Of a stretch of DNA of 41,757 nucleotides, positions 1 through 41,757 are shown piece by piece. Origin of the DNA: Acidobacteriota bacterium (lineage in GTDB: Bacteria > Acidobacteriota > CAIWXX01); contig JACPPM010000131.1 of assembly GCA_016191015.1 (NCBI GenBank), positions 1-41,757 on the forward strand. Reading direction: 5' to 3'. Below the pieces are notes generated by a model. The model was given only the letters and a program-made list of their open reading frames with translations. It made no database searches and had not been told where the DNA came from. A program made the translations under genes and the position numbers. The first letter of the stretch is position 1. The number at the start of each line of letters is the position of its first letter.

Positions 1-10
1 CCATTCGTCT

Positions 11-152
11 CACCGCAGAGACGCAGAGGGCGCGGAGATGTCCTTGTTGATTTCGTCCTTGAGAACAGCACATTCAAATTGAGCAGCCAAAGCCAACGGT
101 CCATCCGCCAATTCTTCCTTCCTCTGCGTTGCGTCCTCGGCGCCTCTGCGGG
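11..152. repeat. Inverted-repeat element E1 (GCAGAG words)
   Basis: The left arm at 11-37 iterates the word CGCAGAG. The right arm at about 121-152 carries the reverse complement (CTCTGCG words), and about 80 bp of unrelated sequence separates them. This is an imperfect inverted repeat built from iterated short words and lies just upstream of the response regulator gene. I have the impression that similar words recur in many environmental genomes, but I cannot check that here. Confidence 0.55.
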
Positions 153-222
153 GAATCTCACTTCAGTTTCTACGCCACCTGAGCAGTTACCTTTGTCGCC
201 CAAGTTGGCACGCCGGTCCGGG

Positions 223-228
223 TATAAT
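223..228 (+). promoter_or_regulatory. -10 hexamer of the response regulator gene
   Basis: A perfect TATAAT ends 6 bp before the ATG at 235. A transcript starting 6-8 nt downstream of the hexamer would begin at or next to the A of the start codon, so the mRNA would be leaderless. No convincing -35 sits at 17 bp; a TTGGCA at 205-210 is only 12 bp away. Confidence 0.5.
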
Positions 229-234
229 AGCGCC

Positions 235-1608
235 ATGACGCGTGTGCTGCTGGCCGAAGACAAGGATAGCCTGCGAGAGATGTTGCAGGTGACACTCGAA
301 AAGGAGGGTTACCAGGTCGAGGCGGTATCGGACGGGCATCAGGCGGAAAAGGCGCTACGGTCGAAGCGATTTCAGATCCTCCTGACCGACCTTCGCCTAC
401 CGGGTCGCTCCGGCCTCGATCTCCTCACCACAGCACGCGAGAGCGATCCGATGATGGAGACCATCGTGATGACCGCCTACGGATCGATCTCGGATGCCGT
501 CTCCGCGATGAGGATGGGGGCGTTCGATTTTCTGTCCAAGCCGGTCGAGGTCGATCATCTATTATTGCTCGTGAAACGAGCTCTCGAGCGCAACCGCCTG
601 TACACGGAGAACGTACTTTTGCGGGAGGAGATGGCGCGTGAGCTCGGGTTGCCGATGATTGTCGGCGAGAGCCCGGCGATGCGAGAGGTCAGCCAGGCGG
701 TACAACGCGTCTCTGCCACGGAGGCCACGGTTCTGCTGCTGGGTGAGAGCGGCACCGGGAAGGAGCTTTTTGCCCGCGCTGTCCACCAGTTGTCCCCTCG
801 CCACGAGCACCCGTTTGTGGCCATCAACTGCGCGGCCATCCCCGAGACGCTGCTGGAGAACGAGCTCTTCGGCCACGAGAAGGGCGCATTCACAGGCGCC
901 ACGTCGAAGAAGGCGGGCAAGTTCGAGCTGGCGGGCCGTGGGACCATTTTCCTCGATGAGATCGGCGATCTCAGCCTGCCGCTCCAGGCGAAGCTGCTGC
1001 GTGTGTTGCAGGAGCGAACCTTCGAGCGCATCGGTGGGCTCGCCGTCATCGATACCGACGTACGTCTCGTGGTAGCCACGAACCGTGACCTCCATGGCGC
1101 GGTCGCCGAAAAGCGGTTCCGTGAAGACCTGTTCTACCGCATCAATGCATTTCCGGTGCGGATCCCGGCGCTTCGCGAACGGCGAGGGGACGTCCCCCTT
1201 CTCGCCCGCCATTTCTGCCAGATGATGGCGCAGCAGATCCGGCGCGCCGATGTCCAGATCGATCCGGAGACGATCGAGAAACTTCGCCAGTACGATTGGC
1301 CGGGCAACGTCCGAGAGCTCCGCAATTGCGTCGAGCGGGCGCTGATCCTCTGCGATGGTCACACTATCAGGCCAGGCGACATCCTCTTCTCCGGCGGCAC
1401 TGTCGAAGACGGGATGGTGTGGGAGGGTGGGCTCGAAGAGATCGAGACCCGGGCCAGTCGCTGGGCTGCCTCGAAGGCCATCCGCCGGGAGCTCCAGCGG
1501 GCCCGCAGCGACTTCGCGGCAGCCGCGACGGCGCTGGGACTGACCGAGCGGAAGCTGGAGGCCAGGATGAAAGAGCTGGGCATGGAGGACTTGCTGCGTG
1601 GAAACTGA
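235..1608 (+). CDS. Sigma-54-dependent response regulator (NtrC family)
   Basis: A 457-residue activator with the standard three-domain layout. The receiver domain (about 1-120) has acidic D10 and phosphoacceptor D52 in the TDLRLPG context and K102 in the SKP motif. The AAA+ domain has Walker A GESGTGKE at 170-177, an intact GAFTGA sigma-54 contact loop at 217-222 and Walker B around IFLDEIGD at 238-245. The C-terminus has a degenerate Fis-type helix-turn-helix. I chose the ATG at 235 because the receiver domain begins there; the 52 codons open upstream encode nothing recognisable and would run through repeat E1. No histidine kinase is visible beside it. Its last 11 bp overlap the next gene, so the two are probably co-translated. 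The target genes are unknown, but a sequence matching a sigma-54 promoter lies at 33467. Confidence 0.95.
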   Translation: MTRVLLAEDKDSLREMLQVTLEKEGYQVEAVSDGHQAEKALRSKRFQILLTDLRLPGRSGLDLLTTARESDPMMETIVMTAYGSISDAVSAMRMGAFDFLSKPVEVDHLLLLVKRALERNRLYTENVLLREEMARELGLPMIVGESPAMREVSQAVQRVSATEATVLLLGESGTGKELFARAVHQLSPRHEHPFVAINCAAIPETLLENELFGHEKGAFTGATSKKAGKFELAGRGTIFLDEIGDLSLPLQAKLLRVLQERTFERIGGLAVIDTDVRLVVATNRDLHGAVAEKRFREDLFYRINAFPVRIPALRERRGDVPLLARHFCQMMAQQIRRADVQIDPETIEKLRQYDWPGNVRELRNCVERALILCDGHTIRPGDILFSGGTVEDGMVWEGGLEEIETRASRWAASKAIRRELQRARSDFAAAATALGLTERKLEARMKELGMEDLLRGN

Positions 1609-2302
1609 GGCCGCGGTCACCCGTCGCGCTCCCGCCTTGTCGCGAAGAGACAGGGTCTTCATCTCCACACTCGGCTGGCTGGCGTGGGCCCTCCTTCGAG
1701 CTCTCGGAATGACATGGCGCTGCCGGATCCTCCGTGGCGAGCATCACGCAATGTTGACGGAAGAGAAGCTCTCGTTCATCTTCTCCATCTGGCATGACAA
1801 CATCTTGGCCCCTTTTCTCCATCACCGAGGAAAGGGGGTCATGCCGATGGTGAGCCACCACAGGGACGGCGAGATGATCGCCCGCACGGCCAGCCTCCTC
1901 GGCTACGATCCGATCCGCGGAAGCAGCACGCGGGGAGGGGGCGAGGCGTTTCACGCGGCGGTGAGGGCTCTCCTGGATGGTCGCACCGTCGCCATCATGC
2001 CCGATGGCCCGCGCGGTCCACGCCACGAATACAAGCCCGGCACGATCCTCATCGCCAGCCGCGCCGGGGCATGGCTGCTGCCGATGACATTCGACGCTAT
2101 ACCTAAGATCGTCTTCAAGAGCTGGGATCGCATGAAGCTCCCGCTCCCCTTTGCACGCGTGTTCATGCGTTATGGAGCGCCGATTCAAGTTCCCGCCGAG
2201 CTGGAGGGGGAGAGGCTCGAGACCTTTCGGCTGGAAGTGGAGAGGGCGATGAACGATCTGGATGAGCTGTGCGCAAGGGACGTCGTGGGGCCGGAGCGCT
2301 GA
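1598..2302 (+). CDS. DUF374 lysophospholipid acyltransferase-like protein
   Basis: A 234-residue protein of the DUF374 group in the lysophospholipid acyltransferase superfamily. These membrane-associated enzymes transfer acyl chains to lipid or lipid A-type acceptors; the substrate cannot be read from the sequence. Family motifs are present in order: WHDN at 65-68, SHHRDG at 86-91, RGSSTRGG at 107-114 and PDGPRGP at 135-141. A short hydrophobic stretch around 20-37 could anchor it to the membrane. The start is a GTG inside the end of the response regulator gene (11-bp overlap), which implies coupling. The pairing of a sigma-54 activator with a lipid acyltransferase is unusual and may only reflect position. 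Confidence 0.85.
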   Translation: METEAAVTRRAPALSRRDRVFISTLGWLAWALLRALGMTWRCRILRGEHHAMLTEEKLSFIFSIWHDNILAPFLHHRGKGVMPMVSHHRDGEMIARTASLLGYDPIRGSSTRGGGEAFHAAVRALLDGRTVAIMPDGPRGPRHEYKPGTILIASRAGAWLLPMTFDAIPKIVFKSWDRMKLPLPFARVFMRYGAPIQVPAELEGERLETFRLEVERAMNDLDELCARDVVGPER

Positions 2303-2368
2303 GCGTTGCGGGGGACTACACGGTCGTCGTCGCACCCGGATAGGTGACGTGATGCGAGGAGGCAATCG

Positions 2369-3283
2369 ATGTTGAAGAAGCGGGCGCGGATCATCGGCGT
2401 TCCGATGGACCTGGGAGCTGGGCACCGAGGGGTGGACATGGGGCCGTTTGCCGTGCGTATCGCCGGGCTCACTCCGCAAATCATGGCACTCGGCTATGAA
2501 GTCGAGGACGATGGGAACGTACCGGTGAAGATCCAGGAGCAGATGGATTCCGGCGATCCGAAGCTGCGCTTCTTGCCGCAGATTGTCGAAGTGTGCAGGG
2601 AGCTGGCGGAGTGGGTAGAGGAGGCGGCCGACGCGGGTGACACGCCGATTGTCATCGGCGGTGATCATTCGATCGCGATGGGATCACTGGGGGGGTTATC
2701 GGCGAGCTACCGGAAACGGAGCTGTGATCTCGGGCTCATCTGGTTTGACGCGCACGCCGATTTCAACACGCCCGGGACGACGACCTCAGGCAACATCCAT
2801 GGCATGCCTTTCGCCGTGCTGATGGGCTATGGTGCCCCGGAGTTGACACAGATTGGAGGGTTCTCCCCGAAATTTCACCCCGATCGTGTCGCGCTGATCG
2901 GCATCCGCTCGGTCGACCCCGAGGAACGCGATCTGGTGAAGAGGTCGGGCATCGCGGCTTACACGATGCGGGAGGTGGATGAGCGAGGGTTGCCGGTGAT
3001 CATGCGGGAAGCGCTCGCACGCGTGACCGCAGGCTCGTCCGGGTTTGCGGCGAGCATCGACATGGACTGTTTCGATCCGGGATGGAGTCACGGCGTCGGA
3101 ACACCGGTCACGGGAGGCCTTTCCTACCGAGAGGCGCATATGGCGATGGAGATGATCGCGGACACTGGCAAGCTGTGCCACGTAGATCTTGTGGAAATCA
3201 ACCCAATCTTCGACAGCGCAAATCAGACGAGCGAGATGGGCGTGGAGCTGGTGCTGTCAGCCCTGGGCAAGCGCATTCTCTAG
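2369..3283 (+). CDS. rocF: Arginase
   Basis: A 304-residue ureohydrolase, most likely arginase (L-arginine to ornithine and urea, with a binuclear manganese centre). The metal ligands are visible: H100 in GGDHS, D127, H129 and D131 in DAHAD, and D231 and D233 in SIDMDCFDP. The SGNIHGMP segment carries the arginase-type catalytic histidine at H144, and E255 lies in the SYRE motif. The start ATG follows a GAGGAGG ribosome-binding site. Agmatinase or formimidoglutamase are alternatives within the superfamily, but SGNxHGMP and GTPVTGGLSYRE favour arginase. No other arginine genes are nearby. Confidence 0.88.
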   Translation: MLKKRARIIGVPMDLGAGHRGVDMGPFAVRIAGLTPQIMALGYEVEDDGNVPVKIQEQMDSGDPKLRFLPQIVEVCRELAEWVEEAADAGDTPIVIGGDHSIAMGSLGGLSASYRKRSCDLGLIWFDAHADFNTPGTTTSGNIHGMPFAVLMGYGAPELTQIGGFSPKFHPDRVALIGIRSVDPEERDLVKRSGIAAYTMREVDERGLPVIMREALARVTAGSSGFAASIDMDCFDPGWSHGVGTPVTGGLSYREAHMAMEMIADTGKLCHVDLVEINPIFDSANQTSEMGVELVLSALGKRIL

Positions 3284-3355
3284 GCAGTCGCTGCCCAGTT
3301 ACGTGTAGTGGCGCGATGGCGCGTCAGTTCGTGCCTGAGTGGCCCATTGCCGCGC

Positions 3356-3385
3356 TTGACAACTTTCGGGAGCGGCGCCTATAGT
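3356..3385 (+). promoter_or_regulatory. Sigma-70-type promoter of the TPR lipoprotein gene
   Basis: A perfect -35 TTGACA (3356-3361) and a -10 TATAGT (3380-3385) are separated by 18 bp. The expected start near 3392 leaves about 30 nt of leader containing the GAGGAGG ribosome-binding site at 3411-3417. Confidence 0.7.
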
Positions 3386-3421
3386 ACTCACGCGTTTCTG
3401 GAATCCACCTGAGGAGGATGC

Positions 3422-4366
3422 ATGAGCAAGAGAGCGCTGGGCGCCGCACTCATAATATTGGTGAGCCTCACGGGCTGCAAAGTGCTTGTCTCCAAGTACT
3501 GGTTCAGCAAGGGGAACCAGTTGTTCAAGGACAACAAATTCGACAAGGCCATCGGGATGTACAACAAGGCGCTGGACGCCGACCCCGACTTCACCCTCGC
3601 CTACTTCTATAAGGGCATGGCGAACTACAGCCTGTACAAGCCCGGCATCGACGACGAGAAGAACAAGAAGCGGGCGGATGAGGCGATCACCTGCCTCAGC
3701 AAGGTACTCGAGAAAGAGCCCGATAACCAGGACGCCATGCTGACCCTCGCCGATCTCTACGACAAGCTCGGCAACGAGACGGAGGCTCTCAACCTATACA
3801 ACAAACGCATCGCGGATAATCCTCAGGATGCCACCGCCTATTACAAGCTCGCAGACTATTTCGCCAAGCACGGCAAGACCGACGAGGCGGTCAAGACCTA
3901 TCAGAAGCGCATCGATCTCGACCCGAACAACCCGGAGGGCTACCTCTATCTCGCGCGGTTCTTCGAGAGCGGACTGCCCGAGCCGGATTTCGACAAGTCT
4001 ATCGAGCAGCATCGCAAACGCATCCCGCTGCTCAGTGACGACCAGTCGATAAAAGAAGGCTACTATTCGATCGCGGTGACAGCCTGGGCCAAGAGCTTCC
4101 GGTCTCCTGACCTGACCGCCGAGGATCGCATGACGACGATCAAAACCGGCTACGAGGGGGTCGACAAGGCACTCGAGATCGATCCAGAATACCCTGACGC
4201 GCTCATCTACAAAGGCCTTCTCATCCGGGAAGAAGCCAAGATGTTGCCCGAGGGCGCCGCCAAGACCGAGCTGATCGACAAGGCCAAGGCCCTCTCCGAA
4301 CAGGCGATGGCCATCAAGAAACACCTGAAGGAAGCCGAAGCGGCAGCGAGCGCTCCCCCCAGCTAG
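3422..4366 (+). CDS. TPR-repeat lipoprotein
   Basis: A 314-residue predicted outer-envelope lipoprotein. The signal peptide ends in the lipobox LTGC, with the lipidated cysteine at residue 19. The rest is a tandem array of tetratricopeptide repeats. Clear examples are at about 31-63 and about 98-170, with the typical A-x-x-Y/F-Y and DP-D/N-N/F signatures (for example LDADPDF and IDLDPNNPEGY). TPR lipoproteins act as scaffolds in envelope complexes; the partner cannot be told from the sequence. It has its own strong promoter and a good ribosome-binding site. The following gene has a separate promoter, so this is probably monocistronic. Confidence 0.85.
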   Translation: MSKRALGAALIILVSLTGCKVLVSKYWFSKGNQLFKDNKFDKAIGMYNKALDADPDFTLAYFYKGMANYSLYKPGIDDEKNKKRADEAITCLSKVLEKEPDNQDAMLTLADLYDKLGNETEALNLYNKRIADNPQDATAYYKLADYFAKHGKTDEAVKTYQKRIDLDPNNPEGYLYLARFFESGLPEPDFDKSIEQHRKRIPLLSDDQSIKEGYYSIAVTAWAKSFRSPDLTAEDRMTTIKTGYEGVDKALEIDPEYPDALIYKGLLIREEAKMLPEGAAKTELIDKAKALSEQAMAIKKHLKEAEAAASAPPS

Positions 4367-4545
4367 GGATCAGGGGCTAGGGACTGGGGGCTAGGGCCGC
4401 TCCCGGTACTCGGGTGCCCATTCCGGTACGGCTCCGTGAACGTCAGTGACGCGGAATCCCTCACAGCAGGGCAACGGACGACCGCAGTCTGAAGAGCAGC
4501 AGTAAAGCACCTTGCTCCGGCGTGACCCTAGCCCCTGGCCCCTGG
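4366..4545. repeat. Inverted-repeat element E2 (GGGGCTAGGG words)
   Basis: The left arm (4366-4396) contains two copies of a GGGGCTAGGG-like word. The right arm (4526-4545) carries the reverse complement, CCCTAGCCCCTGG. About 130 bp of unrelated sequence lies between. The element begins at the stop codon of the TPR gene and ends one base before the -35 hexamer of the next promoter, so it fills the intergenic space. The stem could also slow transcription from upstream. Confidence 0.6.
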
Positions 4546-4546
4546 T

Positions 4547-4576
4547 TTGACACCGAGAAAACCGCTGGACTAAGAT
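4547..4576 (+). promoter_or_regulatory. Sigma-70-type promoter of the MinD/ParA-like gene
   Basis: A perfect -35 TTGACA (4547-4552) and a -10 TAAGAT (4571-4576) are 18 bp apart. The -35 box abuts the right arm of repeat E2. Confidence 0.6.
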
Positions 4577-4612
4577 GGCGATCACAACGACGTAGCGAAT
4601 AAGCAACCATCG

Positions 4613-5866
4613 ATGGCGCGCATCATTCCAGTTTCCTCGGGCAAGGGTGGAGTCGGCAAGACCACGTTTGCCATAAATTATGCCATCAGTTTGAGCAAGT
4701 ACGGGCGCACAGTCCTGGTCGACCTGGACATGGGCACATCGAGCTTGCGGAACAGCCTCGATTGCGAAATCCAGCACGATCTCTACCACTTTTTCAAGAA
4801 GAACGTCCCGCTGGACCGCTGCGTCACGCCGCTGGGCCCGCGCCTCGACCCCCACAACAAGCTTCCGCTGTTCGGCTTCATCGCTTCCCCGATGGGGATG
4901 ATCGACGAGATCACCAACTTTCACGAAAAGTACCGTGACCTCCTGATCGAGGGGCTCAACTCCCTCAAGGCCAGCTACGTGGTCCTCGACCTCAAGGCCG
5001 GTCTCGATAACCGGGTCCTCGACTTCCTCCCTCACACCAACACTGGCATCCTGGTTTTCACCCCGCATCTGCCCTCGGCTGTCTACACCGCTGCCGAGAT
5101 TGTCAAGGCCACGCTCTTCAAGAAGCTCCGCGTGATCTTTTCGCGCAACTCCCCGATCTACAAGCGGCTCTCCGGCCTCGACTATTACAAACTGTTCAAT
5201 GACCTGCTCGACAGGATCGAAGACACCTACGATCAGACGTTCCCCAACCTGGATGCCTTAGTGGCCGAATTGGACGGCGGGGTCAACCAGCCGAAGGTCG
5301 TGAGCTTCATCCGCTCGGCGATCAAGGATTTCAAGATCTACTACGTCTTGAACCGATTCAACGGGATCAGGGAGTCGGCCGAGTCAGTCGTGACGCCTTT
5401 CGCGAAGAGATTGAGTGAGACGGTAACCGAGGGCCTGCGCATGATGAACTTGGGCTGGGTGATGGATGACGACGAGATCAACAGACTCACGGCCCAGCGG
5501 ATCCCGGCGATCCTGGATCGTGTGCAGCCGGCCAGAACCGATTCCCGCCCAAGGGATCACGTGGAGGACCGCCTCCGCGAGCTCCGCCAGCTCTACGTCG
5601 GCCTCGGGAAGACGCATGCGCAGACGGCGGCACCGAAGAAGATCGAGAAAGCCACGGCCGCAACAGCGGGCACGCTGGACGAGCAGCTCCAGGTGCTGCG
5701 AACGATGTACGATTCCGAGTCCAAGAAAGGCTATCGCGAGAACTTCCACTACATCACCCTCAGGACCCTGTATCTGATAAGGGAGCGGGCGGTCGAGGAA
5801 TTCGGTGACATCCGTCTTGGCCGGACGCATGCCGAAATGCTTCAGGGGATCATGCGAGGGGAATAG
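4613..5866 (+). CDS. MinD/ParA-family P-loop ATPase with C-terminal extension
   Basis: A 417-residue ATPase of the MinD/ParA/FlhG superfamily, which binds ATP as a dimer to position or segregate cellular structures. The deviant Walker A motif KGGVGKTT is at 11-18 with signature lysine K11. VDLDMG (about 36-41) is the switch I region and VVLDLKAG is the Walker B-like DxxAG motif. Compared with MinD (about 270 residues) it has a long C-terminal part. From about residue 320 this contains two similar short segments, LRELRQLY and LQVLRTMY, ahead of a basic and aromatic tail. No parB, minC/E or flagellar genes are nearby. The start is the ATG just before ARIIPVSSGKGG. I cannot name the cargo. Confidence 0.85.
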   Translation: MARIIPVSSGKGGVGKTTFAINYAISLSKYGRTVLVDLDMGTSSLRNSLDCEIQHDLYHFFKKNVPLDRCVTPLGPRLDPHNKLPLFGFIASPMGMIDEITNFHEKYRDLLIEGLNSLKASYVVLDLKAGLDNRVLDFLPHTNTGILVFTPHLPSAVYTAAEIVKATLFKKLRVIFSRNSPIYKRLSGLDYYKLFNDLLDRIEDTYDQTFPNLDALVAELDGGVNQPKVVSFIRSAIKDFKIYYVLNRFNGIRESAESVVTPFAKRLSETVTEGLRMMNLGWVMDDDEINRLTAQRIPAILDRVQPARTDSRPRDHVEDRLRELRQLYVGLGKTHAQTAAPKKIEKATAATAGTLDEQLQVLRTMYDSESKKGYRENFHYITLRTLYLIRERAVEEFGDIRLGRTHAEMLQGIMRGE

Positions 5867-5914
5867 TCCTCTCGCATACCACCGGACGCTCTACCGACGG
5901 GACCCGCGGGGCTC

Positions 5915-7045
5915 TCAATCGAGTCTTTTTCGGAAGCGAAGCGAAGCAATCGCGATCACACCGATCCCGACCAGGGCTAGTATGACGGCCTCGGGCCAGA
6001 GTGTCTCGATGCCGGCGCCGCGAAGGAATATCGCCCGGATGATACGGGCGTAGTAGCGGAGCGGTATCAGATAGGTGACATACTGGATCGCCCGCGGCAT
6101 GTTTTCGATCGGGAAGATGAGTCCCGAAAGGTAGATCATCGGGATCATCAGGAAAAACACCGAGGCCAGCATGGCCTGCTGCTGGGTGCGGACAACGGTT
6201 GAGACGAGGAGGCCGAGACCGAGGGTCGTGAGGAGGAACAGCATGGTGAGCCCGACGAGCAGCGGGAAGGAGCCGCGGAGCGGCACGCCGAAGAACCACA
6301 CGGTGAGCGCGGTCACAAGGTGGAGGTCCAGGAGCCCGATCGCGGCAAAAGGGAACAGCTTACCCACGATGAGCTGCCACGGACGGATCGGCGTCACGAT
6401 GAGCTGTTCCATCGTCCCCAGCTCCTTCTCCCTGACCACACCCATCGAGGAGAGAATCATCGTCACGACCATGAGAATCATGGCGAGGACGGCCGGGACG
6501 TAAAACCAGCGGCTTCGGAGATCCGCGTTGTACCAGACTCGCGGAACCAGATCGATCCCGGCGCCGGCGCCCGCCTTCTGTGTGATCCGCTGCAGATACG
6601 TTCGAACCAGATCGCCGTTTTTCGATGCGATGATCCCGACGGCATGGCCGAGTCCCACGATCGCCGAGCTCGAATCGCTCCCATCCGCAATGAGCTGGAG
6701 TCGCGGGGTGCGGCCGGAGGCCACGGCGGCCCCGTAGCCGCTCCCGATCACGAGCGCGATCGCGGCGCGACCCTCGACGAGCCAGGGGTCGATCCTCGAG
6801 ACGTTCTCCTCGCTCCCGACGAAGTCGAAGTAACCGGATCCGGCGAAGCTGTCGACCAGCTCGCGGCTTTCGGCCGTCCGGTCCAGATCCACGAGCAGCG
6901 TCCGGATGTCGGTGACATCCGTGTTGGCGGCGTAGCCGAAAGCGATGAGCTGGATGATCGGCGCACCGAGCACAATCGGGATCATCCGCCGGTCCCGCCT
7001 GAGCTGCAGGAGCTCCTTCACAATGACGCGGAGAAGAACTCGCAT
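5915..7045 (-). CDS. ABC-2 type transporter permease (YbhR-like)
   Basis: A 376-residue inner-membrane permease of the ABC-2 family. An N-terminal transmembrane helix (about 25-45) is followed by a large extracytoplasmic domain. A C-terminal bundle of about five helices contains the conserved REKELGTMEQLIVTPI segment. Together with the preceding permease and the two ATPases it should form the YbhFSR-type exporter. YbhFSR in E. coli is linked to drug and cation efflux, while the substrate here is unknown. It is the last gene of the operon and starts 1 bp after the stop of the preceding permease gene. The tail is very basic (RFRKRLD). Confidence 0.9.
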   Translation of the reverse strand: MRVLLRVIVKELLQLRRDRRMIPIVLGAPIIQLIAFGYAANTDVTDIRTLLVDLDRTAESRELVDSFAGSGYFDFVGSEENVSRIDPWLVEGRAAIALVIGSGYGAAVASGRTPRLQLIADGSDSSSAIVGLGHAVGIIASKNGDLVRTYLQRITQKAGAGAGIDLVPRVWYNADLRSRWFYVPAVLAMILMVVTMILSSMGVVREKELGTMEQLIVTPIRPWQLIVGKLFPFAAIGLLDLHLVTALTVWFFGVPLRGSFPLLVGLTMLFLLTTLGLGLLVSTVVRTQQQAMLASVFFLMIPMIYLSGLIFPIENMPRAIQYVTYLIPLRYYARIIRAIFLRGAGIETLWPEAVILALVGIGVIAIASLRFRKRLD

Positions 7046-7046
7046 C

Positions 7047-8171
7047 TCAGGCCTCCCTGCGCGACAGCCGCACCGACGCGATCGTGAGGACGATGATGGC
7101 GTAAATCCCGAGGAACATCATCTGCGTCCCGAAGGGGGCGAGGCCGGCGCCCTTGAGGATGATTCCCCGCAGGACTACCAGGTAGTAGCGCGCCGGCACG
7201 GCGTACGTGATCCACTGCAAGACGCGTGGCATGCCCGCGATGGGGAAGATAAAGCCGGACAGCAGAAGAGCAGGGAGCATCGATGTAGTGATGCCGACCT
7301 GGAACGCCCAGGCCTGGGTATTGGCGAGTGTGGAGATCAGCAGCCCGAATCCCAACGCTCCGATCAGGTACAAAAGCGTGGCGAAGAAGAGGTGGAGATG
7401 GGGCCCCATGATGACCACGCCAAAAAGCAGGCGGGCGGCGACAAGGATCATGACAGTGGCCATCAGAGAAATGATCAGGAACGGAAGCGATTTGCCCACG
7501 ATCAGCTGCGCGGGCCTCAGGGGCGCGACGCGAAGTTGCTCCATCGTGCCTCGCTCTTTCTCGCGCACAACTGATAACGCAGTCGAGAGGACCGCCGTGA
7601 GCATCAGGATGAACCCAATCAGGCCGGGCACTAGAAAATGGGTCGACCGAAGCTCGGGGTTGTACCATACCCGTGGCTGATAGTCGATGACGGGAGGAGC
7701 ACCAAGATTGGCGGCGCGAAGGCTGGACTCGAGCATCGTGACGTTTGCGTCGGCGACGAGAGCTGAGGCGTATCCGAGCACGGTCGTAGCTGTGTTGGCG
7801 TCGCTCCCGTCGAGGATGAGCTGCACCTGAGCTCTGTCCCCCCGTGCCACCTCCGCCGAGAAATCAGCGGGAATCACCAGTATGGCCTTGGCGAGGCCGG
7901 ACTGGAGGTAACGCTCGAGATCCTCGCCGGCGGCCGGCGTCGCCGTCTGATCGAAATAGGTCGAATTCACGAATGACGCGACGAGCCTGCGACTCGCCGC
8001 GCTCCTATCCAGGTCCTGCACCGCCAGAGCCACATGCCTGACATCGAAGTTCAGCGCATACCCGTAGAGCAGCAACATGAACGTCGGCACTCCCAGCAGC
8101 ATCGTCAGGCTCAACGGGTCCCTCATCGCCTGCCGGATTTCTTTCAGCGCGACAGCCCAGGTCTTGCGCAT
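7047..8171 (-). CDS. ABC-2 type transporter permease (YbhS-like)
   Basis: A 374-residue ABC-2 permease, paralogous to its downstream neighbour. It has an N-terminal helix, an extracytoplasmic domain of roughly 140 residues, then a multi-helix C-terminal bundle introduced by the VREKERGTMEQLRVAPL motif. Two permeases of this type normally pair as a heterodimer. The start ATG is 12 bp from the end of the ATPase gene. Confidence 0.9.
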   Translation of the reverse strand: MRKTWAVALKEIRQAMRDPLSLTMLLGVPTFMLLLYGYALNFDVRHVALAVQDLDRSAASRRLVASFVNSTYFDQTATPAAGEDLERYLQSGLAKAILVIPADFSAEVARGDRAQVQLILDGSDANTATTVLGYASALVADANVTMLESSLRAANLGAPPVIDYQPRVWYNPELRSTHFLVPGLIGFILMLTAVLSTALSVVREKERGTMEQLRVAPLRPAQLIVGKSLPFLIISLMATVMILVAARLLFGVVIMGPHLHLFFATLLYLIGALGFGLLISTLANTQAWAFQVGITTSMLPALLLSGFIFPIAGMPRVLQWITYAVPARYYLVVLRGIILKGAGLAPFGTQMMFLGIYAIIVLTIASVRLSRREA

Positions 8172-8183
8172 CTTGGGTGACTC

Positions 8184-9119
8184 TCAGTGAGCAGGCGATT
8201 CCTGCTCGATGTGGTGAATGAAAACGTCCTCGAGCGACGGCACGATGAGCTCGACCGTAGCCGGGAGATTGCCCGACGCCTCGAGCACCAGGATCCCGCG
8301 CCGTCGCCCCTCGCCAGCATCCTGGACGACCAGATGGATCCTCGTGCCGAAGACAGAGGTCTCCAGCACCCACGCCTCCTGCTCAAGCCTCTGCAGAGCC
8401 TCCACCACCCGCGGGCAGGTCACCTCAAGCACCGCACGGCCGGCGAAGACCTGCTTGAGGTGACTCACGGTGCCAAGTGCCACCAGGCGACCGGCGTGGA
8501 TGAGCGCCAACCGGTCGCAATGCTCAGCCTCGTCCAGGTAATGCGTCGTCACGAATACCGTGACGCCCGATCCCGAGAGCTCATCGATCAGCGCCCAAAA
8601 CCTGCGCCTCGAAATCGGGTCAACCCCCCCGGTCGGCTCGTCCAGGAATAGCACCCCAGGGCGGTGGAGCACCGACGAGGCGAGCGCGAGCCGCTGTTTC
8701 CAACCTCCCGGGAGCTCGGACGTCAACAGGTCCTCCTTCCCCTCCAGTGCCGCCATCCGCGTCGCCCACGCAATCCGCTCGTCGAGCGTCGCGCCGTCCA
8801 AGCCGTACACTCCTCCGAAGAACCGGAGATTCTGCAGAACTGTCAGATCCTCGTAGAGGCTGAATCTCTGACTCATGTATCCGATCCGGCGCTTCACCCG
8901 CTCCGGGTCCCGCACGACATCGATCCCGTTCACGCGGGCCGAACCTGAGGAGGGCGCCAGCAACCCGCAGAGCATGCGGATGGCCGTGGACTTTCCTGCG
9001 CCGTTGCTGCCGAGGAATCCGAAAACCTCCCCCTCCTCCACTTCCAGAGTCAGGTCGTCCACGGCCACGAACTGCCCGAAGCGCTTGGTGAGGTTGCGGG
9101 CCTCGACGGCGACTGGCAT
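8184..9119 (-). CDS. ABC transporter ATP-binding protein (YbhF C-terminal half-like)
   Basis: An ATPase of about 311 residues driving the two permeases. Walker A GSNGAGKST is at 37-45. The signature loop reads LPGGWKQRLALA instead of the usual LSGG, and Walker B and the D-loop read LFLDEPTGGVD, followed by a TTHYLDEAE switch region. The C-terminal third is the accessory domain typical of drug or polysaccharide exporters. I chose the ATG at 9119 because the ABC fold starts there. The frame stays open to a TTG at 9236 that overlaps the preceding gene, and the extra 39 residues look unstructured. E. coli YbhF carries two ATPase halves in one protein; here they are separate genes. Confidence 0.9.
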   Translation of the reverse strand: MPVAVEARNLTKRFGQFVAVDDLTLEVEEGEVFGFLGSNGAGKSTAIRMLCGLLAPSSGSARVNGIDVVRDPERVKRRIGYMSQRFSLYEDLTVLQNLRFFGGVYGLDGATLDERIAWATRMAALEGKEDLLTSELPGGWKQRLALASSVLHRPGVLFLDEPTGGVDPISRRRFWALIDELSGSGVTVFVTTHYLDEAEHCDRLALIHAGRLVALGTVSHLKQVFAGRAVLEVTCPRVVEALQRLEQEAWVLETSVFGTRIHLVVQDAGEGRRRGILVLEASGNLPATVELIVPSLEDVFIHHIEQESPAH

Positions 9120-9225
9120 CTCTATGTCACGAGCGCGTGAGACGACCGGACGATTGCCAGCTGCGGTATTGCCAGCGAGTCGGGAAGATTGAGACAGGCG
9201 AGCGGGAACTGAGACACTGTTCTTT

Positions 9226-10179
9226 TCATCTTCCAACCTCCACGGTCTCTGCCTCTGCCTCCCGGATCCGCGCGATGAAGATGTCTTCGAGCGACGGTCG
9301 GATCATGCGGGTCGACTCGACCTCCAGCCCGGCTTCCGCGAGGATGGTGGCGAGGGGCTCGGCGTCAACCGCGGTCTCAGCGGCCAGAGTGACGTGCAGC
9401 CGCTCACCGAATGTCTCCACATCGGCAACTTCCGGGCGGGCCCTGAGGAGCTCAGCGACCTTCAGCTTCGGCCGCGCGATCAGCTCCAGAATCCGCTGTG
9501 ACCAGCCTGCCCGGAGCTCCTCCGGTGCGGCCAGCCCCAGGAGACGGCCGCAATCGATCAGTGCCACCCGCTGACAACGCTCGGCCTCGTCCAGGTATGG
9601 AGTCGACATGACGATCGTGAGCCCTTCGCGCTGGAGGCGCGCAAGGAGCTTCCAGAAATCCCGACGCGAGACGGGGTCGACCCCGGTCGTCGGCTCGTCC
9701 AGGATCAGAAGCTCGGGCGTGTGGATGAGCGTGCACGCGAGAGCGAGTTTCTGCTTCATCCCCCCGGAGAGTCGCTCGGCGAGTCGCGTGCGGAATGGGA
9801 TCATGCGCACCATCTCCAGAAGCTCGGTCCGTCGCGGTTGCCAGCCGCGCACGCCGTGGATTTCAGCGAAAAAGGCTATGTTTTCGTCGACGCTCAGGTC
9901 GCCATAGAGCGAGAATCGCTGAGAGAGGTAGCCCACCCTCCCGGAAAGCTCGCGCGAATGACGGACCGGATCGAGACCGCAAGTTGTCACCGCGCCGGCA
10001 TCGGGTCTGAGGAGTCCCAGCGCCACGCGCAGCGTCGTCGTCTTGCCGGCGCCGTCGGGTCCGATCAGTCCGAACATCTCGCCCCTGCAGACGTCGAGAC
10101 TCAGGCAACGTAGCGCGACGGAGTGACCGTATCGATGGACCACACCTTCGAAATGGAGCATCACGTCGGGACCGGTCAT
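9226..10179 (-). CDS. ABC transporter ATP-binding protein (YbhF N-terminal half-like)
   Basis: A 317-residue ABC ATPase. Walker A GPDGAGKTT is at 40-48, the signature is LSGGMKQKLALA, Walker B reads LLILDEPTTGVD, and STPYLDEAERC forms the switch region. Its ATG overlaps the adaptor stop codon by 4 bp (ATGA), so the two are translationally coupled. With the following ATPase it corresponds to the two halves of E. coli YbhF. The C-terminal accessory domain ends with the MIRPSLEDIFIARI motif that is also seen in the partner (IVPSLEDVFIHHI). Confidence 0.9.
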   Translation of the reverse strand: MTGPDVMLHFEGVVHRYGHSVALRCLSLDVCRGEMFGLIGPDGAGKTTTLRVALGLLRPDAGAVTTCGLDPVRHSRELSGRVGYLSQRFSLYGDLSVDENIAFFAEIHGVRGWQPRRTELLEMVRMIPFRTRLAERLSGGMKQKLALACTLIHTPELLILDEPTTGVDPVSRRDFWKLLARLQREGLTIVMSTPYLDEAERCQRVALIDCGRLLGLAAPEELRAGWSQRILELIARPKLKVAELLRARPEVADVETFGERLHVTLAAETAVDAEPLATILAEAGLEVESTRMIRPSLEDIFIARIREAEAETVEVGR

Positions 10180-11147
10180 GGCTGGCCCCCGGCTGGTCGG
10201 ATGTGCGCCTCGGCAGGCATTCCGGGCTTGAACAGACCATCGGCATTGTCGAGACTGATCCGGAGGCGGTAGACGAGCTTGATCCGCTCATCACGCGTCT
10301 GGACGTTTTTCGGCGTGAACTCGGCCTTCGGCGAGACGAACGTGATCCGTCCCTTTCTTGTCTGCCCGTCGTCGGTGGTCACATCGGCTTCCTGACCCAG
10401 CCGGATTCGCCCGACATCGGGCTCGCCAATGTAGGCCGTCAGCCACGCATCGGCCAGATTCGTGATGACCACAAGGACCGCGCCCGGCGAGACGAGCTCG
10501 CCTGCCTCTACCAGCCTCTCCGTCGCGATGCCCGAAACCGGGCACTTCAGAATCGTATCGACGGCCTGTTGCTGCAGTTGAGCGATGCGGGCATCTGCCG
10601 CACCCAGCCGTGCCCGGGCAGCGTCGATCTCCTCCGGGCGGTTTCCGGCCCGGAGTTTGCGGAGCCTGTCTCGAGCCGCGTCGAGGCCCGCAGTGGCCAG
10701 ATCTCTCCACGTCCTCGCATCGTCGCGACCCTTCACCGTGCCAGACCCCGCTTCCATCAGCCCCTGCATCCGTTCCAGGTCCTTGTGGGCCGCATCCAGA
10801 TCCGCCTCCGCTCGCCTCACCTGCGCCTCGGCTTCCGCTATATCCTCCTCCCTCGCCCCTGCCAGACGGAGGCGAAGCTCGGCGGCAGCCGAATCCCGAT
10901 CGGCGCGCGCCGTCTCCAGCGCCAGGTTGATGTCCACGGGATCTATCCGTGCCACCTCCTGCACCACCGCAACCGCGTCTCCTTCCCTGACTGCGATCGA
11001 TTTCACTATTCCCCCGACTTTGGTCGATATGCGGACGTCGGTCGCTTCCACGTGACCCGATGCCACGATCAGGGATGGATCGTCCTTCGGACTGCACGCG
11101 GCTAGCGCGAGCAGCAGAACCGTCGCCCATGCCGCTTTTCGAATCAT
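10176..11147 (-). CDS. HlyD-family periplasmic adaptor lipoprotein (YbhG-like)
   Basis: A 323-residue membrane fusion protein. The signal peptide has a LAAC lipobox with the lipidated cysteine at residue 18. It is followed by the first half of a lipoyl/barrel-sandwich domain (GHVEATDVRISTKVGG), a long alanine- and arginine-rich coiled coil (about 80-195), the second lipoyl half (KCPVSGIATERL) and a beta-barrel ending in FKPGMPAEAHI. Adaptors of this kind link an inner-membrane ABC exporter to an outer-membrane channel. No TolC homologue is encoded nearby, so a shared outer-membrane factor would be needed. The gene lies 1 bp after the regulator and overlaps the first ATPase. Confidence 0.9.
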   Translation of the reverse strand: MIRKAAWATVLLLALAACSPKDDPSLIVASGHVEATDVRISTKVGGIVKSIAVREGDAVAVVQEVARIDPVDINLALETARADRDSAAAELRLRLAGAREEDIAEAEAQVRRAEADLDAAHKDLERMQGLMEAGSGTVKGRDDARTWRDLATAGLDAARDRLRKLRAGNRPEEIDAARARLGAADARIAQLQQQAVDTILKCPVSGIATERLVEAGELVSPGAVLVVITNLADAWLTAYIGEPDVGRIRLGQEADVTTDDGQTRKGRITFVSPKAEFTPKNVQTRDERIKLVYRLRISLDNADGLFKPGMPAEAHIRPAGGQP

Positions 11148-11148
11148 G

Positions 11149-11814
11149 TCACCCCCTGCGGGACTCCGCCCTGGCGAGCCCCCGAATCATGAGATCCTGA
11201 ATATGCCGGATGTATTGATCTTGGCGGGGCAGCTTGACTGGAAGTTTCCCTTCCGCCGCCAGCTTCTGCCGGAACTGTACGGTCGCAAAATAGAAGAGGA
11301 CGCTGCCGAGCAGCCCGAGATGCGTGTGGAAAGCGTCGACCCTACGGAAGGTCCCCTCCCGCACCCCCTGCTCCACAATGTCCCGGACGAGTCTGAAAAC
11401 CGAGAGAAAGAGCGGCCACACACGGTCATCGATCTGGCGGCCTCCCGAGAGCACCTCGCGCAAGACCATCGCGGCAAAGGCCGGACGCTGGCTGGCCACA
11501 CTGGCAAGCAGATCCACGAACCTGCGCAGACGCACATCGGCACCGTCCTGTGCCTTCCTGATCGTCTCGAAGCGATCCTCGACGGCGCCGAATGTATCAA
11601 CAAGAATCGCCTGGTAGAGCCCCTGCTTGCCACCGAAGTAGTAGCTGATCATTGCCTTGTTGGCACGGGCCTGCCGCGCGATCTTCTGGACTCTCGTTCC
11701 CCCGAATCCATGGAGGGTGAAGAGCTCGGCACCGGCCGTCATGAGCGCCTCGCGGGTCGTAGCGGGGTCTTTCGCGCGTCTAGCCCTTGGCCTTATCTGT
11801 TCTTGAATCTTCAT
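11149..11814 (-). CDS. TetR-family repressor of the export operon (CecR-like)
   Basis: A 221-residue regulator. The N-terminal helix-turn-helix spans about 20-65, with the typical GFGGTRVQKIARQA and ISYYFGGKQGLY segments. The C-terminal ligand-binding domain resembles the group of E. coli CecR (YbiH). It is the first gene of the adaptor-ATPase-permease operon. A perfect 18-bp palindrome sits between its -10 box and its start codon, so autorepression released by a small-molecule ligand is the likely mode. The ligand is unknown. Confidence 0.92.
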   Translation of the reverse strand: MKIQEQIRPRARRAKDPATTREALMTAGAELFTLHGFGGTRVQKIARQARANKAMISYYFGGKQGLYQAILVDTFGAVEDRFETIRKAQDGADVRLRRFVDLLASVASQRPAFAAMVLREVLSGGRQIDDRVWPLFLSVFRLVRDIVEQGVREGTFRRVDAFHTHLGLLGSVLFYFATVQFRQKLAAEGKLPVKLPRQDQYIRHIQDLMIRGLARAESRRG

Positions 11815-11833
11815 CTCTGAGCCGCTTCTATAT

Positions 11834-11851
11834 TAACCAAACGTTTGGTTA
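11834..11851. promoter_or_regulatory. TetR-type operator palindrome
   Basis: TAACCAAACGTTTGGTTA is a perfect 18-bp palindrome. It lies immediately downstream of the -10 hexamer on the minus strand and covers the expected transcription start of the export operon. This is a textbook repressor position and size for a TetR dimer. Confidence 0.85.
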
Positions 11852-11852
11852 G

Positions 11853-11881
11853 ACGATAGACCCAGGAACACGAATTGTCAA
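11853..11881 (-). promoter_or_regulatory. Promoter of the TetR-exporter operon
   Basis: On the minus strand there is a perfect -35 TTGACA (11881-11876), a 17-bp spacer and a -10 TATCGT (11858-11853). The operator palindrome follows directly. Confidence 0.7.
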
Positions 11882-11902
11882 GCGACGGTCCGTCGCCTCC
11901 AG

Positions 11903-12109
11903 GGCTGCGGCAAAGTCGAGGCGCCGACTCGGGCGAGGCCGTTCCCTGCGAACCCTCAGATGACGCAGATTGCCGCGCAGATTACGCAGATTCTTTCAGC
12001 ATTCAACCGACGAGCAACCTGCTCCTCACTCTCGGGTCGGCGCGAAGCAATCGGCGACATCTGCGAGTCAAACTGTGAAATCTGCGGTTTCCGGGACTTT
12101 GCCGTAGCC
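11903..12109. repeat. Dispersed element E3, copy 1 (207 bp)
   Basis: The ends are 15-bp inverted repeats, GGCTGCGGCAAAGTC and GACTTTGCCGTAGCC, with one mismatch. Inside, GCAGATT words (11956-11995) are mirrored by ATCTGCG words (12057-12087) around a central segment. Copies lie at 32562 (nearly full length) and 40691 (left part only). Copy 1 has about 21 bp more of the iterated-word region than copy 2, consistent with variable unit number. Confidence 0.85.
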
Positions 12110-12254
12110 TTGCGTCGCCTCCCCAGCGCGCGACTATGTCTCGGAGTCAGCCCGGTCTCCTTGAATACCCCGGCCGAAGGACGGAATTCATGTTCGGCAT
12201 CGAGGACTCCGGTAGCGCGTATGGAGAAGGCGAATAGAAAGGGTGTTGCGCGTG

Positions 12255-13358
12255 CTACTCGCTCGCCCCGTGGGCGACCCGGCCGCCGGGATGGGTGTAG
12301 AGAGGCGAGTCAATCTCCTTCAGCCGGTACCGATACTCCTCGGCAGTGACGCTGTTCTGCCAGTGCCCAGTGATTCTTGCCAGTCCAACGCCGAGGAGAA
12401 ACACCAGGACAACGGCAGCGGCGAAGGCCGGAATGGAGTGGGTCTGGCCGAGGCTGGAGGTCCGAACCTGAAGCGCGGGTGTCACGGGGCAGACGGTGAT
12501 GCAATCGAGGCAGCCGGTGCATTCGGCAGATCTGACGACCACGGAGCAGTCCACCGGCAGCCCCGAGGGACAGGCGACGGCACACTTGCCACACTCGATG
12601 CAGCTTGCCGGATCCCTGCGGATGGCCGTCGGACTGAGGCGGCTGAAGAGCCCAAGAAGGGCACCGTACGGGCACAGGTAGCGGCACCAGAAGTTCTTGA
12701 TCAGGACCGACAACAATGCAAGGACCAGCAGAGCCTTCGCGGCAAATGCGGAGATCCGAGCGAAGAAGTCATACATCTTGACGTCGGCGACTCGATTGTA
12801 CGGGCTCTCGATGAAGGAACGTATGGAGGCTCCATCCATGCTCCAGAGGACGGCGTAGAGAAAGAAGAACATGAGCAGGTACTTCAACGAGCGCAGGGAG
12901 ATATCGAGCCATCTCCAGGGGCTGAGGGTCCGACCGAAGAGGAAGCGGCCCAGCTTCCAGAGATACTCGCTGAGCGCACCGACCGGGCAAATCCAGCTGC
13001 AAAACGATTTCCTCAACATCCATGAGAGGGCGACAAAGAGCAGCAGCAACACGACGGCGGCCGGGTGGACATCATTCAGAGCCCCGCGGATGATCCAGTC
13101 CTTGAGGCCGATGAGACCGCTGATCGGCAGGAACCCCTCGACCCCCGGGGGTCGCATCGGACCGTCTCCCGCCAGCACATCTTCGGGCGACGCATGTCGG
13201 TGAAACTCCAAGAAATCGTGGAATTCCACCCCGATCCAGAGGATCAGCATCAGGAACGCCGCTTGGATACCCGACCGGATCGGATTCACCCCGAGATATC
13301 GCCGAATGGCCCTGCGCCATCCCATCGGCTTTGGCTTGAGAACCCTCTTCGTCTCCAC
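12255..13358 (-). CDS. NapH/CcoG-like 4Fe-4S membrane ferredoxin
   Basis: A 367-residue polytopic inner-membrane electron carrier. Transmembrane stretches are visible around 30-50, 98-114, 157-173 and 203-220. Two CxxxCP motifs (C120/C124 and C225/C229) lie near membrane ends, as in the NapH family. Two ferredoxin-type 4Fe-4S sites follow: C253, C256, C259, C263 and C280, C283, C286, C290. NapH-type proteins pass quinol electrons to periplasmic reductases or take part in maturation; no reductase is encoded nearby. The start is GTG, 7 bp downstream of an extended -10, which suggests a leaderless mRNA. The C-terminus ends after one more hydrophobic helix. Confidence 0.88.
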   Translation of the reverse strand: METKRVLKPKPMGWRRAIRRYLGVNPIRSGIQAAFLMLILWIGVEFHDFLEFHRHASPEDVLAGDGPMRPPGVEGFLPISGLIGLKDWIIRGALNDVHPAAVVLLLLFVALSWMLRKSFCSWICPVGALSEYLWKLGRFLFGRTLSPWRWLDISLRSLKYLLMFFFLYAVLWSMDGASIRSFIESPYNRVADVKMYDFFARISAFAAKALLVLALLSVLIKNFWCRYLCPYGALLGLFSRLSPTAIRRDPASCIECGKCAVACPSGLPVDCSVVVRSAECTGCLDCITVCPVTPALQVRTSSLGQTHSIPAFAAAVVLVFLLGVGLARITGHWQNSVTAEEYRYRLKEIDSPLYTHPGGRVAHGASE

Positions 13359-13365
13359 GACTGGG

Positions 13366-13374
13366 ATGATAGCA
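13366..13374 (-). promoter_or_regulatory. Extended -10 of the NapH-like gene
   Basis: On the minus strand TGCTATCAT (13374-13366) matches the extended -10 form TGnTATnAT. Exactly 7 bp separate it from the GTG start at 13358, so the transcript probably starts at the start codon. No -35 is obvious, which is common for extended -10 promoters. Confidence 0.45.
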
Positions 13375-13468
13375 TTCCGCCCTGCAAGGCTGCATTGACT
13401 AAAGTCAGGAATCGGCCAGACCTCAACCGGTTCCGTCGCCGTTCCCGAACCCCCGGAACCGCAGCGAA

Positions 13469-14578
13469 CTAGGCGCGCTGCTGGAGAATGATCGACACGA
13501 TCTCGGCGGCAGCGTGGGGACGCGCGAGCCTCGTCACGGCCCGCTGCATGAGCTCATACCGCTCGCGATTCTCGAGGAGGGCATCGACTTTGTATGCCAG
13601 GGCCGGCAGATTGTTGCATCGGATCGCGACGCCGTCTTCGAGGAAATGATCGCAGTTGCGCTCCTCCTGCCCCGGGATCGGGTTGACGATCACGAGAACG
13701 AGGCCGCGGGCGAGCGCCTCGGCGCTTGTCAGCCCGCCCGCCTTTCCAACGAGGATGTCGGAGGCGGCCATCCACGCGTCCATGTCGCGGGTGAAGCCGA
13801 TCACCGTCATCGGATGGCGAGTACCCCTCAGGCTGGCGAGCTTTCGTTCGAGCTGGGCGTTCTTCCCGCAAATGACGGCGAGCTGGATCGCGTGGCGGAT
13901 CTCCTGAACCGCGCGAATGAGCGACTCGACGGGCCCGACGCCGAAACCTCCAGCCGAGACCAGGACGGTTGTCAGGCCGGGGTCGAGGCCCAGAGCGCGC
14001 CGGGACTCATCCTTGGGCTTCCGGATGCCAAAGACCGGGTCGATCGGAATGCCTGTCACATGGATCGTCTGCTCGGGGATCCCGAGCGACGCGAGGTAGA
14101 CGCGCGTCTCTTCTCGCGCCACGAAATACCAATCGATGTTCCGGTACAGCCACATCGCGTGGGCGTCGATATCGGTGACGACAACGCCGATGGAGACGTC
14201 CAGCACCTTCTTCATCCTCAGATGCACCAGGATTTCAGCCGGAAGGAAGTGCGTGCAGACGACGAGTCGGGGGTCCTCACGGCTGATGAGCTTCACCAGT
14301 CTCCCCGTGCTCAGACGGTCCATCGCGAGCCGGCGCTTTTGAAACTGCCAGGGACGGTCAAGTGCGTTGTACATCCATCCGAGGAGATCCGGACGTTTGT
14401 TCACGAAGTCGACGTAGAGATCCGAATACAGCCGCCGGAACAACGGGTTCGTGTATTTCAAAACTTCGATGTGGCGGGCGGCCTCGCCCCGAGCAGCGAA
14501 GGCTGCGGCGAGTGCCTCAGCCGCGCGAACGTGACCCGCGCCGGACGCCGCCGACAGGATCATCACCGGCCCGATCAT
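13469..14578 (-). CDS. MGDG synthase/MurG-type glycosyltransferase
   Basis: A 369-residue GT-B glycosyltransferase of the monogalactosyldiacylglycerol synthase (GT28) type, which transfers a sugar from a UDP-sugar to diacylglycerol or a similar lipid. The N-terminal glycine-rich acceptor loop reads SAASGAGHVRAAEAL. The C-terminal donor site carries the VGKAGGLTSAEAL motif and NPIPGQEERN. I chose the ATG at 14578 directly before IGPVMILSAASG; the frame is open to 14689 but those 37 residues do not resemble the family. Glycolipid synthesis fits the lipid-kinase-type gene about 2 kb away, though the two are on opposite strands. Confidence 0.85.
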   Translation of the reverse strand: MIGPVMILSAASGAGHVRAAEALAAAFAARGEAARHIEVLKYTNPLFRRLYSDLYVDFVNKRPDLLGWMYNALDRPWQFQKRRLAMDRLSTGRLVKLISREDPRLVVCTHFLPAEILVHLRMKKVLDVSIGVVVTDIDAHAMWLYRNIDWYFVAREETRVYLASLGIPEQTIHVTGIPIDPVFGIRKPKDESRRALGLDPGLTTVLVSAGGFGVGPVESLIRAVQEIRHAIQLAVICGKNAQLERKLASLRGTRHPMTVIGFTRDMDAWMAASDILVGKAGGLTSAEALARGLVLVIVNPIPGQEERNCDHFLEDGVAIRCNNLPALAYKVDALLENRERYELMQRAVTRLARPHAAAEIVSIILQQRA

Positions 14579-14811
14579 GCGTTCACACCCGGCGAAGCAT
14601 TGGATTCCATCTGGCTGAGTCCACCCCCGATGTCGTACGGTGAACTTGATGCTAGCACAATGACGTGGCCTGGTGCTTCCTCGTTCCAAATGCCGTTCCC
14701 GAGTATTCTCGCACGTCCTGTCAATTCGGAGCGGGAACGGGATCGTTCAACCGCCGCCTCCTTCGGTGCATCGGCTGATTGAAACCATACTCTCGGTTCG
14801 AGTCCAATCGT

Positions 14812-14840
14812 TTGCGTCGTGCCCGGCGATTCCGTATCAT
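14812..14840 (+). promoter_or_regulatory. Possible promoter of the M49-like peptidase gene
   Basis: A weak -35 TTGCGT (14812-14817) and a -10 TATCAT (14835-14840) are separated by 17 bp. A start near 14847 would leave the GGAGG ribosome-binding site at 14850-14854 in the leader. Confidence 0.4.
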
Positions 14841-14861
14841 CCGGCCGACGGAGGACTGATC

Positions 14862-16496
14862 ATGAGGATGCGAATTGCAGCGCTGCTTATCTTCTCTGCG
14901 ATGGCAGGAGGGGAAGGGATGGACCAGAGCGAAAGATGGAAACACATCGCGGAGAGGTTTGCGCCGACAGAATTGGGCGTGGACCTATCGACCTTCACTC
15001 CGCGGGAGAAACAGGCCCTTTTCAAGTTCGTCCAGGCAGCCAGAATGATCGACGAGATCTTTTGGGACCAGACCGGGTCCTATGTCGGCGGCCTGCGAAC
15101 GCAGATGACGTCTGCTCCGGACAATCTGAAGCTGGCATTCGCCATCAACTATGGGCCGTACGACGAGCAGGAAGAAGATGCCCCGTTCTTCGGCGACACG
15201 CCCCGTCTGCCGGGCTCATCGTTCTACCCTTCGGACATGACCCGTGAGGAGTTCGAGAAGTTCGTCGGGGCCCACGCCGACCTTCGCGGCTCCTTCGAAA
15301 GCCCGTTTACGGCGATCGAGCGGGATGGGGACGGGCTCAAGGCCGTCCCCTTTCACACCCGACATTCCGAAAAGATCGAAAAGGCTGCCAGGTATCTTGA
15401 GGATGCCTGCGCGTTTATCGACGATCCTGCGCTGGCGAAATACGTCCGACAACGTGCTACGGATCTGCTCACAGACGACTACTACAAGAGTGACTGTGAC
15501 TGGATCGACCTGAAGGACAACAGGGTCGAGATCGTGATCGGGCCTTATGAGGTCTACGAAGACAAGCTGCTGGGGCTCAAGGCTGCTTACGAGGCGTACG
15601 TGTACTGCGTCGATCGCGAGGGGAGCGCCAAATTATCTACGTTCGTAGAGAATCTGCCGTACCTGCAGTCGAGCCTCCCGATGCCACCCGAGGTACGTCA
15701 GGCTCCCCCCACTGCCGAATCGCCCCTCAGGGTGGTCAACCTCGTTTTCAGCGCCGGAGATGCCCGGCAGGGCGTTCAGACCGTCGCCTTCAACCTGCCC
15801 AACGACGAGAAGGTGCGCGAAGAGAAGGGCAGCAAGAAGGTGATGTTGAAGAATTTGATGCGCGCGAAGTTCGACAAGATCCTGGTTCCCATGGCACGCA
15901 CCGTGCTCGGCGCCGAGCCGGCTCAGGCGGTCCAGTTCGATCCTTTCTTCAACAACATCCTCCTTCACGAGATCTCGCACGCTCTCGGCGTCACGACCAT
16001 TCAGAGGTCGGACGGAACCAAGTCGAACCCGAATGTGGAGCTGAAGGAGCTGTACGGCGCTCTGGAGGAGGCCAAGGCGGACGTCGTGGGTCTGTACACG
16101 GTCGGCAAGCTGATGGAGAAGAAGGTGTTGCCGCAGAGCGAAGAGCGGTCCTACCTCCTCACGTTCGTGGCCTCGATGTTCCGTTCCATCCGTTTCGGCG
16201 TCGCCGAAGCGCACGGAATGGCCAACATCATTCAACTCAACTGGCTCGCGAAAGAGGGTGGCATTTCCTTCGACGGAGCCACCGGGGCCTGGAGCGTCGA
16301 CACTCCGAAAGTGAAGGCCGCCATGGGGAAGCTCGCGCAGGAGCTCCTCCGGATTCAGTACCAGGGCGACTACGCGGGCGCTCAGAAGCTCATTGAGGCC
16401 TTCGGAGCCGTGTCACCGGAGGTCCAACGCACGCTCTCTGCCTGCGGCACGATCCCGGTCGACATACGTCCGATCTTCGCCTATGACGGGAAGTGA
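14862..16496 (+). CDS. M49-like zinc metallopeptidase (dipeptidyl-peptidase III family)
   Basis: A 544-residue protein with a short signal-like N-terminus. It resembles bacterial proteins annotated as dipeptidyl peptidase 3/peptidase M49-like zinc hydrolases. The segment NYGPYDEQEEDAPFF, the NLPNDEKV and RAKFDKIL segments and the zinc site are typical of this group. The zinc ligands should be H369 and H373 in HEISH, with E370 catalytic, and E402 or E403 in the EEAKAD motif as third ligand. Classical DPP III has HELLGH with one more residue; this group has the five-residue HExxH form. The start ATG follows GGAGG; the open frame further upstream is not protein-like. Substrate unknown. Confidence 0.82.
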   Translation: MRMRIAALLIFSAMAGGEGMDQSERWKHIAERFAPTELGVDLSTFTPREKQALFKFVQAARMIDEIFWDQTGSYVGGLRTQMTSAPDNLKLAFAINYGPYDEQEEDAPFFGDTPRLPGSSFYPSDMTREEFEKFVGAHADLRGSFESPFTAIERDGDGLKAVPFHTRHSEKIEKAARYLEDACAFIDDPALAKYVRQRATDLLTDDYYKSDCDWIDLKDNRVEIVIGPYEVYEDKLLGLKAAYEAYVYCVDREGSAKLSTFVENLPYLQSSLPMPPEVRQAPPTAESPLRVVNLVFSAGDARQGVQTVAFNLPNDEKVREEKGSKKVMLKNLMRAKFDKILVPMARTVLGAEPAQAVQFDPFFNNILLHEISHALGVTTIQRSDGTKSNPNVELKELYGALEEAKADVVGLYTVGKLMEKKVLPQSEERSYLLTFVASMFRSIRFGVAEAHGMANIIQLNWLAKEGGISFDGATGAWSVDTPKVKAAMGKLAQELLRIQYQGDYAGAQKLIEAFGAVSPEVQRTLSACGTIPVDIRPIFAYDGK

Positions 16497-16508
16497 CGCC
16501 AGAAAGGC

Positions 16509-16552
16509 GTCATCCTGAGGAGGCCGCCCGCCAGGCGGCTGACGAAGGATCC
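16509..16552. repeat. Short hairpin element E5 (GTCATCCTGAG / CGAAGGATCC)
   Basis: ATCCT (16512-16516) and AGGAT (16546-16550) form the base. GCCGCC (16523-16528) and GGCGGC (16534-16539) form a perfect inner stem with a 5-nt loop. It sits 12 bp after the peptidase gene and 38 bp before the lipid-kinase gene. I have seen similar CATCCTGAG...GAAGGATC words as intergenic repeats in other genomes, but only one copy is evident here. It could act as a weak terminator or processing site. Confidence 0.4.
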
Positions 16553-16590
16553 CATGGTCGTGGCGCCACCCACACTCAGAGCATGACCAC

Positions 16591-17481
16591 ATGCGCCGCC
16601 TGGCCTTCATTCTGAATCCACGTTCGGGCAAGCAACACCTTCGGCGCAGCAAAGCGGAGATCCTTGCGGATCTTCTGGCCGAGTACCCCGAGCGCCATGA
16701 TGTCTTCGAAACCCACTATGCCGGCCACGCGGCGAAGCTTTCCGCGGAGGCCGCAGCTGGTGGCTACGACGTCGTGGTGGCCTATGGCGGCGACGGGACG
16801 ATCAACGAAGTCGCCCGAGGACTCGTCGGCTCCGCCTGTGCTCTCGGAATCATCCCGGCCGGCTCGGGCAACGGCATGGCGCACGGCTTGGGGATACCAT
16901 CGAGACCGCGCCGTGCGCTGGAGGTGATCACGAGTGCTCCGATCCGGAAAATTGACGTGGGCCGGGTCAACGGGGACTGTTTCTTCAACGTGTTCGGCCT
17001 CGGCTTCGACGCGGCCTTGGCCGAGCGCTTTCATCGCGAGGCGGGTGGGGTGCGCGGCGCGCTGCCCTATTTCACACTCGGCATCAAGACATTCCTGCGG
17101 TACCAGCCTCCTCCGATTTCTTACGAGATCGATGGGGAGCGGATCGAGGTGGAGCCGCTGACTCTCGCTGTCGCCAACGGCCCCGAGTACGGCACGGGTG
17201 CGCGCATTGCGCCGGAGGCGGATTTCTCGGACGGCTGGCTCGACATTGTGCTCCTTCCGAGAATGCCCGCCCTGCGCGCTGCACTCGCCCTCCCGCGCCT
17301 GTTCAACGGAACGGTCGCTCGGGTGCGCGAGCGCGAGCATCGACGGGCGAAGCGCCTCTCGATCCACGTGCCACCAGACACGCCGGTGCACTTCGACGGC
17401 GAAGCGAGAACCTGTTCCGGCACGCTCGACATCTGGGTCGAGCCCGGGGCGCTCGCAGTCGTCGCTCCCACGCCTGGCTAG
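16591..17481 (+). CDS. Diacylglycerol/sphingosine kinase-family lipid kinase (YegS-like)
   Basis: A 296-residue lipid kinase of the DAGK catalytic-domain family. The nucleotide-binding motifs are present: NPRSGK at 9-14, YGGDGTINEV at 65-74 and PAGSGNGMAHGLG at 89-101. These proteins phosphorylate diacylglycerol or related lipids using ATP. The C-terminal half is the beta-sandwich domain (FNVFGLGFDA, then VANGPEYGTGARIAPEADFSDGWLDIV in two parts), as in YegS. The ATG has no clear ribosome-binding site. A link to the nearby glycolipid-type glycosyltransferase through diacylglycerol turnover is plausible but inferred. Confidence 0.9.
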   Translation: MRRLAFILNPRSGKQHLRRSKAEILADLLAEYPERHDVFETHYAGHAAKLSAEAAAGGYDVVVAYGGDGTINEVARGLVGSACALGIIPAGSGNGMAHGLGIPSRPRRALEVITSAPIRKIDVGRVNGDCFFNVFGLGFDAALAERFHREAGGVRGALPYFTLGIKTFLRYQPPPISYEIDGERIEVEPLTLAVANGPEYGTGARIAPEADFSDGWLDIVLLPRMPALRAALALPRLFNGTVARVREREHRRAKRLSIHVPPDTPVHFDGEARTCSGTLDIWVEPGALAVVAPTPG

Positions 17482-17652
17482 CCGCACTCGGCTTGAGTGA
17501 CCATCGAGACGCCCGGTCTTTCTCCCCTTGGTTTCATTCTCACAGCCGCCTCGTGCGTTATAGGTGTGTAACCGAAGGACCGGTACCCCGGCGATAGTCG
17601 CTGGAGGGAGTGGTCTGTTCACGGCAATAACATTGGAGGCGTAGCAAGACTC

Positions 17653-19695
17653 ATGGCAAACGGCAAGGCCTACGGATTTACCCTTGGGGTTCTCCTCGTG
17701 GCGGCGGCCGCGGCCCTCTCACCAATGGCAGCCAAGATCAAGGCTGGTGGGGGACAGGACGCGATCGTCACGGCGCGGCTCGCACCAGAGCTGGCCGAAG
17801 TTTATGGATCGCTCGAGCCGGCGGCGGAGCGGCTGATCTATGTCAATGGTGGAAAGATCAGCCAGATTGGCGACAAGGTCAGGGTCGTCGTCAATTTGAA
17901 GGAGCCACTGTCACAGAACTTCCCGGCTCGGGGCTACGCGGGAATCGGTGCGGTGAAGGTGGCGATCGCGAAGGCCCAGGATCGCGTTCTGCGGCGCCTC
18001 GATGCGAATGATTTCGAAATGTCCGTGCGGCTGGACCTCAACTACTCATTTGCCGGATACGCGACCGAATCTGCGGTGCGCGCATTGATGGCGATGGCCG
18101 AAGTCGATTCGATTATTCCTGACTATCTCAACGAGCTGCGCACGGTCCAGGGCCGCGCGATGACGCGTTCGGACTACGCAGCGAACACCCTCGGTTACAC
18201 GGGCGCGGGGAACACCGTCGCGATGATCGACTCAGCGATGGACTATCTCCACACCGAGCTCGGCGCTGCCACTCCGAAAAACGACAGCAATACGTCGGCA
18301 TCGAACTCCGTCGTGGCTTACATGAAGGACTTCTCAACACCGGACAACGATGTCTACCCGGCGGATTGGAACGACGGATACCACGGAACAGGAACCTCTG
18401 CGATCGTGCACCGCTACGCGCCAGGGGCGAAGCTGGTCATGCTCCAGGTTTTCCCGAATGCCTATGATTCCACGATCGCCAGCGCGATCAATTGGTGCGT
18501 GACGAACAAAAACGTCGCGTCCGGATCGCCGATCAGTCTGATCAACATGAGTCTCGGCGGCGGCAAGTACACAGGTTCGTGCTCAACCGGCACTATCCAG
18601 AGCGCGGTTGACAATGCGAAGGCCGCGAGCATCGTCTGCTTCGTGGCGACAGGCAACGACGGCTGGACCAACGCCATTGGATCGCCGGCCTGCGACCCGG
18701 ACGTCATCGCCATGGGTGCGGTGTGGGATGCCAACAACGCCGCCTACAGCCCGTTCCCGCCCGCCTATTGCTCGGATTCAAACAGGGTGGCGAACGAGCG
18801 CACCTGCTATTCGGATGCCAGCCCTGAGCTGGATCTGTACGCCCCGTCGGAGGAAGTCATCACGGCCCAGGTCTTCGGTGGAACGTTCGCACTCGGCGGC
18901 ACCTCGTCGGCAACGCCCGCGGCCGCCGGCCTCTGCGCCCAGCTCTTCCAGGCCAAGCCAACGTTGAAGGGCAGCGTCTCGCAGATCAAGAGCACCTTTC
19001 AGAGCACCGGAGTTGCGATCAGCGGGAACCCGAATGCCGCGTACCAGAACAAGCGGATCGACGTGACCGCGGCTATCCAGGGCACATCCAATCCGGCTCC
19101 GGTCGTCAATAGCTTCTCGGCCTCCCCGAGCTCGATCTCAGCCGGTAGCTCCTCTACCCTGTCCTGGAACTGCAGCAACACCACCTCGGTGTCGATTTCG
19201 GGTGTCTCCGGTACGTTCGGAGCGACCGGGTCCACAACCGTCACGCCGGCGGCCACGACGACCTATACGCTCACCGCGACGGGCGCGGGCGGCACAGCCA
19301 CGGCCTCGGCAACTGTTACCGTAACAACAGGCGGGGGTGCGGCCGAATCCGAACCGAATGGATCGACGTCGTATGCTAACGTGCTTTCCAACGCTGTGAA
19401 CACGACGGGATACATCTCCTCCAGCAGCGACGTGGACTACTTCAAGATCACGATCGGGCCGCGGAAGACCGCGACCATTACTCTGCAGGTCCCGGCCTCG
19501 AAGGACTACGATCTCAAGTTGTACAACTCCTCCGGCTACCTGTTGGGTACGAGTCAGAACGATACGGGCATCAGCGAGTCGATCAGTGTCCAGAACACTT
19601 CGTACAGCTACAACCGCACCTACTACATCCGGGTGTACGGTTACGCTAGCGCGTACTCGACGACGGAAAGCTACGTCGTGAAGGCGGCCTGGTAA
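17653..19695 (+). CDS. Secreted subtilisin-like serine protease with Ig-like and PPC domains
   Basis: A 680-residue secreted S8 peptidase. The signal peptide is at about 1-27 and a propeptide-like region follows to about 165. The catalytic triad appears as D193 (MIDSAMD), H244 (YHGTGTS) and S418 (GTSSATPAAAG), with oxyanion N335 in ATGNDG. The motif around D193 is atypical, and H244 is followed by GTGT instead of GTHV, so the enzyme is divergent. The C-terminus has an Ig-like domain (about 485-566, FSASPSSISAGSSSTLSW) and a bacterial pre-peptidase C-terminal (PPC) domain (about 570-680, starting ESEPNGS), usually cleaved after export. GGAGG lies 13 nt before the ATG. A strong terminator follows. 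Confidence 0.92.
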   Translation: MANGKAYGFTLGVLLVAAAAALSPMAAKIKAGGGQDAIVTARLAPELAEVYGSLEPAAERLIYVNGGKISQIGDKVRVVVNLKEPLSQNFPARGYAGIGAVKVAIAKAQDRVLRRLDANDFEMSVRLDLNYSFAGYATESAVRALMAMAEVDSIIPDYLNELRTVQGRAMTRSDYAANTLGYTGAGNTVAMIDSAMDYLHTELGAATPKNDSNTSASNSVVAYMKDFSTPDNDVYPADWNDGYHGTGTSAIVHRYAPGAKLVMLQVFPNAYDSTIASAINWCVTNKNVASGSPISLINMSLGGGKYTGSCSTGTIQSAVDNAKAASIVCFVATGNDGWTNAIGSPACDPDVIAMGAVWDANNAAYSPFPPAYCSDSNRVANERTCYSDASPELDLYAPSEEVITAQVFGGTFALGGTSSATPAAAGLCAQLFQAKPTLKGSVSQIKSTFQSTGVAISGNPNAAYQNKRIDVTAAIQGTSNPAPVVNSFSASPSSISAGSSSTLSWNCSNTTSVSISGVSGTFGATGSTTVTPAATTTYTLTATGAGGTATASATVTVTTGGGAAESEPNGSTSYANVLSNAVNTTGYISSSSDVDYFKITIGPRKTATITLQVPASKDYDLKLYNSSGYLLGTSQNDTGISESISVQNTSYSYNRTYYIRVYGYASAYSTTESYVVKAAW

Positions 19696-19729
19696 GACTC
19701 GGAAAAAGCTTCACCCACCACTCACCTCG

Positions 19730-19770
19730 GGCCCGGGGCTCACCATTCAGCCCCGGGCCTCTTTTTCTTT
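19730..19770 (+). terminator. Rho-independent terminator after the subtilase gene
   Basis: GGCCCGGGGCT (19730-19740) pairs perfectly with AGCCCCGGGCC (19749-19759) across an 8-nt loop. A T-rich run (CTTTTTCTTT, 19761-19770) follows. Confidence 0.93.
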
Positions 19771-19879
19771 AGTCGGGATCTCGGCGAAGGGTGGACCGGG
19801 ACTCGATCCCGAAGTTTAAAGTTCCAGAGACGGAGCGGTCGGTGCTGAACGGGGCAGCCACAGGATCCGTCGGTCCCGG

Positions 19880-20638
19880 TCAAGGGCCGGGGGGATATCT
19901 TGTTGCAATGCAGTAGATCGAGAGGCCCACAGGCAGATTGATGCCGGTCCGAATGAGCCGGTTTTCGGCATAGAGGATGTGCGCGAGAAGGCTGTTGAGC
20001 AGCGACGGAAGCGGCTTGAGGTCTGATCCTCTCAGGTCTTCACGTCCGGCCGTCGCACGCTTGAACAGGCGGATGGCCGCAGCCACCGGGAAGAGGATTG
20101 CATTCCGATAGGTCATTCGCTGAATCTCGAATCCGGCGGCCTCGAGTCGCCGGCGGAGTCCTCTGAGGCTGAATCGCTGCTTGATGTGGACCGCGGCGTC
20201 GTGAGTGCTCATGAGCCACTGATGGGCCGGGAGGTTGAGCAAGAGCACGCCGTTATCGGAGAGAACGCGATGGAGCTCTCGCAACGACTCTGCGAGAGCC
20301 TGCTCACTGAGATTGCACAGAACATCTGCGGAGACGACACAGTCGAGGGATCGGTCGGAGAACGGAAGCTCGCAGACGGAGGCCTGAGCGACCCGGTTGA
20401 GCCCCCGCTGTCGGCAAAACCGAGTCCCCTCCGGTGAGAGCTCGATTCCGTACAGAGGGATCCTGCGGCACTTCGCCATCAGCCCTCCGGTGCCGCAGCC
20501 GGCGTCCAGGAATCCTCGCGTGCGACCGCTCTCGCCCGCCAGCCGCCCCATCTGCTCCAGCAACAGATCCCTCAGGCCGAGATACCACCAATAGTCGTCC
20601 TCGACGCTGAACATCGTCGCGTACTCTCCCGGGCGCAT
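19880..20638 (-). CDS. SAM-dependent methyltransferase (class I)
   Basis: A methyltransferase of about 252 residues, last in the glycan operon. SAM motif I reads FLDAGCGTGGLM, followed by the acidic loop YGIELSPEG, motif ELPFSDRSLDCVVSADVL and motif LRELHRVLSDNGVLLLNLPA. The N-terminus (EYATMFSVEDDYWWYLGLRDLL) is typical of methyltransferases in sugar or glycan clusters. I prefer the ATG at 20638; a GTG at 20668 would add ten residues, and neither has a clear ribosome-binding site. It may methylate a sugar made by the preceding enzymes, but the substrate is inferred from context only. Confidence 0.85.
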   Translation of the reverse strand: MRPGEYATMFSVEDDYWWYLGLRDLLLEQMGRLAGESGRTRGFLDAGCGTGGLMAKCRRIPLYGIELSPEGTRFCRQRGLNRVAQASVCELPFSDRSLDCVVSADVLCNLSEQALAESLRELHRVLSDNGVLLLNLPAHQWLMSTHDAAVHIKQRFSLRGLRRRLEAAGFEIQRMTYRNAILFPVAAAIRLFKRATAGREDLRGSDLKPLPSLLNSLLAHILYAENRLIRTGINLPVGLSIYCIATRYPPGP

Positions 20639-20704
20639 GAGTGCAGAGGAGATTCCTATGTGGGGCACCCGGACAGGGCCATCTGCCGGCGACCCGGCCG
20701 ACGT

Positions 20705-21832
20705 CTAGCTCGCCTCAAACGCGCGAATGGCATCACACACATACTCGATCGCCTCTCCGCTCAGCTCAGGGTACATCGGCAGCGACAGCACCTCATGGCA
20801 GCACCGTTCGGTCACAGGCAGATCTCCTTTCCGATACCCGAGCTCTTCATAGGCCTGCTGCAAATGGAGCGGCAGTGGATAATGGATGCTCGTCCCGATT
20901 CCCCTCTCACCCAGCCATACCTGCAACGATTCCCGCTTCGCGGTGCGGACGACGTAAAGGTGGTAGATATGGGATGCATCTCGACGTTCGACAGGAGTTT
21001 CCAGATCGAGCCCCTTCAGGCGCCCGCTGTATAGCGTGGCGTGAAAGTGGCGAACGGAGTTCCACCGATCGAGGTGCCTGAGCTTCACTCTGAGGACGGC
21101 CGCCTGGATCTCGTCGAGACGGCTGTTGATCCCGTGCATGCTGTTCCGATACTTCACAGTCTCGCCATAACTCCTCAGCATCCGCAGCTCAGCCGCGACG
21201 GCGTCGTCATTCGTGACGACCATCCCGCCGTCCCCGTAGGCGCCAAGGTTCTTCGTGGGATAGAAGCTGAAGCACCCCGCATCGCCAATCGACCCAACCC
21301 TTCTGCCTTTGTATTCCGTCCCGTGTGCCTGGCAGGCGTCCTCGATAACCCGGAGCCCGTGCTCGCGCGCAACATGCAGGATGGGGTCCATGTCCGCGGG
21401 CTGGCCGTAGAGGTGGACCGGGATCACCGCACTCACACCGCCGGGCCCGCCGCCGCGTCTCAGGTATTCCTCGAGCTTCCGGGGATCCATCGTGTGCGTA
21501 TCGAGATCGACGTCGACAAAGACGGGCCGCGCTCCCGCCGACACTATGGCCGCCGCCGTCGGCGCCGAGACATTCGCGACTGTGATCACGCTGTCGAGGG
21601 GTCTGAGTCCGCAGGCCATGAGGGCGAGCTGGAGGGCCTCGGTTCCTGAGGCGACCCCGACCCCGTGAGCCGTTCCACAGTAGGCGGCGAATTCGCGTTC
21701 GAATGCGGCCACTTCTTCGCCGAGGATGAATCTTCCGCTTCTCAACACCGCCGACATCGCGGCGTCGATCTCTTCGCGGATTGTCAGATACTGTGCCGTG
21801 AGGTCGAAGAAGGGCACCTGGCGCGTTCTCAC
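20705..21832 (-). CDS. DegT/DnrJ/EryC1/StrS-family sugar aminotransferase
   Basis: A 375-residue PLP-dependent enzyme that converts a keto-sugar nucleotide to an amino sugar. The PLP lysine is K194 in [15 protein letters not shown]. The family motifs GTEALQLAL (63-71) and EDACQAHG (164-171) are present, as is the C-terminal HYPLPLHLQ segment. Its GTG start overlaps the epimerase stop by 4 bp (GTGA). With the epimerase, glycosyltransferase and methyltransferase it points to synthesis of a modified amino sugar for a cell-surface glycan. Confidence 0.93.
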
Positions 21833-22830
21833 CAGTAGCGCTCCCGGTGTTTCCGGTAGAAGTCGAGCGTCCGGCCCATCCCGTCAGAGAGCGATGTCGA
21901 GGGCGCCCAGTTCACGATCGTGCGAATCTTGGTGATGTCGGAGTAGAAATGGCCCGGCTCCTGTGCCGCTCGCTCAGGCGTGAAGGGCGCGAGCTCCCAT
22001 CGGCCGCTGCGCGCAAGCTCCACCACGGTCTTCGCCAGCTCGAGAAAGCTCGACGGCTTGTCATTGCCGACATTGAACACGTGACCATAGGCCCCTTCGC
22101 ACTGTGCGCACATCAGGATTGCGTCGGTCGTGTCGCCGACATACAGGAAGTCGCGCAGGATGGACCCGTCGCCGAACACTTTCACGGTCCGATCATCGAG
22201 TGCCTGGCGAACGAACCAATTGGCGACTCCGAAGCGGTCGTGGCGCATCTGCGCCCGTTCGCCATAGATGTTGGTGAGCCGGAGAGTGATCGAACGTACT
22301 CCGTGATTGTGGTGGTAGATGCGGAAGAGCATCTGCGCCGTGACGCTGGAGAGCTCATAAATCCCCTTCGGGTTGATTGGCGCGTCCTCGCTCACGGGCA
22401 GTGACACAGCGGGCCCGTACTCGCCGCGCGTCCCGGTGTACACCAGCCTGACGTCGCGGTTGTATCGCTTGCATGCCTCGAGCAGGACCGCCGCCCCCTT
22501 GATGTTGATATCGATGTCGGGGAACGGGTTCGAGAGGCTCAGGACATGATCGTTCTGCCCTGCGAGATGGAAGATGTAGTCCTTCCCTCGCACGATGTAG
22601 TTCATGCTGCTCTCGTCCCTGATGTCGCTGAAGTTGATGGCAACGGAGTCACGAACGGGATCGATGTTGAACGTGTTCCCGCCCATCCCCTCGATCATGG
22701 CGTCCAGCACTGTGACGGAAGCGCCTGCCCGAACCAGCGCGATCGCCAGGTTGCTGCCGATGAAGCCGAGTCCGCCGGTGATCAGGACGCGTGTGCCCCG
22801 GAACGCATCGCTCACTGACGACTCAAGCAT
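21829..22830 (-). CDS. NAD-dependent epimerase/dehydratase (extended SDR)
   Basis: A 333-residue nucleotide-sugar-modifying enzyme. The NAD-binding motif GGLGFIGSN lies at 19-27, and the family segments HLAGQND and [11 protein letters not shown] are present. The usual YxxxK catalytic motif reads Y158-E-L-S-S162, so the lysine position holds serine. The upstream SSS/T-type position reads [10 protein letters not shown] chose the ATG at 22830, which overlaps the glycosyltransferase gene by 8 bp and follows GGTGAG. The open frame extends to 22881, but those residues do not resemble the family. The reaction (epimerase, dehydratase or other) cannot be assigned, especially with the lysine replaced. 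Confidence 0.85.
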
Positions 22831-23773
22831 GCTCACCGCGTGACGGACGTTCCACAACGTTGTGCGCGTCCCGCACCACAAACTGTGGCGTCTGGTTATA
22901 GCTCAGGAAGAGCCGGCCGAGGTATTCGCCGATGAGTCCGAGCATCAGGAGCTGCAAACCGGAAAACGTCGTCGCGATCACTACCAGTGACGGCCATCCG
23001 ATCGGGATCTCGGGATGCGAGAGCTTCTCGACCACCACCAGGAGGCTCATGACACCTCCGAGCGCGCTGAAGATGAGCCCGAGAAGCGAGCTGACTCTCA
23101 ACGGGATGACGGAAAAATTCACAAACATGTTGAGCCACAGTCTCACCAGCTTCCGCACCGTGTAGCCACTTCTCCCCTCGGCTCTCCTGGCGTGATGCAC
23201 CTGGACCTTTCCGATTCGGCGCGTACAGCGCAACGCGAGACCGTCGATGTACGGGTAGGGCCCCCGGTACTTGATGATCTCGTTCACCAGGAATCTGTTC
23301 ATGCACTTGAAGCTGGAGAGGTAGAGGTCACGCGGTTTTTCCAGCATGAAGGTCGCGACCAGATCGTTGAACCGGCTGCCGAAGTTGCGGAACCAGCTAT
23401 GCTCTTTCCGGGCGTAGTATGTGTAAACGATGTCAAACTGGCCTGTTTTGGCGGTGTCGATAAGGGCCTTTACATCTTCAGGGGGATTTTGGAAGTCGTC
23501 GTCCATGATTACGACGTAGTCGCCCACCATATAGTTGAGACCAGCCATCACGGCGTTGTGCTCGCCGAAATTCCTCGCGAGATCGACGTAGGTCACGATC
23601 GACGGGTGTCTCTCCGCGATGGCGAGACAGACCTGGTGGCTGTCATCCTGGCTGCCGTCATTGACAAGCACGATTTGAAGAGCCTGCGAATTCAGCAACT
23701 CGATCAGCCGCGCCACCAGCCTCTCGATGGTCTTCGACCCGTTGTAGACGGGGATGAGAATAGTCAGAGTCAC
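22823..23773 (-). CDS. Family 2 glycosyltransferase (GtrB/DPM1-like)
   Basis: A 316-residue membrane-linked glycosyltransferase. The GT2 domain (about 1-225) starts TILIPVYNG, has the nucleotide-binding VNDGSQDDS and the metal-binding MDDDFQNPPED motif. Two C-terminal transmembrane helices (about 230-255 and 265-290) are followed by EYLGRLFLSYNQTPQF, as in polyprenyl-phosphate glycosyltransferases of the GtrB/ArnC type. The likely role is loading a sugar onto undecaprenyl phosphate. The start is GTG. Confidence 0.9.
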   Translation of the reverse strand: MTLTILIPVYNGSKTIERLVARLIELLNSQALQIVLVNDGSQDDSHQVCLAIAERHPSIVTYVDLARNFGEHNAVMAGLNYMVGDYVVIMDDDFQNPPEDVKALIDTAKTGQFDIVYTYYARKEHSWFRNFGSRFNDLVATFMLEKPRDLYLSSFKCMNRFLVNEIIKYRGPYPYIDGLALRCTRRIGKVQVHHARRAEGRSGYTVRKLVRLWLNMFVNFSVIPLRVSSLLGLIFSALGGVMSLLVVVEKLSHPEIPIGWPSLVVIATTFSGLQLLMLGLIGEYLGRLFLSYNQTPQFVVRDAHNVVERPSRGEHA

Positions 23774-23869
23774 GCGGTTATCGCTGCGAGTCCATTCGTT
23801 TTATTTGGGATCGGCACGTCCAGCGCCGACGGCAATATAGCCGGGGGCAACAGACCGGTCAAGGCCGGC

Positions 23870-25786
23870 TCACGGCATCGCAAATCCGAGCCGGACCAGC
23901 TCCGCCATCTTCCCCACAGACAATCCGATCAAAAGAGCCACGAAGGCCGCACACGTGATCTTCCGCCACGTTCTGCCGGCAGCGAAGTGGATGAGGGCCT
24001 CGGATTGCCACAGGAGGAGCACCGGCGTGAAGAAGGCCATCTCCTTGATGTGCACGCGGACGCTCGGGAGCAGGTAGTCGCTCGTCAGAATCATCTGTGC
24101 CACAAACGTCAGGGCCCAGGCGAGCTGGATTGCACGCCAGCGCGGTTCGGATTCCCGTCTCCACATCCAGATCATGCCGGCGATCGCGGGTATGTAGAAC
24201 GGCCATGCCTTCTCGAGTGAGATCGTCTCCCACCAGATGGCCAGTGTTCCGGTCGCCGATGCCACCCTTCCGGCCGCGACGACCTGGGTGCGCGACGCGA
24301 GGAAGAACTTCCAGATCAGATGCAGGTAGTGGCCGTAGAACAGCAGCATCGCGGTCCCGTATGCCAGAGAGCTCACCAGGACTAGCCGGGGCAGCTCGGA
24401 GCGCAGATGCTGGCTGACGGCGAGCATCCCAACCAGGAGTCCCAGGAACATTGATATCTGGAGAAAGCTGGCCGGGTAGGTGCACATGGCAAACGCGAAG
24501 AGCCCGGCGGTGAGAGCGAGGCGCGTGCGCGAAAGACGGGTCAGAGGCGTGAGAGAAAGGAGGAGGAGCATGATGGAGGTGGCGCTGATGCCGAACATTC
24601 CCGGCATGTGGCAGCGATAGAGGTGCCGCATCAGGGTCGGGTCGAGGAAATACAAGAGGAGCGGCAAGGAACCGAGGCCGAGCCGTCGTGAGACAAACCA
24701 CAGGCAGACTGCGGCACTGCCGTACGCGATCAGCACGATCAGCTTTTCGGCATACTTGAGATCGGCGTCCGTCGGGGTCAGGACGCCCGTGATCAGATGA
24801 AAGACAGGCGAGTACGGATAGTTGAGGCTGAAGTTGCCGGGGATATCGTACATGACCGATACCCTGTAGATGTCCGCCATCGAAAGGTGTGTCAGTTTTT
24901 CGGCGAAACGAAAATGATAGTGGAGATCCGGTGGGTACAGGTACGGGTGAAAATACATCACGGCATGGACGCACATCCCGATCAGGTAGACGCGACCCGG
25001 CGCCAGCCCCGAGGCAAGGCTCTTCACGCCTGCAGAAACCAGCCAGAGGAAGAGCATCAGCGGCCACATCCGCGAGATCACGGTGATTGCCACCAACTTC
25101 CACACATAGAGGCCGGCCGTTGCCGCCACTATTGCCACTATTACTACTAATGTGGCAAAAGTGGATCCACCTAACCGTCTCGCCGTCAGCCCCAGGAAAA
25201 GCAGCGCGGCGAGATACGCCGCGACGAGTCCAGGCGGTGGGAGCACCCATCCAGCGTCGCCTCTGGCGACCTCGATCCAATCGACCGCCAGGACGAGGTC
25301 CTCGGGCGTGGGGGAGCAGAGGAAGACGAAACTGAGCGGCCCGCGGCCCGCGACCGCTGCCGGAATCGTGAAAGAGTAGTCTCGCCATGGGGTCGGTTGA
25401 AGCGATTCACTGAAGACCTCTTCGAAGTTTGCGATGACTGAAACCGTACCCGGCTCGTGCCTGTGTGCATGCACCCGCACACGGTATTCGGCGCCATAGG
25501 AGATGATCGGGAGCCTGAGGCGCCCACGATCCAACACCCACCGAAAATATCGACGCGCTCCCACTTCCGTGAGGACCTCGTCATCGGCTCTCCAGCCCTG
25601 GATGTACCGGTCCTCTCCGCTGCCGACGGCCAGGCGGAAAGGGCCGCCGTAATTCATACCGATCAGCAAGCACAACGTTGCCACCGCAGCGATGCCGGCG
25701 ACAGCCGCCAACCGCAACGGTAGGCCCGTTGCTTCTCGCCTCAGCGTCTCTGTCGTCAAGAACGGCTCTTCGGGTCCGCGGATCAC
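23870..25786 (-). CDS. Large polytopic membrane protein (possible GT-C-like glycosyltransferase)
   Basis: A 638-residue inner-membrane protein. The first helix is at about 25-45. A soluble domain rich in beta strands (about 60-185) comes next, then many hydrophobic segments to the C-terminus. The overall form (N-terminal helix, extracytoplasmic domain, about ten helices) and its place in a glycan operon suggest a GT-C-type or other polyprenyl-phosphate-sugar-using transferase, but I recognise no diagnostic motif. Its GTG overlaps the stop of the cyclic-nucleotide-binding gene by 4 bp (GTGA), so their synthesis is coupled. Another frame is also open over much of it, owing to high GC. Confidence 0.7.
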   Translation of the reverse strand: MIRGPEEPFLTTETLRREATGLPLRLAAVAGIAAVATLCLLIGMNYGGPFRLAVGSGEDRYIQGWRADDEVLTEVGARRYFRWVLDRGRLRLPIISYGAEYRVRVHAHRHEPGTVSVIANFEEVFSESLQPTPWRDYSFTIPAAVAGRGPLSFVFLCSPTPEDLVLAVDWIEVARGDAGWVLPPPGLVAAYLAALLFLGLTARRLGGSTFATLVVIVAIVAATAGLYVWKLVAITVISRMWPLMLFLWLVSAGVKSLASGLAPGRVYLIGMCVHAVMYFHPYLYPPDLHYHFRFAEKLTHLSMADIYRVSVMYDIPGNFSLNYPYSPVFHLITGVLTPTDADLKYAEKLIVLIAYGSAAVCLWFVSRRLGLGSLPLLLYFLDPTLMRHLYRCHMPGMFGISATSIMLLLLSLTPLTRLSRTRLALTAGLFAFAMCTYPASFLQISMFLGLLVGMLAVSQHLRSELPRLVLVSSLAYGTAMLLFYGHYLHLIWKFFLASRTQVVAAGRVASATGTLAIWWETISLEKAWPFYIPAIAGMIWMWRRESEPRWRAIQLAWALTFVAQMILTSDYLLPSVRVHIKEMAFFTPVLLLWQSEALIHFAAGRTWRKITCAAFVALLIGLSVGKMAELVRLGFAMP

Positions 25787-26265
25787 CGGAACTGGGACGA
25801 GATCATCAGGAGCGAGGAGATCTTACTGCTGGTGTCGCGCAGCCGGCTCGACAGCGTCCTGCAGAAACGCCAGAGAAACTTGCACGCGAGGATCTTGTCG
25901 CTGTCGAGGAGTTGAAGCATCGACGGAATAGGGATCTCGAGGAGCCGGAGGTTCGTGTGGGCGAAGGCATGAGCTGATCGCGGCGTCTGCTCGATCAGGG
26001 CCATCTCGCCGAAGAAGTCACCGGCGTTCAGGATCGCGAGGGCCTCTTCGCCCGCGCCTTCGACCACCTTGCTGATCCGCACAGAGCCCTCATAGATGAT
26101 ATAGAACCGGTCGGCATCGGATCCTTCGACGAAAATGGTGGCCCCGGTCGCATACGTCTTCGTCTGGCCCAGGAGAAGCACCGCCGCGATCTCGTCATCG
26201 TCCAGATCGCTGAAAAGAAGAGTGCGCCTGAGTATCTCCTCGCCGCGGGTGTAGTCCGATGTCAT
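25783..26265 (-). CDS. Cyclic nucleotide-binding domain protein
   Basis: A 160-residue protein made almost wholly of one CRP-type cyclic nucleotide-binding domain. The phosphate-binding cassette FGEMALIEQTPRSA has the conserved Glu and Arg. The N-terminus, LLFSDLDDDEIAAVLLLGQ, is typical of the family. There is no helix-turn-helix, so it is not a CRP-like transcription factor; it probably regulates a partner by contact. It is first in the glycan operon, with a GGGAGG ribosome-binding site, and overlaps the large membrane protein gene. cAMP- or cGMP-dependent control of that membrane protein is a reasonable inference. Confidence 0.88.
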   Translation of the reverse strand: MTSDYTRGEEILRRTLLFSDLDDDEIAAVLLLGQTKTYATGATIFVEGSDADRFYIIYEGSVRISKVVEGAGEEALAILNAGDFFGEMALIEQTPRSAHAFAHTNLRLLEIPIPSMLQLLDSDKILACKFLWRFCRTLSSRLRDTSSKISSLLMISSQFR

Positions 26266-26493
26266 CCATGCCTCCCGCTCATAGGAACGGCCGCGTTGTG
26301 GTCATGACGCCCTGTTTGGGGTGAGCGTGCACGGAGAGACCGCTGGAGACTCCGTGCGACAGAGAGTGACACTGCGGACACCCGGACCTGATGAGGTGTC
26401 TCATAATCTCCGAGTCTCAACCAGTCTCCATTCTCCGATTCCGACCCGTCCACACTCCATGCTCGCCCTGAGACGTGGATCGAGGACACGGCC

Positions 26494-27342
26494 CTATCCT
26501 TTCTCGGCCTGCGCGGCGCGCCGGATAGTCTTCACGGCGTTCTCGGCCTTGGTGCGCACAGTGTAGTTGGAGTCGGCGAGAAGGACTTCGAGCAGACGCG
26601 CGGCCGATTCGCCGCCAATCCTCCCCAGCGCGTCGGCGAGGGCACATCGCACTTCAACATTCGTGTCCCGCGACAGATGGGCCATCCTCTCCACCGCAGC
26701 GCGCTCCTTGCGGAGACCGAGGATCTCGATGGCCGTCGAGCGGAGGTACCATAGCTGGTCGTGGAGTCGCTCATAGACGGCATCCAGATCGAGCTCCGGC
26801 CGCCTTGCGAGAGCCGCGACCCCAGCCGTCCGGTTTGTCCAGCTCTCGTCACGCAGCGATCGCAACAGGATCTGCGATGACCATGCTGTGTCCACCTCCG
26901 CGAGCTTCTCAATCCCTTCCAGCCTCGCCTGCTTGTCCTTGCTCGCGAGCACCCGGACGTAGTAGCTTTCGTCGCGCGTGCGTTCCCCGGCTGGTCCGCC
27001 AACCCGCCGGAACAGCTGGTAGCTCAGCGTCTGCCGCCGCTGCTGCAGCCGATCGAGGCTCTTGAGCGCCGCCAACGCGGTCCGCTTCACCAGCGCACTT
27101 GCGTCCTCGGCCGCCCGTGCATAGAATTCGCGATCTTCCAACCCACGGCGCCGCATGATCGCGACCACGGCCCGCCGCACCTCAGCGGATCCGTCTTCGA
27201 GGAATGACATGAGAAGCCGATCGACCTCCTCGCCAGGCTGCGTCGCGAATCCTTCGAGCAGTTCCCGACGCTTCCCGGGCTTCTCCTCCTGGATCTTTCG
27301 CCGGGCTTCCTCCAGGTTGAGAACAGCTTCGCTGTCGCCCAC
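26494..27342 (-). CDS. HEAT-repeat protein
   Basis: A 282-residue soluble protein built from HEAT or PBS-lyase-type helical repeats. Examples are VDRLLMSFLEDGSAEVRRAVV (about 36-56), the DASALVKRTALAALKSL region and DTNVEVRCALADALGRIGG near the C-terminus. Such proteins are protein-binding scaffolds with no enzymatic site. The GTG start lies 1 bp after the ribBA stop codon, so it is probably the last gene of the riboflavin operon, though a functional link is not evident. Confidence 0.8.
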   Translation of the reverse strand: MGDSEAVLNLEEARRKIQEEKPGKRRELLEGFATQPGEEVDRLLMSFLEDGSAEVRRAVVAIMRRRGLEDREFYARAAEDASALVKRTALAALKSLDRLQQRRQTLSYQLFRRVGGPAGERTRDESYYVRVLASKDKQARLEGIEKLAEVDTAWSSQILLRSLRDESWTNRTAGVAALARRPELDLDAVYERLHDQLWYLRSTAIEILGLRKERAAVERMAHLSRDTNVEVRCALADALGRIGGESAARLLEVLLADSNYTVRTKAENAVKTIRRAAQAEKG

Positions 27343-27343
27343 G

Positions 27344-28555
27344 CTACACCTTGGAGAGGAGATGTCCCAGCTTTTCTTTCTTGGTCTTGAGGTACTTCCG
27401 GGTCGCGTCCGATGGCGGAATCTCGATTGGGACGCGCTCGACGATCTTCAGCCCGTATCCCTCCATCGCGACGAACTTGCGGGGGTTGTTCGTCAGCAGC
27501 CGCAAGCGCGCCACGCCGATCGATCGCAGAATCTGCGCCCCGACCCCGTAGTCACGCTGATCCGGCTTGAAACCAAGATGCTCATTGGCCTCGACCGTAT
27601 CAACACCCTTGTCCTGCAAGTGATAGGCCTTGATCTTGTTGGCGAGCCCGATTCCACGCCCCTCCTGGCTCATGTACAGGATCACCCCGCGCCCCTCGGC
27701 CCCGATCACATCCATCGCCTTCCTCAGTTGGTCACCGCAATCACAACGCCTGGAGAGGAACACATCGCCCGTGAGGCACTGGCTGTGGGCGCGCACGAGC
27801 ACCGGGTCGCCGCCGGCCACATCACCCATCACCAGCACGACGTGGCTCTCGTGGTTGATGATGTTCTCAAAAACCTTGACCTTGAACTCGCCTGCCTTCG
27901 TCGGGAGCTGCGCCTCGGCCACCTGCTTCACGATCATCTCGGTCCTCATCCGGTACTTGATCAGATCCGCCACGGTGATCATCTTGAGCTGGTGTCGGTC
28001 GGCAAACTCCCGCAGATGCGGCACCCTCGCCATCGTCCCGTCGTCGTTCATGACCTCGCAGATCACGCCGGCCGGAAGCATGCCTGCGATCCGGCACATA
28101 TCGATCACGGCCTCGGTCTGCCCGGCCCGTTCCAGGACCCCGCCCGTCCTCGCCCGCAGCGGGAACATATGCCCGGGGCGGATGAGATCCTCCGGCCGAG
28201 TCCTCTGATCAATCGCCGTCAGCACAGTCTGAGCCCGGTCGGCAGCCGAAATGCCTGTCGTCACCTGACTTCGCCCCTCGATGCTCACGCAAAACGCAGT
28301 CTGGTATGTGGATGTGTTCTCAGACACCATCATCGGGATCTTCAGAGCGTCGAGCCGCTCCGGCATCATCGGCATGCAGATGAGGCCGCGCCCATGTTTG
28401 GCCATGAAATTGATGACCTCCGGGTTCACCTTTTCCGCCGCCACCGCAAGGTCACCTTCATTCTCCCGGTCCTCGTCGTCACAGATGATGATCAGTTTGC
28501 CCTTCCTGAAATCGACCAGGGCATCCTCGATCGTATTGAACACAGACCCACTCAT
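27344..28555 (-). CDS. ribBA: Bifunctional DHBP synthase/GTP cyclohydrolase II
   Basis: A 403-residue fusion for both entry reactions of riboflavin synthesis. The N-terminal half (about 1-200) is 3,4-dihydroxy-2-butanone-4-phosphate synthase, with DDEDRENEGDL and the PGHMFPLRA motif. The C-terminal half (about 205-403) is GTP cyclohydrolase II, with the zinc-site cysteines in HSQCLTGDVF and RRCDCGDQL, the YMSQEGRGIGL motif and NEHLGF. The ATG at 28555 overlaps the ribE stop in TGATG. The frame is open further upstream, but that stretch lies inside ribE. Confidence 0.96.
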   Translation of the reverse strand: MSGSVFNTIEDALVDFRKGKLIIICDDEDRENEGDLAVAAEKVNPEVINFMAKHGRGLICMPMMPERLDALKIPMMVSENTSTYQTAFCVSIEGRSQVTTGISAADRAQTVLTAIDQRTRPEDLIRPGHMFPLRARTGGVLERAGQTEAVIDMCRIAGMLPAGVICEVMNDDGTMARVPHLREFADRHQLKMITVADLIKYRMRTEMIVKQVAEAQLPTKAGEFKVKVFENIINHESHVVLVMGDVAGGDPVLVRAHSQCLTGDVFLSRRCDCGDQLRKAMDVIGAEGRGVILYMSQEGRGIGLANKIKAYHLQDKGVDTVEANEHLGFKPDQRDYGVGAQILRSIGVARLRLLTNNPRKFVAMEGYGLKIVERVPIEIPPSDATRKYLKTKKEKLGHLLSKV

Positions 28556-29187
28556 CAGTTCGCAGACTTCCTCTCCCTGAGCTTCACGCGCCCGATCTCG
28601 AGCGTACTCAGATACTTCACCACGTATTTGCCGATGATATCGGCTTCGAAGTGACCCAAATCGCCCACCACCAGGCTCGACAGATTCGTGTGCTCCAGCG
28701 TATAGGGGATCAGCGCTAGCGTGAAGGCACACCCATCCAGCGAAGCGACCGTCAGGCTCACCCCGTTGATCGCCACCGATCCCTTCCCCACCAGCATCGG
28801 CTCGAAACTCCGGTCGACTTCTAGCTCGACTTCAGCCGCGTCGCCCTGCTTCCTCACCCGGCGAACTCTCGCGAGTCCGTCCACGTGTCCCGTCACGATG
28901 TGTCCCCCGAGCATCTGGTCGGCTTTCACCGGCCGCTCGAGATTCACCCGCGCCCCGTGCCGGAGCTTCCCGAATCGAGTCCTGGCGATCGTCTCGCGAC
29001 TCAGCATGAACTCGGCTCTCCTCCCCCTCAGCCTCTCGACCGTAAGACAGGCGCCATCGACAGCCAGGCTGTCCCCAGGAACCGGCAGCATCGGCAGCCG
29101 ACCGACATCCACACTCATGCGCATGCCACCACCCGACTTGACCTGCGATTCCAGGATTCCCACGGCCTCTATTATACCGGAAAACAT
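28555..29187 (-). CDS. ribE: Riboflavin synthase, alpha subunit
   Basis: A 210-residue enzyme that dismutates two 6,7-dimethyl-8-ribityllumazine molecules to riboflavin. It has two lumazine-binding barrel domains. The start MFSGIIEAVG, the SLAVDGACLTV and GHIVTGHVDG motifs of domain 1 and the SVAINGVSLTV motif of domain 2 are all clear. It is co-translated with ribBA. No ribH (lumazine synthase) is in the window. Upstream lies about 1.15 kb of accessory DNA separating it from ribD. Confidence 0.95.
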   Translation of the reverse strand: MFSGIIEAVGILESQVKSGGGMRMSVDVGRLPMLPVPGDSLAVDGACLTVERLRGRRAEFMLSRETIARTRFGKLRHGARVNLERPVKADQMLGGHIVTGHVDGLARVRRVRKQGDAAEVELEVDRSFEPMLVGKGSVAINGVSLTVASLDGCAFTLALIPYTLEHTNLSSLVVGDLGHFEADIIGKYVVKYLSTLEIGRVKLRERKSAN

Positions 29188-29210
29188 GTTAGTCTCGTGC
29201 CCTCAGTCAC

Positions 29211-29411
29211 TTACATGCCCTGTCTGGCAAAATCGCGTACACTACCATGCAACGGAAGCGCCTTTTGCAACGCCTCAACCGCTGCCCGAAGCTCTGCCGA
29301 TTCTATCTCAGTGTAAGTGCCGAGCGTAATGTTTTTTCCGGTGGAGTGCCGACGAGCACACGGAGCAGCTGTTGCTTGGCAGAGCGTACCGCGTTCTTTC
29401 AAGCCGCGCAT
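29211..29411 (-). pseudogene. Remnant of a tyrosine recombinase (integrase C-terminus)
   Basis: A short open stretch whose end (ARRHSTGKNITLGTYTEIES, then AELRAAVEAL) resembles the C-terminus of phage-type integrases. In those proteins ARHST...LTLxxYxH...LRAAVEAL carries the last catalytic residues, with tyrosine as nucleophile. The preceding sequence shifts frame: a neighbouring frame reads QQLLRVLVG just before. The rest of the integrase is missing. I read it as debris of a mobile element between ribE and the toxin-antitoxin genes. It could also be chance similarity. Confidence 0.4.
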
Positions 29412-29480
29412 CTCGGGACCCTGAGTCTGATCGGGAGCTCTGGCTCCTTCATCGGATGGTCTTGTGCTTCAATCTCGGTT

Positions 29481-29786
29481 CTAGGCTGCCCGGTGCCGCC
29501 TCACTCGGAGAGGCTCAGCCGGGGTGATCGCGAAGTCGAGACCGAAGGCGACGGCCAGCCGGTGCAGGGTCGCGAGTGACGGTAGTTGAGCGCCACTCTC
29601 CCATCTCGCGATCGCGGATTGCTTCGTCCCCAATCGCTCCGCCATCTCCTTCTGTGTGAGTTTCGCCGCAAGCCGGCTTTCGATGAGAGCACGCCGAAAC
29701 GCGAATGCGGCCGCTGTCTCCCCGCGCGCCGCACGGAACTCGGGATCTCTGGTCTCTCGCTCTTTCACGTAATCACGATGTCTCAT
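29481..29786 (-). CDS. higA: HTH-XRE antitoxin (HigA-like)
   Basis: A 101-residue DNA-binding antitoxin. The Cro/C1-type helix-turn-helix (about 43-92) reads KLTQKEMAERLGTKQSAIARW followed by ESGAQLPSLATLHRLAVAFG. The N-terminus is the charged linker common in HigA-type antitoxins. The ATG overlaps the toxin stop by 4 bp (ATGA). The order is toxin first, antitoxin second, as in higBA loci. It probably represses its own operon through the palindrome at 30141-30160. Confidence 0.88.
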   Translation of the reverse strand: MRHRDYVKERETRDPEFRAARGETAAAFAFRRALIESRLAAKLTQKEMAERLGTKQSAIARWESGAQLPSLATLHRLAVAFGLDFAITPAEPLRVRRHRAA

Positions 29787-30133
29787 TCCCCATACCTCCG
29801 AATGTAATCGGCCATCCGTGCCTTGCCTGTTTCGATCTCCTTTCGGGGTGTCTTGCGCGTCTTCTTCAAGAAGGCGTGCAGAAGAACGAATCGCCTCCCC
29901 GACACGACGAAGTAGAGCACGCGATGGTGACGCCGGCCGATAACGCGCAGCTCCCAGAGCTTGTTTCCGATGCTCTTGGTGTGTGGCTCCCCGAGCACAA
30001 TTCCGAAAGCCTCCAACAAGTCAAGTCCGTACGTCATCCGCGCGGCCTCCTTTCCGTCCAGAGCATCGACATATTCCTGGACGGGACACCGCCCTTGCTC
30101 AGTCTCGTAGTAGGTCAGCGTCCACGCGGCCAC
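29783..30133 (-). CDS. higB: RelE/HigB-type toxin (Gp49-like)
   Basis: A 116-residue toxin of the RelE/ParE superfamily, Gp49/HigB branch, probably a ribosome-dependent mRNA nuclease. Typical segments are WTLTYYETEQGRCPVQEYVDAL (22 residues, spanning the N-terminus), LGEPHTKSIGNKLWELRV and HRVLYFVVSGRRFVLLHAFLKKT, with the conserved basic residues. I prefer the GTG at 30133 because the family starts at that point and a -10 lies 6 bp before it. The frame is open to an ATG at 30151, but that codon lies within the operator palindrome. Confidence 0.85.
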   Translation of the reverse strand: MAAWTLTYYETEQGRCPVQEYVDALDGKEAARMTYGLDLLEAFGIVLGEPHTKSIGNKLWELRVIGRRHHRVLYFVVSGRRFVLLHAFLKKTRKTPRKEIETGKARMADYIRRYGE

Positions 30134-30139
30134 CTTTTC

Positions 30140-30160
30140 AGTATAACACATTCGTTATAC
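30140..30160 (-). promoter_or_regulatory. Promoter/operator of the higBA operon
   Basis: GTATAAC (30141-30147) and GTTATAC (30154-30160) form a perfect inverted repeat with a 6-nt gap. The minus-strand extended -10 TGTTATACT (TATACT at 30145-30140) overlaps it and ends 6 bp before the GTG at 30133. A repressor bound here would block RNA polymerase. Confidence 0.65.
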
Positions 30161-30217
30161 GAGGGATCATGCGGGCGTCGGCCGGATTGTCCCTTGAGGG
30201 CCCCGTTTCGAGGGTTA

Positions 30218-30233
30218 TTCTACGTCTGTAGAA
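30218..30233. repeat. Palindrome TTCTAC-N4-GTAGAA
   Basis: A perfect 6-bp inverted repeat with a 4-bp spacer lies in the 187-bp gap between ribD and the higBA promoter. Its form recalls operators of BlaI/MecI-type regulators, but no such gene is nearby. Nothing else in this gap is interpretable. Confidence 0.35.
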
Positions 30234-30338
30234 AATGTGGCAAACTTGTGGCAGTCGTTTACGGACCTACGCTACTCTCGCTCCACCCGCTCGGGGCCCT
30301 TCGATGCGGCAGGGCTCAGGCACACTCTCATCCGCACC

Positions 30339-31469
30339 CTACCTGTCCCTGTATGCCGGCCGGCCACTCACGACCATGTCAGACCCTGCTCGCATCCACT
30401 TGACGTCCGTCACCGGGATGGCATCCGACATCATGCGAGCGCCCTTGCCCGCGACAGGCGAAATGGCCTTCGTGCCCCCGATGATTTTCGGAGCGACGAA
30501 GAAGATGACCTTGTCGACCAGTCTGTGGTCGAAGGCGGTGCCGAGCATCTCGGCGCCTCCTTCGAGGATCACTGATGTGATCTGCCGATCTGCGAGCTCC
30601 CGGAGCGCCTCAGGGAAGTTGACACGGCTGTCCTTGACCGCGCATGGAAGGACGGTCGCGCCGGTCTTTTCGAGTGTCTGACGGCGTCTCTGGCTGGCGT
30701 TCGAGCCGCAGAGGAGCAGAACGGGATGGGTGCGCGCCGTCCTGAAGATTCTCGACCACGGAGGGGTCCTGAGGCCCGTGTCCACGATGATGCGCGTGAA
30801 AGGTCGCGGCGGGCTCGTGCGTGACGGACGCCTCAGGAGCTCCGGATCGTCTGCGAGCACGGTGTTCACCCCGACCATGATGGCGTCGACGTTACGGCGC
30901 AACTTGTAAGAAAAGTGGCGGGACATCTGGGTGGTGATCCACTTCGATTCGCCCGTGGCGGTCGCCATCTTGCCGTCCAGGCTCATCGCCACCTTCGCGA
31001 TGATGAACGGACGGTTCTTGGTGATGTACGTGAAGAAGATTTCGTTGAGATCCCTGGCCCTCGATTCGAGGCACCCCTTCATAACGGCGACGCCGGCGGC
31101 CCTGAGCAACTTGAACCCGGCGCCGTTGACGAGGGGGTTGGCGTCCTGGGCGCCGGCCACGACCCGCGAGATTCCAGCCTGGATGATGGCATCCACGCAG
31201 GGTGGCGTCCGGCCCTGGTGGCAGCACGGTTCGAGGTTGACATAGAGCGAGGCTCCGCGCGCCTTGGGCCCGGCCTGCTGGAGCGCCAGCAGCTCGGCAT
31301 GCGGCTCGCCAGCCCGGCGGTGGTGTCCGCGGCCCACGATCTGTCCTTCGTTGACGATCAGGGCGCCGACCATGGGGTTGGGACTGACCGAGCCCTCGCC
31401 CTTCTTCGCCAGCCGAAAAGCCTCCAGCATGAATCGTTCGTCGGGACTGAGTGACCTAATCATTTTCAA
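30339..31469 (-). CDS. ribD: Bifunctional riboflavin deaminase/reductase
   Basis: A 376-residue fusion for the second and third riboflavin steps. The N-terminal deaminase has the zinc site H57 in HAEL (with E59 as proton shuttle) and PCCHQGRTPPC (C82 and C91). The C-terminal NADPH reductase starts around 155 (RPFIIAKVAMSLDGKMA) and has GVNTVLADDP and the VILEGGAEMLG segment. The start may be TTG at 31469, which has GGAGG 6 nt upstream, or the ATG two codons later at 31463. Both overlap the end of ftsY. Confidence 0.95.
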   Translation of the reverse strand: MKMIRSLSPDERFMLEAFRLAKKGEGSVSPNPMVGALIVNEGQIVGRGHHRRAGEPHAELLALQQAGPKARGASLYVNLEPCCHQGRTPPCVDAIIQAGISRVVAGAQDANPLVNGAGFKLLRAAGVAVMKGCLESRARDLNEIFFTYITKNRPFIIAKVAMSLDGKMATATGESKWITTQMSRHFSYKLRRNVDAIMVGVNTVLADDPELLRRPSRTSPPRPFTRIIVDTGLRTPPWSRIFRTARTHPVLLLCGSNASQRRRQTLEKTGATVLPCAVKDSRVNFPEALRELADRQITSVILEGGAEMLGTAFDHRLVDKVIFFVAPKIIGGTKAISPVAGKGARMMSDAIPVTDVKWMRAGSDMVVSGRPAYRDR

Positions 31470-32361
31470 ACAGAGCCTCCACGAAGGCTGCGGGTGAGAA
31501 CGGGAGAAGGTCTTCGCCCTTCTCGCCCACGCCGATGTATTCTACGGGAAGGCGAAGCTCCTCTGCTATCGAAAAGACGATACCGCCCTTGGCCGTCCCC
31601 TCCATCTTGGTCAGCACGATTCCGGTCAGCGGCACGGCCTGGTGGAATTCGCGACATTGAACCAGGCCGTTCTGGCCGACGGTGGCGTCGAGCACGATCA
31701 GGGTCGAATGGGGCGCGCCGGGCAGCTCGCGAGCCGCCACGCGCCGCACTTTTTCCAGTTCGGCCATCAGGTGCTTCTTAGTCTGCAGTCGACCGGCCGT
31801 GTCCACCAGCACGTCATCAACCCCTTGCGCACGCGCCGCGCGAATGCCATCGAACACCAGCGCTGCCGGATCCGACCCGGTCCTCTGGCGGATCACAGGG
31901 AGGTCGAGACGCTCGGCCCAGATCTCGAGCTGCTCGCCGGCGGCGGCCCGGAACGTGTCCGCGGCGACGAGGATCACACCGTGGCCCGCGCTCTTGAGCA
32001 GCCGCCCGACCTTCGCAACCGTCGTCGTCTTTCCGCTTCCGTTGACACCGACGAAAAGCGTCACCCACGGCTTCACGCCGTCATGATGTTGAGGCGGCGG
32101 GAGCATGTCCACCATGCCGGCCTTCAGAGCCGGAAGCACCTCGTCGCTGCTCGCGAATTTCCGCTTCTTCAGCTCATCCACGAGCTTCCGGGAGGCGGCG
32201 ACGCCGAGGTCCGCTGCGAGAAGCCGCTCCTCCAACTCGTCGAGCATCGCGGGATCGACAGCGCGGAGAGGTGAGAACAGACCGCCGACGGAGGAAGTGA
32301 GCCGCTCACGGCTTCTTCCGAGTCCCACTTTAAGCCTGGTGAGAAACCCGGGGTTATCCAC
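31456..32361 (-). CDS. ftsY: Signal recognition particle receptor FtsY
   Basis: A 301-residue SRP receptor GTPase that docks ribosome-SRP complexes at the inner membrane. The NG domain is complete: the N-domain four-helix part is at about 15-85, P-loop GVNGSGKTTT at 105-114, then DTFRAAA, DTAGR, TKMEG and the closing GVGEKGEDLLPF segment. The acidic A domain found in E. coli is absent, as in many phyla. The start is GTG with GGAG 9 nt upstream. It heads the ribD operon and overlaps ribD by about 14 bp. Confidence 0.95.
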   Translation of the reverse strand: MDNPGFLTRLKVGLGRSRERLTSSVGGLFSPLRAVDPAMLDELEERLLAADLGVAASRKLVDELKKRKFASSDEVLPALKAGMVDMLPPPQHHDGVKPWVTLFVGVNGSGKTTTVAKVGRLLKSAGHGVILVAADTFRAAAGEQLEIWAERLDLPVIRQRTGSDPAALVFDGIRAARAQGVDDVLVDTAGRLQTKKHLMAELEKVRRVAARELPGAPHSTLIVLDATVGQNGLVQCREFHQAVPLTGIVLTKMEGTAKGGIVFSIAEELRLPVEYIGVGEKGEDLLPFSPAAFVEALFEND

Positions 32362-32859
32362 GACCAGGTCTCCGCCGATTTCGCGTCATTGAGAACGGCA
32401 CGGTAACAAAGTATGATGGGATAATGATCCATGGGCACAGGTCGGTGCGGTTCCGTCCCGCACGGCTCTGCATGGGGTTCATGCACGAGTTCCTTACCAT
32501 CGAACTCAATAATGTATCACACAACGCACGCAGCCCGCAGCAACGCAGCGGAGGCGCGCGGGGCTGCGGCAAAGTCGAGGCGCCGACTCGGGCGAGGCCG
32601 TTCCGTGCGAAACCGCAGATGGCGCAGATTCTTCCACCATTCAACCGACGAGCAACTTGCTCCACACTCTCGGGTCCGCGCGAAGCAATCGGCGACATCT
32701 GCGAGTCAATCTGGGAAATCTGCGGATTCCGGGACTTTTCCGTAGCCTTGCGGAGGCGCGGGTGACGATGGGTCGGGGCGTGCATGGAGATTCGCATGAT
32801 GATAGAGGACCGTAGGGGCGATGGTCGCGGGGAATGCGAGAGACTTCGAAGGGGGGAAG
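32362..32859. other. 498-bp intergenic region
   Basis: This is the divergent gap between ftsY and the small secreted protein. It contains E3 copy 2 (32562-32747) and a small perfect hairpin, TGCATG / CATGCA (32469-32485). I could not identify a convincing promoter for ftsY. Short open frames run through the repeat but do not look like proteins. Confidence 0.5.
32562..32747. repeat. Dispersed element E3, copy 2 (186 bp)
   Basis: It is closely similar to the copy at 11903 along its whole length, with the same inverted ends: GGCTGCGGCAAAGTC and GACTTTTCCGTAGCC (two mismatches against the left end). It lacks about 21 bp of the internal GCAGATT-word region. Similarity of the flanks (GGAGGCGCG on both sides) may extend the unit slightly. 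Confidence 0.85.
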
Positions 32860-33348
32860 ATGTACAGAAGAACACGCCGTAAACCATGTTCTGCCAGGCG
32901 GAGAATCGGCCGCATCGTGATCACGGGAATCCAGGCGTGCCTCCTGCTAATCTTCGCGGCCCCTCCGGTCGTGGCCGACAGTGTCAAGCTCAGTATCTCA
33001 CCCTCCGCATCGAATCTGTTCGCACCCGCGCGACTTTCCGTCACGTGCAACCTCACCGGTGGGTCCGATGCCGATCCTGCTCTACTCTGCCTTGCGGAGG
33101 AGTGGAGCTACTCGGTGGTATTCGAGAACGTCACGAACCGGGAAGTGAACCGGTCGATGCGCGAGTCCCCGTGCGCGAGTCAGACGCAGCCGGCAGCGAT
33201 TGCGAGAGAGTTCACCAATTCGTTCCTTTTCATGCGGCCTGGGAGGTACATGGTTCGGTTGGAGCTGAGGAATAGGGATGGCAAGGTGGTCGCGAGCAAC
33301 CAGGTTTCTGTCCGCGTCCTCCGGCCTGCCAATCCCGAATACCAATAG
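32860..33348 (+). CDS. Small secreted protein of unknown function
   Basis: A 162-residue protein with a basic N-region followed by a hydrophobic helix and an APPVVADS-type cleavage site at about 36-40. The mature part is about 120 residues with three cysteines and reads like a single beta-sandwich domain (KLSISPSASNLFAPARLSVTC, then RPGRYMVRLELRNRDGKVVA), similar in feel to PKD or Ig-like folds. I chose the ATG at 32860 for its AAGGGGGG ribosome-binding site; one at 32821 is possible. Its function is not recognisable. It lies 162 bp before the next gene, on the same strand. Confidence 0.65.
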   Translation: MYRRTRRKPCSARRRIGRIVITGIQACLLLIFAAPPVVADSVKLSISPSASNLFAPARLSVTCNLTGGSDADPALLCLAEEWSYSVVFENVTNREVNRSMRESPCASQTQPAAIAREFTNSFLFMRPGRYMVRLELRNRDGKVVASNQVSVRVLRPANPEYQ

Positions 33349-33466
33349 TCGGGCGACCACGGACGCCCCTTCGGGATTCGGAAGCTTCCTTCCGGATTCC
33401 GGAACCGACTGATAGGAAACTCTCGGTTCGACCTCCACGAAGTCTGCTGTCGATCCAACAACACAG

Positions 33467-33483
33467 TTGGCACCGGACTTGCC
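33467..33483 (+). promoter_or_regulatory. Candidate sigma-54 (-24/-12) promoter
   Basis: TTGGCAC (33467-33473), a 5-bp spacer and TTGCC (33479-33483) match the sigma-54 form TTGGCAC-N5-TTGCW, with GG and GC exactly 10 bp apart. Transcription would start near 33494, 17 nt before the ATG at 33511. The AGGAG at 33487-33491 would then lie outside the mRNA, which weakens the case somewhat. Confidence 0.5.
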
Positions 33484-33510
33484 AATAGGAGTGGGCATTC
33501 TGGTATCGAC

Positions 33511-34641
33511 ATGACCAGCTTATTTCGCGCGGGGCTCCTTATCTGGGCTGTAGCCTTGTTCCCTGAGATGAGTGCCGCAGGGCGCCTCTCGATGGTGGAG
33601 GTTTTGGATGGACTCGACTCCCCTGTTTCCATCACGCATTGCGGCGACGGCCGGCTGTTCGTTGCTGAGCAGGGCGGGAGGATTCGGGTGTGGGACGGCA
33701 CGACGTTGCGCATCTTTATGGACCTCAGGAAGAAGGTGAGCTGCTGCGGTGAGCGCGGCTTGCTCGGGGTCGCGTTTCATCCCGACTACGCCGTCAATGG
33801 CAGGTTCTTCGCCAGCTATACGGACAAGAGCGGTAACGTCGTGCTCGCGGAATGTCGCGAGCCCGCGAGCGTCACCGTTCTCCTCAAGATCCCGCACTCG
33901 TCCCAGGCAAACCACAACGGCGGACAGATCGCGTTCGGTCCCGACAGGTATCTCTACGCGGGGATCGGGGATGGTGGCGGCGCGGGGGACCCCGGGAACA
34001 ACGCTCAAAGCCTGACGACCCTTCTCGGCAAGATTCTCCGCATCGACGTGAACGGGACAAAACCGTATGCGATCCCGCCCACCAACCCTTTCGCCGGCGG
34101 GGATCCCCGCGACGATGCAATCTGGGCGCGCGGCTTGCGCAACCCGTGGCGATTCAGCTTTGACCGGAAGACCGCTGATCTCTTCGTCGCCGACGTCGGG
34201 CAGGATTGTTGGGAGGAGGTGAATTGGCAGCGTGCGGGGAGCGGCGGGGGTGAGAACTACGGTTGGCATGTGATGGAAGCGAACAAGTGCTATGACTCCG
34301 GGGGACTCACCTGCTCTCCCCCGCCCATATGCGACCGGAGCGGTTTCAGAGCCCCGATCATCACCTACGGGCATTCGGGGACATGCACGGCGATCGTGGG
34401 TGGCTATCGTTACAGGGGGCGGCAGGTTCCCGGGCTCCGTGGCACATACCTCTACGCCGACTACTGCAGCGGAACGATCTGGGGGGCGTCGAAGAGTCCG
34501 GGAGGATGGACATCGCGCGAGATCGCCGCCACCGATTTCTTCATCAGCACGTTTGGAGAGGACTCATCTGGTGAGATCTACGTCGCGGACGCCGCGAGCG
34601 GCCGCGTATTCCGGATCAATGGATATGACCAAAAGGAGTAG
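33511..34641 (+). CDS. Secreted PQQ-type sugar (glucose/sorbosone) dehydrogenase
   Basis: A 376-residue secreted beta-propeller of the glucose/sorbosone dehydrogenase (Asd/YliI) family, which oxidises sugars or alcohols with PQQ in the periplasm. The signal peptide spans about 1-23. Family motifs are GERGLLGVAFHPDY, NHNGGQIAFGPD, YLYAGIGDGGGAGDP, LLGKILRID, ARGLRNPWRFSFD, VADVGQDCWEEVN and GGENYGW. It has no cytochrome CxxCH motif. It is first in a three-gene operon with DUF1800 and DUF1501 proteins, 4 bp before the next start codon. Confidence 0.92.
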   Translation: MTSLFRAGLLIWAVALFPEMSAAGRLSMVEVLDGLDSPVSITHCGDGRLFVAEQGGRIRVWDGTTLRIFMDLRKKVSCCGERGLLGVAFHPDYAVNGRFFASYTDKSGNVVLAECREPASVTVLLKIPHSSQANHNGGQIAFGPDRYLYAGIGDGGGAGDPGNNAQSLTTLLGKILRIDVNGTKPYAIPPTNPFAGGDPRDDAIWARGLRNPWRFSFDRKTADLFVADVGQDCWEEVNWQRAGSGGGENYGWHVMEANKCYDSGGLTCSPPPICDRSGFRAPIITYGHSGTCTAIVGGYRYRGRQVPGLRGTYLYADYCSGTIWGASKSPGGWTSREIAATDFFISTFGEDSSGEIYVADAASGRVFRINGYDQKE

Positions 34642-34645
34642 CGGC

Positions 34646-36310
34646 ATGGCACACACGATCGGGTTCTTGACGAATGCGCGAGGATTGGTCGCGGGAGGGT
34701 GGAATCGTTGCCTTCCCGTCCTGGTCCTCGCAGTCTGCGCCGTGGGCCTCTCCGGTGACGATCGGGGGCGTGACCTCAGTCCGCGGTATCCCTGGGTTGA
34801 TGGGAAGCCGCCCGGGTCCGTGCGTCCGGTCCCGCCGTATCCGCCCGTAGTGGTGCAGCGACCGCCCGCACTTTCGGCCCGCTCCGCTCAGATTCCGGAC
34901 GACTACAGTCGCGAAAGACTCCTCGCGGGCCACCTCCTCCGTCACATCGGCTTCGGCCCGAATCCTCAGGATTTGCGCGATGTGCTCACGATGGGGCGCG
35001 ATGCGTACGTCGAGCGACAGCTCGACCCTCATTCAATCAATGACGCGAAGGCCGAATCGAAGCTGCCGCCAAAGGGACATGATTTCTATGATGACTATAG
35101 CTGGCTGCGCCGATGGTATACGCGCATGACCTACACGCGGCGCCAGTTGCTTGAGAAGATGGTCCTGATCTTGCACGAACACTTTGCGACATCGAACGAA
35201 AAGGTCAGCAGCGGCTGCTACATGCATGAGCAGGAGGAATTCTTCCGGAAGAACGCGCTCGGCAACTTCCGCGACCTGCTCGTCGGCATCACCAAGGATC
35301 AGGCGATGCTGATCTGGCTCGACAACGACTGGAACGATGGGCAGGCGTACGACGACGACGGTAACAAGATTCCACCGAACGAGAACTACGCCCGCGAGCT
35401 CATGCAACTCTTCTCCCTCGGCACCGCCAAGCTCAACATGGATGGCACCCCCGTCGTGGACTCGGATGGCGTCCCGGTACCTGCCTACACGGAAGACGAC
35501 GTCAAGGCGGCGGCCCGCGCACTCACCGGCTGGCATGTCACCTACGGAAAGTGCGGGAAGAAAGCCGGGTTCGAGAAATGGACGCACGACGAGGAAAACA
35601 AGACGTTCCTCGGCCAGGTGATCAAAGGGAGGAAGGGGAAGGCGGGCACCCAGGAGGTGGCCGATGTGGTCCGGATCATCATGCAGCAGTCCTCGGTCGC
35701 GCCGTTCATCTCGAAGATGCTGATCCAGAAGCTGGCGACCGAGACTCCGACCCCCGGTTACGTCGAGCGGGTCGCGACGGTGTTCAAGCAGAGCGGCGGG
35801 GATCTCAAGAAAACCGTGCGTGCAATCCTGATGGATGACGAGCTCTACAGCGATGAGATCATTCGGGCGGAGTACAAGGAACCGATCGAGCAGTTTGTCG
35901 GGGCGTTGCGGGCCCTCGGAGCTGTGACGCGCGGCGGCGCGCCGATCGATTGGACGTACACCTCCGGTCAGCTTGTCTACTACCCACCCTCGGTATTCAG
36001 CTTCTATCCGCCCGGGAGCAAGGCTACGCTCGTGAACACGGCCCTGGTCACGATCCGCGACCGGGTGGCCGAAGACATCGTCAACGGATACTGGGACACC
36101 TACTTCCTCTCCGAGAAACACATCAAGGGACACAAGCTGAAGACTCCTGAACAGGCCGTGGACTATCTCGCCGACCTGCTCCTCACGGCGCCTCTGCAGG
36201 ATGAGGTGCGTGACATCGTGATCACGTACATGAACGGGCAGGTGACCGACGAGAAGTTTCGTGGCGCCGTGTGGCTCATCCTGTGCTCTCCGGATTTCCA
36301 GGTCAACTGA
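34646..36310 (+). CDS. DUF1800 family protein
   Basis: A 554-residue protein of the DUF1800 family. The N-terminus has a hydrophobic, signal-like segment (about 18-36) followed by a proline-rich linker. The family segments are LLRHIGFGPNPQDL, LLEKMVLILHEHFATS and NENYARELMQLFSLG (from N245), then ARALTGWHV. DUF1800 proteins nearly always come with a DUF1501 partner, as here; their biochemical role is unknown. AAGGAG lies 8 nt before the ATG. I rejected the longer open frame from 34292, which overlaps the dehydrogenase. Confidence 0.92.
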   Translation: MAHTIGFLTNARGLVAGGWNRCLPVLVLAVCAVGLSGDDRGRDLSPRYPWVDGKPPGSVRPVPPYPPVVVQRPPALSARSAQIPDDYSRERLLAGHLLRHIGFGPNPQDLRDVLTMGRDAYVERQLDPHSINDAKAESKLPPKGHDFYDDYSWLRRWYTRMTYTRRQLLEKMVLILHEHFATSNEKVSSGCYMHEQEEFFRKNALGNFRDLLVGITKDQAMLIWLDNDWNDGQAYDDDGNKIPPNENYARELMQLFSLGTAKLNMDGTPVVDSDGVPVPAYTEDDVKAAARALTGWHVTYGKCGKKAGFEKWTHDEENKTFLGQVIKGRKGKAGTQEVADVVRIIMQQSSVAPFISKMLIQKLATETPTPGYVERVATVFKQSGGDLKKTVRAILMDDELYSDEIIRAEYKEPIEQFVGALRALGAVTRGGAPIDWTYTSGQLVYYPPSVFSFYPPGSKATLVNTALVTIRDRVAEDIVNGYWDTYFLSEKHIKGHKLKTPEQAVDYLADLLLTAPLQDEVRDIVITYMNGQVTDEKFRGAVWLILCSPDFQVN

Positions 36311-36323
36311 GAGGAGGACGACG

Positions 36324-37583
36324 ATGATGAAGAGGCGTGAGTTCCTGAAACAGGCCGCGATCGCGGGCGTGACGCTCGGAGTCGGCCGAAAGATGTTCGG
36401 TGCAGGATCGCCTGCAGCGCCGGCATCGGGCGAGAGCGTGATCGTCCTCGTGAACCTCTATGGCGGCAATGACGGTATCAACACGGTGATCCCCCTGGAC
36501 CAGTACGACCGCTACCGCACGCTGAGGCCCGTGCTTTCGTACAAGCAGGAGGATGTCCTTTCGCTCGCTGGTGTCTCGGAGGTCGGACTCAATCCAGGCT
36601 TGACCGCAATTCGAGATCTGTACAACCAGGGGCGGGTCGCTATCATCAACGGCGTCGGAGTGCCGCAGGAGGCGAGCGGCCTGTTCGATCATGCCGCCGG
36701 ACAGTACGAGTTCCAGTCATGCGACATCGTGCGCTCGGCAACCAGCGCACCACCATCGGGCTGGCTCGGCCGCTATCTCGACAGCGCTCCGGCGGGGCTT
36801 GTCTCAAGCGGCATCGACATGGGCGGCGGACGACTCGTGGTCACAGGCACCACGTTCACGCCGGTCACGATCACCACGATCGACCAGTTCCAGCTCAACC
36901 TGAGCTTCGACTCGGACGCCAGGATGATCGCTTACAGGGGCATCGCGGACATTCCGAGCACTGCCAGCGACGCGGCGGAGAGGAATCGGCAACTCCGCCA
37001 AGAGGCTCTGCCCCAGTCCGACATCATCATCGAGCGTACCGAGAACTACCAGCCCTTGGCGCAGTACCCTGAGGATAGCTGGTTCGGCTATCAGCTCCAG
37101 CAGTGCGCCTCCCTCATCAACGCCGACCTCGGTATCCGGGTCCTGACCGTGGGCAGCTCTGGCTACGACACCCACAGCGGACAGGACTCGGCAGTCGACA
37201 ATGGATCTCTGGGATACCACGATAGTCTGCTCCAGGACGTGAGTGATTCGATCGGCGCGTTCTACGCGGATCTCGCAGCTCACGGAGTCTCAAACCGCGT
37301 CCTGATTCTCACCATTTCCGAGTTCGGACGGCGAGCCTACGAAAACAACGACCATGGCACCGACCACGGTTTCAGCTCAGTCGCCTTCGCCATCGGCGAC
37401 CCGGTCAAAGGCGGCGTCTACGGTGACTACCCGAGTCTCTCCCGCGACGATCTGGTCCTGGACGGGAACACCGATGTGACAACCGACTTCCGTTCGCTCT
37501 ACGCCACCGTGGCGACACGATACCTCGACGCCGATCCCGTGCCCCTGGTCGGCGGATCTTTTCCACAGTTGGACTTCCTATGA
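36324..37583 (+). CDS. DUF1501 family protein, Tat-exported
   Basis: A 419-residue protein of the DUF1501 family (sulfatase-like alkaline phosphatase fold). The N-terminus MMKRREFLKQAAIAGVTLG is a twin-arginine signal. The motifs VNLYGGNDGINTVIP near the start, SEFGRR (332-337) and DHGTDHG (343-349) fit the metal-site positions of this family. GAGGAGG precedes the start, and the gene begins 13 bp after the DUF1800 stop. The pair is exported together; function unknown. Confidence 0.92.
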   Translation: MMKRREFLKQAAIAGVTLGVGRKMFGAGSPAAPASGESVIVLVNLYGGNDGINTVIPLDQYDRYRTLRPVLSYKQEDVLSLAGVSEVGLNPGLTAIRDLYNQGRVAIINGVGVPQEASGLFDHAAGQYEFQSCDIVRSATSAPPSGWLGRYLDSAPAGLVSSGIDMGGGRLVVTGTTFTPVTITTIDQFQLNLSFDSDARMIAYRGIADIPSTASDAAERNRQLRQEALPQSDIIIERTENYQPLAQYPEDSWFGYQLQQCASLINADLGIRVLTVGSSGYDTHSGQDSAVDNGSLGYHDSLLQDVSDSIGAFYADLAAHGVSNRVLILTISEFGRRAYENNDHGTDHGFSSVAFAIGDPVKGGVYGDYPSLSRDDLVLDGNTDVTTDFRSLYATVATRYLDADPVPLVGGSFPQLDFL

Positions 37584-37701
37584 TCTCCGCGTAGACCGAC
37601 GATACGAGGAGCGGGCCGGATGCGCGGCAACGTCCCCTTCCGCTGGGTCCCCAGTCTTTTTGACATGTTGTCAACCACCTGGAGGGCAAACTGCGATTTG
37701 A

Positions 37702-37769
37702 ACCAACAAGACACCATGGAGCCATAGCCGGCGCTTGCTGTTTTCTTGGTGTCTTGGTGCCTTGGTGGT
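37702..37769. repeat. Hairpin element E4 (CACCAAG words)
   Basis: The left arm ACCAACAAGACACCATGG... (about 37702-37724) and the right arm TTCTTGGTGTCTTGGTGCC... (37743-37769) are inverted copies of iterated CACCAAG words around a loop of roughly 18 nt. It lies in the convergent gap between DUF1501 and VapC and could serve as a bidirectional terminator. Confidence 0.6.
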
Positions 37770-37786
37770 ATTGCGGATCCCGGCTG

Positions 37787-38188
37787 CTAGCGGCGCGCAT
37801 CCAGCCTGCGCAGAGCCCCCTTCCAGCTCAGAATCCGGTCGTCTGCCGTCATGAATGTCCAATCGCGGGTCTGGGCTGTGGCGATCAAGATCCGGTCGGC
37901 CGGGTCGCCGTGGAGATCCGCAAGCTCGGCGGCGCGCACGCCGGTTTCGCCGTCCAGCGCCACCTCTTCGATGCCCAGTTCGAGGAGGTCATTCCGCCAG
38001 GCGGTGACCGAGCGGTCCAGAGAGATCCGTCCGCGCGCGACCAACATCGCAACTTCCCAGAAACTTATTGCTGAGACTGCCAGCCTGCTTTGCTTGTGAG
38101 CCTTTTCCGCGGCGCGTCGCGACCGCACTCCGAGAGCGGGAAGGTCCTGATCGAGCCAGATCAGGGCGTGAGTGTCGAGAAGGATCAC
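37787..38188 (-). CDS. vapC: PIN-domain toxin (VapC-like)
   Basis: A 133-residue ribonuclease toxin of the PIN family. The acidic metal-binding residues are visible: D5 (LLDTHALIW), E45 (SFWEVAML), D98 (DPADRILIATA) and D116 (MTADDRI). VapC toxins cut specific tRNA or rRNA sites when freed from the antitoxin. Its ATG overlaps the antitoxin stop by 4 bp. Confidence 0.93.
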   Translation of the reverse strand: MILLDTHALIWLDQDLPALGVRSRRAAEKAHKQSRLAVSAISFWEVAMLVARGRISLDRSVTAWRNDLLELGIEEVALDGETGVRAAELADLHGDPADRILIATAQTRDWTFMTADDRILSWKGALRRLDARR

Positions 38189-38433
38189 CCCTCCGCCTCC
38201 CAGCGTGGCCCGCCCGAGCGAACAATATCTCCGCGCACGTGGATCTCACCGCGATGAGCGCCGCAAATCGGCGCCGCCCGCCGGCGAAACGGAATGACGC
38301 GCGCGATCGGCTTCCCACGCTTCGTTACGATGATTGTCCGGTCACTGTCGGCAACTTCCTGCAGCAGACGCAAACAGCGCGCCTTGAACTCCGAGACCTT
38401 GACGCTGCGCTGATCGAGTATTGATCTGTTCAT
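38185..38433 (-). CDS. Phd/YefM-type antitoxin
   Basis: An antitoxin of about 82 residues. The N-terminal DNA-binding part reads SVKVSEFKARCLRLLQEVAD followed by IIVTKRGKPIARVIPF, typical of Phd/YefM. The C-terminus is basic and less ordered, as expected for the toxin-binding tail. I chose the ATG at 38433, 7 bp downstream of a strong -10. The ATG at 38439 is upstream of the expected transcript start, and the longer frame to 38469 overlaps the promoter. Confidence 0.88.
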   Translation of the reverse strand: MNRSILDQRSVKVSEFKARCLRLLQEVADSDRTIIVTKRGKPIARVIPFRRRAAPICGAHRGEIHVRGDIVRSGGPRWEAEG

Positions 38434-38438
38434 GGTCA

Positions 38439-38469
38439 TGACTATAGTCACATAGTGATCTCCCGTCAA
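38439..38469 (-). promoter_or_regulatory. Promoter and operator of the antitoxin-toxin operon
   Basis: On the minus strand a -35 TTGACG (38469-38464), a 17-bp spacer and a -10 TATAGT (38446-38441) are clear. TGACTATAGTCA (38439-38450) is a perfect 12-bp palindrome covering the -10, a fitting site for autorepression by the antitoxin. Confidence 0.75.
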
Positions 38470-38518
38470 GATACGAGCAGCCGTGCGGCCCGACCTCGAG
38501 CCCCGTGCTCACGGCTGA

Positions 38519-39385
38519 TCAGCGTGGCATGAGATCGGCCAGTGTCGACGCGAGAGCGTACTGGCCGTCGGGGCCGAGCAGCTTCTCGTGTTGCGAGAAG
38601 TGGCGATCGAAATCGTGAGAGATCCACGCAGCCACTCGCGCTAGCATCTTTTTCATGGCATCTCCGCCTCCACCCGATGCCATACTGCGCGGGATGCTAC
38701 CGCCCAGATCGTTGCGTGAGGCGGCTTCCATCAGGGTGCGTCCGTCCGGCAGCAGGACGAATAGCCATGCGGAATCGTTGCGCGGGACAATGACAGCTTT
38801 ATCGATGTCGCTCGCGCGGATGTGCTCGAGCGGCATCTTGCGCACGACCTCGTTGATGATCTTCGCCGGGTCCACTGGCACGTGCCAGGTGTATTCCCAG
38901 ATCCGCTTCTGTGAGATCTGCCACAATCGAGCGGTGGCCGTTGATTCGAGCACCTGCTGGCGATCCTGCACGAACATGACGGGCGGATCGGTGTACATGT
39001 ACGTGAGAAACCCTTCGGCGCCGACCGAGAAGTTGACACTCTCCCGGATATTCTGCATCGTCGTCTCATAGTGATCACGGTCGATGAATGTCGCCCACAG
39101 TTTCCATGCGGGGATCGCGGAGACTTGGAGGAGCATCATCGTCCTCTCACCGCCGGCCTCTGCGGAACGCACGATGGTTTCGCCCCGCAGAGCTTTGAGG
39201 TATTCATCGCGCGTGAAGACGGGCGCATCGGGATACCGGCGAGAGGCGCGCGCCTGATTGAGGCCGCCGATAAAGTCCAGGATCCTTGAGTCTTCGACCG
39301 ACCGGGTCTCACCCGCCCACACCCACACCGGCGCGCTGTAGGCCACCCCCAGGATCGTGGCGGCGGCCAGCCAGGATCTCAGCAA
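38519..39385 (-). CDS. Secreted protein of unknown function
   Basis: A 288-residue protein with a signal peptide (about 1-24, ending VWVWAGE). The mature part has mixed alpha/beta character; ISAIPAWKLWATFIDRDHYE-like and WEYTWHVPVDP segments recall START/SRPBCC-type lipid-binding proteins, but the similarity is loose. The start is TTG at 39385, 2 bp after the serA stop codon, so the gene probably sits in the serA transcript. I do not recognise a family. Confidence 0.65.
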   Translation of the reverse strand: MLRSWLAAATILGVAYSAPVWVWAGETRSVEDSRILDFIGGLNQARASRRYPDAPVFTRDEYLKALRGETIVRSAEAGGERTMMLLQVSAIPAWKLWATFIDRDHYETTMQNIRESVNFSVGAEGFLTYMYTDPPVMFVQDRQQVLESTATARLWQISQKRIWEYTWHVPVDPAKIINEVVRKMPLEHIRASDIDKAVIVPRNDSAWLFVLLPDGRTLMEAASRNDLGGSIPRSMASGGGGDAMKKMLARVAAWISHDFDRHFSQHEKLLGPDGQYALASTLADLMPR

Positions 39386-39387
39386 GA

Positions 39388-40590
39388 CTATCTCAGCTCG
39401 ACCATCTCGAGCGCCAGGATATCCTGATGCCCCAGGCGCACCTGTTCGACCATCTCCGGTGACAGTGGCGCGTCTAGAGCAATGCGGGCGATGGCTGCCT
39501 GGACGCCGTCGAAGATGACATTCTCCATCTCCTGGACGTTGATGCCCGCGGCGCGGAGGGCGTCGAGCACGTGGGCGAGCACACCGGGGCGATCGCGATG
39601 ACGCACGACCAGCATGTGCGTCGCCGGCGAGTGAGCGCAGAGATTCACGACATTGGGGACCTTGCCCGTATCCCGGTACTCCCGGATGATCCGAACGGTC
39701 TCGTCGGCAATCGCCTCCTGCGCCTGCTCGGTCGAGGCCCCGATGTGGTGCGTGCCATAGACGCCGAGCTTCACGATTCCGTCCTCGAACGCACCGGTGT
39801 CGGTCGACGGCTCGCGAGCGAAAACATCCAGCCCGGCGCGAATGCCCTTTTCCTTGATCGCGTTCTCGAGTGCCACCTGATCGACCACTTCCCCACGCGA
39901 GCTGTTGATGAAAATCGATCGCGGCTTCAACGCGGTAAACACCCGCTCTCCGATGATCCCCCGCGTCTCCTTGTTCAGAGCAAGGTGCACGCTGAGAATG
40001 TCCGCCTCCGCCGCCACATCCTCGATCGACGCGGCGCGAATGACGCCGAGCGCCTCGGCGACGATCGGCGTCAGCGACCTGCTCCAGGCCACCACGTCCA
40101 GCCCGAATGCCCGAGCGCGGGGAATCATCTCTCGCCCGATCTTGCCGACGCCGATCAACCCGAGCGTCTTCCCGAAAAGGCCATCGGCCTTACCGTATTC
40201 CTTTTTGTTCCATTTGCCGGCTCGGAGGTCGGCCACGTTGTCCGGGATGCGGCGATCCACCGAGAGAATCAAGCCGAACGCGAGCTCAGCCACCGCGATC
40301 GAGTTCTTCCCCGGACAGTTCGAAACGTAGATGCCTCGTCGCGAGGCAGCCACCAAGTCGATCGTGTTGACACCGGCACCGGCGCGAACGATCAACCCGA
40401 GACGGCCAGCCTCAATCGCGGCGGCCGACACCTTCTTCCCCCTCACGACCAGCACGTCAGCTCCGGACTCCGCCAGCTTCGCCGGCAGCGCATCCTCGCC
40501 CACACCCGCCTCGTGCACCACCTCGAACCCGGCATCCCTCAGTGTCCGTACCCCTCGATCCGGAAACTTGTCCGCGACCAGGATCTTCAT
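39388..40590 (-). CDS. serA: D-3-phosphoglycerate dehydrogenase
   Basis: A 400-residue 2-hydroxyacid dehydrogenase, first enzyme of serine synthesis (3-phosphoglycerate to 3-phosphohydroxypyruvate). The NAD-binding loop is GVGKIG at 147-152. The catalytic residues appear as R232 (NSSRGEVVD), E260 (FAREP) and H282 (THHIGAST). A C-terminal ACT domain (about 325-395, RDRPGVLAHVLDALRAAGINV) suggests feedback control by serine or a related ligand. GGGGGG precedes the ATG. A small inverted repeat (GCCGTA / TACGGC, 40635-40649) lies upstream and could be an operator. Confidence 0.93.
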   Translation of the reverse strand: MKILVADKFPDRGVRTLRDAGFEVVHEAGVGEDALPAKLAESGADVLVVRGKKVSAAAIEAGRLGLIVRAGAGVNTIDLVAASRRGIYVSNCPGKNSIAVAELAFGLILSVDRRIPDNVADLRAGKWNKKEYGKADGLFGKTLGLIGVGKIGREMIPRARAFGLDVVAWSRSLTPIVAEALGVIRAASIEDVAAEADILSVHLALNKETRGIIGERVFTALKPRSIFINSSRGEVVDQVALENAIKEKGIRAGLDVFAREPSTDTGAFEDGIVKLGVYGTHHIGASTEQAQEAIADETVRIIREYRDTGKVPNVVNLCAHSPATHMLVVRHRDRPGVLAHVLDALRAAGINVQEMENVIFDGVQAAIARIALDAPLSPEMVEQVRLGHQDILALEMVELR

Positions 40591-40690
40591 GTCTCACGGC
40601 CCCCCAAAAAAGAAAATATGAGATTCACCAAGTCGCCGTAGTTTACGGCAAGCCGCGAAACCTGACAACCCCAACGCGGCGGAGCAGCAG

Positions 40691-40744
40691 GGCTGCGGCA
40701 AAGTCGAGGTGCCGATCTGGGCCTGTCCGTTCCGAACGAAACCG
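40691..40744. repeat. Dispersed element E3, copy 3 (left part only)
   Basis: GGCTGCGGCAAAGTC and the following 39 bp align with the left end of the copies at 11903 and 32562. Similarity stops at 40744, exactly where the intron's 3' end is expected. Mutations (GATCTGGG for GACTCGGG) show it is older or more diverged than the other two. Confidence 0.75.
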
Positions 40745-40806
40745 GTAGAGTAGGAGAACGGGCGATGCTGGACTCTAATCCGGACACGACCCGTTCTCCC
40801 CTCGTC

Positions 40807-40839
40807 GAACCGGACATGCAGGTTTCCCGCATCCGGCTC
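40807..40839 (-). ncRNA. Group II intron domain V
   Basis: The 33-nt hairpin on the minus strand starts GAGCCGGATGCGG and ends ATGTCCGGTTC. The lower stem GAGCCGGA pairs with TCCGGTTC, a GAAA-type loop caps it, and the AGC catalytic triad is present. This is the ribozyme core. Confidence 0.9.
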
Positions 40840-40890
40840 TCCCGGGATCTCTCGCCTCAGGCATTCGTAGGCAGTTGCGCAGTTGTGGTT

Positions 40891-41685
40891 TCACAGGTGG
40901 ACCAGTCCCAGAGCGTCGAATAGCGCATAGAAACTCACCCCTTTCGGCAGTCGAAAGGGCCGCTGGCTGCGCCGTCTCAGGTGGTTCGCGAGACGGTATC
41001 GGACGTACCAGTCGATGTCACGGAAAGCCATCCGTGGATACCCGAATGAGAAGTAGTTGCCCCAGCCTTTCAGGTGCCCATTCAGCATTCTGATGTAATC
41101 GGGGATAGGCATGTAGTTCCATTTCGATCCCGTCAAGCCTCGCAAGACGGCCCGTTCTTTGTTCAGGGCTCGCTTCATTGGCATGACGTTCAGGTACTTC
41201 CTGCCAGTCCGATACAGATCACGGTCATACCGAAATGTGAATCCCAGAAAGTCCAGGCCCACTCCTTCTTTCCTCAGGTCTACCACCCGGGTCTTTTCCC
41301 GATTGATCTCGAGACCCATCCAGTTCTCGAGCTTCTCCTCGACAAACGCGACAAGCTTTGCGCTTTGACACCGAGCCAGTATCACGAAATCGTCAGCGTA
41401 CCTGATCAGCTTCGCGTTGGCCCATCGCGCTGGTCCTCTGAGACCGTTGAACGCCTTGTCGAACCAGTGCAAGTACACGTTTGCCAGAAGCGGAGAGATG
41501 ACTCCGCCCTGCGGCGTTCCCCTTCTCGAACGGCTGTAGTGGGGGGTTCCCCCCTTTCCTCCAGGTGTCTCCACGATCACGGCGTCAAGCCACATCCGGA
41601 TCAGCTTCAGTACACTTCGGTCGGCTATTCGCCATTGCAGACACGCCATCAACCGATCGTGCGGGATCGAGTCGAAGGAATACAC
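40891..41685 (-). CDS. ltrA: Group II intron reverse transcriptase/maturase (N-terminally broken or incomplete)
   Basis: The visible 264 residues cover the reverse transcriptase from the FDSIPHDRLM motif through RRGTPQGGVISPLLANVYLH, the catalytic YADD (96-99) and LEINREKTRVV. The maturase (GIIM) domain follows, with HLKGWGNYFSFG near the end. Complete proteins of this family are over 400 residues. The N-terminal part is missing in this frame: an in-frame stop lies at 41694-41692, and the neighbouring frame reads KARVLDVG just upstream, which resembles the VLDVD segment normally preceding YFDSIPHD. A frameshift of about five extra bases is likely, so the gene may be inactive. GTG at 41685 is only the first possible start. 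Confidence 0.8.
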   Translation of the reverse strand: MYSFDSIPHDRLMACLQWRIADRSVLKLIRMWLDAVIVETPGGKGGTPHYSRSRRGTPQGGVISPLLANVYLHWFDKAFNGLRGPARWANAKLIRYADDFVILARCQSAKLVAFVEEKLENWMGLEINREKTRVVDLRKEGVGLDFLGFTFRYDRDLYRTGRKYLNVMPMKRALNKERAVLRGLTGSKWNYMPIPDYIRMLNGHLKGWGNYFSFGYPRMAFRDIDWYVRYRLANHLRRRSQRPFRLPKGVSFYALFDALGLVHL

Positions 41686-41757
41686 GACACACTACCCACA
41701 TCCAGGACTCGGGCCTTCCAGCTACTGTGACGATCGTTCGTCGGCGCCATCCATTCG

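What the first reader, a model, noticed from the sequence alone, without database searches (positions are those of the whole stretch)
40691..40839. Group II intron ends exactly inside a copy of repeat E3
Homology of copy 3 to the other two stops at 40744. Independently, domain V and VI place the intron 3' end (TCTAC) at 40745. The match to the base implies the intron inserted into E3, so the element, which is hairpin-forming, may be its landing site. Group II introns of class C are known to choose stem-loops.
Basis: partly seen in the sequence, partly recalled or inferred. Interest (0 to 1): 0.6.

Follow-up and report, generated by a model that had tools for sequence, protein, structure and literature searches.

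The report
Mobile intron landing in repeat arrays
A self-copying ribozyme (group II intron) sits inside a small repeated transposon-like element, and its relatives across many bacterial phyla do the same: they insert into short 9-base-period repeats by pairing a few RNA bases with whichever repeat unit their host carries.

Summary
Domains V-VI end the intron at 40745 (minus strand), and homology of the scored genomic E3 copies starts at 40744. E3 is the right end of a 213-bp MITE-like element (inverted termini, 9-10 bp target duplications, about 193 right ends in the genome). Intact copies run straight through the site (...CGCCATCTG|CGGTTTC...). The missing left half was predicted from the target duplication and found at the start of contig C154, next to a gene expected upstream of serA. 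The left intron junction itself lies in an assembly gap.

The class C reading is not supported: the reverse transcriptase lies outside the class C clade and the domain V triad is AGC. The landing-site reading holds, more broadly than proposed. In the nearest relatives (63% RT identity) all three insertions lie in a different hairpin repeat. Among 36 more distant relatives with both ends mapped, 25 sit in repeats of a heptamer (YTYYG|YG) with 9-nt period (control 2%). There EBS1-IBS1 covaries (4.6/5 against at most 3.4 permuted) and EBS3-IBS3 covaries in 32/32. This is a distinct intron lineage whose target base-pairing matches host repeat units. An upstream hairpin is common but not required.

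The parts
40745..41757 (-). Group II intron, 3' part only (end of RT/maturase ORF, DV, DVI); its 5' part lies beyond the contig end
   Evidence: Rfam and RT hits; single copy in the genome
40745..40841 (-). Domains V-VI; catalytic triad AGC; 3' splice end CTCTAC at 40745
   Evidence: RF00029, 50.9 bits, E 3e-7
40891..41685 (-). C-terminal 264 aa of RT/maturase (YADD, GIIM domain X); no endonuclease domain; frame broken just upstream of 41685
   Evidence: PF00078, PF08388, TIGR04416
40688..40744 (-). Right 57 bp of the split 213-bp MITE (the 'E3' copy); first base C at 40744 is the intron's IBS3
   Evidence: 84% to the consensus and up to 97% to individual copies; homology starts at 40744; about 193 right ends in the genome
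40678..40687 (-). Right copy of the 10-bp target duplication CTGCTCCGCC of the split MITE
   Evidence: Same 10 bp precede the MITE left end on contig C154
11900..12112 (-). Intact MITE copy 1 (213 bp, 96% to consensus), 9-bp target duplication GAGGCGACG on both sides
32559..32750 (-). MITE copy 2 (internal deletion, 87% to consensus), 10-bp target duplication CGCGCCTCCG
39388..40590 (-). D-3-phosphoglycerate dehydrogenase-like gene (serA) downstream of the split MITE; a likely upstream neighbour (DUF1015) is the first gene on contig C154
   Evidence: Pfam 2-Hacid_dh, ACT; DUF1015 at L064:367-1551

Best explanation
A mobile group II intron retrotransposed into one copy of a 213-bp MITE-like inverted-repeat element, between serA and an upstream DUF1015 gene. 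It belongs to an unassigned, non-class-C lineage found in many bacterial phyla. That lineage inserts inside heptamer units (consensus YTYYG|YG) repeated with about 9-nt period, the arms of widespread interspersed repeats. Targeting is by base pairing: EBS1 with 5-6 nt of the 5' exon (the repeat unit) and EBS3 with the first 3'-exon base, each matched to the local repeat. Shown: the split MITE, the lineage, the repeat sites, and EBS1/EBS3 covariation in relatives. Inferred: that the window's own (unassembled) EBS1 reads about CAGATG and EBS3 G; that insertion went by reverse splicing at this site without an endonuclease; and that repeats are favoured as abundant, harmless sites.
For: Junction exact and copies uninterrupted. 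TIRs and 9-10 bp target duplications; about 193 right ends against 0 in the reversed-pattern control. Predicted left flank TSD + CAAGGCTACGGC found once, at a contig end with DUF1015. Nearest relatives in G103/G163: three 3' junctions in another hairpin repeat, whose 13-mer occurs 39 times against 1 control in G163 and 36 against 6 in G103. 36 mapped sites in other genomes: unit copy at 8-10 nt in 25, control 2.3%; one site per genome 20/31, binomial p about 1e-25. G at -1 in 94%, Y at +1 in 97%. EBS1-IBS1 4.61/5 matches against permuted maximum 3.39; EBS3-IBS3 32/32 against permuted maximum 0.81. RT clade 100/99.
Against: The window intron's domain I, 5' junction and EBS sequences are not assembled, so its own pairing is inferred. 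It is one copy in one E3. 11 of 31 genomes' sites do not pass the repeat test at <=1 mismatch, although several (L212, L228, L195) look like diverged units. Relatives come largely from MAGs, where repeats assemble badly.
Confidence: 0.85

Rival explanations
1. Class C (IIC) intron: the hairpin just 5' of the site is the signal, as at terminators and attC sites; E3 is simply one more stem-loop.
For: RT's best PDB hits are class C proteins. E3 folds into a long hairpin (z -2.7), and a 6-bp stem ends 6 nt before the site. No endonuclease domain.
Against: The class C references form a separate 100/99 clade without the window RT. DV triad is AGC, and 59 AGC to 12 CGC in relatives. Only 13/37 sites have a strong 5' hairpin. 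Sites share a heptamer of 9-nt period and a 5-6 nt IBS1.
Confidence: 0.07
2. Chance: the intron transposed ectopically and happened to hit a common repeat.
For: Only one copy of this intron in this genome; E3 is abundant.
Against: 193 x 213 bp is about 0.6% of 6.43 Mb. All three insertions of the nearest relative are in another repeat, and 25/36 distant sites are in heptamer arrays against 2.3% control.
Confidence: 0.02
3. Bystander: the intron targets any site with a good 5-6 nt IBS1, and repeats only provide many such sites in intergenic DNA where insertions survive; the array itself is not recognised. (This is a rival about the last step only, compatible with the rest of the best explanation.)
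For: EBS1/EBS3 covariation explains base choice without any array recognition. Some sites have no second unit.
Against: A 6-nt IBS1 plus one 3' base occurs thousands of times per genome by chance, yet 20/31 genomes have the site inside a 9-nt-period array. Survivorship could still contribute.
Confidence: 0.3

Closest known systems
Group IIC (class C) introns, including IIC-attC
   Same: No endonuclease domain; insert next to structured or inverted-repeat DNA; short IBS1 plus IBS3
   Different: RT outside the class C clade; AGC triad; site defined by a repeated heptamer, not by a terminator or attC hairpin
RmInt1-type (class D) introns homing into an insertion sequence
   Same: Another mobile element serves as the landing pad (from general knowledge)
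   Different: RmInt1 uses one defined IS; here the repeat differs from genome to genome and EBS1 differs with it. Class D was not represented in the tree.
Pseudomonas putida group II intron at REP elements (Tobes & Pareja, PMC1525189)
   Same: Intron found at a repetitive palindromic element
   Different: Only 2 of 9 copies there, listed in a table; here a lineage-wide rule with EBS1/EBS3 covariation
Bacterial MITEs
   Same: E3: short, non-coding, terminal inverted repeats, 9-10 bp duplications, many copies
   Different: Internal 9-nt-period heptamer arms; partner transposase not found

Membership tests
Group II intron | Domain V-VI ribozyme core at the 3' end | tested here: met
   RF00029 50.9 bits over gathering 40
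Group II intron | Intron-encoded RT with maturase domain X | tested here: met
   PF00078, PF08388; TIGR04416 as fragment, 183.7 of the 300-bit cut-off
Group II intron | 5' end GUGYG and domain I with EBS1/EBS3 | not testable with these tools
   Contig ends inside the intron; in relatives GTGCG and EBS1/EBS3 are present
Class C / IIC intron | RT groups with class C proteins | tested here: not met
   Class C references in a separate 100/99 clade; window RT in another 100/99 clade (classes A, B, D, E, F and ML not represented)
Class C / IIC intron | CGC triad in domain V | tested here: not met
   AGC in the window; IIC CGC per PMC7923331
Class C / IIC intron | Stem-loop directly 5' of the site | tested here: inconclusive
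   E3 folds (z -2.7), but only 13/37 lineage sites have z < -2
Class C / IIC intron | No IBS2-EBS2 pairing | tested here: inconclusive
   Weak signal at -6..-11 (z about 3.5) in the relatives' alignment
Class C / IIC intron | No endonuclease domain | tested here: met
   ORF ends 22 aa after the GIIM domain; shared with classes D, E and F
MITE | Terminal inverted repeats | tested here: met
   CAAGGCTACGGCAAAGTC / CAGGGCTGCGGCAAAGTC
MITE | Target site duplications | tested here: met
   9-10 bp at many copies, e.g. ATCGTACCC, TCTGGCTCTG, GAGGCGACG
MITE | Short, non-coding, multicopy | tested here: met
   213 bp, about 193 right ends
MITE | Autonomous partner with the same ends | tested here: inconclusive
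   No ISAs1-type PF13808 gene in the genome; other transposase families not searched

The most novel reading that the evidence does not exclude
A phylum-spanning lineage of group II introns has evolved to live in the 9-nt-period heptamer arms of host interspersed repeats, a third kind of structured landing site beside terminators and attC. Its EBS1 is re-tuned to whichever repeat unit is common in each host.
Probability: 0.6. Interest if true: 0.75.

Novelty: new variant of a known kind. Interest (0 to 1): 0.63.

Why it matters
Bacterial group II introns are described as homing to fixed sites, following terminators or entering attC sites. A lineage that uses abundant interspersed repeats, with EBS1 and EBS3 matching the host's own repeat unit, gives a natural example of retargeting of a programmable retroelement. 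It also gives a new way to ask what the ubiquitous 'ATCTGTGnnATCTGTGG'-type repeats are. It can be tested directly by swapping repeat units and EBS1 in a mobility assay.

Tried and rejected
Class C membership: rejected on RT phylogeny and DV triad. E3 as a short REP: rejected, it is one end of a 213-bp element with TIRs and TSDs. Intron 5' end in this genome by the pattern E3-left + GTGCG: not found; the 5' half is unassembled. Other DNA copies of the intron in the genome: none beyond a 139-bp RT fragment on C146 and a DV on C176. Close relatives among 59 other relatives' genomes by DNA: none beyond DV. First genome-contig scan with the truncated RT alone found nothing; the two-sequence alignment found 151, 80 kept. 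Viral contigs: none. ISAs1-type transposase as MITE partner: none. Hairpin as universal signal: not general. IBS2: only a weak signal. Literature: nine searches of the held library found no report of this target type; closest is PMC1525189. That library is not exhaustive.

Full report
Observation. Rfam places domains V-VI at 40841-40745 on the minus strand, ending CUCUAC at 40745. A whole-genome search with the stretch around the junction gave about 40 scored places, and the E3 places start at query base 1014 (two at 1013), i.e. window 40744. In intact copies the sequence continues upstream as ...AATCTGCGTAATCTGCGCGGAAATCTGCGCCATCTG|CGGTTTCG.... Of 60 copies seen with flanks, 57 span the site; the only copy broken exactly there is the window's. 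So the intron interrupts the element after consensus base 156 of 213.

What E3 is. The whole element is 213 bp with inverted termini (CAAGGCTACGGCAAAGTC.. / ..GACTTTGCCGCAGCCCTG) and 9-10 bp target duplications at many copies, including the two other window copies (11900-12112, GAGGCGACG; 32559-32750, CGCGCCTCCG). About 193 right ends occur in the genome, against 0 for the reversed pattern. That is MITE anatomy. Its arms contain heptamer units ATCTGCG with about 9-nt period, and inverse units lie 93-123 nt upstream of the site. No ISAs1-type transposase was found.

The missing half. The window's split copy is followed by CTGCTCCGCC. If that is one target duplication, the other side should read ..CTGCTCCGCC + CAAGGCTACGGC... 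A pattern search built from this prediction found exactly one place in 6.43 Mb, 45 bases from the start of contig C154. That contig begins with MITE bases 1-56 at 100% identity, carries the same 10-bp duplication, and its first gene is a DUF1015 gene, a family that often neighbours serA (general knowledge); serA (39388-40590) lies on the other side of the split MITE. So the left end of the element at this locus is in hand. MITE bases 57-156 and the intron's 5' half are in an assembly gap and not seen.

Other introns in the genome. Four other DV motifs (C176, C270, C203, C247) belong to other introns and have no E3 at their 3' side.

Relatives. The nearest RT (63% identical) is in genome G103 of another family, and two more copies of that intron are in G163. 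Their 3' exons are TGGTTTGCATTAT and TGGTTCGCATTAT (G163) and TGTCCTGGTGGTTTAAATTT (G103). The first is part of a repeat: 39 places in G163 against 1 in the control pattern, 36 against 6 in G103. Intact copies read ACCACCAAGACACCAAG....CCTTAGTGTCCTTGGTGTCTTGG|TGGTTTGCATTAT, a hairpin of another sequence with the same kind of 8-9 nt repeated unit. The G103 intron sits one unit further upstream in what looks like the same repeat.

The lineage. An alignment of the two RTs found 151 relatives in GTDB genomes, 80 kept, from many phyla. Comparing copies gave the 5' end (GTGCGCCAAGC, GTGCGTCAGGC, GAAAGCGCCAAGC), and the 3' end is nearly always CTACTCTAC. Thirty-six introns had both ends. Examples: ATCCGCGCCATCCGCGCCATCCG|CGGTCT (several copies in one Verrucomicrobia MAG), CTCTGTGGCCCTCTGTGTCTCTG|TGAG, ATCCGTGTATTCCG|TGTGATCCGTGGTAA, CTTTGCGTCCTTCG|CGTCTTTGCGGTGA. 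At -1, G in 94%; at +1, C or T in 97%; at +2, G in 78%. A second copy of the unit at 8-10 nt occurs at 25 of 36 sites against 2.3% of random flank positions. With one site per genome it is 20 of 31, p about 1e-25. Spacings peak at -9 and -18.

Base pairing. In an alignment of the introns' first 620 nt, one column is complementary to the last 5 exon bases in nearly every intron: mean 4.61 of 5 against a permuted maximum of 3.39. One other column is complementary to the first 3'-exon base in 32 of 32 (T-A 19, C-G 12, A-T 1; permuted maximum 0.81). These are EBS1 and EBS3. They support the junctions and show that different members of the lineage carry EBS1 sequences matched to different repeat units. 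A possible EBS2 signal is weak. For the window intron the prediction is EBS1 about CAGATG and EBS3 G.

Class. The window RT falls in a 31-member clade (100/99), apart from E. rectale and GsI-IIC class C proteins, which sit in another 100/99 clade. The triad is AGC, against CGC reported for IIC (PMC7923331); in the lineage 59 AGC and 12 CGC were counted. Rfam D1D4 models match only marginally. Of 37 sites, 13 have a strong 5' hairpin. Class C is therefore not supported; other published classes were not represented in the tree, so the class stays open.

Mechanism. The intron RNP pairs EBS1 with a heptamer unit and EBS3 with the next base, reverse-splices there, and, lacking an endonuclease, would prime from a replication fork (inferred from En-minus introns, PMC4424553). 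The repeats are frequent and seem largely intergenic, so hits would be cheap for the host. Whether the array or hairpin is itself recognised, or only offers many IBS1 matches, is open.

Literature. In the held library, group II introns are recorded at terminators and attC sites (PMC4424553, PMC8919778), and once at REP elements (2 of 9 copies in P. putida, PMC1525189). No report of heptamer-array targeting was found in nine searches.

Noticed in passing
window 41686-41757 (-): The RT frame breaks just upstream of FDSIPHD: another frame reads SWKARVLDV as expected, so there is a frameshift or assembly error at the contig end.
   Followed up: partly
L032 (contig C176) 1290-1345: A near-perfect 56-nt palindrome lies about 160 nt upstream of an isolated group II domain V (CGC triad) that is 82% identical to the window's, with no RT hit nearby.
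   Followed up: no
L020 (contig C108), upstream of its E3 copy; L005: A second MITE-like family with an end like CGGGACTTTGACGAGGCCCTG and ATCTGCG units lies next to E3 copies.
   Followed up: no
L237; L187: In Verrucomicrobia MAGs one intron appears inserted at the end of another intron of the same lineage, or a partial tandem copy lies beside it.
   Followed up: partly
L173, L183 (AATCCTGTAAATCCTG|TC), L182 (CTTCGAGTCCTTCG|AG): Members with diverged units keep a matching EBS1 (CAGGAT; partly in L182, CGAATA) and a matching EBS3, including the single A-T pair at +1.
   Followed up: yes
G000 contigs C203 and C247: Two copies of another group II intron with identical DV-DVI share 3' exons that start CGCCGTA but lie in different sequence.
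   Followed up: no
L227: A contig labelled Klebsiella pneumoniae MAG carries an intron 83% identical in DNA to one from Sorangium cellulosum; probably a misnamed bin.
   Followed up: no
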